Part shown: positions 1 through 64,000 of the stretch, piece by piece
How positions within the stretch are numbered: position 1 is the stretch's first letter
Layout: the number at the start of each line of letters is the position of its first letter
DNA from: Azonexus hydrophilus
GTDB taxonomy: Bacteria; Pseudomonadota; Gammaproteobacteria; Burkholderiales; Rhodocyclaceae
DNA length: 64,000 nt
NCBI RefSeq assembly: GCF_001956855.1
Contig: NZ_MTHD01000003.1
Location: 372,001 to 436,000, forward strand
Direction: 5' to 3'
Notes under the pieces: model-generated
What the model was told of the DNA's origin: nothing
The model's input: the letters and a program-made list of their open reading frames with translations, nothing else
The model's database searches: none
Program-made: the position numbers and the translations under genes

Positions 1-66
1 GTCCGCCAGTTGAACACTTTCAACGGTCAGTTCGGTACCGGCGGCGACGACATCATTCCTCTTTAG
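1..66 (+). other. Possible 3' end of a truncated plus-strand gene
   Basis: Frame 1 on the plus strand is open from the window edge to a TAG at 64-66, giving about 21 residues that end in GGDDIIPL. It would converge on, and overlap by 14 bases, the stop of the response regulator. The minus strand beyond that stop offers no convincing start. Too short to identify; it may be chance. Confidence 0.25.
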
Positions 67-670
67 TCGTCTGCATTACCGCCCGGACCAGTTCTGCCAG
101 CGTCCGGGCGCCCATCTTGTCCATGACCCGGGCGCGGTGTGCCTCGACGGTCTTCATACTGATATTCAGTTCGTCGGCAATCTGCTTGTTCAGTTTGCCG
201 GCAACCACCAGGTCCATGACTTCGCGTTCGCGCTGCGTCAGTTGTTCCAAGCGCTGGGCGATGGCATCGGTGCGCTTGCGCCGGCTGGCGTTCTGGCAGT
301 CGACGGCGAGTGCCCGGCGAATGCGGCCGAGCAGGTCCTCGTTGTGGAAGGGTTTCTCGATGAAGTCGCAGGCGCCACGCTGCAGCGCGGCCACGGCCAT
401 CGGCACGTCGCCGTGGCCGGTGACGAAAATGACTGGCAGGGCCGAGCCGCGGTCGGCCAGGTGTTCGTGCAACTCCAGCCCGCTCATTTCCGGCATCCGG
501 ACGTCGAGCACAAGGCAGCCGCGCATGCCGTCGTGGTAGGCAGCGAGAAAGTGCTCGCCGGATTCGAAGCAGGCGACGGCATAGCCCTCGCCTTCGAGCA
601 GCCAGCTCATTGAATCGCGCATGGCTTCGTCGTCGTCGACAACGTAAATGACTTGTTGAACTTCACTCAT
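53..670 (-). CDS. FixJ/NarL-family response regulator (LuxR-type HTH)
   Basis: Two-component transcription regulator of 205 residues. The receiver domain covers about residues 5-120, with acidic pocket VDDDE near 11-15, the likely phosphoacceptor Asp56 in VLDVRMPE and the conserved Lys in FIEKPF. The C-terminal LuxR-type helix-turn-helix shows LTQREREVMDLVVAG and KTVEAHRARVMDKM, as in FixJ/TodT/DctR-type regulators. I chose the ATG at 670 because AAGGA lies 8 bases upstream; an ATG at 679 has its purine run directly abutting. It overlaps the end of the sensor kinase gene by 8 bases, so the two are almost certainly a cognate pair. Target genes cannot be read from sequence; the LrgAB-type genes at the head of the operon are one candidate. 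Confidence 0.9.
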   Translation of the reverse strand: MSEVQQVIYVVDDDEAMRDSMSWLLEGEGYAVACFESGEHFLAAYHDGMRGCLVLDVRMPEMSGLELHEHLADRGSALPVIFVTGHGDVPMAVAALQRGACDFIEKPFHNEDLLGRIRRALAVDCQNASRRKRTDAIAQRLEQLTQREREVMDLVVAGKLNKQIADELNISMKTVEAHRARVMDKMGARTLAELVRAVMQTTKEE

Positions 671-3059
671 CGTGTTCATCCTTGTCTTCCTGGGGGACGG
701 TGAAATGGAACGCGGTGCCACCCTCGCGGCGCCGTTCCACCCACAGCCGTCCCTGGTGAAATTCTATGATGGATCGGCAGATCGGCAGGCCGATGCCCAT
801 GCCGTCCGGCTTGGTTGTGAAGAACGGGGTGAAGATGCGGTCGAGGTCTTCCTCGGGCAGGCCGTGTCCTTGGTCGGCAATGATTACCTCGACGGTGCGG
901 CTGTCCTTGCTGCGGGCGCTGATGAACAGGCGCCGGGATTCCGGCGGCAGGCCGCTCATCGCCTCGATGCCATTCTTGATCAGGTTGAGCAGCACCTGCT
1001 CGATCATGATGCGGTCGACGACGATGCGCGGCAGGTTTTCCGGAATGTTGACCACCAGTTGCGTGCTGCTGCGCTGCGCCTCGATGTCGGCAAAGGCCCG
1101 TGCTTCGTCGATCAGTTCGAGCAGGCCGACTGCCTGCCGGTACGGCTCGCCCTTCTTGACCATGTCGCGCATGCGGCGAATGATCTTGCCGGCGCGTTCG
1201 GCCTGGTCGGAGGCTTTCTGCATCGCTGCCAGCAGATCGTCGGTGCGGTAGTTGCCGGCCTGCATGCGCTTGACGCAACCGGCGCAGTAGTTGGCAATCG
1301 CCGATAGCGGCTGGTTGAGTTCGTGGGCCAGCGACGAGGCCATCTCACCCATGGTGATCAGTCGCGAGGTTTGGTCGAGGCGCTTCTGCTGTTGCAGGTT
1401 GACCTCCTCGATATGTTTGCGGTCGGTGATGTCGGCGGCGATCTGGACCTTGACGGTACGCCCGTCCACCCAGCGGATGGCGCGCTCGTGCAGGTGATAC
1501 CAGTGGCCGGACAACTGGTGACGGATTTCGCCGTCGAACAGTTCGCACGGCAGGTCTTCGGGCTTCAGCGTGGCGGGGTCGCGGTTCAGTTCTTCCGGCT
1601 CCGGGTGGCAGGGCTCGGTGACGACAGCGGAGTCGCGACCGACGGCGTCGAAACCGAAAATGCTCTGGAATGCCCGGTTGGCGAAGAGGATTTCGCCGCT
1701 TTCCAGGTCGGCAACGTGCACGGCCGAATCGAGACCATCGATCACCGTTTCGAAACGTTCGTGAGCACGCTCCAGCTCGAGGCGGGCGCGGCGCGGCTCG
1801 GTGATGTCGTTCATCGACGCCATCCAGCCGATCTGGCGGCCCTGGGTGTCGATCAGCGGCGAGAAATAGAGGCGGACGTAGAAGCGTTCCCCGCTCTTGC
1901 GCATGATCCGCATCTCGAAGCCGCCGGCCGGGGCCTTGCCGGCCAGTGCAGTGTCGATGGTGTGTTGCAGCGCGGCGAACTCTTCGGGCGGCCAGTACGG
2001 GTAGGGTGGCTTGATCCCGACCAGTTCGCTCTCCTCGAAACCGGTCATGCGGCAGAAGGCGGAATTGACGAAGGAAATCCGCCCCTCCAGGTCGATGGCG
2101 CGCAGGCCGGTGATCAGTGACTGCGACATCGCCTGGCGAAAGGCGTAGGCCGCGCGCAGCTGTTCCTCGGTTTCGGCCCGGCGCTGTGCGTGGCGGCGCA
2201 ACTGCAGCATGGTGACCGAGGTGATGCCGGTGAGGATGATGATCAGCAGCGTCGGCAGGAAGGTCAGCCAGACGCCGCCGCCGCGGTAGGCGACGATTTC
2301 CAGGCCGAGGCGGTTGTTCGGCAGGTTGAGGTTGATGCGCCCGGAAATCTGGCGGTCGCTCGGCTTGACCGAGGTGTTGCTGAAAACCTCGCGTTCCTGC
2401 GCGTCGACCACACTCAGGCTGTAGCGCGTGGTGAAGGCGGTGGGCATGGAAACGCGGAGCAGGGTTTCCAGTGACTGGACAGCGATGAAGGCGCCCAGGT
2501 CGGCGCTGCCGCGCTGTACCGGAATGATGATGTCGTGCAGCGGCCGGCGGTCGACATCCGGGTAATCCGAGGAGACGACTTCCCGGCGAATGCGCAGGGC
2601 TTCCTGCAACGCGGCCAGGCGCACGCCGCTGAGGCGTTCGCCGACGAATGTTGCGGTCGACTCGTTCGGCGCCACCCATTCCACGTAGCCATCGGTGTCG
2701 ACCCAGATGATCGCATGCAGTTCGGGATTTTCCCGGACGTGCCGGGTGGAGCGGACCTGGAAGGCCTCGTAGTCGAGTTGCAGGAATTCCTGGTCGCGTC
2801 CCAGTTCGCCGAGAAAGTCGATGTGGCTGAACAGGCGGTTCTCCAGCGTTCGTTCGGCCCAGTGCATGTCGCCTTCCAGCGCCGACTTCGCCGTGTCATG
2901 TTCGCGCCACTGCAGCAGACCGGTGATGATCAGCATGGCCAGCGCGAAGATGCCGACGGCAAGGTAGGGCGCGTTCCACAACCAGGTCTGGTGTGGCGAA
3001 GGAGCGGGAGGCTTGGGGAACATGACGGGATTCTTGGCCGACCCGCCGGGATCGGCCAT
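663..3059 (-). CDS. Membrane-bound PAS-domain sensor histidine kinase
   Basis: Sensor kinase of 798 residues. The first membrane segment lies near residues 30-50, followed by a periplasmic CHASE-like domain of about 210 residues and a second segment near 265-285. Two cytoplasmic PAS domains follow (about 305-430 and 435-550), the first with a PAC-like tail ending DITEPRRARLELERAHERFE. The HisKA motif SLAHELNQPLSAIANY has the phospho-accepting His near 579. The HATPase domain shows the N box NLIKNGIEA, DQGHGLP and GMGIGLPICRSI. This architecture and the ELNQPL wording fit the FixL/DctB kinase group. The start at 3059 has AAGGG 9 bases upstream; an alternative is Met13. It begins 12 bases after the lrgB-type stop and overlaps the regulator gene, so all four genes look cotranscribed. 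The ligand is unknown. Confidence 0.9.
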   Translation of the reverse strand: MADPGGSAKNPVMFPKPPAPSPHQTWLWNAPYLAVGIFALAMLIITGLLQWREHDTAKSALEGDMHWAERTLENRLFSHIDFLGELGRDQEFLQLDYEAFQVRSTRHVRENPELHAIIWVDTDGYVEWVAPNESTATFVGERLSGVRLAALQEALRIRREVVSSDYPDVDRRPLHDIIIPVQRGSADLGAFIAVQSLETLLRVSMPTAFTTRYSLSVVDAQEREVFSNTSVKPSDRQISGRINLNLPNNRLGLEIVAYRGGGVWLTFLPTLLIIILTGITSVTMLQLRRHAQRRAETEEQLRAAYAFRQAMSQSLITGLRAIDLEGRISFVNSAFCRMTGFEESELVGIKPPYPYWPPEEFAALQHTIDTALAGKAPAGGFEMRIMRKSGERFYVRLYFSPLIDTQGRQIGWMASMNDITEPRRARLELERAHERFETVIDGLDSAVHVADLESGEILFANRAFQSIFGFDAVGRDSAVVTEPCHPEPEELNRDPATLKPEDLPCELFDGEIRHQLSGHWYHLHERAIRWVDGRTVKVQIAADITDRKHIEEVNLQQQKRLDQTSRLITMGEMASSLAHELNQPLSAIANYCAGCVKRMQAGNYRTDDLLAAMQKASDQAERAGKIIRRMRDMVKKGEPYRQAVGLLELIDEARAFADIEAQRSSTQLVVNIPENLPRIVVDRIMIEQVLLNLIKNGIEAMSGLPPESRRLFISARSKDSRTVEVIIADQGHGLPEEDLDRIFTPFFTTKPDGMGIGLPICRSIIEFHQGRLWVERRREGGTAFHFTVPQEDKDEHDE

Positions 3060-3071
3060 TGGTACTTACCC

Positions 3072-3794
3072 TTACTTGAGCAGCCAGTCGGCAATGCCCG
3101 GCAGCAGCAGTGCCGTGAGCAGGCCGTTCAGACCCATCGCCAGGGCGGCAAAAGCGCCCATCTGTTCGTTGATCTGGAAGGCGCGGGCGGTGCCGATGCC
3201 GTGTGACGCAACGCCGAGCGAAAAACCGCGGATCGCCGGATCGTCGATGCGGATCAGCGTGAACACCTTGCCGCCGATGATCGCCCCGAGGACGCCGGTA
3301 AAAATCACCAGTACCGCCGTCAGCGAAGGCAGGCCACCGATGCGCTCGGCGATGCCCATGGCGATCGGCGTCGTCACCGACTTCGGTGCCAGCGAGGCCT
3401 GGGTGGCGGTGCTGGCATCGAACAGGCGGGCGATCAGCACGGCCGAAACGATGGCGGTGGTGCTGCCGGCCAGCAAGCCGGCGGAAATCGGCAGCAGCAT
3501 GCTGCGGACCCGGCGGAACTGCGTGTACAGCGGCACGGCGAGCGCAACCGTGGCTGGGCCGAGCAGGAAGTGCACGAACTGGGCGCCGTCGAAGTAGGTT
3601 TCGTACGATGTTCCGGTCAACCCGAGCAAACCGGCAAGAATGGCGACGGCGATCAGCACCGGGTTGGCCAGTGGATGTTGCCCGCTGCGCAGGTAGAGCG
3701 CATGCGCCGCCTGGTAGGCGAGCAGCGTGATGGTCAGGCCGAGCAGCGGCGAGGCTGACAGGTAGACCCAGATTTCCCCGATCGGCGGCGTCAT
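3072..3794 (-). CDS. LrgB/CidB-family (YohK-like) inner membrane protein
   Basis: Polytopic membrane protein of 240 residues in the LrgB/CidB/YohK family, partner of LrgA/CidA proteins. In Gram-positive bacteria these control murein hydrolase activity, and in other organisms they have been linked to pyruvate or glycolate transport. The sequence shows six or more hydrophobic segments and the family signature LAPKSVTTPIAMGIAERIGG, which is central in LrgB proteins, followed by SHGIGTARAFQ. An upstream in-frame extension exists, but the ATG at 3794 overlaps the previous stop as ATGA and gives the normal family length. It is translationally coupled to the lrgA-type gene upstream and followed 12 bases later by the sensor kinase. 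Confidence 0.9.
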   Translation of the reverse strand: MTPPIGEIWVYLSASPLLGLTITLLAYQAAHALYLRSGQHPLANPVLIAVAILAGLLGLTGTSYETYFDGAQFVHFLLGPATVALAVPLYTQFRRVRSMLLPISAGLLAGSTTAIVSAVLIARLFDASTATQASLAPKSVTTPIAMGIAERIGGLPSLTAVLVIFTGVLGAIIGGKVFTLIRIDDPAIRGFSLGVASHGIGTARAFQINEQMGAFAALAMGLNGLLTALLLPGIADWLLK

Positions 3795-4144
3795 GCGGCG
3801 TCCTTGCGGGTGAGGCGCTGGCACAGCTGCATCACGCCGGCGGTAACGGCCAGCGTCAGTACGGTGCTGAGCAGCAGCGACAGCAACAGCGCCAGCCATT
3901 CGTCGCCGACCCGGTTGAGATGCAGGACGATGCCGGTGCCAGCGGGCACGAAGAGCAGCGACAGATGCTTCAGCAGGTTCTGGCTGGTGGTGCGCAGTTC
4001 TTCATCGGGGCCGTCGCGCAGCAGCAGGATCAGGAACAGCAGCAACATGCCTGCGACCGGGCCGGGAACCGGCAGGGCCAGCCAGCGGACCAGCACTTCG
4101 CCGATCAACTGGCACAGCAGCAGCAAGGAAAGGGCGGCGAGCAT
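3791..4144 (-). CDS. LrgA/CidA-family holin-like membrane protein
   Basis: Small hydrophobic protein of 117 residues, with four predicted membrane segments and the family motif LPVPGPVAGMLLLFLILLL near residues 27-45. LrgA/CidA proteins are holin-like and work with LrgB/CidB. The annotated start is the ATG at 4144 with GGAG about 9 bases upstream. That ribosome site lies between the two arms of an inverted repeat at 4145-4173. The gene heads the operon lrgA-lrgB-kinase-regulator. Confidence 0.88.
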   Translation of the reverse strand: MLAALSLLLLCQLIGEVLVRWLALPVPGPVAGMLLLFLILLLRDGPDEELRTTSQNLLKHLSLLFVPAGTGIVLHLNRVGDEWLALLLSLLLSTVLTLAVTAGVMQLCQRLTRKDAA

Positions 4145-4173
4145 GGGCGGACTCCGTGACAGAATGTCCGCCC
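4145..4173. repeat. 8-bp inverted repeat at the lrgA-type start
   Basis: GGGCGGAC (4145-4152) and GTCCGCCC (4166-4173) form perfect arms with 13 bases between them. One arm touches the start codon of the lrgA-type gene and the Shine-Dalgarno GGAG lies in the spacer. If the -10 at 4174-4179 is right, transcription starts within the distal arm, so the repeat would act mainly as a DNA operator. If transcription starts farther upstream, it could act as an RNA hairpin. Confidence 0.5.
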
Positions 4174-4202
4174 AGTGTATTTGCGCCTTTTTGTTTTGTT
4201 AA
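4174..4202 (-). promoter_or_regulatory. Candidate sigma-70 promoter of the lrgAB-kinase operon
   Basis: On the minus strand TTAACA (4197-4202) and TACACT (4174-4179) are separated by exactly 17 bases. They differ from the consensus at one and two positions. The site is 30 bases upstream of the lrgA-type start. Prediction by eye only. Confidence 0.4.
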
Positions 4203-4239
4203 GCCGGTAAAAAAGCGAAGGATATTTTACTTCTGGTAA

Positions 4240-6102
4240 TTAATAGTCTTCGTCGCTCGACCACATTTCCTTGGTGAAGCGGATCACCCGGTTGCGCCCC
4301 GTTTCCTTCGCCTGATACAGGGCGATGTCGGCGAACTTGACTGCCTGCCAGAAGGTGGAGCTGTCGCCCGGGAAGTCGGCGATGCCGATCGAGATGGTCT
4401 TCTTCAGGACGATGCTGCCGATCTGTATTTTCAACGCCTCGACCTCGGCGCGGATCTTTTCGGCGATCTGGAATGCCTGCTCGGAACTGCTGTCGAGCAG
4501 GATGATCAGGAACTCCTCGCCGCCATAGCGGATGACCAGGTCGGAGGCGCGCACCGACTGCTTGAGCACGTTGGCCAGCGACTTGATCACGGCATCGCCG
4601 GCATCATGGCCGTGGGTGTCGTTGACCATCTTGAAGTAGTCGAGGTCGAGCATCAGGATGGCGGCGTGGGCGCGTTTGCGCTGGACGCCGGCAACCAGGG
4701 TTTCGACATATTCCTCGAGGAAGCGGCGATTGTTCAGGCCGGTCATCGGGTCGCGCAGCGTCGAATCGCGCAGGCTTTCCATCAGGCGTTTGGTTTCCAG
4801 CACTGGCGCGGTTTCGCGCAGGTAGACCTGGAGCAGCGGCGCGCATTCCTGCAGTTTTTTCTCTTCATCCGGGGCGCAGATGATCTGCACGATGCTGCCG
4901 ACAGCACCGGACTGGATGATCGGGAAGCAGACGTGGCGACGGTCGCTGGCATCCGGCGGCGGCTGGAACGCGTAGCAGATACCCGGGTTGTCGATGCTGT
5001 CGACGACATGGCCGGTACGGCGGACGCGGCAGGCCTCGGGGCGGACCAGGATTTCCGGATCGCACCAGCGGCAGCCGTCGGCGGCCTGACCATCGACGAT
5101 GATGCTCTTCATCTGCTTCTTGTTGCTGGCGATCTCGTAGAGCGAGAACTCCTTGCGCTCGAATTCCTTCATCAGCGTCGTCGACAGCCGTTCGTAGATT
5201 TCCGATTTGGTTTCGTCTTCCTCGATGGCCTGCTTGAAGTGCGCCGCCTTGGACAGGCCGTCGACCATCTCGATGGTCGCGTTCAGCAGGTTCTCCCCGG
5301 GGGTTGCCGTGCGCTCGGTCAGCTTGGCCACGCTCATGCCGATGCGGTTCAGGCCGGTGTCCAGAAAACGCAACAGGCGGTTCATGTCATTCGCGATCTG
5401 GCCGATTTCATCGTTGGTCCGTTGCTTGACCTGGGCCTTGAAATCGCCTTCAAGCGCCCGCTGGACGGCCAGTTCGACTTCGGTCGCCGTCTCCGAGATC
5501 GGCCGCAGCAGGCGGCGCAGCAGCAGCACCAGCAGGATGGCGAAAACCGTGACGGCACCGGTGATGCCGGCAACTGTCGCCAGGGCTTTCTGGCGCAGCC
5601 CGTCGATCGACATGGTCATGGTCACCGCGCCGAGCACGGTGCCTTCGTCGACCTGATGGCATTGCAGGCAATTCGGTGTGCCGTGCGAGGTGGCGATATA
5701 GGGAATGGTGCCGCGGAAAATGGTATCGCCGTTTTCCTCGTAAACCTCGAACGAAGGCTTACCCCCTGCCATCACCTGACGCTCGATGGTGTCTGGCTTG
5801 CTCTCGACGTTGAGCCCGGCGCCGAACTGGCGTTCGACTTCCGGCGAGCGGACGACCCGGGCCGAGCGCAGGCCCCGCACTTCCAGCATGCGATTCAGGA
5901 AACTCTCGCGCCGGTCGATGACGCCATTGATCATGGCTTCCGTCAGATGGACACGAACCACCTCGCCCGCCGTCTGGATATGGTCGGTAGCCGAGGCAAT
6001 CGAGAAGCTGCGGAATGCATACAGACTGATCGCCACCAGCACGGCCAGCAGGGTCGCGGCGATGGCGATGAAGAAGAGGGTGACCTTGGTGTTGAGATTC
6101 AC
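4240..6102 (-). CDS. Membrane diguanylate cyclase with periplasmic CxxCH haem-type sensor domain
   Basis: Signalling enzyme of 620 residues predicted to make cyclic di-GMP. The first membrane helix is at about 7-30. A periplasmic domain contains Cys145-Leu-Gln-Cys148-His149, a c-type haem attachment motif, of the kind seen in DUF3365/Tll0287-like sensors. A second helix lies near 172-195, followed by a HAMP segment. A middle region of about 130 residues resembles a GAF-like domain and holds four clustered cysteines (CRWC, EACR, GICY). The GGDEF domain has LNNRRFLEEY, DLDYFKMVNDTHGHDAGD, the inhibitory RxxD site (RASD) and an intact GGEEF. Haem attachment would need the cytochrome c maturation machinery. 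A redox or gas signal is an inference. It is a single gene, separated by over 95 bases from the lrgAB operon. Confidence 0.9.
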   Translation of the reverse strand: MNLNTKVTLFFIAIAATLLAVLVAISLYAFRSFSIASATDHIQTAGEVVRVHLTEAMINGVIDRRESFLNRMLEVRGLRSARVVRSPEVERQFGAGLNVESKPDTIERQVMAGGKPSFEVYEENGDTIFRGTIPYIATSHGTPNCLQCHQVDEGTVLGAVTMTMSIDGLRQKALATVAGITGAVTVFAILLVLLLRRLLRPISETATEVELAVQRALEGDFKAQVKQRTNDEIGQIANDMNRLLRFLDTGLNRIGMSVAKLTERTATPGENLLNATIEMVDGLSKAAHFKQAIEEDETKSEIYERLSTTLMKEFERKEFSLYEIASNKKQMKSIIVDGQAADGCRWCDPEILVRPEACRVRRTGHVVDSIDNPGICYAFQPPPDASDRRHVCFPIIQSGAVGSIVQIICAPDEEKKLQECAPLLQVYLRETAPVLETKRLMESLRDSTLRDPMTGLNNRRFLEEYVETLVAGVQRKRAHAAILMLDLDYFKMVNDTHGHDAGDAVIKSLANVLKQSVRASDLVIRYGGEEFLIILLDSSSEQAFQIAEKIRAEVEALKIQIGSIVLKKTISIGIADFPGDSSTFWQAVKFADIALYQAKETGRNRVIRFTKEMWSSDEDY

Positions 6103-6259
6103 GATGAGGTTCCGGCAATGCGGTTTCGGAAGAGCGTCATTATGTCCGAGGGGTAGGGTACGACCAAGGTGTTAGGTCGGTCGGTCCGAGCAAAATGCGG
6201 GTTTCTTGATCAAGGTCAATAATCCGCTACGGCTTGTCCCGGCGTTTTTGTCAGTTTGT

Positions 6260-6273
6260 TGCGGTCGACCGCA
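6260..6273. repeat. Perfect 14-bp palindrome TGCGGTCGACCGCA
   Basis: Intergenic copy of the dispersed motif, between the haem-type cyclase gene and the aceB terminator. The same full palindrome occurs at 42591-42604, and the 10-base core TGCGGTCGAC recurs across the window (see findings). Confidence 0.85.
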
Positions 6274-6280
6274 GAATTCA

Positions 6281-6308
6281 ATAAAAAACGCCGGGTTGCC
6301 CCGGCGTT
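6281..6308 (-). terminator. Rho-independent terminator of aceB
   Basis: The stem AACGCCGGG (6287-6295) pairs with CCCGGCGTT (6300-6308) around a TTGC loop. On the minus strand it is followed by a run of six T, 26 bases after the aceB stop. Confidence 0.85.
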
Positions 6309-6333
6309 CAGTCTCTCTCCGCTTCTTGTCTTT

Positions 6334-7932
6334 TTACGCCATCGCTTCGTACAGCGGCAGCGTCAGGAACTCCGGGTATTCCGGGGTCAGCGACATTTCG
6401 TCGAAGATGACGGCTGCCTTGTCGTAGCTGGCGGTGTCTTCGCCTTGAGCGGAAACGGAGGCCTTCACCTTGGCAAGTTCCTCGGCGATCATCGGGCGGA
6501 CCATTTCGACGGTGACCTTGCGGCCGTCGTCGAGGACGCCCTTCGGCGAGACCACCCACTGCCACACTTGCGAGCGGCTGATTTCGGCGGTGGCGGCGTC
6601 TTCCATCAGGTTGTGGATGGGCACGCAGCCGTTGCCGGCCAGCCAGCTACCCAGATAGTGGATGCCGACGTTGATGTTGTTGCGCAGGCCGGCTTCGGTG
6701 ATCGGGGCTTCCGGGCGGAAATCGAGCCACTGGGCCGGGCCGAAGCTGCCTTCGACCTGCTTGTCGAACTGGTTCGGGCGGTCGCCCAGCACCTTGACGA
6801 ACTCTTCCATGGCGATCGGCACCAGGCCCGGGTGGGCGACCCAGCCGCCGTCGAAGCCGTCGTTGGCGTCGCGGGTCTTGTCGTGACGGATGCCGGCCAG
6901 GGCCTTTTCGTTGGCCACCGGATCGTTCTTGATCGGGATCAGCGCCGACATGCCGCCCATCGCCGGGGCGCCGCGCTTGTGACAGGCCTGCACCAGCGCC
7001 AGAGCGTAGCCGCGCATGAACGGCACTTCCATGGTGATGGCGCTGCGCTGGGCCAGGCAGAAGTCCTTGTTCTTCTTGAACTTCTTGATGCACGAGAAGA
7101 TGTAGTCCCAGCGACCGGCGTTGAGGCCGGCGGAGTGGTTGCGCAGTTCGTAGAGGATTTCTTCCATCTCGAAGGTGGCGAGGATGGTTTCGACCAGCAC
7201 GGTGGCCTTGATCGTACCCTGCGGCAGGCCGACGTGGTCCTGGGCCAGGACGAAGGCGTCGTTCCACAGGCGGGCTTCGAGGTGGCTTTCCATCTTCGGC
7301 AGGTAGTAGAACGGGCCGGCGCCGCGGGCGATCTGTTCCTTGGCGTTGTGGAAGAAGACCAGGCCGAAGTCGAACAGGCCGCCGGAGACGCGCTGGCCGT
7401 CAACGAGGACGTGCTTTTCGTCGAGGTGCCAGCCACGCGGACGGATCTGCAGCGTGGCGATCTTGTCGTTGAGCTTGTATTCCTTGCCGTTCTCGTTCTT
7501 GAACGAGAGTTCGCGGCGGATCGCCTTGTACAGGTTAACCTGGCCCTGGATCTGGTTTTCCCAGTTCGGGCTGTTGGAATCCTCGAAGTCGGTCATGTAG
7601 GAGTCAGCGCCCGAGTTGAAGGCGTTGATGATCATCTTGGCTTCGACCGGGCCGGTGATTTCGACGCGGCGGCATTGCAGGGCGGCCGGCACCGGGGCGA
7701 CCTTCCAGTCGCCGTTGCGGATGTGGGCGGTTTCCGGCAGGAAGTCGGGCATTTCGCCGGCGTCGATGCGAGCCTGGCGGTCAACGCGGGCCTTGAGCAG
7801 TTCCTGGCGGCGGGCCTCGAAAGCGCGGTGCAGCTTGGCGACGAATTCGAGCGCTTCGGTGGTCAGGATGGATTCCCATTCGGGCTTGATCGGGGCGGTG
7901 ATTTGAACGCCGGCGGGGAGGTTGATGGCCAT
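6334..7932 (-). CDS. aceB: Malate synthase A
   Basis: Glyoxylate-shunt enzyme that condenses glyoxylate with acetyl-CoA to form malate. It has 532 residues, the usual length of isoform A. Conserved stretches include TDFEDSNSPNWENQIQGQ near residue 115, IRPRGWHLDEKH, YYLPKMESHLEARLWNDAF, the substrate-binding VLVETILATFEMEEILYELR, and the C-terminal VHNLMEDAATAEISRSQVWQW-like segment (here IHNLMEDAATAEISRSQ). The ATG at 7932 is preceded by GGAG at a good distance. It is monocistronic with its own terminator. It is divergent from a LysR-type regulator and shares an upstream palindrome with aceA at 12057, so the two shunt genes are probably co-regulated although about 2.7 kb apart. Confidence 0.97.
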   Translation of the reverse strand: MAINLPAGVQITAPIKPEWESILTTEALEFVAKLHRAFEARRQELLKARVDRQARIDAGEMPDFLPETAHIRNGDWKVAPVPAALQCRRVEITGPVEAKMIINAFNSGADSYMTDFEDSNSPNWENQIQGQVNLYKAIRRELSFKNENGKEYKLNDKIATLQIRPRGWHLDEKHVLVDGQRVSGGLFDFGLVFFHNAKEQIARGAGPFYYLPKMESHLEARLWNDAFVLAQDHVGLPQGTIKATVLVETILATFEMEEILYELRNHSAGLNAGRWDYIFSCIKKFKKNKDFCLAQRSAITMEVPFMRGYALALVQACHKRGAPAMGGMSALIPIKNDPVANEKALAGIRHDKTRDANDGFDGGWVAHPGLVPIAMEEFVKVLGDRPNQFDKQVEGSFGPAQWLDFRPEAPITEAGLRNNINVGIHYLGSWLAGNGCVPIHNLMEDAATAEISRSQVWQWVVSPKGVLDDGRKVTVEMVRPMIAEELAKVKASVSAQGEDTASYDKAAVIFDEMSLTPEYPEFLTLPLYEAMA

Positions 7933-7977
7933 GATGAATCTCCGGTAAAGAGTGATGGAAATAGTTTTGATGGGTGC

Positions 7978-8006
7978 ATTCTATGGGTCTTCTATAAGAC
8001 AGGAAA
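7978..8006 (-). promoter_or_regulatory. Possible aceB promoter overlapping the operator
   Basis: On the minus strand TAGAAT (7978-7983) lies 17 bases from a weak TTTCCT (8001-8006). The palindromic element at 7987-8000 falls inside this spacer, where a bound protein would block or remodel the promoter. The -35 match is poor, so the call is tentative. Confidence 0.3.
7987..8000. promoter_or_regulatory. Operator-like near-palindrome upstream of aceB
   Basis: GTCTTCTATAAGAC lies 55 bases upstream of aceB. It differs by one base from the perfect palindrome GTCTTATATAAGAC upstream of aceA (12057-12070). A shared site in front of both glyoxylate-shunt genes suggests a common regulator. The adjacent LysR protein or an unlinked GntR-type regulator could bind it. 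Confidence 0.6.
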
Positions 8007-8045
8007 GGCGGCTAGAATCATTTCATCTTTTACTCTGGGTATTAA

Positions 8046-8948
8046 ATGAGCCGGCTAAAGCAGATAGAAGCGTTTGTCAGTGTCGCAACTCGCGGCAGTC
8101 TTTCTGCCGCGGCCCGCCTCGAAGGCGTCACGCCGGCCATCATCGGCCGCCGTATCGATGCGCTGGAGGAGCGTCTGGGCGTACGCCTGCTGCTGCGTAC
8201 GACGCGCAAGCTGACGCTGACTTTCGAGGGGCAGGCGTTTCTTGAGGATTGCCAGAAACTGCTCAATGACCTGGCCAATGCCGAGGCGGCAGTGTCGCTC
8301 GGTGGCGTGCAGGCCAGCGGCTATCTGAAAGTGTCGGCGCCGGCCGGTTTCGGTCGTCAGCACGTGGCACCGCTGGTGGGTGATTTCATGCGGGCCAATC
8401 CGGAAGTCCGGGTCAATTTGAACCTGAGCGATCGTCTGGTCGACTTGATCAACGAGAACATCGACTGCGCCATCCGCATCGGGGAAATGACCGACTCCAG
8501 CCTGATCAGCGTGCGCCTGGGCGAAATGCGCCGGATGGTCGTTGCCAGTCCGGCTTACCTGGTCGAGCATGGCGTGCCGCGCACACCGGATGATCTGGCG
8601 CGGCACAATTGCCTGTCGCTGGGGCAGCAGCGCGGCTGGGTGTTCCGCAATCCGGACAGCGGCGAAGTTGAGACGCTGAAGGTCGGCGGCAGTTTCGAAT
8701 GCAACGACGGTGCGGTGTTGCATGAATGGGCGCTGGCCGGGCGCGGCCTGGCCTGGCGTTCGTTGTGGGAGGTTGGCGGCGATCTGAAGGAGGGGCGGCT
8801 GACGTCGGTGCTCGATGCCTGGCAGGCGCCGCCGATGGGTATTTATGCCGTGTTTCCGCAGCGCCGGCACCTGCCATTGCGGGTACGCCTGTTCATCGAC
8901 CTGCTGAAGGAAAACTACAGTCGGCCGAGCTACTGGGAGTTACGGTGA
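8046..8948 (+). CDS. LysR-family transcriptional regulator
   Basis: DNA-binding regulator of 300 residues. The N-terminal winged helix-turn-helix is at about 1-60 (RLKQIEAFVSVATRGSLSAA, then LEERLGVRLLLRTTRKLTLT), followed by the LysR substrate-binding fold from about residue 90. The wording DCAIRIGEMTDSSLISVRLG and ASPAYLVEHGVPRTPDDLARHNCL is typical of the large DsdC/CrgA-like group of LysR regulators. It is divergent from aceB with 113 bases between the starts, a common arrangement in which LysR proteins control the neighbour. The effector is unknown. It is followed after 7 bases by a DUF454 gene and probably cotranscribed with it. Confidence 0.93.
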   Translation: MSRLKQIEAFVSVATRGSLSAAARLEGVTPAIIGRRIDALEERLGVRLLLRTTRKLTLTFEGQAFLEDCQKLLNDLANAEAAVSLGGVQASGYLKVSAPAGFGRQHVAPLVGDFMRANPEVRVNLNLSDRLVDLINENIDCAIRIGEMTDSSLISVRLGEMRRMVVASPAYLVEHGVPRTPDDLARHNCLSLGQQRGWVFRNPDSGEVETLKVGGSFECNDGAVLHEWALAGRGLAWRSLWEVGGDLKEGRLTSVLDAWQAPPMGIYAVFPQRRHLPLRVRLFIDLLKENYSRPSYWELR

Positions 8949-8955
8949 AAATCGC

Positions 8956-9309
8956 ATGAAAAAGCCGGTTTACCGCGCACTTGGTATTTTTGCCGTGGCG
9001 CTCGGGCTGGTCGGGGTGGTCCTGCCGCTGCTGCCGACGACGCCGTTCCTGATCCTTGCGGCGTACTTCTTCGCCCGTTCACATCCGGAATGGGAGGCTC
9101 GCCTGCTCGCCCATCCGGTTGCCGGGCCGGCGATCCGGGGCTGGCGGGAACGCGGGGCCATTCCGTTGCTGGCCAAGCGACTGGCGACGTTGATGCTGGC
9201 CGTCAGTGCCTTGGGCGGCTGGTTCGGCTTGCCGGGAGACTGGCGCTACCTGCCGGGGACGATCGGTGCGCTCATCCTGCTGTGGATGTGGTCGCGCCCG
9301 TCACATTGA
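8956..9309 (+). CDS. DUF454 (YbaN-like) inner membrane protein
   Basis: Small membrane protein of 117 residues. The family signature GVVLPLLPTTPFLILAAYFF is at residues 20-40, followed by ARSHPEWEARLLAHPVAGPAIRGW. Two further hydrophobic segments lie near the C terminus. The function of the family is not established. It begins 7 bases after the LysR gene stop. Its own stop (TGA, 9307-9309) directly abuts the stop of the convergent cyclase gene. Confidence 0.88.
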   Translation: MKKPVYRALGIFAVALGLVGVVLPLLPTTPFLILAAYFFARSHPEWEARLLAHPVAGPAIRGWRERGAIPLLAKRLATLMLAVSALGGWFGLPGDWRYLPGTIGALILLWMWSRPSH

Positions 9310-10497
9310 TCAATCGCTGCCGGGGGTCAGGCGCAGGCAGCTGCCATCCGGCCAGACAACGCTGTCGCGCCCTTCCTGCTTGGCTGCGTACATGCGCAGA
9401 TCGGCCCGCTGGATCAGGACTTCCCAGTTGATGACGCCTTCTTCGTGGCTGTTGGCAATGCCGATCGATGCCGTCAGCGGCAAGCTATCCGGTCGCAGGC
9501 CGAGGCCGGTCTGGCGCAGGCGCAGCAACAGTGTCGCCACGTTGTCCAGCGGGGTGTCGGGCAGTACGGCAACGAATTCCTCGCCGCCCCAGCGGATCAG
9601 GATGTCGCTGCGCCGCAGGCCGGCCCGGACGTTATCGGCCAGCGCACGCAGGCAGCGGTCGCCGGCTTCGTGGCCGAAACTGTCGTTGATGCTCTTGAAG
9701 CGGTCGAGGTCGATGAAGGCCAGGGTCAGCGGTTTGCCCGACATGTGGTTGAGGCGATAGATGAGCTTCAGCGCTTCCTCGCCGGATTGCCGGGTATAGG
9801 CTGCGGTCAGCGGATCGTGCATGGCCTTGACCACCAGCGTGGCCATGTAGTGGCACTGGCTCATGCCGGAGAACATGGCGACGCCCAGCATCATCAGCAT
9901 GAACCATAGCGTGCCACCGTATTGCGCCAGCGTCAGTGTCTGTTCGGTCAGCACGGCGCTGCCCACGCTGAGCCCGATGACCGGGAGCGCCAGGAGCAGG
10001 GCTTCAAGCGCGGTCAGCGGGAAAATTGCCAGGCCGCCGAGAACGACTGTCGGCAGGTAGGCGTAAAGTTGGGCGACCAGGCGCTGGGCCTGGGTTTCGC
10101 TAGCCTTGGCCAGCATGTCGGCCGACAGCAGATGAAACAGTGAGGGAACGAGCAGCAGGACCAGCAATGCGGCCAGTGCCTGGGCGTAGGGGCGGGTCAG
10201 TGAGGCTTCACGCGGCCAGGCCAGGGCAACGAAGATCGCCGCCGAGAGGATGCGCAGGCCGATCAGGTTGGCAGCAGTATGCAGGTCGAAAACCAGCAGG
10301 TCGATGATCGCGCACAGTGGCACCAGAATGGCGAACAGGCCGGCGATCAGCTGAACCCTGGCCATGATCACCGAGGCTGCGTGGCGACGCAGTTCGGAAG
10401 AGCGTCCGGCGGGCGTCAGCATGGCGATGATCTGGCCGCCGCTCAATTCGGATGGCGCCAGGATGTTTTCGCTGATTTTCGTCCAGAGACTGCTCAC
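9310..10497 (-). CDS. Membrane-integral diguanylate cyclase (GGDEF)
   Basis: Predicted cyclic di-GMP synthase of 395 residues. About six membrane helices form the N-terminal half (roughly residues 40-215). The GGDEF domain shows DPLTAAYTRQSGEEAL, FIDLDRFKSINDSFGHEAGD, the inhibitory-site RRSD and an intact GGEEF active site. A longer reading frame extends to 10635, but that stretch runs through the aceA terminator. I therefore favour the GTG at 10497, which has a GGA upstream; an ATG about 23 codons further in is another option. No recognisable ligand domain precedes the GGDEF, so the membrane part is the likely sensor. Confidence 0.85.
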   Translation of the reverse strand: MSSLWTKISENILAPSELSGGQIIAMLTPAGRSSELRRHAASVIMARVQLIAGLFAILVPLCAIIDLLVFDLHTAANLIGLRILSAAIFVALAWPREASLTRPYAQALAALLVLLLVPSLFHLLSADMLAKASETQAQRLVAQLYAYLPTVVLGGLAIFPLTALEALLLALPVIGLSVGSAVLTEQTLTLAQYGGTLWFMLMMLGVAMFSGMSQCHYMATLVVKAMHDPLTAAYTRQSGEEALKLIYRLNHMSGKPLTLAFIDLDRFKSINDSFGHEAGDRCLRALADNVRAGLRRSDILIRWGGEEFVAVLPDTPLDNVATLLLRLRQTGLGLRPDSLPLTASIGIANSHEEGVINWEVLIQRADLRMYAAKQEGRDSVVWPDGSCLRLTPGSD

Positions 10498-10580
10498 GGG
10501 GATTTTCCATCGATGGATGACCGGCCGTATTATCCCTGAACTCACGGCTCGCGGCTTTGATACGTATCCGCCTGATGCAA

Positions 10581-10610
10581 AAAGGGCCGGCACCTCGTGA
10601 GTGCCGGCCC
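10581..10610 (-). terminator. Rho-independent terminator of aceA
   Basis: The arms GGGCCGGCAC (10584-10593) and GTGCCGGCCC (10601-10610) pair perfectly. On the minus strand they are followed by a run of five T. It lies about 45 bases after the aceA stop. Confidence 0.88.
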
Positions 10611-10653
10611 CTGCTGCTGCCGGATCAGGCAGCAAGGCAAAGCGGTGAGCTTC

Positions 10654-11952
10654 TTAGTGGAACTGTTCTTCTTCGGTCGAACCGGTCAGCGCGGTAACGC
10701 TGGACTTGCCACCCTGGATCACGGTGGTGATGTCGTCGAAGTAACCGGTGCCGACTTCCTGCTGGTGCGACACGAAGGTGTAGCCACGGTCGCGGGCAGC
10801 GAATTCCGGCTCCTGAACCTTCTCGACGTAAGCCGACATGCCGCGAGCAGCGTAGTCCTGGGCCAGGTCGAACATGTGGTACCACATGTTGTGGATGCCA
10901 GCCAGGGTGATGAACTGGTACTTGTAGCCCATGGCGCCGAGTTCCTTCTGGAACTTGGCAATGGTGGCGTCGTCGAGGTTCTTCTTCCAGTTGAAGGAAG
11001 GCGAACAGTTGTAGGCCAGCATCTTGCCCGGGTGAACCTTATGCACGGCTTCGGCGAACTTGCGGGCGAACTCCAGATCCGGCGTACCGGTTTCGCACCA
11101 CACCAGGTCGGCGTAGTCGGCGTAGGCGATGGCGCGGGAGATGGCCTGGTCCAGACCCTTCTTGGTCTTGTAGAAGCCTTCGGCAGTGCGCTCGCCGGTC
11201 AGGAACGGCTTGTCGTTCTCGTCGTAGTCGGAGGTCAGCAGGTCAGCGGCTTCGGCATCGGTACGGGCGATGACCAGGGTCGGCACGCCATAGACGTCGG
11301 CAGCCATACGGGCAGCGATCAGCTTTTGCACGGCTTCGGTGGTCGGAACCAGAACCTTGCCACCCATGTGGCCGCACTTCTTGACGGAAGCCAGTTGATC
11401 TTCCCAATGCACGCCGGCAGCGCCAGCGCGGATCATCGCCTTCATCAGTTCGTAGGCGTTCAGCACGCCGCCGAAACCGGCTTCAGCGTCAGCGACGATC
11501 GGCAGGTGGTATTCGACGTGGCCGGCATCGCCCTTGTTGATGTTCTTGGACCACTGGATCTCGTCGGCGCGGTTGAAGGCATTGTTGATGCGCTCGACAA
11601 CCTTTGGCACGGAGTCAACCGGGTACAGCGACTGGTCCGGGTACATGGCGGCGTATTCGTTGTTGTCGGCAGCAACTTGCCAGCCCGACAGGTAGATTGC
11701 CTTGATGCCGGCCTTGGCTTGCTGCACGGCTTGGCCACCGGTCAGGGCGCCCAGGCAGTTGACGTACGGGGTGTTGTTGACCAGATCCCACAGCTTCTCG
11801 GCGCCGCGACGGGCCAGGGTGTGTTCAACCTGGAACGAGCCACGCAGACGGACGACGTCAGCAGCGGAGTAACCGCGCTTGATGCCCTTCCAGCGGGGGT
11901 TTTCTGCCCAGTCTTTTTCCAGGGCGGCAATTTGCTGTTCGCGAGTGCTCAT
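10654..11952 (-). CDS. aceA: Isocitrate lyase
   Basis: Glyoxylate-shunt enzyme that cleaves isocitrate to succinate and glyoxylate. It has 432 residues. The catalytic signature KKCGHMGGK is near residue 190. Also present are [12 protein letters not shown], the metal-binding [10 protein letters not shown] and HWEDQLAS segments, [30 protein letters not shown] and [13 protein letters not shown]. The length and the insertion-free form match the E. coli-type enzyme. With aceB it lets the cell grow on acetate or fatty acids and recycle polyhydroxyalkanoate carbon. The upstream promoter and palindrome are well placed for control. Confidence 0.97.
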
Positions 11953-12025
11953 GTGTATTCCTCAAGAGTTGGGTTGGGAAATCAGGTTTTTGCGCCGAAA
12001 CATTACTGCTTCTGCGATGTCCGAG

Positions 12026-12054
12026 AGTATAGAGAAAATCATGCAGGGCAGCAA
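12026..12054 (-). promoter_or_regulatory. Sigma-70 promoter of aceA
   Basis: On the minus strand TTGCTG (12049-12054) and TATACT (12026-12031) are separated by exactly 17 bases. Transcription would start near 12019, leaving a leader of about 67 bases. The palindromic element sits 2 bases upstream of the -35 box. Confidence 0.6.
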
Positions 12055-12056
12055 TG

Positions 12057-12070
12057 GTCTTATATAAGAC
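12057..12070. promoter_or_regulatory. Perfect 14-bp operator-like palindrome upstream of aceA
   Basis: GTCTTATATAAGAC is fully self-complementary and directly abuts the aceA -35 region. A further ATAAGAC follows at 12071-12077. The matching site at 7987-8000 precedes aceB. Short-centred palindromes of this kind are typical of GntR-type regulators, but the protein is not identified here. Confidence 0.65.
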
Positions 12071-12195
12071 ATAAGACAAAATTATTTCATTTTAAAACAA
12101 TGGTCTGTGTTTTATTTTTCACGATACGAAATGCTATTTGTGCCGGTGAAATGCGTTGCAGCATTTTTTCCCGTTGCTTTCCTTGATCTTTATGC

Positions 12196-12224
12196 TTGAC
12201 CTCGTCAGTCAACAGGGATTGAAT
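12196..12224 (+). promoter_or_regulatory. Possible promoter of the chemoreceptor gene
   Basis: TTGACC (12196-12201) and TTGAAT (12219-12224) are spaced by 17 bases, 31 bases before the ATG. The -10 match is weak. Confidence 0.3.
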
Positions 12225-12255
12225 TCGACAAATTTATAAAATTCTGGTGATTCGT

Positions 12256-14052
12256 ATGGAATTTATCAAACGCCTCTACGACTGGAACGAGCGCACCTTC
12301 TGGAACTCGTTGACCAAGAAGTTGATGAGTTTTCTGCTGCTGTTCTTCATCGATCTGGGTTATCTCGGGATTTACGTGCACCAGAAGCGGATGGTGGCCG
12401 AAGAGCTGGCAAAGTCCGGCGCGGCGTCCGATGTCCTGCAGCGCCTGGCCGAGAGCCTTGATTACGGCCTGATGCTGATGATCGTGCTGACTGCCATCGC
12501 CTTGTGCTGGAATGTGCTGCAGATACTTTACATCCGGCATCTGATCCTGCGCCCGGTGCGCATGATCGCGACGATTTTCGACGAGATCGGTCGTGGCGAA
12601 GGCGATTTCTCGCGCAACCTGCCGACCATTACCCACGATGAGTTGCGGACGCTGGCCGAGGCCTACAACCGTTTTGCCGACAAGATGCGCGAGATCATCA
12701 GCGAAGTGCGCAAGATGAGCGTGAACATCGCCCGCGAAGCGGTAGTGGTCAAGCGGACGGTTTCATCGACGGCAGTGCGTGCCGACCAGCAGGGGGAAAT
12801 TGCCAATTCGGTCTTCGGCGCGAGTTCGGAGGCCGTTCAGGCGATCCAGGAAGTTTCCAGTTCGGCCGAAATGATTTCGCACTCCACGGATACCAATCTG
12901 GCGACGGCGCGCAATTCACTCGGCGAAATGCAGGAAATCGTCACCAAGGTGCAGCTGGTCAGTGACAAGCTGCATCAGTTCAACGACACCGTTGGTCATC
13001 TGGCCAAGCGTTCCGACAGCATCCGGCAGATCGCCGGGCTGATCAAGGATATTGCCGACCAGACCAATCTGCTGGCGCTGAATGCGGCGATCGAGGCGGC
13101 GCGGGCTGGCGAAATGGGCAGAGGTTTTGCCGTCGTTGCCAACGAAGTGCGCAAACTGGCCGAGCGCGTCAATCTGGCGACCCAGGAAATCACCGTCAAC
13201 ATCGGCGGCATGATCGATCTGGTGCGGGAAACGCAGAGTGAAAACGAAGTCATCAACAACGACATCCGCCAGACCCGCGAGGTCGTCGAGCGTTCGTCCG
13301 GCGAGTTCCAGCAGATGGTCGGCAATTTCGAACGAACCGGCGACCAGCTGAACCAGATTGCCGCAGCGATGGAGCAACTGACGGCAACCAATTCGCAGGT
13401 GCACGAGTCCGTACGGCAGGTTCACGACCTGTCGGTCGAGGTCGCCGGCAGCATGAAGGCGTCCGAAGAAACGACGCAGATGCTCAGCCAGGCAACCGAA
13501 AGCGTGCAGGAACTGGTGTCGCGCTTCAAGATCGGACGCGGTGCCTTCGATTTCAACGTGGACAAGGCGCGCCTGTTCCGCGATACCGTTCAGGACAAGC
13601 TGGCCGAAATGGCGGGGCGCGGCATCAATATCTGGGATCAGAACTACCAGCCGCAACCCAACACCAATCCGCAGAAATTCCAGGTCAGCTACTGCAGCGC
13701 CTTCGAGCAGCAGATGCAGCCTCTGCTGGAGAGCGCGCTAACCAGCCTGCGGGGCGGTGTCTACGCGTTGATGATCGATACCCGTGGCTATGGGGCGATC
13801 CACAATCAGAAATTCTCGAAGCCGCTGACTGGCAATTACCAGAATGATCTGGTCGGCAATCGCACGCGGCGGATCTGGGACGATGTGACCGGCCAGCGTG
13901 GGGCGAAGAATACCCAGCCGATGCTGGTCCAGACCTACGCCCGCGATACCGGCGAAATCCTGTCGGAAATCAACATGCCGATCATGGTTGGCGGGCGTCA
14001 CTGGGGGGCGGTCCGCGTCGGTTGTGAAAGTACGGTGTTGCTCGAAGGCTGA
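12256..14052 (+). CDS. Methyl-accepting chemotaxis protein with cytoplasmic C-terminal sensor-like domain
   Basis: Chemoreceptor of 598 residues. Two membrane helices (about 23-42 and 72-95) flank a loop of only about 30 residues, too small for a normal periplasmic ligand domain. A HAMP segment follows, then the signalling domain with the conserved tip [22 protein letters not shown] and [18 protein letters not shown]. After the coiled coil comes an unusual extra domain of about 160 residues (from about 435), with [32 protein letters not shown] and [11 protein letters not shown]. It looks like a Cache/PAS-type sensor placed at the C terminus. I prefer ATG 12256 over the upstream GTG 12247. Ligand input from the cytoplasm is inferred. 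Confidence 0.9.
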
Positions 14053-14059
14053 GGCGCGG

Positions 14060-14094
14060 ATTGTTGCGGTCGACCGGCCGCAACAATGGTTTTT
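14060..14094 (+). terminator. Terminator-like hairpin carrying the TGCGGTCGAC motif
   Basis: ATTGTTGCGG (14060-14069) and CCGCAACAAT (14078-14087) pair perfectly around TCGACCGG, and a T run follows at 14090-14094. It lies 8 bases after the chemoreceptor stop. The hairpin contains one copy of the dispersed motif (14065-14074). Confidence 0.5.
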
Positions 14095-14154
14095 CCCCTG
14101 CAAGCGTTTCCCGAGCCCGGCTAGCGCAGGGGCACCGACGTTGCCGGGTTCATC

Positions 14155-14646
14155 TCAGCACAGCGGCTTGGTCGAGACCAGGACGCCATCCTCGTCGGCG
14201 TAGAGATATTCGCCGGGGTGAAAAGTGACGCCGCCGAAGGTCAGCGCCAGGTTGCGGTCGCCGATGCCTTTCTTGACGGTCTTTTGCGGGTGCGTGTTGA
14301 GCGCGCGCACGCCGATGTCGATGCCGTTGATGTCGCCCGAGTCGCGGATACAGCCATAGACGACAGCACCTTCCCAGCCGTTCTTGTGGGCCAGGATCGC
14401 CAGCTGGTCGCCGACCAGCGCGCAGCGCAGCGAGCCGCCACCGTCAATGACCAGCACCTTGCCGTGGCCGGGTTCGTTGAAGATCTCGCGCACCAGCGTG
14501 TTGTCCTCGAAAATCTTCAGCGTGACGATTTCGCCGGAAAAGCTCGTGCGCCCGCCATAGCGCTGGAACATCGGGGCGACGATGCGTACCGTCTTGCCCA
14601 GTTCGGCTTCGAACTGATCGCACAGGTCAGGGGTCTTGAAGGTCAT
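14155..14646 (-). CDS. RraA-like protein (RNase E regulator / HMG aldolase family)
   Basis: Protein of 163 residues in the RraA/MenG-like fold family. Members either bind and inhibit RNase E (RraA) or act as 4-hydroxy-4-methyl-2-oxoglutarate aldolase / oxaloacetate decarboxylase. The family motifs are [34 protein letters not shown] and the C-terminal [16 protein letters not shown]. The conserved GD and RD residues of the metal-dependent aldolase site are present, so the enzyme role is possible. A longer frame runs upstream, but the ATG at 14646 gives the family length and avoids the clpA terminator. The exact role is not decided by sequence. Confidence 0.85.
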
Positions 14647-14662
14647 TCTTGTCTCCGGAAAT

Positions 14663-14692
14663 AAAAAAAGCCGTGCAATCTTGCACGGCTTT
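14663..14692 (-). terminator. Rho-independent terminator of clpSA
   Basis: AAGCCGTGCA and TGCACGGCTT pair around a 4-base loop, followed on the minus strand by a run of seven T. It lies about 20 bases after the clpA stop. Confidence 0.88.
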
Positions 14693-14710
14693 CGGGGCGA
14701 AAGGCAATCG

Positions 14711-16972
14711 TCAGACAGTTGCTTCGACGTCTTCTTCCTCAAAATCGAGCCGGATTTTGCCCTCGCCATCGAGGTCGACCGTAACTTTGCCACCGCTGGC
14801 CAGCTTGCCGAACAGCAACTCGTCGGCCAGTGCCGAACGGATCGTGTCCTGGATCAGACGCGACATCGGACGGGCGCCCATCAACGGATCGAAACCCTTC
14901 TTTGCCAGCATTTCCTTGACCGCGTCGGAGAAGTGGGCTTCCACCTTCTTCTCGTGCAACTGTTCTTCCAGCTGCATCAGGAACTTGTCCACCACGCGCA
15001 GGATGATGTCGTGGTCGAGCGGCTTGAAGGAAATCGTCGCGTCCAGCCGGTTGCGGAATTCCGGCGTGAACAGGCGCTTGATCTCGGCCATCTCGTCGCC
15101 GCTCTCCTTGCTCGACGTGAAGCCCATCGACGACTTCTGCAGATCGGCGGCGCCGGCATTGGTCGTCATGATGATCACCACGTTGCGGAAATCCGCCTTG
15201 CGCCCGTTGTTGTCGGTCAGCGTCCCGTGGTCCATGACCTGCAGCAGGATGTTGTAGATGTCCGGATGTGCCTTCTCGATTTCGTCGAGCAGCAGCACGC
15301 AGTACGGCTTCTTGGTGATCGCTTCGGTCAGCAGGCCGCCCTGGTCGAAACCGACGTAGCCCGGGGGGGCACCGATCAACCGGGAAACGGCATGGCGTTC
15401 CATGTATTCGGACATGTCGAAGCGCTGTAGTTCGACGCCGAGGCAGTAGGCCAGTTGCTTGGCAACTTCGGTCTTGCCGACGCCGGTCGGGCCGGAGAAG
15501 AGGAAGGAGCCGATCGGCTTGCCCGGGTTGCCGAGGCCGGAACGGGCCATCTTGATCGCCTTGGCCAGTGCGTCGATGGCCTTGTCCTGGCCGAAGACCG
15601 TCGCCTTCAGGTCGCGGTCGAGATTCTTCAGCGCGCCGCGGTCATCGAGCGAGACATGCTGCGACGGGATGCGGGCGATCTTGGCGACGATTTCCTCGAT
15701 GTCGGTCTTGCTGATGGTCTTCTTCTGCTTCGACTTCGGCAGGATGCGTTGGGCCGCACCGGCCTCGTCGATGACGTCGATGGCCTTGTCCGGCAGGTGC
15801 CGATCGGTGATGTAGCGGGCCGACAGTTCAACCGCCGAGGACAGCGCCGTTGCCGAATACTTGATGCCGTGGTGCGCCTCGAAGCGTGCTTTCAGGCCCT
15901 TGAGGATTTCCAGTGTTTCGGCGACCGACGGTTCGTTGACGTCGATCTTCTGGAAGCGCCGCGACAGCGCGCTGTCCTTCTCGAAGATGCCGCGGAACTC
16001 GGTGTAGGTCGTCGCGCCGATGCACTTCAACTGACCGGACGACAGCGCCGGCTTGAGCAGGTTGGAGGCATCGAGCGTGCCGCCCGAGGCCGAGCCGGCG
16101 CCGATCAGTGTGTGGATCTCGTCGATGAACAGGATCGCGTGCGGGTTGTCCTGCAAAGCCTTGAGCACGCCCTTGAGGCGCTGCTCGAAGTCGCCGCGGT
16201 ACTTGGTGCCGGCCAGCAGCGAACCCATGTCGAGCGAATAGACGTTGGCCTGCGCCAGGATTTCCGGTACCTCGCCCTCGACCACCTTGCGCGCCAGGCC
16301 CTCGGCGATCGCCGTCTTGCCGACACCGGCTTCGCCAACCAGCAGCGGGTTGTTCTTGCGCCGGCGGCACAGCGTCTGGATGACGCGTTCCAGTTCCTTG
16401 TCGCGGCCGATCAGCGGGTCGATCTTGCCCTGCAGCGCGAGCGCGTTGAGGTTGATCGTGTACTGTTCGAGCGGCCCGGCTTCGGCCTTCTCGCCTTCGG
16501 TCTCGACCTCGCCTTCCGGCGTTGCCTTCTGTTGCTGCGGCACCTTGCTGATGCCGTGCGAGATGTAATTGACGACATCAAGCCGGGTGACGCCCTGTTT
16601 CTGCAGGAAATACACTGCGTGCGAATCCTTTTCGCCGTAGATGGCGATCAGCACGTTGGCGCCATTGACCTCCTTCTTGCCGGAGGATTGCACGTGCAGG
16701 ATGGCGCGCTGGATGACGCGCTGGAAACCGAGCGTCGGCTGGGTGTCGATGTCGTCCTCGCCAGCGACGGTCGGCGTGTGTTCGTTGATGAAGTTGGTCA
16801 GATCCTTGCGCAGCGCATCAGGCTTCGCCCCGCAGGCGCGCAGGGCGTCGGCGGCGGATGGATTGTCGATCAGGGCCAGCAGGAGGTGCTCGACGGTAAT
16901 GAACTCGTGGCGCTTCTGGCGCGCCTCGACGAAGGCCATGTGCAGGCTGACTTCGAGTTCCTGGGCAATCAT
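14711..16972 (-). CDS. clpA: ATP-dependent Clp protease ATPase subunit ClpA
   Basis: AAA+ unfoldase of 753 residues that feeds substrates to ClpP. The N-terminal Clp repeat domain is at about 1-145 ([20 protein letters not shown]). Nucleotide domain 1 has Walker [10 protein letters not shown] and Walker [10 protein letters not shown]. Nucleotide domain 2 has GPTGVGKTE and [14 protein letters not shown], then the sensor and C-terminal small domain. There is no ClpB-type middle coiled coil, and the order behind clpS is the usual one for ClpA. Its ATG overlaps the clpS stop (ATGA), so the adaptor and the unfoldase are coupled. Confidence 0.97.
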
Positions 16973-17280
16973 CAGTTTTCCTCCATGATGCAGGCTAGCG
17001 GGTGTTGGTGTTGGCGGGCGTGTGCCGCCACTTGTTCAACTTTGGTTGCGGCAATGTCGCGGGGGAAAATCCCGCAGGTGCCACGACCCTCGTTGTGAAC
17101 TTTGAGCATGATTCGTGTCGCTTGTTCAGTATCCAACGAAAAAAAACGCTGCAGAACATCGATGACGAATTCCATCGGTGTGTAATCGTCGTTCAGCAAC
17201 ACCACCTTGTACATCCGTGGCGGTTGCAGCTTGCTGCGCAAGGCCTCAAGTTGCCCGCCGTCCTGAATCTTCGTAGCCAT
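16972..17280 (-). CDS. clpS: ATP-dependent Clp protease adaptor ClpS
   Basis: Adaptor of 102 residues that binds N-degron substrates and hands them to ClpA. The core [24 protein letters not shown] is at about residues 20-45, with the N-degron pocket residues in [12 protein letters not shown] and the ClpA-contacting [20 protein letters not shown]. The start at ATG 17280 gives the normal length; an upstream in-frame extension is not conserved-looking. Transcribed with clpA and divergent from the cold-shock gene. Confidence 0.95.
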
Positions 17281-17351
17281 GCGTTCGATTCTATACAGTC
17301 CATTCCAATCTGCAACAACAGAGATGGGGGTTGTTCGGGGAAAATACAAGC

Positions 17352-17380
17352 TTGACAAGCAATTCTCTTGCCTGATTCAT
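17352..17380 (+). promoter_or_regulatory. Possible promoter of the cold-shock gene
   Basis: A perfect -35 TTGACA (17352-17357) is followed at 17 bases by ATTCAT, a weak -10. If used, the mRNA would carry a leader of about 165 bases before the ATG at 17552. A long leader is characteristic of cspA-type genes, whose leader folding senses temperature. Confidence 0.35.
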
Positions 17381-17551
17381 GCTGCGCTGCCGCATGGAAA
17401 AATGTTGACGCAAAAATTCAACTGGCGTAAAAAACGGCTGTGTTTGGATTCAAGTTGCATCATGGGTGCCATGCGTACCGGGTCGCTGAGCTCAAACAGG
17501 GAGTCGGGGAGACCCGGGAATTTGTACGCTTTTTGTAGGAAAGTAGCAGAT

Positions 17552-17755
17552 ATGGCAATCGGTACTGTCAAGTGGTTCAATGATTCCAAGGGCTTTGGTT
17601 TTATTACGCCCGATGATGGCAGCGAAGACCTCTTCGCACATTTTTCCGCCATCAACATGAATGGCTTCAAGACCCTGAAAGAAGGCGAAAAAGTCTCCTT
17701 CGAAGTAGTGCAAGGTCCGAAGGGCAAGCAGGCTTCCAACATCCAGCGCGCCTGA
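17552..17755 (+). CDS. Cold-shock protein (CspA family)
   Basis: Single cold-shock domain of 67 residues, an OB fold that binds single-stranded RNA and DNA and melts RNA structure. RNP1 is [11 protein letters not shown] and RNP2 is [13 protein letters not shown] lies 11 bases before the ATG at 17552. The reading frame extends upstream, but that part is leader. A strong terminator follows. The gene belongs to the CspA/CspE type; whether it is cold-induced cannot be told from sequence. Confidence 0.95.
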
Positions 17756-17775
17756 TCCGCGGATAGCTGGCAAGC

Positions 17776-17808
17776 AAAAAGCCCGTCTGTTTCCAGGCGG
17801 GCTTTTTT
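17776..17808. terminator. Bidirectional terminator between csp and soxZ
   Basis: GCCCGTCTG and CAGGCGGGC pair around TTTC (one G-U pair), flanked by A5 on the left and T7 on the right. It can end csp on the plus strand and soxZ on the minus strand. Confidence 0.88.
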
Positions 17809-17837
17809 TCGTCCGGGTTTCATGCGGGGCATGCAAC

Positions 17838-18149
17838 TCAGGCGATGGTCATTTCGTCCTGGCGTTCGGCACCGTTGTTGTCTGTCCAGTGCACCGAGAG
17901 CTTGTCACCGGCCTTGACGCCACGGGCCTTGAAGGCAAACAGCGGATTTTTCGAGATCGAAGTGTTCAGTTGTCCTTCGACCAGCAACTGGCCGTTGAGC
18001 TTGACGGTGAATAGCTGGATGAAATGCATCGCCAGCGTTTGTCCGTTTTCATCCCGGCGTTGTCCGGTTTCCATCGGATGCTGCATAAGGATGCGTATGT
18101 CGGCAATTTCGCCCTGAATCTGTGCGCGGATACGGATTGGTTCGCTCAT
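17838..18149 (-). CDS. soxZ: Thiosulfate oxidation carrier subunit SoxZ
   Basis: Small protein of 103 residues with an immunoglobulin-like fold that pairs with SoxY as the periplasmic carrier for sulfur intermediates in the Sox pathway. Typical features are RIRAQIQGEIADIRILMQHPMETG, MHFIQLFTVKLNGQ and the closing KAGDKLSVHWTDNNG. It lacks a signal peptide, as is normal, since it is exported with SoxY. The ATG at 18149 follows the soxY stop by one base. No soxA, soxX, soxB or soxCD is nearby. Confidence 0.93.
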   Translation of the reverse strand: MSEPIRIRAQIQGEIADIRILMQHPMETGQRRDENGQTLAMHFIQLFTVKLNGQLLVEGQLNTSISKNPLFAFKARGVKAGDKLSVHWTDNNGAERQDEMTIA

Positions 18150-18150
18150 C

Positions 18151-18624
18151 TCAGCCTCCGCAACCGCCAAGGGTGACCTTGATTTCGCGGAAGGCGACGT
18201 GGGTCTTGCCGTCCGCTGTCCGGACGATGGCCCGGATGCGCATTGTTTCAGCCATTTTCAGTTGGACCTTGGCGTAGGGCAGGGCGGCGCCGGCAAAATT
18301 GATTTCCGCGCACAGCGGCATCGGGTTCTTGTCGGCCAGCAGCAACAGGCTGCGCGTGTTCGGCAGTTTGCTGCTGATTTCCACTTCGACCTTGGCCCCG
18401 TTTTCGGCAATTTCCGGGGCATTGATGACGACATCCCGCGATTCCATTGCTGCTGCGATGCCCAGGTTTTTCAGTGCATCGGCGCTGCTGCGTGCGGTGA
18501 AGGCATTGCGTTTCCATTCGTTTGCGGCCCAGGCCCGGCCTGGTACCAGCAGGCCCGTACCCAGCAAGGGCGCCAGCAGTGCCGCCGAGGCGCCGCCTTT
18601 CAAGAATTTTCTGCGAAGTTCCAT
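18151..18624 (-). CDS. soxY: Thiosulfate oxidation carrier protein SoxY
   Basis: Periplasmic sulfur carrier of 157 residues. It has a twin-arginine signal (LRRKFLKGGASAALLAP) ending near AWA. The C terminus is GGCGG, in which the cysteine covalently holds the sulfur intermediate while SoxAX, SoxB and SoxCD act on it. All key residues are intact. It lies between moaC (22 bases upstream) and soxZ (1 base downstream), forming moaC-soxY-soxZ on the minus strand. A lone soxYZ pair needs the rest of the pathway elsewhere, or another partner. Confidence 0.95.
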   Translation of the reverse strand: MELRRKFLKGGASAALLAPLLGTGLLVPGRAWAANEWKRNAFTARSSADALKNLGIAAAMESRDVVINAPEIAENGAKVEVEISSKLPNTRSLLLLADKNPMPLCAEINFAGAALPYAKVQLKMAETMRIRAIVRTADGKTHVAFREIKVTLGGCGG

Positions 18625-18646
18625 GAGTCCTGTCAGTCGTGTGATT

Positions 18647-19129
18647 TCAGTTGCCTTGCCAGTGTCCCGACTTGCCGCCCTTTTTCTCGATCAGGCGGAG
18701 GTTGTCGATGCGCATGCCACGATCGACGGCCTTGCACATGTCGTAGATGGTCAGCAGGCCGATCGAAGCCGCCGTCAGGGCTTCCATTTCGACACCGGTG
18801 CGGCCAAAGCATTCCGCCGTGACCTCGCAATGCACCGCCGTGGCGGCTTCGTCGATGGTGAATTCGGCGGCGACACGGGTCAGTGCGATCGGGTGGCACA
18901 GCGGAATCAGTTCGCCGGTGCGCTTGGCGGCCTGGATGGCGGCGATGCGGGCGATGCCGAGGACGTCGCCCTTGCTGGCGGAGCCGGCGCGGATCAGCGC
19001 CAGGGTCTCCGGTTGCATGAAGATGCTGCCGGCGGCACGAGCGATGCGGGCGGTTTCGGTCTTGGCGCCAACATCGACCATGTGGGCCTGGCCGGTGCTG
19101 TCGAAATGGGTCAGGGGGGAGTCGGTCAC
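18647..19129 (-). CDS. moaC: Cyclic pyranopterin monophosphate synthase MoaC
   Basis: Molybdenum cofactor biosynthesis enzyme of 160 residues. It acts with MoaA to convert GTP to cyclic pyranopterin monophosphate. Family signatures are [33 protein letters not shown] with the conserved [29 protein letters not shown] and the terminal IEKKGGKSG. The start is a GTG at 19129 without a strong Shine-Dalgarno. It is divergent from the M48 protease gene and may be cotranscribed with soxYZ, which has no obvious functional link. Confidence 0.95.
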
Positions 19130-19193
19130 GGTGGATTACTTTTGGTTACGAAGAGCCCGGCAGGAGGCCGAAAGCCTGCGCTATCATAGCACC

Positions 19194-20642
19194 ATGCCTT
19201 TTTCCCGACGCCTCATCGCCGCCTTGCTGGTTGTTTCGCTGGCTGCTTCTCCGCTTGCCGCGCAGGATCTGCCCGAGCTCGGCGAGGTGTCCAGCGACGC
19301 CTTGTCGGTGGCGACGGAACGACGGATCGGTTTGCAGATCATGCAGGAAATCCGGCAACGGGAAGCCAGTTATCTCGATGATTACGATGTCGAGGCCTAT
19401 CTCAACCAGTTGGGCGGGCGGCTGGCGGGGTTCAGTGGTGATCCGGGCTTCGGCTTCGAGTTTTTTGCGCTCAACGATCTGAGCATCAATGCCTTCGCCA
19501 TGCCTGGTGGCTACATCGGGGTTCATACCGGCCTGATCCTGGCGGCACAGAGCGAGTCCGAACTGGCCGGCGTGCTGGCGCATGAAGTCTCGCACGTGAC
19601 CCAGCGGCATATTGCCCGCCAGTTGTTCCAGTCAAAACGCATCGGCATTGCCTCGATGGTGGCGATGGGGCTGGGCTTGCTCGCTGCGCGCTCAAGTCCG
19701 CAGGCGGCAAGTGCTGCAATTGCGACTTCCCAGGCTGGGGCGATGTCGGCACAACTGGCCTATTCGCGGGATTTCGAGCGCGAGTCGGATCGCCTGGGTT
19801 TCGAGATGCTGGGCAAGGCCGGTTTCGACGAACGCGGCATGGCGCTGTTCTTCGAGCGCCTGCAGCAATCGGTCCGGTTGTACGAGAACAACGCGATTGC
19901 CTACCTGCGTACCCACCCGCTGACCGGTGAGCGTCTGGCCGACATGCAGAACCGGGAGCAGGGCTTGTCCTACCGCCAGGTTCCGGATAGTCTGGATTTT
20001 CATCTCGTGCGGGCCAAGCTGCGAGCTGCGCAGGGGCGTCCGGCAGAGGCGATCAAGGATTTCACGGCGCTGCTGGCCGAGCGCAAGTTCATTTCCGAGC
20101 CGGCGATTCGCTACGGCCTGGCAACGGCGTTCTATCGTGACCGTGACTGGCCGGCGGCACAGCGCGAAATCGATGCGGCGCGTGCGCTCGGACAAGCGTC
20201 GGCGATGCTCGATCGTCTGGCTGCCGATGTCCGTATCAAGGGCAACAAGGCGGACGACGGGTTGCGCATTTACCGCGAGGCAATGGCGCGCTATCCCCAG
20301 AACCGGGCATTGATCTACGGGTACGGCAGTGCCTTGCTGGAGGCAAGGCGCCCCAACGATGCCTTGCGCCTCTCTGAATTGCAGTTGCAGACCCAGTCGG
20401 CGGATCTGCGCTTGCACCGGCTGCGGGCGGCCAGTTATGCCGCGCTGGGGCAACGTGGCATGCAGCATCGCGCGCTGGCCGAGGTGTTCGCGCTGCAGGG
20501 GCAGACGGCGGGTGCCATCGAGCAGCTGGAACTGGCCCGCAAGGCCGGCGACTCGAATTTCTACGAAACCTCGGCGATTGACGCCCGCCTGCGCGAACTC
20601 AAGCTGCGGCATCTGGAAGAGCTCAAGGAAAAACGCAATTGA
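19194..20642 (+). CDS. BepA/YfgC-like periplasmic M48 metalloprotease with TPR domain
   Basis: Periplasmic protein of 482 residues with a signal peptide (about 1-23, ending SPLAAQ). The M48 peptidase domain has the zinc motif HEVSH in ELAGVLAHEVSHVTQRH, and the third ligand region in RDFERESDRLGFEML. The C-terminal half carries TPR-like helices. This layout is that of BepA (YfgC), which assists LptD assembly and degrades misfolded outer membrane proteins. The start at 19194 has no close Shine-Dalgarno, but it gives a clean signal peptide. A BepA role is an inference; the broader Oma87-linked TPR-M48 group is certain. Confidence 0.9.
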   Translation: MPFSRRLIAALLVVSLAASPLAAQDLPELGEVSSDALSVATERRIGLQIMQEIRQREASYLDDYDVEAYLNQLGGRLAGFSGDPGFGFEFFALNDLSINAFAMPGGYIGVHTGLILAAQSESELAGVLAHEVSHVTQRHIARQLFQSKRIGIASMVAMGLGLLAARSSPQAASAAIATSQAGAMSAQLAYSRDFERESDRLGFEMLGKAGFDERGMALFFERLQQSVRLYENNAIAYLRTHPLTGERLADMQNREQGLSYRQVPDSLDFHLVRAKLRAAQGRPAEAIKDFTALLAERKFISEPAIRYGLATAFYRDRDWPAAQREIDAARALGQASAMLDRLAADVRIKGNKADDGLRIYREAMARYPQNRALIYGYGSALLEARRPNDALRLSELQLQTQSADLRLHRLRAASYAALGQRGMQHRALAEVFALQGQTAGAIEQLELARKAGDSNFYETSAIDARLRELKLRHLEELKEKRN

Positions 20643-20645
20643 GGG

Positions 20646-20651
20646 TAAAAT
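20646..20651 (+). promoter_or_regulatory. Possible -10 element before tusA
   Basis: TAAAAT in the context GGGTAAAATCCC, 29 bases before the tusA ATG. Similar GGTAAAATC or GGTATAATTGC contexts precede other genes here (47688, 59958). No clear -35. Confidence 0.3.
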
Positions 20652-20680
20652 CCCATGCTTGTCCTCACTGTTGAACGACC

Positions 20681-20908
20681 ATGGAATTTGACCGCGAACT
20701 CGACGTTAAGGGTCTCAACTGCCCGCTGCCCATCCTGCGCACCAAGAAGACCCTGGCAGAAATGGAATCGGGGCAGGTCTTGCGCGTGCAGGCGACCGAC
20801 CCAGGCTCCCTGAAGGATTTTCCTGCCTTTGCCAAACAGACCGGCAATGAACTGGTCGAGCAACGGGAAGAAAATCGCGTCTTCGAGTTTTACCTGAAGC
20901 GCAAATAA
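20681..20908 (+). CDS. TusA/SirA-family sulfurtransferase
   Basis: Small sulfur-relay protein of 75 residues. The hallmark is LDVKGLNCPLPILRTKKTL with the sulfur-accepting cysteine at residue 14 in the CPxP motif. TusA proteins pass persulfide sulfur from cysteine desulfurase to tRNA 2-thiolation or to other acceptors; relatives also work in sulfur oxidation. It follows the M48 protease by 38 bases and precedes the pabB-pabC fusion by 8 bases. soxYZ lie about 2.5 kb away on the other strand. Confidence 0.92.
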   Translation: MEFDRELDVKGLNCPLPILRTKKTLAEMESGQVLRVQATDPGSLKDFPAFAKQTGNELVEQREENRVFEFYLKRK

Positions 20909-20916
20909 ACTCCGGC

Positions 20917-22644
20917 TTGACCGCATTTTTCGAAGATCGGCGGGCGCCAGCGGGTGAACCCGCCGCTTGGCTTTTCGAGCGCCATTTTTCGCTGCTGGAG
21001 GTGGTCGACCGCAAGACGCTGGACGAGGCTCTGCAGCAGCTCGACAGCGAGCCGGCGTGGACCGTCGTGGCGCTGGAATACGAACTCGGCTACCTGCTCG
21101 AACCACGCTCGGCGCCGTCGGGCTGGCAGCCGGACGGGCGACCGCTGGCACGTTTCTGGCGTTTTCACGAACGCAGCGAAATGAACGCCGAGGCTGCCGC
21201 CGGATGGCTGACCGACAACGCGCCGGGACAGCCCGCCGGCGTCGCCAACTGGCGCGAGGCAATCGATGAAAATGCCTATCTTGTTGCGGTCGACAGCATC
21301 AAAACGCTGATTTCCGCTGGCGACTGTTACCAGGTCAATTTCACCTTCCCGGTCGAGTTCGACTGGTTCGGCGCACCGCTCGACCTTTACGCCAGGTTGC
21401 GTCAGCGGCAGCCGGTACGTTATGGCGGCTTTGTCGGCGATGGCCGGCAGGGCATCGTCTCGCTGTCGCCGGAGCTGTTCGTCGAACGCCGTGGCGACCG
21501 CTTGCTGACCCGGCCGATGAAGGGGACGGCGCCGCTCGATGCGCCACCGGAAGCGCTGCGCGATTCGCTGAAGGACCGCGCCGAGAACCTGATGATCGTC
21601 GACCTGCTGCGCAACGACCTCGGGCGCATTGCCGACAGTGGCAGCGTCCGTGTCGACCGTCTGTTCGCCATCGAGGATTACCCGACGGTGCGCCAGATGG
21701 TGTCGGAGATTTCAGCTTCAGTCACCGGCCGGCGCTTCGCCGAGATACTGCCGGCGCTGTTTCCCTGCGGCTCGATCACCGGCGCGCCGAAGATCCGGGC
21801 GATGCAGATCATCGGCGAACTGGAGGCAGGGCCGCGCGGTATCTACACCGGCGCTTTCGGCTGGCTGGCGCCGGATGGCGATTTCCGCCTCAACGTCGCC
21901 ATCCGCACGCTTGAACTGGCGGCGGACGGGCGAGGGCGGATGGGCATCGGCAGCGGCATCGTCGCCGATTCCGAAGGCGCTGCCGAATGGGCGGAGTGCC
22001 GGCTGAAGGCGGGATTCCTGCGCGATTGCGACCCCGGCTTGCAGTTGATCGAAACCCTGCGCCGCGACGGCGGTGTCTATCCGATGTGGCAGGGGCATCT
22101 GGCGCGTCTGCGGCATTCGGCCGCCTGGCTGGGTTTTCCGCTCGACGAACAGGCGCTGTGCCGGAAGCTGGCCGAGCAACCGACCACCGGCATCTGGCGG
22201 GTGCGGCTGACGCTCGACCAGGCTGGCGGGATTGCCGTGCAGTCCTTTCCGCTGGCGGCGACGCCGTCTGAAATCCAGGATGCCGTGCTGACCGGAGCGG
22301 CCATCGACGCCGATGACCCCTTGCGCCGGCACAAGACAACGGCCCGTCCGCTTTACGACGCAGCCTTGCGTGATCTGCCGGCCGGTTGTTTCGACGCGAT
22401 CTTCCTCAACCAGCGCGGCGAGATTGCCGAAGGTGCGCGCAGCAATATTTTCGTCGAGCGCGACGGCATCCTGCTGACCCCGCCATTGGACAGTGGCGCC
22501 TTGCCGGGTGTTTTGCGGGCGAGTCTGCTGGCCAGCGGGCGGGCGCGCGAAGCGGTGCTCTATCCGGCGGATCTGGCCGAGGGTTTCTGGCTGGGTAATG
22601 CGCTGCGTGGCTTGCTGCCGGCGCGTTTGCGGTCGACTGCCTGA
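20917..22644 (+). CDS. Fused aminodeoxychorismate synthase component I and aminodeoxychorismate lyase
   Basis: Bifunctional folate-pathway protein of 575 residues. The PabB part (about 1-360) makes 4-amino-4-deoxychorismate from chorismate with glutamine-derived ammonia. It shows GDCYQVNFTFPVEF, RPMKGTAPLDA, ENLMIVDLLRNDLGR and the signature PCGSITGAPKIRAM. The PabC part (about 370-575) is a PLP-dependent branched-chain aminotransferase-like lyase with FLNQRGEIAEGARSNIFVERDG and the lysine region RRHKTTARPLYD. PabB-PabC fusions are well known in proteobacteria. The only reasonable start is TTG at 20917, 8 bases after the tusA stop. The last codons lie inside a 20-bp perfect inverted repeat. 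Two copies of the dispersed motif sit in the coding region (21004 and 21285). Confidence 0.92.
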   Translation: MTAFFEDRRAPAGEPAAWLFERHFSLLEVVDRKTLDEALQQLDSEPAWTVVALEYELGYLLEPRSAPSGWQPDGRPLARFWRFHERSEMNAEAAAGWLTDNAPGQPAGVANWREAIDENAYLVAVDSIKTLISAGDCYQVNFTFPVEFDWFGAPLDLYARLRQRQPVRYGGFVGDGRQGIVSLSPELFVERRGDRLLTRPMKGTAPLDAPPEALRDSLKDRAENLMIVDLLRNDLGRIADSGSVRVDRLFAIEDYPTVRQMVSEISASVTGRRFAEILPALFPCGSITGAPKIRAMQIIGELEAGPRGIYTGAFGWLAPDGDFRLNVAIRTLELAADGRGRMGIGSGIVADSEGAAEWAECRLKAGFLRDCDPGLQLIETLRRDGGVYPMWQGHLARLRHSAAWLGFPLDEQALCRKLAEQPTTGIWRVRLTLDQAGGIAVQSFPLAATPSEIQDAVLTGAAIDADDPLRRHKTTARPLYDAALRDLPAGCFDAIFLNQRGEIAEGARSNIFVERDGILLTPPLDSGALPGVLRASLLASGRAREAVLYPADLAEGFWLGNALRGLLPARLRSTA

Positions 22645-22671
22645 AAAAACGGATTTTCAGGCAGTCGACCG
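22626..22671. repeat. 20-bp perfect inverted repeat between pabBC and valS, containing two TGCGGTCGAC copies
   Basis: The arm at 22626-22645 (TGCGGTCGAC plus TGCCTGAAAA) is the exact reverse complement of 22652-22671, with a 6-base loop. It spans the pabBC stop codon (22642-22644) and ends 9 bases before the valS stop. It is probably a strong bidirectional RNA hairpin at the junction of two convergent genes. The T and A runs lie inside the arms, so it is not a textbook intrinsic terminator. Confidence 0.85.
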
Positions 22672-22680
22672 CAGCAGGAC

Positions 22681-25518
22681 TCAGCCGAGTTTGGCCAACT
22701 GCGGCTTCAGCTTGTCCAGCGTTGCCGTGAAGTCGGCGACGCGCTGCTTTTCCTGATCGATCACGGCGGCCGGTGCGCGGGCGACGAAGCCCTCGTTGTT
22801 CAGCTTGCCCTGGGCAATCGAAATCTGCTTCTCCAGTTTTTCGATTTCCTTGGCCAGACGAATCTTCTCGGCGGCAACGTCGATCTCGACCTTGAGCATC
22901 AGCCGGGTCTCGCCGACGACGGCGACCGGTGCCATCGCGTCGTCCGGCATGTCGGCGACGATCTGGACTTCGGAGAGCTTGGCCAGCGCCTGCAGGATCG
23001 GGGCGAATTCGGCGATATCGGCACCGCCACCGGTGACCAGCAGCGGCATGCGCAGGGCCGGCGAGACGTTCATTTCGCCACGCAGGTTACGGCAGGCGTG
23101 GGCCAGCGCCTTCAGGCGCTCGACCTTGGCTTCGCTGGTTTCGTCGAGACGCGACAGATCGGCACGCGGGTAGGCGGCGAGCATGATCGAGTCGTGCGTC
23201 TTGCGCCCGGCAATCGGTGCGACGGTCTGCCACAATTCCTCGGTGACGAACGGGATCAGCGGGTGCGCCAGGCGCAGGATCGCTTCCAGCGTGCGGATCA
23301 GCGTCCGCCGGGCGCCGCGTTGCTGGGCTTCATCACCGGTCTGGATCTCGACCTTGGCGATTTCCAGGTACCAGTCGCAGAACTCGTCCCAGACGAACTT
23401 GTAGATCGCCTGGGCGACCAGGTCGAAACGGTAATCGGTGAAGTGACGTTCGACTTCCTGCTCGACGCGTTGCAACTGGCTGACGATCCAGCGATCGGCA
23501 AAGCTGAATTTCAGACGCGCTTCGCCTTCGGGCACGTTGCACGCACCGCCCTGCAACTGCTGGTGATCGAGCGCCAGGTCGTGGCCTTCGACATTCATCA
23601 GCACGAAGCGGGTGGCATTCCACAGCTTGTTGCAGAAATTGCGGTAGCCGTCGCAGCGGTTGAGGTCGAACTTGATGTCGCGACCGGGCGAGGCGAGCGA
23701 GGCAAAGGTGAAGCGCAGCGCGTCGGTACCGAAGGACTGGATGCCTTCCGGGAATTCCTTCCTGGTCTTCTTGGCGATGCTTTCCGCCTGCTTCGGGTTC
23801 ATCAGGCCGGTCGTGCGCTTTTCGATCAGCGCCTCGAGGCCGATGCCGTCGATCAGGTCGATCGGGTCGAGCACGTTGCCCTTCGACTTCGACATCTTCT
23901 GGCCTTCGCCGTCGCGGATCAGGCCGTGCACATAGACGTGCTTGAACGGGATCTGGCCGGTGATCTGCTTGGTCATCATGACCATGCGGGCAACCCAGAA
24001 GAAGATGATGTCGAAACCGGTGACCAGCACCGACGACGGCAAATATTGCTGCAACAGCGGGTTGACCGCATCAATCGCCTCGTCGCCTGTCCAGTCCAGC
24101 GTCGAGAACGGCCACAGCGCCGACGAGAACCAGGTGTCGAGGACATCTTCGTCGCGGCTCAGTGCGCCGGTATAGCCCTGTTTGGCGGCTTCTGCTTTGG
24201 CTTCCTCTTCGCTGTGAGCGACGAAAATCTGGCCGTTGTCCCCGTACCATGCCGGGATCTGGTGGCCCCACCACAGCTGGCGGGAAATACACCAGTCCTG
24301 GATGTTGTTCAGCCACTGGTTGTAGGTATTGACCCAGTTTTCCGGGTAGAACTTGATTTCGCCGGAATGGACAACCTCAAGCGCCTTTTCCGTGATCGAC
24401 TTGCCGTCGTCGCCGGGTTTGGACATCGCGACGAACCACTGGTCGGTGAGCATGGGTTCGATGACGACATTGGTCCGGTCGCCGCGCGGCACTTTGAGCT
24501 TGTGCTTGTCGACCTTGACCAAGATGTCCTGCTCTTCGAGATCGGCGACGACAGCCTTGCGGGCGTCGAAGCGGTCCAGTCCACGGTATTTCTCGGGGGC
24601 GTTGTCGTTGATCCTGGCATCCAGCGTCAGGATCGAGATCATCGGCAGGCCGTGGCGCTGGCCGACGGCGTAGTCGTTGAAGTCATGCGCCGGCGTGACC
24701 TTGACGCAGCCGGTGCCGAATTCGAGATCGACGTAGCTGTCGGCAATGATCGGAATTTCGCGGTCGGTCAGCGGCAGCTTCACCATCTTGCCGATCATGT
24801 GCTGGTAGCGCTCGTCTTCCGGATGGACCATGACGGCGGTGTCGCCGAGCATGGTTTCCGGGCGCGTCGTGGCGACCACCAGGCTATCGCTGCCATCGGC
24901 CAGCGGATAGCGGATCTGCCACATGAAGCCGTCTTCTTCTTCCTGCACCACTTCCAGGTCGGACACGGCGGTATTCAGCTTCGGGTCCCAGTTGACCAGG
25001 CGCTTGCCGCGGTAGATCAGGCCTTCGTTGAACAGGCGGACGAAGGTTTCGGTGACCACCTTGTTGAGGCCGGCATCCATCGTGAAACGCTCGCGTTTCC
25101 AGTCCGGGCTGGTGCCCATGCGGCGCATCTGGCGGGTGATCGTGCCGCCGGAGTATTCCTTCCATTCCCAGACCTTTTCCAGGAACTTCTCGCGGCCGAG
25201 GTCGTGGCGGCTGATCCCCTGGGCATCAAGCTGGCGCTCGACGACGATCTGCGTAGCGATGCCGGCATGGTCGGTGCCCGGCTGCCACAGCGTGTTGTGG
25301 CCGCGCATCCGGTAGTAGCGGGTGAGCGCGTCCATGATCGTCTGGTTGAAGCCGTGGCCCATGTGCAGCGTGCCGGTGACGTTGGGCGGCGGCAGCAGGA
25401 TGCAGAAATTATCCGCTTTGCTGCGGTCGACCCCGGCAGCGAAGTAATTTTGCGCTTCCCACTCGGGATACCAGCGGCGTTCGATGTCGGCGGGTTCAAA
25501 GGCTTTGGCGAGTTCCAT
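22681..25518 (-). CDS. valS: Valyl-tRNA synthetase
   Basis: Class I aminoacyl-tRNA synthetase of 945 residues. It has the HIGH-type motif [18 protein letters not shown] near residue 40, the editing (CP1) domain including [14 protein letters not shown], and the KMSKS loop [22 protein letters not shown]-terminal coiled-coil arm ([29 protein letters not shown]) is diagnostic for ValRS. I use ATG 25518 (MELAKAFEP). A frame reading up to 25548 begins inside a TATAAT box and is less likely. A motif copy lies at 25422-25431. It follows a small unknown gene downstream of holC. Confidence 0.97.
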
Positions 25519-25547
25519 GGACTTGGCGGAAAAGGGGAAAACCGGCA

Positions 25548-25553
25548 ATTATA
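25548..25553 (-). promoter_or_regulatory. Candidate -10 element of valS
   Basis: TATAAT on the minus strand in the context CGGTATAATTGCC, 30 bases before the valS ATG. The -35 is not recognisable. The same CGGTATAATTGC context occurs before ribF. Confidence 0.4.
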
Positions 25554-25583
25554 CCGGAGCGCCGCCCGCCCTTTGCCGCGATC

Positions 25584-25970
25584 TCAGCGCTGCGGGTCGC
25601 CGGCCTTCGTATCCTGCTCCGCCAGCAACTCGCTGACGGCCGTCGCGACGATCCGCGGAATTTCTGCCAGCAGCCGCTGTTCAACGCGTCGGCCAAGTTC
25701 TTCGACGAGGGCGGCGCCCCACTCGGTATCGATGGGGGGAACGGCCCTGTCTTCGGCGACAACCGGAGCGGGGGCTGCTGCCTCGACCAGCGGCGCTGCC
25801 GGGGTTTCTGTTTTCTCCCCTGCAGCGGGTGCGGCAATGTCGACCAGTACGGGAATGTCGTCGTCGATATCGATGGCGTCGGTCAGTACCGGCACCTCCT
25901 CGCTATCTGCTGTGGCCAGATGGCGGCGCTGCATCAGGGCGTCGGCGCGGGCGAGGATGGGGCTGGGCAT
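25584..25970 (-). CDS. Uncharacterised acidic protein with repeated IPVL(T/V)D motifs
   Basis: Protein of 128 residues that I cannot assign with certainty. The N-terminal third has VPVLTDAI and IPVLVDIA, two copies of a short hydrophobic-acidic motif. An Ala/Pro-rich low-complexity linker follows (about 48-80), then a C-terminal amphipathic helix region (VEELGRRVEQRLLAEIPRIVATAVSELL, about 90-117). No signal peptide or membrane segment. It sits 11 bases after holC and ahead of valS, and looks cotranscribed with pepA-holC. Similar short genes with IPVLTE-like motifs (DUF2486 group) occur in betaproteobacteria, but that link is from memory and weak. Confidence 0.7.
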   Translation of the reverse strand: MPSPILARADALMQRRHLATADSEEVPVLTDAIDIDDDIPVLVDIAAPAAGEKTETPAAPLVEAAAPAPVVAEDRAVPPIDTEWGAALVEELGRRVEQRLLAEIPRIVATAVSELLAEQDTKAGDPQR

Positions 25971-25981
25971 CGGGCGGCGTC

Positions 25982-26404
25982 CTAGCGGTCGTTCAGGTCG
26001 AAGTAGCGGACTTCGCAGCCCTGTTCCTTGTAGAAGCGCACGCGTTCGCGGGCAGCGAGGCGTTCGTCTTCATCTTGGCCGACGACTTCGATCAGGCTCT
26101 GAAAACGCTGGTAGCCGGCCGGGATTTCATTCGACAGGTTCATCAGGCGTTCGTCCTGGGCAATATGCTCCAGCTTGTCGGCGATCAGGATCGGCGTTTC
26201 GGCTGCCAGTGGCGAGTCGGCCCGGCAGTGCGGGACGAAGCTCAACTGTTCGCGCGTCCACAGCATGCGGTCGACGTGGTCGGCGATCGATTTTTCCGGG
26301 GCATAAACCAGGATCGGCTTGCGCTTGGTCCAGGCGCCGTTGATCAGTGCGCAGGCGGCGGCGATCTTGTCCGAAGCGCCGTGATAGAAGAAGACCTGGG
26401 TCAA
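25982..26404 (-). CDS. holC: DNA polymerase III chi subunit
   Basis: Protein of 140 residues, part of the clamp-loader complex of the replicase, linking psi and single-stranded DNA-binding protein. Chi features include TQVFFYHGASDKIAAACALI, RKPILVYAPEKSIADHVDRMLWTREQLSFVPH and PILIADKLEHIAQDERLMNLSNEIP. The start is a TTG at 26404 that overlaps the pepA stop as TTGA; the frame upstream is a shadow of pepA. The pepA-holC-valS order is widely conserved in proteobacteria. A motif copy occurs at 26266-26275. Confidence 0.93.
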   Translation of the reverse strand: MTQVFFYHGASDKIAAACALINGAWTKRKPILVYAPEKSIADHVDRMLWTREQLSFVPHCRADSPLAAETPILIADKLEHIAQDERLMNLSNEIPAGYQRFQSLIEVVGQDEDERLAARERVRFYKEQGCEVRYFDLNDR

Positions 26405-27897
26405 TTGACTTGTCCCGCACGTTGCAGCAGGTAGTGGGTCAGCAGTGGTACCGGCCGTCCGGTCGCGCCCTTGTCGGCACCGGATTTCCAGGCGGTGCCG
26501 GCAATGTCGAGGTGTGCCCAGTCGTACTTCTTGGTGAAGCGCGACAGGAAGCAGGCGGCCGTGATGGCGCCACCCCAGCGGCCACCGATGTTGCCCATGT
26601 CGGCGAACGGGCTCTTCAGCAGCTCCTGATATTCGTCCCACAGCGGCATGTGCCAGGCGCGGTCGCCGGTTTCCTCGCCGGCTTCGAGCAGGTCACGGGC
26701 CAAGCTGTCCTTGTTGGCGAACAGGCCGCTGGCGACATGGCCGAGGGCAACGACGCAGGCACCGGTCAGCGTCGCCACGTCGATCACCGTGTCCGGCATG
26801 AAGCGTTCGGCATAGGTCAGTGCATCGCACAGGATCAGCCGGCCTTCGGCGTCGGTGTTGAGGATTTCGATGGTCTGGCCGGACATCGACGTGACGATGT
26901 CGCCCGGCCGCGTTGCGTTGCCGTCCGGCATGTTCTCAGTGGCTGGCACGATGACCGTCAGGTTGATCGGCAACGCCATGCGTGCGACCGCCTTCATCGT
27001 GCCAAGCACGGCGGCAGCGCCGCACATGTCGTATTTCATCTCGTCCATTTCGGCTGCCGGTTTCAGCGAAATGCCGCCGGTGTCGAAAGTCACGCCCTTG
27101 CCGACGAGGATGATTGGCTTGTCGCCGGCCTTGGCGCCCTTGTAGTGCAGGACGATCAGTTTCGGTGCTTGCTGGGCGCCACGGGCGACGGCCAGCAGGG
27201 CGTTCATGCCCAGTTTTTCCATGTCGGCGCGGTCGAGGATCTCGCAGCCGAGCTTGAATTCGTCGGCGAGTTCCTGTGCCTGTTCGGCCAGGTAGCCCGG
27301 GTGGCAGATATTTGGCGGCAGGTTGCCCAGGTCGCGCGTCAGCGCGCTGCCTTCGGCAATGGCCTGGCCCTGCTGCAGCGCGTTCTCGGCCGCCGTCAGT
27401 TCGTTGCGTCGTTCGACAATCAGCGTCAGCTTGCGCAAGGGGCGCCGTGCATCGTCGTTCTTGCTCTTGAAATGATCGAAGCGGTAGCTTGCGTCCTGCG
27501 CAATGATCGCAGCCTGCCTGATGCGCCAGGCGATATCACGCTTACGCACGGCGATTTCGGACAGGAAGAACGTTGCGTCCTGGGCGCCGGTTTCTGCCAG
27601 CGTCTTGATTGCCAGGCGGAATGCTGCAGAGAAATCCTTCTCGCGGAATTCCTTTTCCTTGCCCAGTCCGACCAGCAGGACGCGATCACACAGCGTGCCC
27701 GGCACGTTGTGCAGCATCAATGAGGTGCCGGCCTTGCCGTTCATGTCGCCCCGGCGAATGATGTCGCCGATGAAGCCGTTCGATGCATTGTCGAGCAACT
27801 CGGCCGAAAGGGTCAGGCGTCGATGCTCGAAAATGCCAACCACGACACAGCTGCTACGCTGTTTTTCCGGGCTTCCGCTTTTTATGCTAAATTCCAC
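26401..27897 (-). CDS. pepA: Leucyl aminopeptidase (cytosol aminopeptidase, M17)
   Basis: Cytoplasmic metallopeptidase of 498 residues that removes N-terminal amino acids. In some bacteria it also binds DNA. The two-metal site is visible in LVGKGVTFDTGGISLKPA, MKYDMCGAAAVLG and the family signature NTDAEGRLILCDALTYAE. I chose the GTG at 27897 because AGGAG lies 6 bases upstream and the length then matches the family; the frame runs farther up without such a site. It is divergent from lptF (72 bases between starts) and coupled to holC downstream. Confidence 0.95.
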   Translation of the reverse strand: MEFSIKSGSPEKQRSSCVVVGIFEHRRLTLSAELLDNASNGFIGDIIRRGDMNGKAGTSLMLHNVPGTLCDRVLLVGLGKEKEFREKDFSAAFRLAIKTLAETGAQDATFFLSEIAVRKRDIAWRIRQAAIIAQDASYRFDHFKSKNDDARRPLRKLTLIVERRNELTAAENALQQGQAIAEGSALTRDLGNLPPNICHPGYLAEQAQELADEFKLGCEILDRADMEKLGMNALLAVARGAQQAPKLIVLHYKGAKAGDKPIILVGKGVTFDTGGISLKPAAEMDEMKYDMCGAAAVLGTMKAVARMALPINLTVIVPATENMPDGNATRPGDIVTSMSGQTIEILNTDAEGRLILCDALTYAERFMPDTVIDVATLTGACVVALGHVASGLFANKDSLARDLLEAGEETGDRAWHMPLWDEYQELLKSPFADMGNIGGRWGGAITAACFLSRFTKKYDWAHLDIAGTAWKSGADKGATGRPVPLLTHYLLQRAGQVN

Positions 27898-27969
27898 GCG
27901 CTGCTCCTGTACCAAGGAAATATCGGCATCCGGTGGATTATCCACGTATTTTTTCGGTTTCGTCAAAGC

Positions 27970-29052
27970 ATGATATTCGAGCGCGCCGCACGGCGTGAAT
28001 TTGCTCAGGCAGCTGCCGGCATCAGCGTTGTGCTGCTGGCCATTCTGACCTCCATCCAGTTGATCCGCCTGCTCAAGGACGCAGCCGGCGGCCGCATTGC
28101 GCCCGAAGGGGTGCTGGCGCTGCTGGGCTTTGCCGCGGTCAAGTTTCTGCCGATGTTGCTGACGCTGACATTGTTCATTGCCGTCCTGCTCCCGCTGTCG
28201 CGCATGTACCGCGACTCGGAGATGGTCGTCTGGATGTCCAGCGGCATGCCGCTGACGGCCTGGGTGCGCCCGGTTCTGCGTTTCGCTCTGCCCATGGTGC
28301 TTGCGGTCGGCGCCCTGTCGCTGGCGCTTTCTCCGTGGGCCAATCAGGCGCAGGGAAACTTCCAGGCGGCTCTATCGGCCCGTTCCGAGCTTTCATCGGT
28401 GACCCCCGGGGCATTCAAGGAAGTACGCAAGGGGCGCCAGGTCTATTTTGTCGAACGCATGGACGACGATGCCGGGAAAATCGGTAATGTCTTCGTCGCC
28501 TCGATGCAGGATGGCAAGCTTGGCGTGGTGATGTCGGATTCCGGCGGCCAGGAGGTTCACGAAAACGGCGACCGCTTTCTGGTGCTGGAGAATGGCCGGC
28601 GCTACGAGGTGGAGCCCGGTAGTGCGGCTTTCAAAGTGATGGATTTCGAGCGTTATTCCATCCGGACCGAGGACGGCAATGCCGAGCCAGCCGGGCTGTC
28701 GCCGCGTCGCATGCCCCTCCTGGACCTCTTGGGGCAGTCGACTGCCGACATGCGCGGAGAATTGCTCTGGCGAATTGCCATGCCGGTCTCTGCCGTCATT
28801 CTCGCCTTGCTGGCCATTCCCTTGTCGTACGTGAATCCACGGGCCGGACGTTCAGCCAACATGCTGATCGCGATCATTGTCTATGCGATCTATACCAATC
28901 TGATTTCGATCTGCCAGGCATGGGTGATTGGCGGCAAGCTGCCTTTCGCCGTCGGTGTCGTGCTGCCTCACCTGGTGATGCTGCTGCCGCTGGGCCTGCT
29001 GTTTTATGGCCGGATGTTCGGCCTGCTTTTCTGGCAACGACGGAGTAGCTGA
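27970..29052 (+). CDS. lptF: LPS export ABC transporter permease LptF
   Basis: Inner membrane permease of 360 residues. With LptG and the ATPase LptB it extracts lipopolysaccharide from the inner membrane. Family features are the N-terminal IFERAARREFAQAAAGISVVLLAILTS, three helices, a beta-jellyroll periplasmic region (about 130-260) and three C-terminal helices including IAMPVSAVILALLAIPLSYVNPRAGRSANML. The ATG at 27970 is the first in the conserved region; upstream frame belongs to the divergent pepA. Its stop overlaps the lptG start by one base (TGATG). Confidence 0.95.
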   Translation: MIFERAARREFAQAAAGISVVLLAILTSIQLIRLLKDAAGGRIAPEGVLALLGFAAVKFLPMLLTLTLFIAVLLPLSRMYRDSEMVVWMSSGMPLTAWVRPVLRFALPMVLAVGALSLALSPWANQAQGNFQAALSARSELSSVTPGAFKEVRKGRQVYFVERMDDDAGKIGNVFVASMQDGKLGVVMSDSGGQEVHENGDRFLVLENGRRYEVEPGSAAFKVMDFERYSIRTEDGNAEPAGLSPRRMPLLDLLGQSTADMRGELLWRIAMPVSAVILALLAIPLSYVNPRAGRSANMLIAIIVYAIYTNLISICQAWVIGGKLPFAVGVVLPHLVMLLPLGLLFYGRMFGLLFWQRRSS

Positions 29053-30137
29053 TGTTCAAGGGTCTGGTCTATCAGCGCTATCTGATGCGGGAAACGCTGT
29101 CGGCGATTTTGCTGGTGCTGCTGGCTTTCGTGGCCCTGTTCGGGTTTTTCGATTTTGTCGAGGAGTTGCGCGGTGTCGGGCGAGGTCGTTATGACGTCGT
29201 TGTGGCGGTGTCGACTGTGGTGTTTTCATTGCCGGGATTGGTCTATGAGTTGATACCGGTCGCCAGCCTGATCGGTACGCTTTATGCGCTGGCGACTCTG
29301 GCCCGGCATTCCGAGATTACCGTACTGCGGGCTTCCGGACTGGCGACGGGGCAGTTGCTGACAACGCTTTATCGACTGGCAGCCGTCCTCGCGCTGGCCA
29401 CGTTCCTGATTGGCGAAATCCTCGTGCCGGTCGCTGATCGTCTGGGCCAGGAGGTCAAGGCTGAGGCGATGAACAAGTCGTTTGCCCAGCAGGGCTTCCT
29501 GAGCGGCATCTGGGTCAAGGATGGACGGAATTTCGTCAATATCCGGAATGCTGTCAGTGAAAGCTATCTGGAAGATGTGCGCATCTACAGTTTTGATGAA
29601 GACAACGCCCTGCGATCCGTCATCGAAGCCAGGACGGCATCCTTTGCCGAACGCAAGGGGTGGTTGATGAGTGATGTCATGAAAACCACGCTGACGGGTG
29701 AACAGGCCAGTGTTGAGCGTGTGGCAAGCGATGTCTGGCAGTCGTCGATCAACCCCGATCTGCTTTCGGTACTGATGGTCGCGCCTGAGCGGATGTCGCT
29801 CTACGACCTGTTCAGCTATACGCGGCACCTGTCGGACAACCGGCAGAACACCGAGCGCTACGAAATTGCAATCTGGAAGAAGATCATCTATCCGCTGGCC
29901 TCGCTGGTCATGGTGACGCTGGCTTTGCCTTTCGGCTATTCGCATGACCGTGTGGGTGGTGTCAGCCTGAAGATATTTGGCGGCGTGATGCTGGGTATTG
30001 CCTTCTATGCGCTGAACGGGCTTTTTTCCAATCTGGGGGTCATCAACGCCTGGCCGCCGGTAGCGAGTGCGGCTGCACCGGCAGCGCTGTTCCTGCTAGC
30101 GGCCGGACTTCTGATCTGGTGGGTCGAGCGGCGCTGA
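29052..30137 (+). CDS. lptG: LPS export ABC transporter permease LptG
   Basis: Second permease of the LptB2FG transporter, 361 residues. It has the same six-helix plus jellyroll plan as LptF. Motifs include YQRYLMRETLSAILLVLLAF, LIPVASLIGTLYALATLARHSEITVLRASG, and the closing GGVSLKIFGGVMLGIAFYALNGLFSNLG. It is translationally coupled to lptF. Its 3' end overlaps the convergent RDD-family gene by 42 bases. Confidence 0.95.
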   Translation: MFKGLVYQRYLMRETLSAILLVLLAFVALFGFFDFVEELRGVGRGRYDVVVAVSTVVFSLPGLVYELIPVASLIGTLYALATLARHSEITVLRASGLATGQLLTTLYRLAAVLALATFLIGEILVPVADRLGQEVKAEAMNKSFAQQGFLSGIWVKDGRNFVNIRNAVSESYLEDVRIYSFDEDNALRSVIEARTASFAERKGWLMSDVMKTTLTGEQASVERVASDVWQSSINPDLLSVLMVAPERMSLYDLFSYTRHLSDNRQNTERYEIAIWKKIIYPLASLVMVTLALPFGYSHDRVGGVSLKIFGGVMLGIAFYALNGLFSNLGVINAWPPVASAAAPAALFLLAAGLLIWWVERR

Positions 30138-30551
30138 CCCGCTGTCCCTGACAATCAGGGTGCCGGCGATGCGGTCATGCAGAAACTGCCCATCGCGATC
30201 AAACAGTGCCCAGATGATGCCGATGCCGAACAGCATGATGCTCGGCCAGGCCGCCATGTAGCGCAGCACGGCCTGCAGCGGTCGTGGTGCAGCCCCTTTT
30301 TGGTCCACCAGTTTCAGTTTCCATGTTTTCATCGGCAGCGTCTGTCCGCCATGCAGCCAGCACCAGACAAAATACGCCATCAGCACCAGAAAAACATGGA
30401 GCCACATCGCTTTGCCGCCCAGATGCATGCCGAATCCCGAGAGAACGACCTGCGGGAACAGGAAGGTGGCGAGCAGGATGGCAAAGACAACCAGGCTTTC
30501 ATAGAGCATTGCGCCGAGACGGCGCCCAATGCTGGATGGATCATGGATCAT
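30096..30551 (-). CDS. RDD-family membrane protein
   Basis: Membrane protein of 151 residues with about four hydrophobic segments. It has the RDD-family features IGRRLGAMLYESLVVFAILLAT near the N terminus (Arg in the first helix), GGQTLPMKTWKLKLVD in the middle and FDRDGQFLHDRIAGTLIV at the C terminus (the Asp-Arg-Asp segment). The family is thought to include transporters, but its function is unsettled. It is the last gene of the minus-strand block behind the sigma factor, an order I recognise as conserved in betaproteobacteria upstream of ilvB. Start ATG 30551. Confidence 0.88.
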   Translation of the reverse strand: MIHDPSSIGRRLGAMLYESLVVFAILLATFLFPQVVLSGFGMHLGGKAMWLHVFLVLMAYFVWCWLHGGQTLPMKTWKLKLVDQKGAAPRPLQAVLRYMAAWPSIMLFGIGIIWALFDRDGQFLHDRIAGTLIVRDSGSAPLDPPDQKSGR

Positions 30552-30571
30552 TGTTGACTGTGTGGCCGGAA

Positions 30572-31084
30572 TTACTGGGCGACGGGCAAGGATGTGTCTG
30601 TCGATTCTGCCGGCGAGGGTTGTGGCGGGGCAAGAAGGATAGCCGATTTGTGGCGTTCGCGAACGCCCTGTTTCTCGTCGTCGGGCAGTTGCTTGTAAGC
30701 CGACCATTTCTTCTTGATCAGGTCTTTCTGCTCGTCGGGCAGGCGGTTGATTTCCCGGTAGTTGTCGCGGGCCCTGGCACGTTGTTCCGGGGTCAGCTTG
30801 ACCCAGTCATGCATGCGCTTCTGGACGCGTTCCTTTTCGGTTTTGCTCAATTCCGGATAGCGTGAGGCAGTCGTCAGCCACTGTTTGCGGCGGACATGTT
30901 CCATTCGCGCCCATTCGTTTTCAAGGGGGGCGAGAATCTTCTTCTGGCTTGCTGACAAGGCAGGCCACTCAGGCTGTGGTGGCGTCCCGAGAATGGCAGT
31001 GGTCGGCGGGGTGGCCCCGGCCGGTAGCAGGCAGGCAAGCATCAGGGCCAGTGCTACTCCTCCGAGGTATCGTCTTTTAGCCAT
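30572..31084 (-). CDS. DUF3106 exported protein
   Basis: Protein of 170 residues with a signal peptide (MAKRRYLGGVALALMLACLLPAGA). It contains repeated charged helices with the DUF3106 pattern PEWPALSASQKKILAPLENEWARM, RKQWLTTASRYPELSKTEKERVQKRMHDWVKLTPEQRARARDNYRE-like phrases in order. The arrangement of L(S/T)xxQ/E-RxR-W repeats resembles periplasmic Spy/CpxP-like helical proteins. Function unknown. Its start overlaps the end of the DUF3619 gene by 31 bases. It belongs to the sigma-factor block. Confidence 0.82.
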   Translation of the reverse strand: MAKRRYLGGVALALMLACLLPAGATPPTTAILGTPPQPEWPALSASQKKILAPLENEWARMEHVRRKQWLTTASRYPELSKTEKERVQKRMHDWVKLTPEQRARARDNYREINRLPDEQKDLIKKKWSAYKQLPDDEKQGVRERHKSAILLAPPQPSPAESTDTSLPVAQ

Positions 31085-31452
31085 TCGAGGAATTCGTTGT
31101 CGAGCAATACATCCGGTGGCAGGTCGCCGGTCAGCAATGCGCTGTCTACGGCTTCCACTTCGGTGATGTACTGGTCGCTGTGCCAGTAGAAGGACAACCA
31201 CATGCCGAAAAGCAGGGCGCAGATGGCGAGGATTTGCTTGATTCCGTTGCCTGAGCTGTCTTCTCCGGAAGGCAGGGGCTGCCAGTCAGCAGTGGCGGTG
31301 CCGGCAGTAGCCAGTGTTCCGATGGATTGCTTCTGCCGGGACAGTGCGAGATGACGTGCCGCTTCCAGTCGCCGTGCCGAGATGGGCGAAATTTCCTGCA
31401 GGCCATGATTGAGTGCCTGCCGGATGCGATATGCCTGTCTTTCTTCGTTCAT
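31054..31452 (-). CDS. DUF3619 single-pass membrane protein
   Basis: Protein of 132 residues. The cytoplasmic N-terminal part (RQALNHGLQEISPISARRLEAARHLALSRQ) is followed by one membrane helix (about 78-97, IKQILAICALLFGMWLSFYW). A short acidic C-terminal tail follows (DLPPDVLLDNEFLEWLKDD). It is encoded immediately after a sigma factor with ATGA overlap, the position in which sigma-factor-linked or anti-sigma-like membrane proteins are often found. An anti-sigma role is only an inference from position and topology. Confidence 0.82.
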   Translation of the reverse strand: MNEERQAYRIRQALNHGLQEISPISARRLEAARHLALSRQKQSIGTLATAGTATADWQPLPSGEDSSGNGIKQILAICALLFGMWLSFYWHSDQYITEVEAVDSALLTGDLPPDVLLDNEFLEWLKDDTSEE

Positions 31453-32009
31453 AGTTTGATCCCCTTGGCCGACAGCGCCGAGGCCAGCGTGTGCGTGGCT
31501 CTGGAGCAATGGGTCTTGACGCTTCCCTCGGAGCAGCCCATTGCGTTAGCTGTTTCGGCGACATCCATGTCCTCCCAGTAACGCATGACAAAGGCTTCCC
31601 GTTGACGCGGGGGGAGTTTTTTTAATTCGTTTTCAATGATTTCCAGCGTTCGGCTTTGCAGCAGTTCGCTTTCCGGCGTCCGGGCTTCCCGTTGGTCCTG
31701 GGTGCTCTGCAGTGTTTCCAGCGGGTCCTGGTCCTCGTCGTCGGAGGCGAATGCCGAGAGGGCTGTGGTCCACAGCGAGCGAACCTTGCTGCGCCGATAA
31801 TAGTCGCGGATGGTGTTCTGCAGGATGCGCTGGAACAGCATCGGGAATTCCTCGTCCGGCCGATCCCCGTATTTTTCCGCCAGTTTCATCATTGAATCCT
31901 GGACGATATCGAGGGCTGCTTCCTCGTCGCGTACCGCATACATGGCTTGCTTGAAGGCGCGGCGTTCGGTGTTTTCGAGGAAGGTGGAGAGCTGACGCGG
32001 CGAGGCCAG
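31449..32009 (-). CDS. RNA polymerase sigma factor (sigma-70 family, ECF-like), probable CTG start
   Basis: Sigma factor with region 2 (ERRAFKQAMYAVRDEEAALDIVQDSMMKLAEKYGDRP and the FQRILQNTIRDYYRR DNA-binding part) and region 4 (LPPRQREAFVMRYWEDMDVAETANAMGCSEGSVKTHCSRA). The first ATG in frame (31943) would delete the start of region 2. Coding continues upstream for 22 residues reading (L/M)ASPRQLSTFLENTERRAFKQA to a CTG at 32009, with no ATG, GTG or TTG available in that stretch. I therefore place the start at CTG 32009, 186 residues; an ATC just upstream is another possibility. Its stop overlaps the DUF3619 start. It is divergent from ilvB. Confidence 0.85.
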   Translation of the reverse strand: MASPRQLSTFLENTERRAFKQAMYAVRDEEAALDIVQDSMMKLAEKYGDRPDEEFPMLFQRILQNTIRDYYRRSKVRSLWTTALSAFASDDEDQDPLETLQSTQDQREARTPESELLQSRTLEIIENELKKLPPRQREAFVMRYWEDMDVAETANAMGCSEGSVKTHCSRATHTLASALSAKGIKL

Positions 32010-32062
32010 GATGTTTCTTTCGGCGTGTGGATCGGGGCGGTTGCGTTTCGGAAGCAGAAACC

Positions 32063-32091
32063 TTGACCGCCCGGGGGGGTGTCGATTAAGG
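32063..32091 (+). promoter_or_regulatory. Possible ilvB operon promoter
   Basis: TTGACC (32063-32068) and TTAAGG (32086-32091) are separated by 17 bases; the spacer holds a G7 run. The -10 is weak. It lies about 40 bases before the ilvB ATG. No obvious leader peptide or attenuator is visible. Confidence 0.33.
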
Positions 32092-32129
32092 TTACGCCCT
32101 TTTAGGTTAACAGCTTTTTAGGCTCGAGT

Positions 32130-33830
32130 ATGATGATCAGCGGTGCAGAAATTGTAATCAGGTGCCTGCAGGAAGAAAAGGTCGACTGTGTATTCGGATA
32201 CCCGGGTGGTTCCGTGCTGCACATCTACGACGCCCTTTTCAAGCAGGATGAGGTCAAGCACATCCTGGTCCGCCACGAGCAGGCAGCAGTGCATGCTGCT
32301 GATGCCTATTCGCGCTCCTCGCAGCGGGTTGGCGTTGCGCTGGTGACCTCCGGGCCCGGCGTTACCAATACGGTGACCGGTATCGCGACGGCGTACATGG
32401 ATTCGATCCCGATGGTCGTGCTGTGCGGCCAGGTGCCGACCCAGTACATCGGCCAGGATGCTTTCCAAGAGTGCGACACGGTCGGCATCACGCGGCCCTG
32501 CGTCAAGCACAACTTCCTGGTCAAGGACGTCAAGGATCTGGCGATCACGATCAAGAAAGCCTTCCACATCGCTGCGACCGGGCGTCCCGGTCCGGTTGTC
32601 GTCGACATCCCGAAGGACATCACGGCGCAGATGTGCGAGTTCGATTACCCGAAGACGATCCAGATGCGTTCGTACAATCCGGTAGTCAAGGGCCATCTCG
32701 GTCAGATCAAGAAGGCCGTGCAGATGCTGCAGGAGGCCAAGCGCCCGATCATCTACACGGGCGGTGGCGTGATCCTGTCCGATGCGGCCGACAAGCTGAC
32801 GCAACTGGCGCGCAAGCTCGATTTTCCGGTCACCAACACGCTGATGGGCCTGGGCGGCTATCCTGCCACCGACCGTCAGTTCGTCGGCATGCTCGGCATG
32901 CACGGCACCTTCGAAGCCAACAACGCGATGCATTACGCCGATGTGATCCTCGCTGTTGGTGCCCGCTTCGACGACCGCGTCATCGGCAACCCTGAGCATT
33001 TCGGCAGCGAAAAGCGCCGTGTCATCCACATCGACATCGATCCGTCGTCCATTTCCAAGCGCGTCAAGGTTGACGTGCCGATCGTCGGCAATGTGCCGGA
33101 CGTGCTCGACGAAATGCTAAAGCTGATGGATGGCGGTTTCAGGACCGATCCGGAAGTCGCCGACTGGTGGAAGCAGATTGACGAATGGCGTGGCCGCAAG
33201 TCGCTGGCCTATCGCCAGAGCGAGCACATCATGCCGCAGTTCGTCGTCGAGAAGCTTTACGAAGTGACCGGTGGCGAAGCCTTCATTACCTCCGACGTCG
33301 GCCAGCACCAGATGTTTGCCGCGCAGTACTACAAATTCGACAAGCCGCGTCGCTGGATCAACTCTGGTGGCCTGGGTACGATGGGTGTCGGCCTGCCGTA
33401 CGGCATGGGTGTGCTGATGGCCAATCCGGAAGCGCAAGTCGCCTGCATTACCGGCGAAGGCTCGATCCAGATGTGCATCCAGGAGATGTCTACCTGCAAG
33501 CAGTACGGCTTCCCGATCAAGATCATCAACCTGAACAACGGCATGCTCGGCATGGTCCGCCAGTGGCAGGAAATGTTCTATTCCAAGCGCTACTCGCAGT
33601 CCTACGTCACCTCGCTGCCCGATTTCGTCAAGCTGGCCGAGGCCTATGGCCACGTCGGCATGAAGATCGAAAAGCCGGAAGACGTCGAGCCGGCGCTGCG
33701 CAAGGCCTTTACCGAACACAAGGACGACCTGGTCTTCATGGATTTCATCATCGATCCGGGTGCCAACGTCTTCCCGATGGTCGCGGCAGGCAAGGGTCTG
33801 ACCGAAATGATCCTGGCTGAAGAACTGTAA
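32130..33830 (+). CDS. ilvB: Acetolactate synthase, catalytic subunit
   Basis: Thiamine-diphosphate enzyme of 566 residues for the first common step of valine, leucine and isoleucine synthesis (acetolactate or acetohydroxybutyrate from pyruvate). Evidence includes FGYPGGSVLHIYDAL, the catalytic Glu in VRHEQAAVHAADAY, SGPGVTNTVTGIATAYMDS and the cofactor-binding GEGSIQMCIQEMSTCKQYG. Here GEGS replaces the commoner GDGS. The pair with ilvH and the order with ilvC are standard. Either of two adjacent ATGs (32130, 32133) may be used. By paralogue naming it could equally be called ilvI. Confidence 0.96.
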   Translation: MMISGAEIVIRCLQEEKVDCVFGYPGGSVLHIYDALFKQDEVKHILVRHEQAAVHAADAYSRSSQRVGVALVTSGPGVTNTVTGIATAYMDSIPMVVLCGQVPTQYIGQDAFQECDTVGITRPCVKHNFLVKDVKDLAITIKKAFHIAATGRPGPVVVDIPKDITAQMCEFDYPKTIQMRSYNPVVKGHLGQIKKAVQMLQEAKRPIIYTGGGVILSDAADKLTQLARKLDFPVTNTLMGLGGYPATDRQFVGMLGMHGTFEANNAMHYADVILAVGARFDDRVIGNPEHFGSEKRRVIHIDIDPSSISKRVKVDVPIVGNVPDVLDEMLKLMDGGFRTDPEVADWWKQIDEWRGRKSLAYRQSEHIMPQFVVEKLYEVTGGEAFITSDVGQHQMFAAQYYKFDKPRRWINSGGLGTMGVGLPYGMGVLMANPEAQVACITGEGSIQMCIQEMSTCKQYGFPIKIINLNNGMLGMVRQWQEMFYSKRYSQSYVTSLPDFVKLAEAYGHVGMKIEKPEDVEPALRKAFTEHKDDLVFMDFIIDPGANVFPMVAAGKGLTEMILAEEL

Positions 33831-33848
33831 GCGGGCAAGGAAAACACT

Positions 33849-35382
<1,534 letters not shown>

Positions 35383-35400
35383 TCGGGTTGTCGCCAGCCA

Positions 35401-35444
35401 GGTAGCGCATTGTTGTCAACACTCGGTTGCACTGATGCGCTACC
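35401..35444. repeat. 10-bp inverted repeat after ilvC
   Basis: GGTAGCGCAT (35401-35410) and ATGCGCTACC (35435-35444) are perfect arms around 24 bases. No T run follows, so it may be an mRNA 3' stem or processing structure rather than a terminator. Confidence 0.5.
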
Positions 35445-35452
35445 TTCGCCTC

Positions 35453-35478
35453 GGGCGGTGTGGGAAACTGCACCGCCC
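35453..35478. repeat. 8-bp inverted repeat between ilvC and pssA
   Basis: GGGCGGTG (35453-35460) and CACCGCCC (35471-35478) pair around a 10-base loop. A short T run follows only about 13 bases later. It could attenuate transcription into pssA-leuA. Confidence 0.45.
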
Positions 35479-35544
35479 TAGTCATTTGTGGTTTTTGCCG
35501 GCGCCGGGTGTATCCTTTTCCGGTTGCCCACTGATTGTTTGCCC

Positions 35545-36297
35545 ATGACCGAACTCAAGCCCCGTAAAGCGTTGTTCAACCCCGAGCTCAAGCGGCGCGG
35601 CATTTATCTGTTGCCGAACATGTTCACCACGGCAGCGCTGTTTGCCGGTTTCTTTGCCATCGTGCAGGCCATGCAGGGCGATTTCGAGCGGGCGGCGATG
35701 GCCATCTTCATCGCCATGGTGCTCGACGGACTCGACGGCCGGGTGGCGCGGATGACCAACACGCAGTCGGCTTTTGGCGCGGAATACGACTCGCTGTCCG
35801 ATATGGTCAGCTTCGGGGCCGCGCCGGCACTGGTGATGTACGAATGGGCGTTGCGCGATCTTGGCCGCCTTGGCTGGATCGCTGCCTTCATCTACTGTGC
35901 TGGTGCCGCATTGCGCCTGGCGCGTTTCAACACAACGCTGGAAGTCATGGACAAACGCTTCTTCCAGGGGCTGCCATCACCGGCTGCCGCTGCGCTGGTG
36001 GCCGGCCTGGTCTGGGTGATGATCGTTGCCGGCGTTCCCGGTGCCGACGTTCGCTGGCTGGCCTGCGTGCTGACCATCGCCGCCGGTGTGACGATGGTTT
36101 CCAACATCCGTTACTACAGCTTCAAGGACATCAATCTGAAGAAGAGTGTGCCGTTCTTCGTCATTGCAGCGGTCGCACTGGGTTTTGCGCTGCTGGCCTA
36201 CAGTCCTGAAATCGCCCTGTTTGCCTTCTTCGTCGTCTACGGCCTGTCCGGTTATGTGCTGGCCGCTATCGGTCTGCTCAAGCGCAAGGCCCAGTAA
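35545..36297 (+). CDS. pssA: CDP-diacylglycerol--serine O-phosphatidyltransferase
   Basis: Membrane enzyme of 250 residues that makes phosphatidylserine, the precursor of phosphatidylethanolamine. The CDP-alcohol phosphotransferase signature is visible as DGLDGRVARMTNTQSAFGAEYDSLSDMVSFG near residues 58-88. About eight membrane helices, with LPNMFTTAALFAGFFAI first. The ATG at 35545 gives the family length. In related bacteria psd commonly lies just before pssA; here that place is a non-coding stretch. Confidence 0.95.
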   Translation: MTELKPRKALFNPELKRRGIYLLPNMFTTAALFAGFFAIVQAMQGDFERAAMAIFIAMVLDGLDGRVARMTNTQSAFGAEYDSLSDMVSFGAAPALVMYEWALRDLGRLGWIAAFIYCAGAALRLARFNTTLEVMDKRFFQGLPSPAAAALVAGLVWVMIVAGVPGADVRWLACVLTIAAGVTMVSNIRYYSFKDINLKKSVPFFVIAAVALGFALLAYSPEIALFAFFVVYGLSGYVLAAIGLLKRKAQ

Positions 36298-36313
36298 TTC
36301 CCCGGAGTAGAGA

Positions 36314-37858
36314 ATGAAAGATCATCTGGTAATTTTTGACACCACGCTGCGCGATGGTGAGCAGAGCCCCGGCGCGTCGATGACCCGGGAAGAAAAGATC
36401 CGTGTTGCCCGGCAACTGGAAAAGATGCGGGTCGATGTCATCGAGGCTGGCTTTGCTGCGGCCTCGCCCGGTGATTTCGAATCGATCCAGGCGATTGCGC
36501 AGGCGATCAAGGATTCCACCGTCTGCTCGCTGGCCCGCGCCAGCGAGAACGACATCGCCCGCTCCGGCGAGGCGATCCGGCCGGCGAAATCCGGCCGCAT
36601 CCACACCTTCATCGCCACCAGCCCGATCCACATGGAGAAGAAGCTGCGCATGACGCCCGATCAGGTGGTCGAGCAGGCCGTCAAGTCGATCGGCTGGGCG
36701 CGGCAATATACCGACGATGTCGAGTTCTCAGCCGAGGATGCCGGCCGTTCGGAAATCGATTTCCTGTGCCGGATCTTCGAGGCGGTGATCAAGGCCGGTG
36801 CCAAGACCATCAACGTGCCCGACACGGTCGGTTACAACATCCCGTCGCAGTACGCCGAAACGATGCGCCAGTTGATCGAGCGCGTGCCGAATTCGGACAA
36901 GGTGATCTGGTCGGTGCATTGCCACAACGACCTCGGACTGGCCGTATCCAATTCGCTGGCCGCCGTGCTGGCCGGCGCCCGTCAGGTCGAATGCACGATC
37001 AACGGTCTGGGCGAGCGGGCCGGCAATGCCGCGCTGGAAGAAATCGTCATGGCCGTGCGCACGCGCGCCGATGTCTTCCCGGTCGAGACGCGCATCGACA
37101 CGACACAGATCGTTTCCGCCTCCAAGCTGGTGTCGCAGATCACCGGCTATCCGGTACAGCCGAACAAGGCGGTCGTCGGTGCGAACGCCTTCGCTCACGA
37201 GTCCGGCATTCATCAGGATGGCGTGCTCAAGCATCGGGAGACCTACGAAATCATGCGCGCACAGGATGTTGGCTGGGCGCAGAACAAGCTGGTGCTTGGC
37301 AAGCATTCCGGGCGCAACGCCTTCAAGTCGCGCCTGCAGGAACTGGGTATCGAACTGGAGAGCGACGAAGCGCTGAATGCGGCGTTCGCCCGTTTCAAGG
37401 AACTCGCTGACAGGAAGCACGAGATTTTTGACGAGGACCTGCATGCATTGGTTTCCGACGAGGTCGTGACGCCGGAGCAGGAACACTACAAGCTGGTGTA
37501 TTCACGGGTGACTTCGGAAACCGGGGAAATGCCGTGTGCGTCGATCATCCTCAATGTCGGTGGTGTCGAGCAAAAGGCGGAAGCCTGTGGCGGCGGGCCG
37601 GTCGATGCGACCTTCAAGGCCATTGAAAGCATTGCCGGCAGTGGTGCGGAGCTGCTGCTTTACTCGGTCAATGCGATCACCACCGGTACCGATGCCCAGG
37701 GCGAAGTGACGACGCGGCTGGCCAGGGACGGGCGCATCGTCAATGGCAATGGTGCCGATACCGACATCGTCATCGCCTCGGCGCGTTCCTACCTGAACGC
37801 GCTGAATAAGCTGGCATCGACGCTGGACAAGGTCAGGGCGCAGGGCGACGATATCTGA
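36314..37858 (+). CDS. leuA: 2-isopropylmalate synthase
   Basis: First committed enzyme of leucine synthesis, 514 residues. It condenses 2-ketoisovalerate with acetyl-CoA. The TIM-barrel domain has [17 protein letters not shown] near the N terminus, [18 protein letters not shown] and [13 protein letters not shown]; the HCHND histidines bind the metal. The C-terminal regulatory LeuA dimer domain (from about 400) mediates leucine feedback. It follows pssA by 16 bases, and a strong terminator lies 17 bases after its stop. Confidence 0.97.
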
Positions 37859-37885
37859 GCGCTCTGGGCACAAGAAAAAACCGCG

Positions 37886-38853
<968 letters not shown>

Positions 38854-38879
38854 TTATACGTCCTGGCGTCAGCGCCCTG

Positions 38880-40394
38880 TCAGTCCTCATCCTCAGGGCG
38901 GACCGAGAAGATTTCCACCGAGCTGGTCTGTTCATCCATTCCGGTTGTCCGGATTTCTCGAATGGCCAGGTTGTCCTGTTCGATCAGCAGGACGACGCGC
39001 CGACTGCTTGTCGTCAGCAGCCCGGGAGGCACGACCAGTGACTGGGTGGTGCGCAGTGGTGGCGTTTCCGGGAGGATCAGGGCGGCGACACGTTCTGCGC
39101 CAAGTTTGTAAGGCTGGGCGACCTGCGCGACGATCGCACGCGATGCAAGCAGTTGCAGCCCGACTTCGACATGTTCCGGATTTTCCGAGATTGCCCAGCG
39201 GATGATGCAGACGTGCCAGTGCTTGTCGAGGGACTTCAGCTCGCCTTGTGGCTGGATGGCGACGATGTCGCCAACCCGCAACTGGGTGGTGTTGCCGGTC
39301 ATGTGCATCAAGGCGAAGCCATCCGGGCTTTCGTTGGTCACCATCCATTCGCTGAGGCTGGCATCTGTTTCCGGGTGCTGCAGCAGTCGGCACAGCGTGT
39401 CCAGTCCGGAACACAGGTGGGCACGGTAGGACTGGCGACGGCGGGTGAAGCGTCGCTTCGCCGGATGTCCCCAGAGTTTCTCCAGCCGTTTGAGTACGCC
39501 CTGGCCGGCGCGGGTGCTGGCAAAATCAGGCAGCGACAGGGCGGCCGGCGTGCTGCCGGCGGCGAGCGCACGATAGGTTTCCACAACGTATCGGGCCATG
39601 TCGGCGCAGGAAAAATACAGTGGCTGGATGTCGCTTCCCGGCGTGCGGCGAACCAGGGCGTGCGCCGGGAAGTCCCGGTCGAGATCGATCCAGAACGCGT
39701 TGTCGAGCGGTTCGATCATCGATTCGCTGAGCGCGATGCTGTGTCCGCTTTGTTCGACCAGGGTATTGATGAACTCCAGTTCATCCGAGGAGAAGGATGC
39801 CGGCTGGGCAATCGCTGTCAGCAGGATGTTGGTGTACAGGCGCTGGATGCTGGCCGTTTCCCTCGGGCCGTCGAGATGTTCGACACCGAGCCGGCGGGCG
39901 GTGCGAAAGGCGGCGTGGAGTTGTTGCCAAAGTCCGGGGCGGGGCGGGGATGCGATCAGGTGGTGGATGCGGATCTGCCAGGCGATTGACAGCATGGCAC
40001 GGCGCAGGGAGGTTTGCGGGGTGCTGCCGAGGGTGTTGCCTTGTGGGTCGTAGAGGGCGGCCAGGGTGTTGAAATAATCCTGAGTCAGCGTTTCCAGAAG
40101 CTCCAGGATCAGGCGGACCCGCTGCCGGGTCTTGCGCGAGATCGGCAGTGACAGTTCGTTGAGCCGGGGCAGCTCGATACGCACGACTTCTTCGGTGTGC
40201 GCATAGAGCAGATCAAGCAACTTGACTCGCTGTGTCGTGGAAACCGGGGCTTCGCGCAGGTAGAGGACCTGGCGCAGCAGCTCCTCGGAATCTTCAGGCG
40301 TGGAGCGGCCATGCGCCAGCGCCAGCCACTCCAGAATGCTCTTGATGCTGCCTTCGGCGGGCTGGGCGATGCCGTTTTGTGGGGTTTTGACCAT
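38880..40394 (-). CDS. Large protein with C-terminal PilZ-like domain
   Basis: Protein of 504 residues with no membrane segment. The N-terminal 300 residues are mainly helical and I do not recognise them. The C-terminal part looks like a divergent PilZ domain, the main cyclic di-GMP receptor fold. A basic cluster RRFTRRRQSYR (about 314-324) could supply the RxxxR arginines. N354-E-S356-P-D-G359 matches the (D/N)xSxxG motif, and HVCIIRWAISENPEHVEVGLQLLA (393-416) matches the closing strands. The spacing between the two motifs (about 30 residues) is in the usual range. The frame extends upstream to 40580, but ATG 40394 avoids the rpsP promoter. Cyclic di-GMP binding is an inference. Confidence 0.75.
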   Translation of the reverse strand: MVKTPQNGIAQPAEGSIKSILEWLALAHGRSTPEDSEELLRQVLYLREAPVSTTQRVKLLDLLYAHTEEVVRIELPRLNELSLPISRKTRQRVRLILELLETLTQDYFNTLAALYDPQGNTLGSTPQTSLRRAMLSIAWQIRIHHLIASPPRPGLWQQLHAAFRTARRLGVEHLDGPRETASIQRLYTNILLTAIAQPASFSSDELEFINTLVEQSGHSIALSESMIEPLDNAFWIDLDRDFPAHALVRRTPGSDIQPLYFSCADMARYVVETYRALAAGSTPAALSLPDFASTRAGQGVLKRLEKLWGHPAKRRFTRRRQSYRAHLCSGLDTLCRLLQHPETDASLSEWMVTNESPDGFALMHMTGNTTQLRVGDIVAIQPQGELKSLDKHWHVCIIRWAISENPEHVEVGLQLLASRAIVAQVAQPYKLGAERVAALILPETPPLRTTQSLVVPPGLLTTSSRRVVLLIEQDNLAIREIRTTGMDEQTSSVEIFSVRPEDED

Positions 40395-40482
40395 GGTTTC
40401 TGAAGGATAGCAAAAAAAAGCATTTCGCCCTATTGTCGGGTCTTCCCGGCACGCTCCTGGCGAAAGAAGCTGGGTAAGTGGC

Positions 40483-40510
40483 TTGTTTTTTATCGTTTTA
40501 AAGATATAAT
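40483..40510 (+). promoter_or_regulatory. Strong promoter of the rpsP-rimM-trmD-rplS operon
   Basis: TTGTTT (40483-40488) and a perfect TATAAT (40505-40510) are spaced by 16 bases in an AT-rich stretch, 36 bases before the rpsP ATG. Confidence 0.7.
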
Positions 40511-40545
40511 CTCGCGTCTTTTTCCCAGCTAACGAAAGTATCCCA

Positions 40546-40800
40546 ATGGTTGTTATCCGTCTTGCCCGTGGTGGCGCCAAGAAGCGCCCGTTCTACAACA
40601 TGGTTGTTACCGATTCCCGTAACCGTCGTGACGGCCGTTTCGTTGAGCGCATCGGCTTCTACAACCCGGTTGCCTCCGGCAATGCTGAAGCCCTGCGTGT
40701 TTCCGTGGATCGTCTGGCCTACTGGCAGAGCAATGGCGCCCAGTTGTCGCCGACGGTTGCCCGCCTGGTCAAGCAACACGCTGCCCAGCAAGCTGCCTGA
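40546..40800 (+). CDS. rpsP: 30S ribosomal protein S16
   Basis: Ribosomal protein of 84 residues. It has [40 protein letters not shown], broken here only by normal family variation. First gene of the classical rpsP-rimM-trmD-rplS operon, behind a strong promoter. Confidence 0.97.
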
Positions 40801-40813
40801 GTCGTTTCTGGCT

Positions 40814-41326
40814 TTGACCGGCAACGATATCGTCGTTCTGGGTCGCCTGGCTGACCCTTACGGGATTCGGGGCTGGCTCAAGTTGCATGCCTATGGGGAT
40901 GATCCCATGGCATGGGCGGAAATGCCGGTCTGGTGGATCGGCAAGGAAGGTGGCCCGTGGCGTGAAGTCAGGGTCAGCGAACTGAAGGTTCATGGTGATG
41001 GTGTGGTTGTCCTGCTGGACGACGTGCCTGACCGGACTGCTGCCGAAGCCCTGAAAGGCATGTTGGTCGGTGCGCCACGCGAAATGTTGCCGGCGACCGC
41101 TGACGATGAGTATTACTGGGGCGATCTGATCGGCCTGGCAGTGGTGAATGCGGCAGGCGAAAAGCTTGGCCAGGTTTCGGGATTGATCGAGACCGGTGCC
41201 AATGATGTTTTGCGCGTCGCTGATGAAAGCGGTAATGAGCGGCTGTTGCCTTTTGTCGACGCCGTGGTGCTGTCGGTTGACAAGGCGGCGGGCCTGATTC
41301 GCGTGGAGTGGGGTCTGGACTGGTGA
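40814..41326 (+). CDS. rimM: 16S rRNA processing protein RimM
   Basis: Ribosome maturation factor of 170 residues that binds S19 and helps 30S head assembly. The N-terminal domain starts [27 protein letters not shown], and the C-terminal PRC-barrel has [37 protein letters not shown] and LLPFVDAVV. No ATG is available near the conserved start. I use TTG 40814, 14 bases after the rpsP stop; this start is uncertain. Its stop overlaps the trmD start (GTGA). Confidence 0.93.
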
Positions 41327-42087
41327 TCCGGTTCGACTGCGTGACCATCTTCCCGGAGATGTTCGCTGCCGTGACGCAGAGTGGCATTACCCGGCGGGCG
41401 CTGGAAGAAGGGCACTGGGCATGGGCCGGCTGGAATCCTCGCGATTTCGCCGAAAATGCCTGGCGGCGGGTTGATGACCGCCCCTTTGGCGGCGGGCCGG
41501 GCATGGTGATGCAGCCAGCGCCGCTGGAAAGCGCGATTGCCGCAGCGAAGGCGCGGCAGCGGGAAGCGGGTCTGGCGAGCAGCCGGGTCATCTATCTGTC
41601 GCCGCAGGGCGCGCCACTCACGCATGAGCGGGTGATGCGGCTGGCGACTGCAGGCGAAGGTATTGTCCTGCTGTGCGGCCGCTATGAAGGCATTGACGAG
41701 CGTCTGATCGAGCGCTGTGTCGATGAGGAAATTTCGATCGGGGATTTTGTGTTGTCCGGCGGCGAGTTGCCGGCGATGGTGTTGATCGATGCCGTCGTCC
41801 GTCAGTTGCCGGGCGTACTTGGTGATGCCGCTTCGGCGGTGGAAGATTCGTTTGTCGGTGGTTTGCTGGATTGCCCGCACTACACCCGCCCGGAGGTTTA
41901 TCAGGGCGTGGCGGTGCCGGCGGTGTTGATGTCCGGCGATCACAAGAAAATTCGTCGCTGGCGACTGCAACAGTCGCTGGTGCGAACCCGGAAGCGCCGC
42001 CCGGATTTGCTGGCGCACCGCAGCTTGACCGCGGAAGAAACGCAACTCCTCACGGAAATTTCCGGAGCGGAGCAATGCGGTGAGTAA
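41323..42087 (+). CDS. trmD: tRNA (guanine-N1)-methyltransferase TrmD
   Basis: SPOUT-class methyltransferase of 254 residues that makes m1G37 and prevents frameshifting. The deep trefoil-knot signatures are present: [35 protein letters not shown] and [22 protein letters not shown]. The C terminus has [15 protein letters not shown], which contacts tRNA. The start is GTG at 41323, coupled to the rimM stop. Confidence 0.96.
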
Positions 42088-42109
42088 TGTTTTATAAAAA
42101 GGATCTCAC

Positions 42110-42481
42110 ATGAACCTGATTCAACAGCTGGAACAAGAAGAAATTGCCCGCCTGGGCAAGACCATTCCCGACTTCGCACCGGGCGACACCGTTGTCGTTC
42201 AGGTCAAGGTCAAGGAAGGCAATCGCGAGCGTCTGCAGGCTTACGAAGGCGTCGTCATCGCCAAGCGCAATCGTGGCCTGAATTCCGGCTTCACCGTGCG
42301 CAAGATTTCGTCCGGTGAAGGCGTCGAGCGTACCTTCCAGACCTACTCGCCGCTGGTCGCTTCGATCGAAGTCAAGCGTCGTGGTGATGTGCGTCGCGCC
42401 AAGCTGTACTACCTGCGCGATCGTTCGGGCAAGTCTGCACGGATCAAGGAAAAGCTGCCGGCGAAGAAGGTTTCTGCCTGA
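42110..42481 (+). CDS. rplS: 50S ribosomal protein L19
   Basis: Ribosomal protein of 123 residues at the subunit interface. Features are [35 protein letters not shown], in normal family form, and [50 protein letters not shown] lies upstream of the ATG. Last gene of the operon, followed by a strong terminator. Confidence 0.97.
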
Positions 42482-42504
42482 TCGACGGTTTGCTGCAGGA
42501 CAGG

Positions 42505-42529
42505 AAAAGGGGCTTCGGCCCCTTTTTTT
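42505..42529 (+). terminator. Rho-independent terminator of the rpsP-rplS operon
   Basis: AAAAGGGGC (42505-42513), a TTCG tetraloop and GCCCCTTTT (42518-42526) followed by more T. About 24 bases after the rplS stop. Confidence 0.92.
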
Positions 42530-42553
42530 CGTCTGGCAGAAATGTCAGGCAAC

Positions 42554-42581
42554 AAAAAAGAGGCCGCAGCCTCCTTTTTTT
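42554..42581 (-). terminator. Rho-independent terminator of the dxs-folE2 operon
   Basis: GAGGC (42560-42564) and GCCTC (42569-42573) pair around CGCA, with A6 on the left (T6 on the minus strand) and T7 on the right. It lies 28 bases after the folE2 stop and could also back up termination of rplS. Confidence 0.8.
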
Positions 42582-42590
42582 GATGAATTC

Positions 42591-42604
42591 TGCGGTCGAC
42601 CGCA
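42591..42604. repeat. Perfect 14-bp palindrome TGCGGTCGACCGCA
   Basis: Second full intergenic copy of the dispersed palindrome, located between the folE2 terminator and the folE2 stop codon. The flanks extend the symmetry approximately (TTC on the left, GAA on the right). Confidence 0.85.
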
Positions 42605-42608
42605 AGAA

Positions 42609-43403
42609 TCAGCCGTTTTTCTTGTCGCGTTCGATCAGGGCATACGCCGAGTGGTTGTGGATCGACTCGAAGTTTTCCGATTCGACCACGTAGGCATCGA
42701 CGCGTGCTTCGGCATTGAGGCGGGCGGCGACGTCGCGGACCATATCCTCGACGAACTTCGGATTGTCGTAGGCACGCTCGGTGACGTACTTTTCGTCCGG
42801 ACGCTTCAACAGGCCGAACAGTTCGCACGAGGCTTCGGCTTCGACCAGCTGGACCAGTTCCTCGATCCAGACGAAATCGTTGGTGCGGGCGGTGACGGTG
42901 ACGTGCGAGCGCTGGTTGTGGGCGCCGCGCTCGGAAATCTTCTTCGAGCAGGGGCACAGGCTGGTGACCGGGACGACGACCCTGGTCGAGGTGACGATCT
43001 CGCCGTTGCTGATGTCGCCGATGAAAGTGACGTCGTAGTCCATCAGGCTCTGCACGCCGGATACCGGCGCCGTCTTGTTGATGAAGTACGGGAAATTCAT
43101 CTCGATGTGGCCGGTTTCGGCTTCGAGCTTGACGATCATGTCCTGGAGCATGGCCGGGAAGTTTTCGACCGAGATTTCGCGTTCGTGGCTGTTCAGGATC
43201 TCCACGAAGCGCGACATGTGCGTGCCCTTGAAGTTGTGCGGCAGGCCGACGTACATGTTGAAGACGGCGATGGTGTGCTGGATGCCGGCGGCCTTGTCGC
43301 CAACTTTCACGGGGTGGCGGATCGACTTGATGCCGACCTTGTTGATGGCGATCTGGCGCGTGTCGGCCGAATTCTGGACGTCGGGAATTGAGGTAGAGGT
43401 CAT
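42609..43403 (-). CDS. folE2: GTP cyclohydrolase FolE2 (type IB)
   Basis: Enzyme of 264 residues that makes 7,8-dihydroneopterin triphosphate, the folate and queuosine precursor. It belongs to the COG1469 type that works with metals other than zinc. Family features are [50 protein letters not shown] with the catalytic cysteine, and [20 protein letters not shown]. The frame extends far upstream, but the ATG at 43403 gives the proper length. It lies 17 bases after dxs and ends the xseB-ispA-dxs-folE2 operon. Confidence 0.94.
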
Positions 43404-43420
43404 TGGGCTGTTCTGTCGGG

Positions 43421-45286
43421 TTATGAATTGGCCAGGCGTTCGCGCACGCTGCGCACGATGCCGTCCTTGTCGAGGCCGAGCTCGGCGAGGAGCTGACCCT
43501 GTTCGCCATGATCGACGAAGCGATCCGGCAGGCCGAGACGCAGCACGGCCACGTTCAACCCGCGTTCGTTGAGTACCCGCTCGATTTCCGAGCCGGCACC
43601 ACCAATCACGGCATTCTCTTCGATGCTGACCAGCAGGGAATGGTTCCCGGCCAGTTCGACAATCAGCTCGACGTCGAGCGGTTTGACGAAGCGCATGTTG
43701 GCGACCGTCGCGTCGAGTTCGTCGCCGGCGGCGACGGCTGCGGCAACCAGACTGCCGAAGGCGAGCAGCGCCACGCCCTGGCCCTGGCGGCGGATTTCGC
43801 CCTTGCCCAGCGGCAGCGTATCGAGCGCGGCTGACGGCACGACACCGGTGCCGGCACCGCGCGGGTAGCGGACCAGACTCGGTCCGTCGTGGGCGAAGGC
43901 GGTCGACAGCAGTTGCCGGCATTCGGCTTCGTCGGCCGGTGCCATCACCACCAGGTTCGGGATGCAGGCGGCAAACGACAGGTCGAAGGTGCCGTGGTGG
44001 GTCGGGCCGTCGGCGCCCACCAGGCCGCCGCGATCGACGGCGAAAACCACCGGCAGGTTCTGCAGCGCGACGTCATGGATCAACTGGTCGTAGGCGCGCT
44101 GCAGGAAGGTCGAATAGATGGCGACGACCGGTTTCAGCCCTTCGCAGGCCATGCCGGCGGCAAAGGTGACGGCATGCTGTTCGGCGATGCCGACATCGTA
44201 GTAGCGGTCGGCGAACTCGTTGGCGAAGCGGACCATGCCGGACCCTTCGCGCATCGCCGGGGTGATGCCGATCAGGCGGGAGTCGGCGGCCGCCATGTCG
44301 CACAGCCAGTCGCCGAAGACCTGGGTATAGGTCAGCTTGCCGGGGCCCTTGGCGGACTGGATGCCATCGCAGGCGGCAAACTTGCCGACGCCGTGGTAAA
44401 GGATGGGATCGCTCTCGGCCAGCTTGTAGCCCTGGCCCTTCTTCGTGATCACGTGCAGGAACTTCGGGCCCTTGAGCTTCTTCAGGTTTTCCAGCGTCGG
44501 GATCAGCGCGTCGAGGTCGTGACCGTCGATCGGGCCGTAGTAATGGAAGCCGAATTCCTCGAACAGCGTGCCCGGGGCGATCATGCCTTTGACGTGCTCT
44601 TCGGCGCGGCGCGCCAGTTCGAGCAGCGGCGGGGCGAAGCCGAGCATGTGCCGGCCGGCTTCGCGGGCCGCGTTGTAGGTCTTGCTCGAGGTCAGCCGGG
44701 TCAGGATGTTGTTTAGCGCGCCGACCGGCGGCGAGATCGACATCTCGTTGTCGTTGAGGATGACCAGCATGTCGGCATCGCCGACGCCGGCGTTGTTCAT
44801 CGCCTCGAAAGCCATGCCGGCTGACATTGCGCCGTCGCCGATGATGGCCACGACCTTGCGCGCCTCGCCTTTGAGCCGGGCGGCGTGGGCCATGCCCAGC
44901 GCGGCCGAGATCGAGGTCGACGAATGACCGACGCCGAAGGTGTCGTATTCGCTTTCGCAACGCTTGGGAAAACCGGCGATGCCACCGCGCATGCGCAGCT
45001 TCTCCATGCCTTGGCGGCGACCGGTCAGGATCTTGTGCGGGTAGCACTGGTGGCCGACGTCCCAGACCAAGCGGTCGGTGGGCGTGTCGAAGACGGCATG
45101 CAGGGCGATCGTCAGTTCGACGGTGCCGAGATTGGACGACAGGTGGCCGCCGGTCTGCGACACCGATTCGATCAGGAAATCCCTTAGTTCGCTGGCCAGT
45201 TGGGCGAGCTGCTTGCGCTCCAGGGCGCGTAGTTCGGCCGGACTGTTGATGCTTTCAAGCAGGGCGTGTTTGGACACTGCGGTCAT
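43421..45286 (-). CDS. dxs: 1-deoxy-D-xylulose-5-phosphate synthase
   Basis: Thiamine-diphosphate enzyme of 621 residues that starts the non-mevalonate isoprenoid pathway by joining pyruvate and glyceraldehyde 3-phosphate. Signatures are [34 protein letters not shown], the cofactor motif [19 protein letters not shown], and [15 protein letters not shown] and [15 protein letters not shown] in the pyrimidine domain. The ATG at 45286 is 2 bases after the ispA stop, and the upstream in-frame stretch is a shadow of ispA. Confidence 0.97.
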
Positions 45287-45288
45287 TT

Positions 45289-46173
45289 TCAGAATTGCCG
45301 GTGGCAGATGAAATCGGCCAGCCGGGTAAGTCGATCGGCACGTTCGCCGAATAGAGACAGCGCAGCCAGGGCTTCGGTTCGCAGTTCCTCGGCGTAGCTG
45401 CGGGCACCCTCCAGGCCGAGCAGCGCAACATAGGTCGGCTTGTCGGCGGCTTCGTCCTTGCCGGCGGTCTTGCCCAGCGTGGCGGTGCTGGCGGTGCAGT
45501 CGAGAATGTCGTCGACGACCTGGAAGAGCAGGCCGGCGCGCTTGGCGAAACGGTCGAGGTGGCTGCGTTCGTCGGCCGACAGTGGCTGCCCGGCCAGCGC
45601 GCCGAGGAGTACGGCGGCGCGGATCAGGGCGCCGGTCTTCAGCGCGTGCATCAATTCCAGTTGCGGCTGCTCCAGCGGTGTGCCGACCGACGCGAGGTCG
45701 ATCGCCTGGCCGCCGGCCATGCCGCGTGAGCCGCTGGCATGGGCGAGCAGCGCGATCATTTCCAGTTGCCGGTCGCCGAGCGGATGGCTTGCCAGCAGTT
45801 CGAAGGCCAGCGTCTGCAGGCTGTCGCCGACCAGCAGCGCGGTCGGTTCGTCGTATTCGACGTGGCAGGTCGGCCGGCCGCGGCGCAGCACGTCGTCGTC
45901 CATGCACGGCAGGTCGTCGTGTACCAGCGAATAGGCGTGGATCAATTCGACGGCACAGGCGACGATGTCGAGTTTTTCCGGGGTGGCGCCGGTCAGTTCG
46001 CCGGCGGCGAAAGCCAGCAGCGGACGCACGCGCTTGCCGCCACCGAGCGTTGCATAGCGCATGGCGTCGTGCAGGCGGTGCGGGATACAGTCGCTGCCGG
46101 GCAGGTGGTGGGCCAGGGCGGCCTCGGTACGGGCCTGGGTGGCGGCCATCCAGTCAGCAAAGGGAACGCTCAC
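45289..46173 (-). CDS. ispA: Farnesyl diphosphate synthase (short-chain polyprenyl synthase)
   Basis: Prenyltransferase of 294 residues. The first aspartate-rich motif DDLPCMDDD is in [23 protein letters not shown], and the second is [13 protein letters not shown]. Also [17 protein letters not shown] and [11 protein letters not shown]. The product length (farnesyl rather than geranylgeranyl) is inferred from the xseB-ispA-dxs context. The start is GTG at 46173, overlapping the xseB stop as GTGA. Confidence 0.95.
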
Positions 46174-46409
46174 TGAGCCTCCAGCGTGTTGCGGTCGACT
46201 TCCTTGAATTCGCCATTTTCGAGCATGCGGATCTGTTCCTCGGCATGGGTCAGTTGTTGCTGGCAATGCCTGATCAGGGCCATGCCGCGCTGATGGGCGG
46301 CAATCGAGGCGTCGAGTTCAAGCTGGCCGCCTTCCATGCCGGAGACAATGGCTTCAAGTTCGGCCAATGCTGTCTCGAATTTCATGTCGGCGATCGGAGT
46401 CTGGTCCAT
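46170..46409 (-). CDS. xseB: Exodeoxyribonuclease VII small subunit
   Basis: Small helical protein of 79 residues that joins XseA to form exonuclease VII. It shows KFETALAELEAIVSGMEGGQLELDASIAAHQRGMALIRHCQQQL and a C-terminal acidic helix, with normal family length. The start is ATG 46409. First gene of the operon xseB-ispA-dxs-folE2. A copy of the dispersed motif lies at 46190-46199 within its last codons. Confidence 0.94.
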   Translation of the reverse strand: MDQTPIADMKFETALAELEAIVSGMEGGQLELDASIAAHQRGMALIRHCQQQLTHAEEQIRMLENGEFKEVDRNTLEAQ

Positions 46410-46435
46410 GGCATTCGGGTTCGGGGAAACGCGTG

Positions 46436-46465
46436 AAAATACTCCATTCGGGGCATTGCGGTCAA
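46436..46465 (-). promoter_or_regulatory. Candidate promoter of xseB-ispA-dxs-folE2
   Basis: On the minus strand TTGACC (46460-46465) and TATTTT (46436-46441) are spaced by 18 bases, 26 bases before the xseB ATG. The -35 is part of the inverted repeat at 46460-46485. Confidence 0.45.
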
Positions 46466-46485
46466 ATTCGGGGTAAAATTTGACC
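46460..46485. promoter_or_regulatory. 9-bp inverted repeat between xseB and the Rieske oxygenase gene
   Basis: GGTCAAATT (46460-46468) and AATTTGACC (46477-46485) are perfect arms separated by 8 bases. It lies 25 bases before the oxygenase ATG and covers the candidate -35 of the divergent xseB operon. An operator seen by a dimeric regulator is plausible. Confidence 0.5.
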
Positions 46486-46509
46486 CCTTTAACCCGCTGG
46501 AGCCTTGGA

Positions 46510-47646
46510 ATGTCCGACATGGCGACGTCGTCCCGGTTGGCGCCCGCAGTTTCCCAACTGCCGGTGAACTGGTATTTCGATGAACGGATTCATGCACTGG
46601 AGAAAAAACTCATCTTCGATGCCGGTCCGGGCTATGTCGGTCACCAGTTGATGGTGCCGGAAGCGGGTGATTTTCGCACGCAGGAATGGAAGGACCATGG
46701 CCAGATGCTGCTCAACGGCGGCCAGGTCGGGCCGAATGCCGGCATCTGGCAGATGTCGAACGTCTGCCGCCATCGTCAGGCGATCATGCTGCAAGGCTCG
46801 GGCAAGCTCGAAGGGCCGGTGGTCTGTCCGATCCATCGCTGGACTTACGAACAGTCGGGTGAACTGATCGGCGCGCCGCATTTTCCGCAGAATCCCTGCC
46901 TGAACCTCGACAAGGCCAGGCTGGAAAACTGGAACGGCCTGCTCTTCAAGGGTCCGCGTTCGGCCAATGCTGATCTTGGCGGCATGAACGTCGCCCGCGA
47001 CCTCGATTTCACCGGCTACAAGCTCGACCACGTCGAGATGCACGAGTGCAATTACAACTGGAAGACCTTCATCGAGGTCTATCTGGAGGATTACCACGTC
47101 GTGCCCTATCACCCGGGTCTCGGCAATTTCGTTACCTGTGACGACCTGACGTGGCAATTCGGTGACTGGTACTCGGTGCAGAAGGTCGGCATCACGTCGC
47201 TGATGAAGGATTCTTCGTCCAGTGCCTACAACCGCTGGCAGAAGGTCGTCCGCGAGTACTACGGTGACCGCGGCGAGACGCCGCCGCAAGGCGCGATCTG
47301 GCTGACCTACTACCCGAACATCATGGTCGAGTGGTATCCGCACGTGCTGGTCGTGTCGACGCTGATCCCGCAGGGGCCGGACAAGACGATGAACGTCGTC
47401 GAGTTCTACTATCCCGAGGAAATCGTCGATTTCGAGCGCGAATTCATCGAAGCCGAGCGTGCCGCCTACATGGAAACGGCGATCGAGGACGACGACATCG
47501 GCGAGCGCATGGACCGCGGCCGCAAGGCGCTGCTGGCCGAAGGGAAGAACGAGGTCGGCCCGTACCAGAGCCCGATGGAAGACGGCATGCAGCACTTCCA
47601 CGAGTTCTACCGCCGGATCATGCAGAAGGACATTGAAGCGCGCTGA
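46510..47646 (+). CDS. Rieske non-haem iron oxygenase, alpha subunit type
   Basis: Protein of 378 residues in the aromatic ring-hydroxylating dioxygenase family. The Rieske [2Fe-2S] ligands are in NVCRHRQAIML and VVCPIHRWTYEQSG (Cys-x-His and Cys-x-x-His). The mononuclear iron site is FIEVYLEDYHVVPYHPG (His-x4-His with the bridging Asp nearby). No beta subunit, ferredoxin or reductase gene is adjacent, so electron partners must be elsewhere. It may be a demethylase- or choline-monooxygenase-like housekeeping oxygenase; the substrate is unknown. It is divergent from xseB. The ATG at 46510 fits best; an earlier start is possible. Confidence 0.9.
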   Translation: MSDMATSSRLAPAVSQLPVNWYFDERIHALEKKLIFDAGPGYVGHQLMVPEAGDFRTQEWKDHGQMLLNGGQVGPNAGIWQMSNVCRHRQAIMLQGSGKLEGPVVCPIHRWTYEQSGELIGAPHFPQNPCLNLDKARLENWNGLLFKGPRSANADLGGMNVARDLDFTGYKLDHVEMHECNYNWKTFIEVYLEDYHVVPYHPGLGNFVTCDDLTWQFGDWYSVQKVGITSLMKDSSSSAYNRWQKVVREYYGDRGETPPQGAIWLTYYPNIMVEWYPHVLVVSTLIPQGPDKTMNVVEFYYPEEIVDFEREFIEAERAAYMETAIEDDDIGERMDRGRKALLAEGKNEVGPYQSPMEDGMQHFHEFYRRIMQKDIEAR

Positions 47647-47664
47647 GCGTTTTGGGCCAATTTC

Positions 47665-47674
47665 TGCGGTCGAC
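47665..47674 (+). repeat. Intergenic copy of TGCGGTCGAC
   Basis: The core is followed by CG, giving TGCGGTCGACCG, 18 bases after the oxygenase stop. It belongs to the dispersed motif family. Confidence 0.7.
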
Positions 47675-47687
47675 CGGGGCGTCGGGG

Positions 47688-47693
47688 TAAAAT
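47688..47693 (+). promoter_or_regulatory. Possible -10 element before the EamA transporter gene
   Basis: TAAAAT in the context GGGGTAAAATCCGG, 29 bases before the ATG. No clear -35. Confidence 0.3.
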
Positions 47694-47722
47694 CCGGCGC
47701 CCCTTGTCATTTCGAGTACTGC

Positions 47723-48574
47723 ATGCAATCCCTGTGGATGATCGCCGCCAGCTTCCTGTTCGCCTGCATGGGCGTCTGCGTCAAGCTGGCTGCCGAGACT
47801 CATTCGGCGGTCGAGATCACCTTCTGGCGCAGTTTCATCTCGCTGCTGCTGATGTACGGTCTGGTCCGCCTGCGCGGCGTGTCGCTGCGGACAGAGCACT
47901 GGCGCTGGCAGATCACCCGCGGGCTGGTCGGCTTTGTCGCGCTGTTCTCCTATTTCTACGCGATCACACTGTTGCCGCTGGCAACCGCGGTGACGCTCAA
48001 TTACACCTCGGCGATCTTCCTCGCGCTCTACCTGGTACTGGCCGGCTGGCGCATGCGTACCGGCATGCTCGGCGCGCTGGCCGTCGGCCTGGCCGGTGTC
48101 GTGCTGTTGCTGCGGCCGACGCTGCAGGCGGAGCAATTGTTCGGCGGTCTGGTCGGCCTGGGTTCGGGCGTGCTTGCCGGCATGGCCTATTTCAGCGTGC
48201 GCGAACTGGGGGCGCGCGGCGAACCGGAAACCCGCACGGTGTTCTATTTCGCCCTGGTGTCCACGATCTGTTCAGTGGTCTGGCTGGCTTTTAGTGAAAT
48301 TCATGCGGTCGACCGCGATAGCGGACTGATTTTGTTCGGTGTCGCCGGCTTTGCCACGCTCGCGCAACTGGCGATGACACGTGCCTATTCGCGTGGCAAA
48401 ACCTTGATGTCGGCGACGCTGGCCTACAGCACGGTCATTTTTTCCAGCCTGGCCGGGGCGCTGTTCTGGGGCGAGGTGCTGCCGGCATCGGCCTGGGCGG
48501 CAATCGGCCTGATCGTGCTGTCAGGCATTGCAGCGACGCATTTTTCGCGTGCCAGCCCGGTGGAGCAGGATTAA
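47723..48574 (+). CDS. EamA/DMT-superfamily transporter
   Basis: Membrane transporter of 283 residues with ten predicted helices in two EamA repeats. Typical phrases are FLFACMGVCVKLAAETHSAVEITFWR at the N terminus, LPLATAVTLNYTSAIFLALY at the end of the first repeat, and ALFWGEVLPASAWAAIGLIVLSG near the C terminus. Members export amino acids, nucleobases or other metabolites; the substrate cannot be told. A complete copy of GCGGTCGACCGC lies in the coding region at 48305-48316, read as Ala-Val-Asp-Arg. Confidence 0.92.
   Translation: MQSLWMIAASFLFACMGVCVKLAAETHSAVEITFWRSFISLLLMYGLVRLRGVSLRTEHWRWQITRGLVGFVALFSYFYAITLLPLATAVTLNYTSAIFLALYLVLAGWRMRTGMLGALAVGLAGVVLLLRPTLQAEQLFGGLVGLGSGVLAGMAYFSVRELGARGEPETRTVFYFALVSTICSVVWLAFSEIHAVDRDSGLILFGVAGFATLAQLAMTRAYSRGKTLMSATLAYSTVIFSSLAGALFWGEVLPASAWAAIGLIVLSGIAATHFSRASPVEQD
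48304..48317. repeat. Motif palindrome inside the EamA transporter gene
   Basis: TGCGGTCGACCGCG contains the perfect 12-base palindrome GCGGTCGACCGC. It encodes a loop segment, flanked by AT-rich codons unlike the rest of the gene. Confidence 0.75.
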
Positions 48575-48601
48575 ACTGGCAGCAACAACAAGGAGAGAAC
48601 C

Positions 48602-48952
48602 ATGATCGTCATCGACCACAAGGCCCACCGCGTCAATGTTTCCGTCTTCGGCGAATTCACGCTGGCGGACTATCGGGAGTTCGAGGAAGTCGTCAATTAC
48701 AAGATCAAGTTTGAAGGTCCGGTCGATCTTTATTTCGACCTGAGCAAGATGGGCACGCTGACGCTGGACGTCGCCTGGGAAGAAGTGAAGTTCTCGCGCG
48801 CCCATGCCAACGATTTCAACCGCGTGGCCGTCGTCACCGACAGCGAGTGGGTGACTTGGAGCGCGTGGATCTCCCAGACCTTCGTCAACGCCGATGTCCA
48901 GGTTTTCGATGATGCCGCCGAGGCGGATGAATGGCTGGAGTCCGAGGATTGA
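48602..48952 (+). CDS. SpoIIAA-like (STAS-fold) protein
   Basis: Cytosolic protein of 116 residues that fits the SpoIIAA-like family (PF11964 type): IDHKAHRVNVSVFGEFTLADYREFEEVV, VDLYFDLSKMGTLTLDVAWEEVKFSRAHANDFNRVAVVTDSEW-like order and a final acidic helix. The fold resembles anti-sigma antagonists, but the family role is unknown. AGGAGA lies upstream of the ATG. Its TGA overlaps the TTG start of the sulfurtransferase gene. Confidence 0.88.
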   Translation: MIVIDHKAHRVNVSVFGEFTLADYREFEEVVNYKIKFEGPVDLYFDLSKMGTLTLDVAWEEVKFSRAHANDFNRVAVVTDSEWVTWSAWISQTFVNADVQVFDDAAEADEWLESED

Positions 48953-49788
48953 GTCAGACCACCGTCGTTGCCCCCGAACTGCTGCAGGCGCAGCTCGGCC
49001 ATCCGGACTGGCTGGTCATCGATGTCCGTCATCAGCTGGCCGATGTCGGTTACGGCGAGCGCAGCTATGCCGAAGCACACATTCCCGGCGCCTTCTTCCT
49101 GCACTGTGACCGCGATCTGTCGGCGCCGATGACCGGCAGCAACGGGCGGCATCCGCTGCCTGACCCGCAGCAACTGGCGGCTCGTCTGGGCAGCATCGGC
49201 ATCGGTCGGCAAACCCAGGTCGTGGTCTATGACGACGCCCAGGGCATGATTGCCGGGCGCCTGTGGTGGCTGTTGCGCTGGCTCGGTCACGAGGCCGTTG
49301 CCGTGCTCGATGGTGGCTGGCAGGCCTGGCTGGAAGCTGGCGGTGCAGTCAGCGCCGAGCTGCCGCAGCCGACGCCCTGCGCTTTTGTGCCGGTGCAGCG
49401 CAATTTTGCGGTCGACGCGCAATTTGTCCGGAAAATGCTCGAAGCGCCGTCGATGCGTCTGGTTGACGGACGGGCCGCGGACCGCTTCCGTGGCGAGAAC
49501 GAAACCATTGATCCGGTGGGCGGGCATATCCCCGGCGCCGTCAATCGCTTCTTCCGTGACAATCTGGCGGTCGACGGCCATTTCAAGCCGGCCAGCGAAC
49601 TTGCCGCCGAATGGCGGAATATCCTTGCCGGCGAAAGTGCGGAAGCGGTTGTGCATTACTGCGGCTCCGGCGTTTCCGCCTGCCACAATATCCTGGCGAT
49701 GGAAATCGCCGGCCTGTCAGGTTCACGTCTGTACGGCGGTTCGTGGAGTGAATGGTGCGCTGACCCGCAGCGGCCGGTGGCGCGCTGA
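48949..49788 (+). CDS. Tandem-rhodanese sulfurtransferase (thiosulfate/3-mercaptopyruvate type)
   Basis: Sulfurtransferase of 279 residues with two rhodanese domains. The first has [30 protein letters not shown] and lacks the active cysteine, as usual. The second has [29 protein letters not shown] and the active-site loop CGSGVSAC. The CGSGV form is typical of mercaptopyruvate sulfurtransferases, though thiosulfate use is possible. I favour the TTG at 48949, which overlaps the previous stop and has GGAG 8 bases upstream; ATG 48931 is the alternative. A motif copy is at 49407-49416. Confidence 0.92.
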
Positions 49789-49900
49789 GTCAGGTACCGA
49801 CTCGGTTACGCATCCATCGGGGCAACCGGGATGTTTTCCACCGGTTGCTGCCGTCATGGAGGAAAAAGAGTGCTGGAGTTTTTGTAAAAGCCCATTAAGA

Positions 49901-52900
49901 ATGTGGCCTTTTTCCGGCACCTTCCTGCGGCTCATGCCAGTGTTACTGTTTCTCCGGCGCATGCTTTTGCTGTGCGCATGTCTCCTGTCTGTTGCGCCGG
50001 CATTGGCCGAAGCGCCGCCGAAATCGGTGCGCGTGGTGCTGGACGACAATTACCCGCCCTACGTTTTCCGTGCGGCGGATGGCTCGGTGCAGGGCATTCT
50101 CCCCGAGCTTTGGCAACTCTGGGCAAAGCGTACCGGGATTGCCGTGGATCTGCAGGCCATGGACTGGGCCAGGGCGCTCGAGACGATGGCCAGCGGCCAG
50201 GCCGATATCATCGATACCGTTTTCCGCACCGAGGCCCGCGAGAAGCTCTACGATTTCACCAAACCCTATGCCGCCATCGAGGTATCGCTTTTCTTCCATG
50301 AAAGCATCAGCGGCATTGCCGATGCCGAGTCGGCCCGGGGATTCACCATCGGCGTCAAGGACGGTGACGCCTGCATTGATTATCTGAAGGCAAAAGGTAT
50401 CAGCGACTTCAAGCGCTATCCCAGCTATGAGTCGCTGGTCAAGGCGTCGGTGCGGCTGAGTGTCCGGGTCATCTGCATCGACAAGCCACCGGCTCATTAC
50501 TTTTTCCTGCGCGAAGGTGCGCCCGATCAGTTCATGTATTCGCCCGCGCTGTATGTCGGTGAGTTTCACCGGGCGGTGGCCAAGGGGCGTAAGGATCTTC
50601 TGGAAATCGTCGAAACGGGTTTTTACGGGATCGATGATGCCGAGCGTGCCGCCATCGAACGTCGCTGGCTGGGTGAGCGCCTGGAAGACAGCCCGTGGGA
50701 ACGCCATGCCCGACCCATGGCCTATGCGCTGATCGGCCTGTGTCTGCTGATCTCCGTGCTGTTTGGCTGGACCCGGATATTGCGTCGTCAGGTGGCTGAG
50801 CGGACAAGCGAACTGAGTAGCACCTTGCTTTCCCTGCGGCAGACCGAGGAACGGTTTCATACGCTGTTCGAACAGGCCAATGACGCGATATTCATCATGC
50901 AGGGCGAAGTGGTGCTCGACTGCAACCGGCGGGCCGAGAGTCTCTATCAGATGTCCCGGGAAAAGCTGGTCGGCATGACACCGATGATCGCGTCGCCTGA
51001 ATTTCAGCCGAACGGTCGCCCGTCGCAGGAAGTGCTTCGGGAAATGCTGCAGAAGGCACACGAAGGCCAATCGGTGGTTTTCGAGTGGCGCAACCTGTAC
51101 GAGGACGGTTCACCGCTGGATGTCGAGGTCAGCCTAAATCGCATCGATTACGCCGGCGAGGAATGCCTGCAGGCGATCGTCCGTGACGTTACCGAACGCA
51201 AGCAGAAGGATATCCGGATCCGCGAATTGCTCGACGAGCAGCGTCTGATTTTCGATAACGCGCACGTCGGCATCCTGCTGTTACGCAATCGGCGGATCAT
51301 CAAGTGCAATCAGCGTATCGCCGAGATGTTCGGTTTTGCCGGCCCGCATGAGCTGGAAGGCCAGACCACCGAGGTCCTCTACGGTTCGCGGGAACATTTC
51401 GAGGCGGCCGGCCAGGCTGGGTACCCGCTGCTGGCGGCCAATGGTTTTGCCCATTTCGAAACGGAAATGCACCACCGCGACGGCACAGCGATGTGGGTCA
51501 TGCAGACCGGGCGGCCACTGGATCGGGATGCTGCGCTGGAAGCGGCTTCGATCTGGGTGTATACCGACATCACCGAGCGCAAGCGGGTCGAAGTCGATCT
51601 GCGCATCGCGGCGGCGGCTTTCGAGTCGCAGGAAGGCATGGTGATCACCGACACGCGCGGCATCATTCTCCGGGTCAATCAGGCCTTTGTCGAAAGCACC
51701 GGTTACCGGGCCGACGAAGTCGTTGGCCAGACGCCGCGAATGTTCAAGTCGGGGCGCCACGATGCCGCCTTCTACCGCGACATGTGGGCGGCGATCATCG
51801 AGAATGGCAGCTGGCAAGGCGAAGTCTGGGATCGGCGCAAGAACGGCGAGATCTATCCGAAATGGCTGACCATCTCGGCAGTCAAGGACGACGCCGGCGT
51901 GGTCACGCATTACATCGGCACGCACTTCGACATCACCGAACGCAAGAAGGCCGAGGAAAAAATCGAGGCGCTGGCGTTCAACGACCAGCTGACCGGGCTG
52001 GCCAACCGTTTCAGCCTGCATGAGAGGCTGTCGCAGGTGCTTGGGCTCGCCGCCCGCAATGGCAAGCAGGTGGCCTTGCTGATGATCGATCTCGATAATT
52101 TCAAGACGATCAACGACACGCTCGGCCATCAGATCGGCGATCTGCTGCTGGTTGAACTGGCGCAGCGCCTGGGTAATACCGTGCGCCAGAGTGATCTGGT
52201 GGCCCGTCTGGGCGGCGATGAATTCGTCGTCGTGCTGTCCGACCTCGATTCACCGGCCGATGCCGCCCATGTTGCCGACAAGATCCTGTCAGTCGTCGCC
52301 AAACCCTACTCGCTGGATGGCAACGACCTGCGCAGCAGTGCCAGTATCGGCATCTGTCTCTATCCCGATGATGCTGAAGAAAGCACGGACCTGATGCAGA
52401 AGGCCGATGCCGCGATGTATCACGCCAAGGCGAGTGGCCGCGGCAACTACCAGTTCTTCAAGGCGGAGATCCAGCTCGCCGCGGTCAAGCGGCTGGCCAT
52501 CGAATCCGATCTGCGCAAGGCCATCGAGCAGCGTCAGTTCCTGCTGCATTACCAGCCACAACTCGATCTGCGCAGCGGTCGCGTGGTCGGGGTCGAGGCC
52601 CTGATCCGCTGGCAGCATCCGGAGCGTGGGCTGGTCTCGCCGATGGAGTTCATTCCGATCGCCGAGGAGACAGGTCTGATCCTGCCGATCGGCGACTGGG
52701 TCCTGGAGCATGCCTGCCGGCAACTGGCCATCTGGCAAAGCCATGGTATCGCGCATGTGCGGATGTCGGTCAATCTGACGGCCAGCCAGTTTCTCAACCG
52801 TGCGCTGCCGGATCGCATCCAGGCATTGTTGCGCCAGTACGGGCTGGCGCCCGAAATGATGGCGCTGGAAGTGACCGAGTCGATGTCGATGGCCGATCCG

Positions 52901-53302
52901 GACCAGACCATCGCTTCCATGAACGAACTGACCGGTTGCGGCCTGTCGCTGGCCATCGACGATTTCGGTACCGGCTATTCCTCGCTCGCCTATCTGAAGC
53001 TGTTCCCGGTCAGTACGCTGAAGATCGACCGCTCCTTCGTCAAGGATATCGAAAGCGATCAGAACGACGCCGATATCTGCGACGTGACCGTGTTGCTCGC
53101 GCACAAGCTCGGGCTTGATGTCGTTGCCGAAGGCGTCGAGACCGAGGCGCAGCTGAAATACCTGCTGTCCATTGGTTGCGAGAAAATCCAGGGCTACCTG
53201 ATCAGCAAGCCCCTGCCGGCCGATGAGGTCGAGCAGTTCATCCGCGACAATCCGCCGATGACCGGGCTGGGAACGACGGATTTGTGGGACGCCGCAGAAT
53301 GA
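49901..53302 (+). CDS. Sensor protein with periplasmic substrate-binding domain, three PAS domains, GGDEF and EAL
   Basis: Multidomain cyclic di-GMP protein of about 1133 residues. A signal segment is followed by a bacterial solute-binding (SBP_bac_3) domain ([39 protein letters not shown]) to about residue 265. A membrane helix ([18 protein letters not shown]) follows, then a short coiled coil and three PAS/PAC units ending in ERKQKD, ERKRVE and ERKKAE. The GGDEF domain has RQSD plus an intact GGDEF, and the EAL domain has [26 protein letters not shown] and [12 protein letters not shown]. Both enzyme sites look intact. ATG 49901 or 49934 may be used. It is followed by a convergent HD-GYP gene 16 bases away. 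Confidence 0.92.
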
Positions 53303-53318
53303 ACTTCCGGCCGCATCG

Positions 53319-54590
53319 TCAGTTGCCGGGGAAAAAATGTTCCTTGAGCTTGTCGTTGAGCAGGCGCCGGCAGTCGGCTTCGCTGCAACTGCTCAAGGTG
53401 GCGTGAAGTTCGCCGGCGATGGCCAGGAAAGCCCGGGTGATATCCGGATCGAAGTGGCTGCCGCTATCGCGCTGAATGATGGCGATGGCTTGCGGAAAAT
53501 CCATGGGCGCCTTGTACGGGCGCTTCGAGGTCAGGGCATCGAAGACGTCGGCGACGGCAAAGATGCGGGCCCCGAGGGGAATGTCGCTGCCCCGCAGGCC
53601 TCGCGGATAGCCTGAGCCGTCCCATTTTTCGTGGTGGCCGGAAACGATCTCGGCGGCTTCCTCGAGCCAGGCGATGCCGGTAACGATGGCTTCCCCCTGG
53701 TCGACGTGGGTGCGCATGATCGTCATTTCTTCATCGTCGAGTCGTCCCGGCTTGAGGAGAATGGCATCGGGAATGCCGATTTTCCCGATATCGTGCAAGA
53801 AGCTGCCGATGATCAGGGCCTGCATGCTGCGTACGGGGAGGTCCAGCGACTCGCCGATGCGGGCGGCAATCCACGCCACCCGGTAGTTGTGGGCACCGGT
53901 GTCCGAGTCGCGTCGGGCAACGGCGCGGCCCAGCGCCTCCATCATCGACAGATGGGAATCGAGCAGTTCGTTGGCCTTGCGGATATTGTCGGCCGACAAC
54001 TGGACCACGAACGGATAGATGGTCAGGCCGCACAGCAGCGAGGCGCCGGCGGCAATCAGTGCCATCAGGAAGGCGCCCTGCATCAATTGCGCCTGCTGCC
54101 ATTCGGGAACGAGGCGAACACCCTCGAAATAGCCTGATGGTGCGGCGCTGGTGGCGCCCGGAAGCGGGGTCAGCGGCACGAAAATCCGCAACACCCATCC
54201 ATGTTCGGTCAGATCGAGGCTTTCATAACTGGCTTCGGTGTATTGCGGCCGGCCATGCTTGGGCAGCAGCCGTTCGATTGCTTCACCGGCCGGCGTTGTC
54301 GACTCCGCCAGTTTGCGGCCTGAAGCATCGTAGATCTCGGCGATGTCGAACAGGCCGCCGGTAATTGTCCGTGCTGCCTCGCCGGCCTGCCGGATCAGGC
54401 GTTCGTCATCCGGTCGGGCGAAGGATTCAATGTGCGCCAGGATGTGCCGCGATTCTTCCATGGCCAGCGCGACCATTTCCTCTTCGGCGATTTCCCGCGA
54501 AATGAACCAGATGACCGGGCTGGTAACTACGGCCACCAGCAGGCTGATGGCCGCGATGCGCCGGGCTGCGCGTTTGTTGAATGCATTCAT
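53319..54590 (-). CDS. Membrane HD-GYP cyclic di-GMP phosphodiesterase
   Basis: Protein of 423 residues. It has an N-terminal helix (about 13-32), a periplasmic region of about 135 residues, a second helix (near 172-195) and the HD-GYP domain from about 215. The metal and substrate motifs are intact: GAHNYRVAWIAA, SFLHDIGKIGIPDAIL, HVDQGEAI, SGHHEKWDGSGYPRGL and FAVADVFDALTSKRPYK. This class hydrolyses cyclic di-GMP to GMP. It is convergent with the GGDEF-EAL gene, 16 bases away, so the pair probably acts in the same signalling circuit. Confidence 0.93.
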   Translation of the reverse strand: MNAFNKRAARRIAAISLLVAVVTSPVIWFISREIAEEEMVALAMEESRHILAHIESFARPDDERLIRQAGEAARTITGGLFDIAEIYDASGRKLAESTTPAGEAIERLLPKHGRPQYTEASYESLDLTEHGWVLRIFVPLTPLPGATSAAPSGYFEGVRLVPEWQQAQLMQGAFLMALIAAGASLLCGLTIYPFVVQLSADNIRKANELLDSHLSMMEALGRAVARRDSDTGAHNYRVAWIAARIGESLDLPVRSMQALIIGSFLHDIGKIGIPDAILLKPGRLDDEEMTIMRTHVDQGEAIVTGIAWLEEAAEIVSGHHEKWDGSGYPRGLRGSDIPLGARIFAVADVFDALTSKRPYKAPMDFPQAIAIIQRDSGSHFDPDITRAFLAIAGELHATLSSCSEADCRRLLNDKLKEHFFPGN

Positions 54591-54673
54591 GGGTCTGGCC
54601 TTGGCGAAACGACAAGGGCGAATTTAAGCAAAGGAAGCTGAAGCAGAGATGAATGACCCGGTTGGATTGCGAC

Positions 54674-55705
54674 CTAGTTTCTTTCGCCCAGCGCCTTGAG
54701 CGCCCAGGAAACATGTTCGCGAACCAGCGCCGATGGATGGTCGGCGCGCATTTTCAGCGCATTCAGCGCGTCGACCGTAGCCGGGCCGTTGCCCAGTGCG
54801 ACGGCGATGTTGCGCAACCAGCGTTCGTGGCCGATGCGGCGGATCGGGTTGCCGGCCAGGCGTTCGTCGAACTGCGCTTCGCTCCACGCGAACAGTTCGA
54901 TCAGGCTGGCAGAATCAAGACCATGGCGCGGGGCGAATTCCCGGTCGCCAAGGCGGGCGAAGCGATTCCACGGGCAGCAGGTCTGGCAGTCGTCGCAACC
55001 GTAGATACGGTTGCCGAGCAGTGGCCGGAATTCTTCGGGAATGGCACCGGCGAGTTCGATCGTCAGATAGGAAATGCAGCGTCGCGCGTCGACCTTGTAG
55101 GGGGCGATGATGGCGCCGGTGGGGCAGGCGCTGAGGCAACGGGTGCAACTGCCGCAGTGCTCGTCGATCGGGGTGTCGGGTGGCAGCGGAAGGTCGCAGT
55201 AGATTTCGCCGAGAAAACGCCACGATCCCTGCTTCGACAATAGCAAGGTGTGCTTGCCGCGCCAGCCGAGGCCGGCCTGGCGGGCAAACTCGACTTCCAT
55301 CACCGGCGCCGAATCGGAAAACACCCGGTAGCCGAACGGGCCGGCCAGTTCGCCGATGGCGGTGGCCAGTTTCTGCAGGCGGCTGCGTACCACCTTGTGA
55401 TAGTCGCGGCCCTGGGCATAGCGGGAGATCGCAGCCTGCGCCGGCGCTTCGGTGGTTTTTGCATGCGGCAGGTAGTCGACCGCAGCAGAGATCACGGTGA
55501 TGGTTCCCGGCTGCAATTGCTGCGGGTTGGCGCGCAGTTCGAGATGCCGCGCCATATAATCCATCTCCCCGTGCAGGCCGTCGGCCAACCATGCGCGCAG
55601 GCCGTCGACGGCCGCCCCGGGGTCGGCGCGGGTCACGCCGATTTCGGCAAAACCCAGTTCCTGGCCGATCCTGCGGATGCTCGCCTTGAGTTCCGTACCG
55701 TTCAT
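54674..55705 (-). CDS. queG: Epoxyqueuosine reductase
   Basis: Cobalamin-dependent iron-sulfur enzyme of 343 residues for the last step of queuosine tRNA modification. Two ferredoxin-type 4Fe-4S clusters are seen in CGSCTRCLSACPTGAI and in CISYLTIE with GCDDCQTCCPWNRFA. The N-terminal part has GEMDYMARHLELRANPQQLQPG and the QAGLGWRGKHTLLLSKQGSW segment. A C-terminal HEAT-like region closes the protein. I chose ATG 55705; a longer start at 55726 would overlap the divergent tsaE gene. A motif copy on the minus strand lies at 55475-55484. folE2, another queuosine-pathway gene, is also in the window. Confidence 0.95.
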   Translation of the reverse strand: MNGTELKASIRRIGQELGFAEIGVTRADPGAAVDGLRAWLADGLHGEMDYMARHLELRANPQQLQPGTITVISAAVDYLPHAKTTEAPAQAAISRYAQGRDYHKVVRSRLQKLATAIGELAGPFGYRVFSDSAPVMEVEFARQAGLGWRGKHTLLLSKQGSWRFLGEIYCDLPLPPDTPIDEHCGSCTRCLSACPTGAIIAPYKVDARRCISYLTIELAGAIPEEFRPLLGNRIYGCDDCQTCCPWNRFARLGDREFAPRHGLDSASLIELFAWSEAQFDERLAGNPIRRIGHERWLRNIAVALGNGPATVDALNALKMRADHPSALVREHVSWALKALGERN

Positions 55706-55720
55706 CGTGGAGTCACCATC

Positions 55721-56236
55721 ATGCATAGCCCGGATGTTACCGCCGTTTTCGATCTGCCCGATGAGGCCGCGACCCAGTTATTGGGTGAAAACCTGGCTGT
55801 TGCGATCGCTCCCGGGCTGGTGATCTTCCTTGAAGGCGACCTTGGGGCGGGTAAAACCACGCTGGCGCGGGCGCTGATCCGGGCGCTTGGTCACACCGGG
55901 CCGGTGAAAAGTCCGACCTATGCTTTGGTTGAAGTTTACGTAGTTTCGAGTTTATACTTGTATCACTTTGATTTTTATCGCTTCGAGTCACCAGAGGAGT
56001 TCCTCGATGCGGGTTTTGGCGAATATTTCAACGATGCATCGGTCTGTCTGGTCGAATGGCCTGACAAGGCGGCCGGTTGCGTTCCGTCGCCAGACCTCCG
56101 CATTCACTTGCAGCACGCCGGGTCCGCGCGTGTTGCGGCGCTCGCAGCTTCGTCCGAAAGGGGGGCGTCATGCGTAAGGACACTCACCTCGATCCGGGAA
56201 GGCGGCAACTCCTGCGCTACGCCGGATCGGCGCTAG
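55721..56236 (+). CDS. tsaE: tRNA threonylcarbamoyladenosine biosynthesis ATPase TsaE
   Basis: P-loop ATPase of 171 residues that works with TsaB and TsaD to make t6A37 in tRNA. It has the Walker A motif LEGDLGAGKTTLARALIRALGH, SPTYALVEVY, LYHFDFYRFESPEEFLDAGF and VCLVEWPDKA. The start is ATG 55721. It is 15 bases from the divergent queG start, so promoters for either gene must lie inside the other. Its 3' end overlaps amiC by 67 bases, and the last 20 or so residues read out of the family pattern. Confidence 0.94.
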   Translation: MHSPDVTAVFDLPDEAATQLLGENLAVAIAPGLVIFLEGDLGAGKTTLARALIRALGHTGPVKSPTYALVEVYVVSSLYLYHFDFYRFESPEEFLDAGFGEYFNDASVCLVEWPDKAAGCVPSPDLRIHLQHAGSARVAALAASSERGASCVRTLTSIREGGNSCATPDRR

Positions 56237-57486
56237 TTCTCTCGGTCACGCCGCTCGCCGGCCTGGCCGCCAACCGTCCGGCCATCATTGCCGTGCGTAT
56301 CTGGCCGGCCGAGGATTACACGCGGGTCACCCTCGAACACGACGCGCCGCTGAAATTCAATCACTTCCTCGTCGAGAATCCGGAACGCCTGGTTGTCGAT
56401 ATAGAAGGCGTCGAGTTCAACAGCGTGCTCGAGAGCCTGGCCGGCAAGGTCGCCGACAGCGATCCCAATATCAAGCTGCTGCGTGCCGGGCGCTTCAAGC
56501 CGGGCGTCGTACGCTTGGTCATGGAACTGAAAACCCGGGTCAAGCCCCAGGTCTTCTCGCTGGCGCCGGTCGCCGAGTATGGCCATCGCCTGGTCCTCGA
56601 CGTTTATCCCGAAAACCCGGCCGATCCGTTGATGGCCCTGCTTGAAGGTCGTCAGGATGCAGTCGAGCCGCTCAAGCTCGATCAGGAGCTTTCGGGTCAG
56701 GCCCAGAAGCCTGCAGCCACGCCGGATACGGCGACGGCAAAAAAGCCGGGCAAGGCAGTGGTCGACCGGCTTGTCACCATCATGCTCGACCCCGGCCATG
56801 GTGGCGAAGACCCCGGCGCGGTCGGCAAGCGTGGGACCTATGAAAAGAACGTGACGCTGGCCATCGCCCGTCGCCTCAAGGCGCGCATCGATGCCGAGCC
56901 GAACATGCGGGCAGTATTGACCCGCGACGGCGATTTTTTCGTGCCGCTGCATGTCCGTGTCCAGAAAGCCAGGCGCATCCAGTCGGATCTTTTCCTGTCG
57001 ATCCACGCCGATGCCTGGATCAAGCCCGATGCGCGTGGATCGTCGGTGTTCGTGCTGTCCGAAAAGGGCGCTTCGAGTACCCAGGCCCGCCTGCTGGCGC
57101 AGAAGGAAAATAATGCCGACCTGATTGGCGGCGTGAACATTGCCGCGACCAAGGATGTCTTTCTCGCGCGCACCTTGCTCGACCTGTCGCAAACGGCAAC
57201 CATCAACGACAGTCTGAAGCTGGGCAAGTACCTGCTGGGCGAGCTCGGGTCAATCAATCACCTGCACAAGGCACATGTCGAGCAGGCAGGGTTTGCCGTG
57301 CTCAAGGCGCCGGACATTCCGTCGGCACTGATCGAGACGGCGTTCATCTCCAATCCGGAAGAGGAGCTCCGGTTGAAGGACGAGGCTTACCAGGAGCAAA
57401 TGGCTGACGCATTGATGCGCGGTATCCGCCAGTATTTCATCAAGCACCCGCCGGGGCCGAAGGCTCGCATGGCGAGGGCCGGCTGA
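56170..57486 (+). CDS. N-acetylmuramoyl-L-alanine amidase (AmiC-like)
   Basis: Periplasmic cell-wall hydrolase of 438 residues that splits septal peptidoglycan during division. It has a twin-arginine signal (DPGRRQLLRYAGSALVLSVTPLAG), an AMIN localisation domain (about 45-150, ending VLDVYPE) and a zinc amidase_3 domain from about 195 (TIMLDPGHGGEDPGAVG with zinc His and Glu, FLSIHADAW, and PSALIETAFISNPEEE). A Pro/Ala/Thr linker joins them. The tsaE-amidase pair is common in proteobacteria. AmiC versus AmiB naming is uncertain, but the AMIN domain and Tat signal fit AmiC. Confidence 0.95.
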   Translation: MRKDTHLDPGRRQLLRYAGSALVLSVTPLAGLAANRPAIIAVRIWPAEDYTRVTLEHDAPLKFNHFLVENPERLVVDIEGVEFNSVLESLAGKVADSDPNIKLLRAGRFKPGVVRLVMELKTRVKPQVFSLAPVAEYGHRLVLDVYPENPADPLMALLEGRQDAVEPLKLDQELSGQAQKPAATPDTATAKKPGKAVVDRLVTIMLDPGHGGEDPGAVGKRGTYEKNVTLAIARRLKARIDAEPNMRAVLTRDGDFFVPLHVRVQKARRIQSDLFLSIHADAWIKPDARGSSVFVLSEKGASSTQARLLAQKENNADLIGGVNIAATKDVFLARTLLDLSQTATINDSLKLGKYLLGELGSINHLHKAHVEQAGFAVLKAPDIPSALIETAFISNPEEELRLKDEAYQEQMADALMRGIRQYFIKHPPGPKARMARAG

Positions 57487-57502
57487 GCCGGGGCGGAAGC
57501 TT

Positions 57503-57964
57503 TCAGGAACCCTGGCGCAGTCGTGCGACCGATTCCTCCGCGCTGTTCCGCCGCGCGGCTGCGGCGACTTCCTTGCTGACGATGGTCTTGCCGATTGGTG
57601 CCAGGGCAATGCCGGCCAGCTTGAGATGCTGGAGTGCGAACGGGATGCCGATGATGGTGATGGCGCAGGCGATTGCCGAGAGCAAGTGGCCGATGGCCAG
57701 CCACAGTCCGGCAAGGATGAACCAGATGATGTTGCCGAGCAGGCCCAGTCCGCCAGTGCCGATGTCGTCACGGTTCGACAGTTCCTTGCGGTTGATGGCT
57801 TCCTTGCCGAAAGGGAAAAAGGTGAACTGGCCAATGACGAAACAGGCCTTGCCCCAGGGTATGCCGATGATGGTGACGAAGGCCAGGAGCCCGGCCAGCC
57901 ACCAGCACAGCCCCATGATGACGCCGCCAAGAATGAACCACAGAAAATTTCCGATTGCCCGCAT
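57503..57964 (-). CDS. YccF-domain inner membrane protein
   Basis: Membrane protein of 153 residues with two YccF repeats. First repeat: IGNFLWFILGGVIMGLCWWLAGLLAFVTIIGIPWGKACF. Second: LGNIIWFILAGLWLAIGHLLSAIACAITIIGIPFALQHLKL. Each gives a helix pair followed by a short loop with the IGIP motif. Family function is unknown. The start is ATG 57964. It is convergent with the amidase gene, 16 bases away. Confidence 0.88.
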   Translation of the reverse strand: MRAIGNFLWFILGGVIMGLCWWLAGLLAFVTIIGIPWGKACFVIGQFTFFPFGKEAINRKELSNRDDIGTGGLGLLGNIIWFILAGLWLAIGHLLSAIACAITIIGIPFALQHLKLAGIALAPIGKTIVSKEVAAAARRNSAEESVARLRQGS

Positions 57965-58082
57965 GATGGGGAATGCCTCGCTTGAAAAAACAGGAAATGA
58001 CAGTACCTGAGCAGCGGCAATGATATTTGATTTGTGCCGGCGCAATTCGCCTGACAAAAATAATGAGGACGATGGGGGATCC

Positions 58083-58817
58083 ATGAATGCACTGAACAGG
58101 GAATTACAGCGGCTCTATTTCCTCCCGGTATCACCCCGAGGCACTGAAGATGCGCCCTGGCCAAGCGCCGATGGCATGGCGCGGGTGATGGTCGTGAGTT
58201 TTGCCCGCGCGGCCGACTGGCCGGCCGTGGCCGGGTTGTACGGCAATATCCAGGAAGTTCTCGGGTTGCCGGCCCCGGCAATTTCGGTTTCGGGGGAGGC
58301 TGGTTACGCCTTGTGGCTGGCGCTGGCCGAACCGCAGCCGGTCGCGCAGCTCCAGGTTTTTCTCGCCGGACTCAAACGCGTTTTCCTGGCCGATGTGCCA
58401 GAGCAGTTTCTCGGGTTCCATCCCGATGCGGCAAAGATCACGCCTGCACCGCTGCCATTGCAGCATCCGCTGACCGGCCGCTGGTCGGCGTTCATCGATC
58501 CGGGCATGGGCAGCATGTTTGTCGAGGAATCCGGGCTGGAAATGGCGCCGAATCCGCTACGTCAAGCGGAGATGCTGGCCGGGATCAAGTGCATGACGAC
58601 GGCCGATTTTCAGCGTGCACTGACCACGCTGACAGCGGAAAAGGTGCCAGCCTGCGTGTCCGGTGGCGATGTGCCCGCAGCGCCGGGTGGTGGTTTTCCG
58701 GACCCTGCCAGTTTTCTGATGGCAGTGATGAACGATCCGGCGGTCAGCATGGAAAACCGTATCCGGGCAGCAGCCAGTCTGCTCGCGCACACTGGTGCGG
58801 CAAGGCACGGCAGCTAG
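58083..58817 (+). CDS. Uncharacterised protein
   Basis: Protein of 244 residues that I do not recognise. No signal peptide or membrane segment. Alternating hydrophobic and polar strands (about 30-125, including ARVMVVSFARAADWPAVAGLY and ALWLALAEPQPVAQLQVFLAGLKRVFL) suggest an alpha/beta fold. A Gly/Pro linker (about 200-215) precedes a C-terminal helix. GGGGAT lies before the ATG at 58083. Codon use resembles the neighbours, so recent transfer is not evident. Its TAG stop interleaves with the TAG stop of the convergent cyclase gene (CTAG). No known domain is assigned. Confidence 0.7.
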   Translation: MNALNRELQRLYFLPVSPRGTEDAPWPSADGMARVMVVSFARAADWPAVAGLYGNIQEVLGLPAPAISVSGEAGYALWLALAEPQPVAQLQVFLAGLKRVFLADVPEQFLGFHPDAAKITPAPLPLQHPLTGRWSAFIDPGMGSMFVEESGLEMAPNPLRQAEMLAGIKCMTTADFQRALTTLTAEKVPACVSGGDVPAAPGGGFPDPASFLMAVMNDPAVSMENRIRAAASLLAHTGAARHGS

Positions 58818-59857
58818 AACAGTTCGACTTCGCCGCGAGTGATTTCCCGGGCCACCAGTCGTCCTTCTTCGATCAACTGTTCGTAGCATGCAACCTGGTT
58901 GCGGCCGTTGCGTTTGGCGTAGTAAAGGGCTTCGTCGGCACGTTCGATGACGTCTGTCGGTGTGTCGTTGGTGAGCAGGCGGCTGAAGCCGATGCTGACC
59001 GTGACGTGGCCGATCCTGCTGAAGGTGGTTTGCTCGACCGCCGTGCGAAAGCGTTCCAGCGTGACCAGTGCCGACTGGCGGTCCGTCGGTTGCAGCAGGG
59101 CGACGAATTCCTCGCCGCCAAAGCGGAATAGCTGGTCGTCGAAGCGGAAACTCTGGCGCATCACCTGCGACAGCATGATCAGGACTTCATCGCCGATCAG
59201 GTGGCCGAAATTGTCATTGATCAGCTTGAAATGGTCGATGTCGCAGACCGCGAGCCAATGGTTGCTGTCCGGTGCCAGGACACGACGTGCGAAACGCTGT
59301 TCGTTGCCGACGATTTCGTCCGATGCCGCCTGTCCGAGCAGTTCGAACAGGTGCTTGTCGAAGGTCTTGCGGCTGGACAGGCCGGTCAGCGTGTCCGCCT
59401 CGCCGTAGTCGAGCAGGGCGATGTGATTGCCGAAATATTCGATCAGGCCCATCAGTGTCACGCGCTTGTCGGCCGAGAATTCGTCGGACAGGTGCAGGTC
59501 GATGAAATAGATCGGTTCGTCCAGACGGATCACCGGGAAAATGACCCGGTGCGTGCCATCTTCCAGGTAGTCCAGGACGGCAGACAATTCGCGGTGGCAT
59601 TGCTTGATCAGCGGGTCGCGGTCGATCGGCTGGCAGAAATGATGGTCCGGCAGGTAGGCATTGCGCAGGAACTGCCCTTGCGGGCCGTAACCGGCACAGG
59701 CGAAGACGACGGCCTTGCGTTTTCCGGCATAGCAGCGATAGATGGTCAGACGCTGGGGCGAAAACAGATCCATCAGGGCGTCAACCATGGCGGAATTGAT
59801 TTCGGTGCGGTCGCGCCTGGCCGAAATTCTTACGACATGGTTGATCAGATCCAGCAT
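58814..59857 (-). CDS. Cytoplasmic GAF-like/GGDEF diguanylate cyclase
   Basis: Soluble diguanylate cyclase of 347 residues. The N-terminal 150 residues look like a GAF-type sensor (SAMVDALMDLFSPQRLTIYRCY, HRVIFPVIRLDEPIYFIDLHLSDEF). The GGDEF domain follows with TLTGLSSRKTFDKHLFELL, CDIDHFKLINDNFGHLIGDEVL, the RFDD inhibitory-site form and an intact GGEEF. No membrane helix. It is followed by a convergent unknown gene, whose stop overlaps its own. Confidence 0.9.
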   Translation of the reverse strand: MLDLINHVVRISARRDRTEINSAMVDALMDLFSPQRLTIYRCYAGKRKAVVFACAGYGPQGQFLRNAYLPDHHFCQPIDRDPLIKQCHRELSAVLDYLEDGTHRVIFPVIRLDEPIYFIDLHLSDEFSADKRVTLMGLIEYFGNHIALLDYGEADTLTGLSSRKTFDKHLFELLGQAASDEIVGNEQRFARRVLAPDSNHWLAVCDIDHFKLINDNFGHLIGDEVLIMLSQVMRQSFRFDDQLFRFGGEEFVALLQPTDRQSALVTLERFRTAVEQTTFSRIGHVTVSIGFSRLLTNDTPTDVIERADEALYYAKRNGRNQVACYEQLIEEGRLVAREITRGEVELF

Positions 59858-59957
59858 GAGGGATTCAGCGTAATGACTTGCGCCCGATTATAGCCACAGC
59901 ATTGTCGGCAAGGGGCTGTATTTGCGTGGATTTGTCCGGGATGTGGGCTGGCCTCGG

Positions 59958-59963
59958 TATAAT
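59958..59963 (+). promoter_or_regulatory. Candidate -10 element of ribF
   Basis: A perfect TATAAT in the context CGGTATAATTGCG, 24 bases before the ribF ATG. The -35 is weak (TTGTCC at 59932 is too far). The same context occurs before valS. Confidence 0.45.
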
Positions 59964-59986
59964 TGCGCTTTTTTCGGTTTCGCCTG

Positions 59987-60907
59987 ATGCGCGTTTTTCG
60001 CGGTTACTCCCGTTCCGTTCCAGCCCCGGTGGCATTGGCCATCGGCAATTTCGATGGCGTCCATCGCGGCCATGCCGCGCTGATCTCCCGGCTGGTCATG
60101 GTTGCCGGTGAGTCCGGCCTGGTGCCGACCGTACTCAGCTTCGAGCCGCACCCGCGCGAGTTCTTTGCCCCGGCTTCGGCCCCGGCCCGTCTCAGCACCT
60201 TGCGTGAGAAGCTGGAATTGCTGGCTGACTGCGGCATTACGCAAACCATGATCTGCCCGTTCAACCGGGCCTTCGCTTCGCTGACCGCGGAACAGTTCAT
60301 CGAAGCGGTGCTGGTGCGCGGCTTGCGCGTAAAGCACCTGGTGATCGGCGACGATTTTCGTTTCGGCAGCGGCCGGGCCGGGGATTTCTCGCTGCTGCAG
60401 GCCGCCGGCGAGCGCTACGGTTTTCTGGTTGAGGCCATGGGCAGCGTCAGTGTCGATGGTGAGCGGGTATCCAGCTCGGGCGTGCGCCGGGCGCTGGCGG
60501 CTGGCGACATGGCGCATGCCGGCCGTCTGCTTGGTCGCCCGTACATGATCGACGGGCAGGTCGTCCACGGCCAGAAGCTCGGACGTCAGCTCGGTTTTGC
60601 CACCGCCAACCTGCGCATCAAGCATAATCCGCTGCCGATGACCGGCGTCTTTGCCGTCGAGGTAGCCGGACTGGCGGATCGCCTGCTGCCTGGTGTTGCC
60701 AACCTCGGGGTCCGGCCAACCGTTGGTGGTACGCGGCCGCTGCTGGAAGTTCATCTCTTCGATTTCGATCGCGACGTCTACGGAGCACACATCTCGGTGC
60801 GTTTCGTGCACAAGTTGCGCGACGAACAACGTTTTCCCAATTTCGACGCCCTCAAGGCGCAGATCGCGGCTGATGCCGCGGCGGCGCGGGCTTTCTTCTC
60901 GCTATGA
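59987..60907 (+). CDS. ribF: Bifunctional riboflavin kinase / FAD synthetase
   Basis: Cofactor enzyme of 306 residues that turns riboflavin into FMN and FAD. The N-terminal nucleotidyltransferase has VALAIGNFDGVHRGHAALI, LSFEPHPREFF and VIGDDFRFGSGRAGD; SSSGVRRALAAGD closes the domain. The C-terminal flavokinase has VVHGQKLGRQLGFATANL and PGVANLGVRPTV. ATG 59987 is preferred over an earlier in-frame ATG. It is followed by ileS and lspA, the usual gene order. Confidence 0.96.
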   Translation: MRVFRGYSRSVPAPVALAIGNFDGVHRGHAALISRLVMVAGESGLVPTVLSFEPHPREFFAPASAPARLSTLREKLELLADCGITQTMICPFNRAFASLTAEQFIEAVLVRGLRVKHLVIGDDFRFGSGRAGDFSLLQAAGERYGFLVEAMGSVSVDGERVSSSGVRRALAAGDMAHAGRLLGRPYMIDGQVVHGQKLGRQLGFATANLRIKHNPLPMTGVFAVEVAGLADRLLPGVANLGVRPTVGGTRPLLEVHLFDFDRDVYGAHISVRFVHKLRDEQRFPNFDALKAQIAADAAAARAFFSL

Positions 60908-60916
60908 GCACGCAAA

Positions 60917-63733
60917 ATGGCTGATTACAAAGACACCCTGAACCTTCCGGATACGCCTTTCCCGATGCGCGGCGACCTGCCCAAGCGCGAGCCGCAATGG
61001 GTCGCCCAGTGGCAGGAGAAGAAGCTTTACCAGAAGATCCGCGAGATCTCGGCCGGCCGGCCGAAGTTCATCCTGCACGATGGCCCGCCGTATGCCAACG
61101 GCGACATCCACATCGGCCACGCGGTCAACAAGGTGTTGAAGGACATTATCGTCCGTTCGAAAACCCTTTCCGGCTTCGATGCGCCCTACGTGCCAGGCTG
61201 GGACTGCCACGGCATGCCGATCGAGATCCAGATCGAGAAGACGCACGGCAAGAACATCCCGCGCGAGCAGGTGCAGAAGCTGGCGCGCGCCTACGCCGGC
61301 GAGCAGATCGAACGCCAGAAGAAGGATTTCATCCGCCTCGGCGTGCTCGGCGAATGGGACAATCCGTACAAGACGATGAACTTCAAGACCGAGGCCGACG
61401 AGATTCGTGCGCTCGGTGCCATGGTCAAGCGCGGTTTCGTCTATCGCGGCCTGAAGCCGGTGAACTGGTGCTTTGATTGCGGTTCGGCGCTGGCCGAGGC
61501 GGAAGTCGAATACCAGGACAAGAAGTCGCCGGCGATCGACGTGGCCTTCGCTGCCGCCGAGCGCGACAAGCTGGCGGCGGCCTTCGGCCTCAAGGAATTG
61601 CCGGCCGGTGAAGCCTACGCGGTGATCTGGACGACGACCCCGTGGACCATCCCGGGCAACCAGGCGCTCAATGCACATCCGGAATTCACCTACCACCTGG
61701 TGCAGACCGAAAAGGGCTGCCTGATCCTCGCCGCCGACCTGCAGGAAGCCTGCCTCGCCCGCTACGGCCTGACCGGCACCACCGTTGCCGCCTGCAAGGG
61801 CGCGGCACTCGAACGCATCGCCTTCCGCCACCCGTTCTACGACCGCCTGTCGCCGGTCTTCCTCGGCGACTACGTGACGCTCGATGCCGGTACCGGCATC
61901 GTCCATTCGGCACCGGCCTACGGTATCGAGGACTTCCAGTCGTGCAAGAACTACGGCATGCACAACGAGCAGATCCTGACGCCGGTGCAGGGCGACGGCT
62001 CCTTTGCCGCCGACCTGCCGTTCTTCGGCGGCATGAACGTGTGGAAGGCCAACCCGGTCATCGTCGACAAGCTGGCCGAAGTCGGCGCGCTGCTGAAGCA
62101 TGCAACCATCGAGCACAGCTACATGCACTGCTGGCGCCACAAGACGCCGTTGATCTACCGTGCCACCAGCCAGTGGTTCGTGCGCATGGATGCGCCCGAT
62201 GTCGACAGCCAGGGCGTTGCCGCCACCGAGCCGGCCGGCCACACGCTGCGCGAAGCCGCGTTGCAGGGCGTTGAGGACACCGCCTTCTATCCCGCCTGGG
62301 GCAAGAACCGCCTGCACGCGATGATCGCCAACCGCCCGGACTGGTGCATCTCGCGCCAGCGCAACTGGGGCGTGCCGCTGCCCTTCTTCACGCACAAGGC
62401 GACCGGCGAGCTGCATCCGAACACGCTGGAGCTGATGGAAGCCGTCGCCCAGCGCGTCGAGCAGGGCGGCATCGAGGCGTGGACGCAACTGGACGCTGCC
62501 GAACTGCTCGGCGCCGACGCGGCCGACTACGTCAAGACCACCGACATCCTCGACGTCTGGTTCGATTCCGGCACGACGCACATGAGCGTCATGCGCGGCT
62601 CGCACGGCGACCAGCTGACCTGGCCGGCCGATCTTTACCTGGAAGGCTCCGACCAGCATCGCGGCTGGTTCCATTCGTCGCTGCTGACCGGTGCCGCGAT
62701 CGACGGCCGGGCGCCGTACAAGGCGCTGCTGACGCACGGCTTCGTTGTCGACGGCAAGGGCCACAAGATGTCGAAGTCGAAGGGCAACGTCATCGCGCCG
62801 CAGCAGGTTTCCGACAAGATGGGCGCCGACATCCTGCGCCTGTGGACGGCCTCGACCGATTACTCGGGTGAGCTGACCATCTCCGACGAAATCTTGAAGC
62901 GCGTTGTCGAAGGCTATCGCCGCATCCGCAACACGCTGCGCTTCCTGCTCGCCAATATTTCCGATTTTGACGCGTCGACCGCAACATTGCCGGTCGAGCA
63001 GTGGCTGGAAATCGATCGCTACGCGCTGGCGCTGACCCGCCAGTTGCAGCAGAACTGCCAGGGCGATTACGAGCGCTTCGAGTTCCACCGCGTGGTCCAG
63101 GCGCTGCAGACCTTCTGCTCGGAAGACCTCGGTGGCTTCTACCTCGACATCCTCAAGGACCGCTTGTACACCACGGCACCCGCTTCGCTCGCCCGCCGTT
63201 CGGCGCAGTCGGCGCTGTGGCACATCACGCAGAGCTTCGTTCGCCTGCTGGCGCCGATCACCGCCTTCACCGCCGAGGAAGTGTGGACCGTGCTGACTGG
63301 CAACGCCGACGATTCGGTGATGTTCCAGCAATGGCACGAACTGCCGGCGCAGGCTGGTGAGGCCGAATTGCTGGCGAAATGGGCGATCGTCCGTGAAGTG
63401 CGCAACGACGTCACCAAGGCGCTGGAAGCCCGGCGCGAAGCCGGTGAAATCGGCTCGGCGCTGCAGGCTTCGGTCGAAATCCGCTGTGCCGGCGACAAGC
63501 TCTCCGTGCTGAGCTCGTTGGGTGACGATTTGAAATTTGTCTTCATTTGCTCGTCGACCGCAATATTTGAAGATGCCAGCGAATCCGTCATTGCCACGCC
63601 GCTGAGCCACGCCAAGTGCGAGCGCTGCTGGCACGTGCGCGAGGATGTCGGCGCCGACCCGGCGCATCCCGGCCTGTGCGGCCGTTGCGTCAGCAACCTG
63701 CACGGTGACGGCGAGGTCCGCGCGCATGCGTGA
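60917..63733 (+). CDS. ileS: Isoleucyl-tRNA synthetase
   Basis: Class I synthetase of 938 residues. It has the HIGH motif [20 protein letters not shown], the editing-domain [18 protein letters not shown], the KMSKS loop [16 protein letters not shown] and a C-terminal zinc site (CERCWH and CGRCVSNL), typical of the bacterial type 1 enzyme. It starts 9 bases after ribF, and its stop overlaps the lspA ATG by 8 bases. Two copies of the dispersed motif on the minus strand lie at 62974-62983 and 63553-63562, both in less conserved AT-rich segments. Confidence 0.97.
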
Positions 63734-64000
63734 GCCGAAGCACTGGTACATGCTGGCCGCGCTGATCGTCATTCTCGACCAGATCAGCAAATGGGTGGTG
63801 CTGGGCAGCATCGCGCCGGGTGAGGTGATCTACGTTGCGCCGTTCTGGAACTGGGTGCTGACCTTCAATCCGGGTGCTGCGTTCAGCTTCCTGGCCGACC
63901 AGCCGGGCTGGCAGCGCTGGTTCTTCACCGTGCTGGCGCTCGGCGTTTCCGGCTGGATTGCGCTGGAATTGAAGAAACACCCGGAACAAAAACTGATGGC
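63726..64000 (+). CDS. lspA: Lipoprotein signal peptidase (3' end beyond the window)
   Basis: Inner membrane aspartyl protease that removes signal peptides from prolipoproteins. The visible 91 residues have the N-terminal helix [20 protein letters not shown], in which DQxSK is a family landmark, followed by [20 protein letters not shown] and a further helix. The second catalytic Asp region lies outside the window. Coupled to ileS by an 8-base overlap. Confidence 0.94.

Follow-up and report, generated by a model that had tools for sequence, protein, structure and literature searches.

The best-known means by which bacteria distinguish the DNA of their kin from foreign DNA are uptake sequences. 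As far as the texts available to us go, they have been described for the Pasteurellaceae and the Neisseriaceae. The uptake signal sequence (USS) of the Pasteurellaceae has the consensus aaAAGTGCGGTnrwwwwwnnnnnnrwwwww, as quoted in PMC1852404; in Haemophilus, the A/T regions lie about two helical turns downstream of the core (PMC12616744), and the spacings of facing pairs peak where the long 3' ends of both motifs are preserved (PMC1852404). The DUS of the Neisseriaceae is continuous, spans up to ~13 nt and, according to the excerpted text of PMC12616744, is without phased A/T tracts. It comes in dialects, is missing from some related genomes and, in Simonsiella, has 1,294 copies in overlapping dyads (PMC3630211).

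The hairpin between the pabBC and valS genes of Azonexus hydrophilus would by itself be ordinary; it is one site of a genome-wide motif, two tags set face-to-face around a common spacer. Like the Haemophilus influenzae-type USS, this motif is abundant, occurs on both strands and consists of a core followed by A/T tracts about two turns downstream, and the letters TGCGGT are common to both. It differs in its lineage, in a core that goes on with CRAC, in that its uptake role is putative and, when the two are aligned on TGCGGT, in having its main tract at +25 to +28 rather than at about +20 to +24, the nearer tract being weak. With only TGCGGT in common, convergence is as likely as descent from the Pasteurellaceae system. 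To judge from the available text on the Neisseriaceae DUS, the motif resembles it in its single-base dialects, in the existence of related genomes without any copies and in overlapping dyads like those of Simonsiella, and a ComP_DUS-family pilin is likewise present in Azonexus; the DUS, however, has unrelated letters and is a continuous word with no phased tracts.

The motif is likely to be a previously undescribed uptake signal sequence that serves as a genome-wide self tag. We prefer this reading because of the abundance of the motif, its two-part form, its occurrence on both strands, its dialects, its patchy presence among relatives and its near absence from insertions. The type IV pilus machinery would prefer same-kind DNA for uptake through the tag, round after round of transformation by tagged DNA, with recombination, would spread the tag and keep it in resident DNA, and newly arrived mobile elements would come without it; at pabBC/valS, the hairpin would in addition go on serving, as it did before, as a 3'-end stem for the two convergent genes. 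Novelty would lie in the lineage and in the joining of a Haemophilus-like plan to Neisseria-like dialects. Titles and abstract starts of the open-licence literature yielded no uptake sequence for Azonexus, Dechloromonas, Azoarcus or Rhodocyclales; among papers containing the letters TGCGGTCGAC, no title concerned uptake sequences; and the available part of the Dechloromonas aromatica genome paper (PMC2907700) mentions neither 'competence' nor an uptake sequence.

An abundant motif of two parts

The window, that is, the whole stretch of 64,000 nucleotides analysed, contains 20 exact copies of TGCGGTCGAC, against 0.7 expected under a second-order Markov model, and 40 copies when one mismatch is allowed; for the latter, shuffled sequences gave 9.4 on average and 17 at most. 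In the 3,596,517-base genome the word occurs 895 times (442 forward, 453 reverse), compared with 22 occurrences (13 + 9) of a reversed-word control. TGCGGTCGAC belongs to the core, (T/C)(G/A)CGGTC(G/A/C)AC, of a bipartite motif whose other part is an A/T tract, phased at two helical turns downstream. Counted as the composite CGGTCRAC-N15-WWWW, the motif has 1,234 sites in the genome (642 + 592 by strand), and the reversed control has 10 (3 + 7).

Flank profiles were taken from 127 copies, drawn from 464 kb of the genome (the window and 20 stretches of 20 kb). T stands at -3 in 81% of copies, Y at -1 and C at +12 in 66%. The main A/T tract extends from +24 to +28, reaches 95–98% A/T at its centre (+26 to +28), in a genome of 37% A/T, and is followed by Y and C; a second, weaker peak lies at +16 to +18. 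WWWW at +25 accompanies 101 of the 128 exact cores in the 464 kb, against a background of 2%, and in the phased-tract test WWW at +26 is found with 91% of cores. The weak peak at +16, present in 42% of copies, drops to 26% once palindromic pairs are left out and is therefore partly due to those pairs. One-mismatch words keep the tract in 48 of 64 cases when core position 1 is changed to A or position 7 to A or C, and in 6 of 21 when position 0 is changed to C; positions 3–6 and 8–9 tolerate almost no change, the tract being kept in 1 of 97 such words. The columns between core and tract mostly carry low information in the 127 copies, and among the matches listed the spacers vary from copy to copy.

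Two facing copies at the pabBC/valS junction

The features of the junction are as follows.

22628–22637, plus strand: motif copy 1, core TGCGGTCGAC (window motif search; the core found 895 times in the genome)
22664–22673, minus strand: motif copy 2, core TGCGGTCGAC, facing copy 1 (window motif search)
22653–22657, plus strand: downstream A/T tract of copy 1, ATTTT, +25 to +29 from the core start (read from the letters; tract defined on 127 copies)
22644–22649, minus strand: downstream A/T tract of copy 2, TTTTTT, +24 to +29 from the core start (read from the letters, as the complement of 22644–22649)
22628–22647, no strand: left arm of the perfect 20-bp stem (inverted-pair scan)
22654–22673, no strand: right arm of the perfect 20-bp stem (inverted-pair scan)
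22642–22644, plus strand: pabBC stop codon TGA, inside the left arm (letters and reading frame)
20917–22644, plus strand: pabBC, with chorismate-binding and aminotransferase class IV domains (Pfam domains fit the name)
22681–25548, minus strand: valS, valyl-tRNA synthetase (Pfam domains fit the name)

A first-pass annotation had described here a perfect 20-bp hairpin with a 6-base loop, composed of two inverted copies of a recurrent motif, containing the pabBC stop codon and separating two convergent genes. Each of these points is borne out: the inverted-pair scan returns two 20-nt arms that are 100% complementary (20/20 bp) around a loop of 6 nt, with the cores, the stop codon and the genes placed as listed. 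The hairpin exists as described; its position, given as 22626–22671, lay two bases too far to the left. Among the best 25 of the 28 inverted pairs in the window, ranked by length and with arms within 60 nt of each other, no other pair exceeds 13 nt at 100% complementarity. Folded as RNA, the 46 nt of the hairpin reach -37.4 kcal/mol.

Both copies have the core, the tract and the following YC, with T at -3 in copy 2 only, and the A/T tract of each falls inside the spacer of the other. Ten of the 20 paired bases accordingly belong to motif core and four to motif A/T tracts; the AAAA/TTTT stem ends follow from the two motifs, and the extra pairing is confined to the middle six bases (TGCCTG/CAGGCA), which are non-motif. 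The long 3' ends of both motifs are thus preserved, as in the facing pairs of Haemophilus, and on the published text available this arrangement is closer to Haemophilus than to Neisseria.

The annotation had compared the hairpin with uptake-sequence pairs that serve as terminators in Neisseria. The likeness to uptake sequences is a sound lead; a terminator of the same geometry is not supported, as no T-run follows the stem on either strand and a terminator scan does not call the hairpin. In the portion of PMC1852404 available, A- and T-tails form part of the basis for the Neisseria case. Elsewhere in the window, the hairpins at 37875–37905 (13 nt, 100%) and 17776–17807 (14 nt, 93%) are by contrast terminator-like, with A and T tails. 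The broader proposal would be that the motif pair forms an intrinsic bidirectional terminator and that the motif exists for that use. A very stable stem at a convergent junction, with a stop codon included, is what it would predict; the missing T-runs speak against it, as do results on pairs and relatives given in the next two sections.

Pairs, gene context and orientation

Close pairs, taken as composite sites within 80 bp of each other in the 464 kb (cores without a tract being left out), number 19, and all are inverted. Sixteen are overlapping palindromes at distance 4, and single pairs occur at distances 33, 34 and 36. The last is the pabBC/valS hairpin, the sole perfect 20-bp stem among the 19; the other two non-overlapping pairs are intragenic and imperfect, one being able to pair 14 bases around an 18-base loop. 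The annotation had tied its terminator proposal to the existence of further paired copies in the genome. Further pairs do exist, 18 of them among the composite sites of the 464 kb, in shapes that differ from the hairpin. The overlapping pairs form 14-bp palindromes, 11 of them intergenic and five overlapping a gene call, and the overlap is made easy because GTCGAC in the core is itself palindromic. Two lie in the window.

6260–6273, no strand: overlapping palindromic pair (TGCGGTCGACCGCA) with its A/T tracts outward, the commonest paired form (motif and pair search)
42591–42604, no strand: another overlapping palindromic pair (motif and pair search)

Overlapping palindromes also set the Azonexus motif apart from the DUS, whose inverted pairs are tied to terminators. 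They bring to mind HIP1, the highly iterated palindrome of cyanobacteria, which is not known to have a one-sided tract. Each is a short word, palindromic in part, that certain lineages carry in very large numbers; unlike HIP1, the full Azonexus motif is directional. The motif might accordingly be a HIP1-like protein-binding or methylation site of the chromosome, its GTCRAC core seen by a methyltransferase, a nucleoid protein or a repair system and its repeats marking or organising the chromosome. The palindrome GTCGAC and the 16 overlapping palindromes among 19 close pairs fit that idea, which we nevertheless consider unlikely: the bases preceding the palindrome and the fixed one-sided A/T tract make the motif directional, and pairs at distance 4 come almost free with a palindromic core.

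Gene context was derived for the 464 kb from a crude frame selection of our own rather than from annotation. Of 188 composite sites, 137 (73%) lie within genes and 51 between them (27%, against 12.7% expected). The in-gene sites are evenly divided in their orientation to the gene (69 vs 68); one reading-frame class takes in 93 of the 137, split 47/46 by orientation. Nor is there any strand bias by stretch over the 21 stretches (chi-square 11.0, 21 df), which tells against a polar replication or recombination signal of the Chi, KOPS or AIMS kind; such a signal would likewise be short, abundant and directional, and we regard it as extremely improbable here. Mobile or duplicative repeat copies (REP-like or MITE) are extremely improbable as well. 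They would account for a dispersed sequence in hundreds of copies, some of them hairpin-forming, but no element body extends beyond the short motif, the spacer is variable (in the 127-copy profile and among the matches listed), 73% of sites are within genes, and the dialects described below are single-base differences in core columns.

Where intergenic gaps measure 700 bases or less, the density of composite sites is 1.06/kb in tail-to-tail gaps (sites in 6 of 51 gaps) and 0.96/kb in head-to-tail gaps (16 of 199), above the overall 0.41/kb, and falls to 0.27/kb in head-to-head gaps (2 of 53). This distribution would suit a terminator, but 137 of 188 sites are intragenic and the perfect looped pair stands alone among the 19. 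With any composite site at all in only 6 of 51 tail-to-tail gaps, pairs are no general terminator device in the 464 kb.

Origin of the junction stem

The junctions after valS were placed by alignment to ValS and folded for 30 genus loci and five named loci. A strong stem directly follows valS at five of the 30, namely in the source genome (G000), G044, G037, G025 and G027 (the last at a contig end); the other 25 have no strong stem, with -6.7 to -15.4 kcal/mol over 70 nt. Among the named loci, a stem (-39) stands in UBA7395 and a classical terminator, T-run included, in Azospira; A. fungiphilus gives an interrupted fold of -27, and two are without a stem. By eye, most of the 25 stemless loci carry a small gene (~DKRGxxAxIFIALMIF) directly after valS, with pabBC further on; this gene is missing between valS and pabBC here.

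The stem-bearing relatives are low in composite sites (88 in G044, 43 in G037, 21 in G025 and 51 in G027), UBA7395 has no site with a tract in 23 kb, and the motif core is absent from the junction stem in all five. An inner CTGAAA/TTTCAG is common to the source genome, G044, G037 and UBA7395. In four of the next seven pairs outward, UBA7395 has other letters than the source in each arm, yet pairing is maintained (C-G/G-C, T-A/C-G, A-T/G-C, C-G/G-T). The junction stem thus stays paired though its letters differ in relatives. This alignment used the rows of G000 and UBA7395; those of G044, G037 and G025 were left out, and their stems come from folding.

Since motif-poor relatives have a stem of other sequence, with compensatory changes, the junction stem probably predates its present outer arms. 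On this comparison, a 3'-end hairpin was probably there first, and its outer arms were later turned into uptake sequences. The stems in G044, G037, G025, G027 and UBA7395 would also be expected of a terminator, but their different sequence in motif-poor genomes separates stem from motif, and a motif that exists to form terminators is in sum very unlikely. As no T-run follows the stem, we infer that it may block 3' exonucleases once Rho has ended either of the convergent transcripts, and so would protect or define their 3' ends.

Carriers, non-carriers and dialects

To place the putative uptake signal among relatives, composite sites were counted in 76 genomes, which we infer to be the GTDB genus Azonexus (valS led to named relatives such as Azonexus fungiphilus, a Dechloromonas MAG and UBA7395). 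Two peaks stand out in the counts, 391–1,785 sites in 40 genomes and 9–60 in 28; the remaining eight have 88–159. We call the 40 carriers and the other 36, with at most 159 sites, non-carriers. The eight intermediates (G045, G046, G044, G047, G005, G067, G061 and G007) stand above the control and far below the carriers, possibly through decay after loss of the system or as mixed assemblies. Of 399 genomes drawn from across the order, six belong to the genus, and the other 393 peak at 37 composite sites; the seven from other genera of the same family have at most 9 each. The motif is thus limited to part of one genus, with carriers making up 40 of 76 genomes inside and 0 of 393 outside. In a few other families the core alone is slightly more frequent than its control, with the highest count in G083 (89 vs 17), where the composite count is 4. 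A binding or methylation site would also give lineage-limited abundance, and scarcity in new insertions; the 36 genus genomes without the motif count against it.

Samples of 40 kb were taken from 20 relatives, 11 of them carriers by composite count (G064, G038, G029, G068, G042, G031, G023, G019, G122, G071 and G050) and nine non-carriers (G065, G046, G047, G034, G043, G015, G017, G021 and G044). NNCGGTCRAC with WWW at +26 occurs 6 to 28 times per sample in carriers and 0 to 2 times in non-carriers. An unbiased search over 6–8-mers and offsets (p<1e-8, 40 kb per genome) recovered the core with its phased tract in 8 of the 11 carriers and in none of the nine non-carriers; the carriers G029, G023 and G122 did not pass. 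A different dialect in the nine non-carriers finds no support within the 40 kb of each, as no word there has a phased tract; CGAGCAGG and TCCTTGACC are enriched words in some of them, without such a tract. The dialects of the carriers are single-base differences in core columns, seen in small numbers in 40 kb each: AGCGGTCGAC (G038), AGCGGTCAAC (G071), CGCGGTCGAC (G029), C/TACGGTCAAC (G068, G122) and CACGGTCRAC (G064). The G064 sample (L141–L142) also holds about nine copies in 40 kb of a longer repeat with TTCTCCCCCGACG, which is unrelated to the motif. Of eight named loci of ~23 kb, that of A. fungiphilus (DSM 23841) has the tract at 9 of 13 cores and that of Dechloromonas SSB2 at 7 of 12; the other six are without.

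On a valS tree of the 30 of 76 genus genomes that have the locus, plus Azospira, the carriers are scattered: their labels need 8 changes, against a shuffled mean of 9.8, and 79 of 500 shuffles were as low. A single origin of the motif finds no support in this tree, and repeated gain or loss is therefore needed.

With moderate confidence, we propose that Azonexus/Dechloromonas has a third, independently evolved uptake-sequence system, which would be bipartite, convergent with the Haemophilus plan in its TGCGGT core and phased A/T tracts, divided into dialects, gained or lost several times among sister species, read as a word by some receptor and in conflict with mobile elements that repeatedly interrupt comEC. 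If so, a third lineage would offer dialects, intermediates (the eight genomes with 88–159 copies) and full absence within one genus, such that origin, spread and loss could be traced, and the motif could be a practical transformation tag for bacteria relevant to biodegradation.

Candidate receptors

ComEA, DprA and an operon of type IV minor pilins are all encoded in the source genome. Next to a pilY1-like gene of that operon, named from sequence, and 1.7 kb outside the window lies the gene for a ComP_DUS-family pilin (E 2.8e-22). A minor pilin may be the reader of the tag. The family, PF16732, may take in PilE-like minor pilins generally, and the 21 solved chains matched by the pilin sequence include ordinary pilins and a PilE, with none named ComP. 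Presence or absence of the ComP_DUS-family pilin fails to tell carriers from non-carriers, as 70 of the 76 genomes have it, and the tree of these pilins does not follow the motif either. Built from 50 of the 70 matching genomes, with one pilin each (the pilin-signature frame nearest to the match), it requires 12 changes of carrier label against a shuffled mean of 16.3; 8 of 500 shuffles were as low, which indicates some clustering of carriers. GspH/FimT-family proteins, for which DNA binding has been shown or predicted elsewhere, according to the text available of PMC12616744, occur in 69 of the 76 genomes, and none of ComEC, ComEA and GspH/FimT separates carriers from non-carriers in that set. 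As all four candidates fail to track the carriers, we name no receptor; if the uptake reading is true, one could be sought by comparing sister species.

Insertions in comEC

Motif content of newly acquired DNA was assessed at comEC insertions only, and there such DNA is poor in the motif. In three carriers (G122, G060 and G002) the comEC pieces are 34–49 kb apart, and the inserts, of 33.7–48.5 kb each and 125.6 kb together, contain one composite site, where the genome-wide density would predict 27 (p 5e-11). Flanking DNA from those stretches has 13 sites in 44 kb. For two non-carriers with a split comEC, the numbers are 2 and 0 in the inserts and 0 and 0 in the flanks.

In the source genome, comEC is in two pieces on different contigs (C10:855627-856886 and C17:32473-33087; L244 and L245), with transposition genes adjoining. 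Contigs C10 and C17 would be joined through one element, which encodes a Mu-type transposase, TniB and TniQ; the 10.2 + 7.5 kb (17.7 kb) of the insert examined have 0 composite sites. With its comEC split, the strain may not transform now. Interruption of comEC by transposable elements has been reported for Piscirickettsia salmonis, according to the available text of PMC12955456.

By eye, comEC is in one piece in 33 of the 40 carriers. It is not in one piece in 13 of 36 non-carriers vs 7 of 40 carriers (p 0.07), and among genomes at least 90% complete in 7 of 23 vs 6 of 33 (p 0.34), so that lacking a one-piece comEC is not significantly commoner in non-carriers in either set. The gene is likewise split, at various positions and with ~2 to 64 kb between the pieces, in G065, G122, G043, G002, G060, G005, G028, G017, G035 and G056. 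The insert of G002 encodes a CHAT protein and a viral-type DNA polymerase, and that of G060 has an IS4/5-type transposase domain together with ThiF/E2 and SbcC-like genes.
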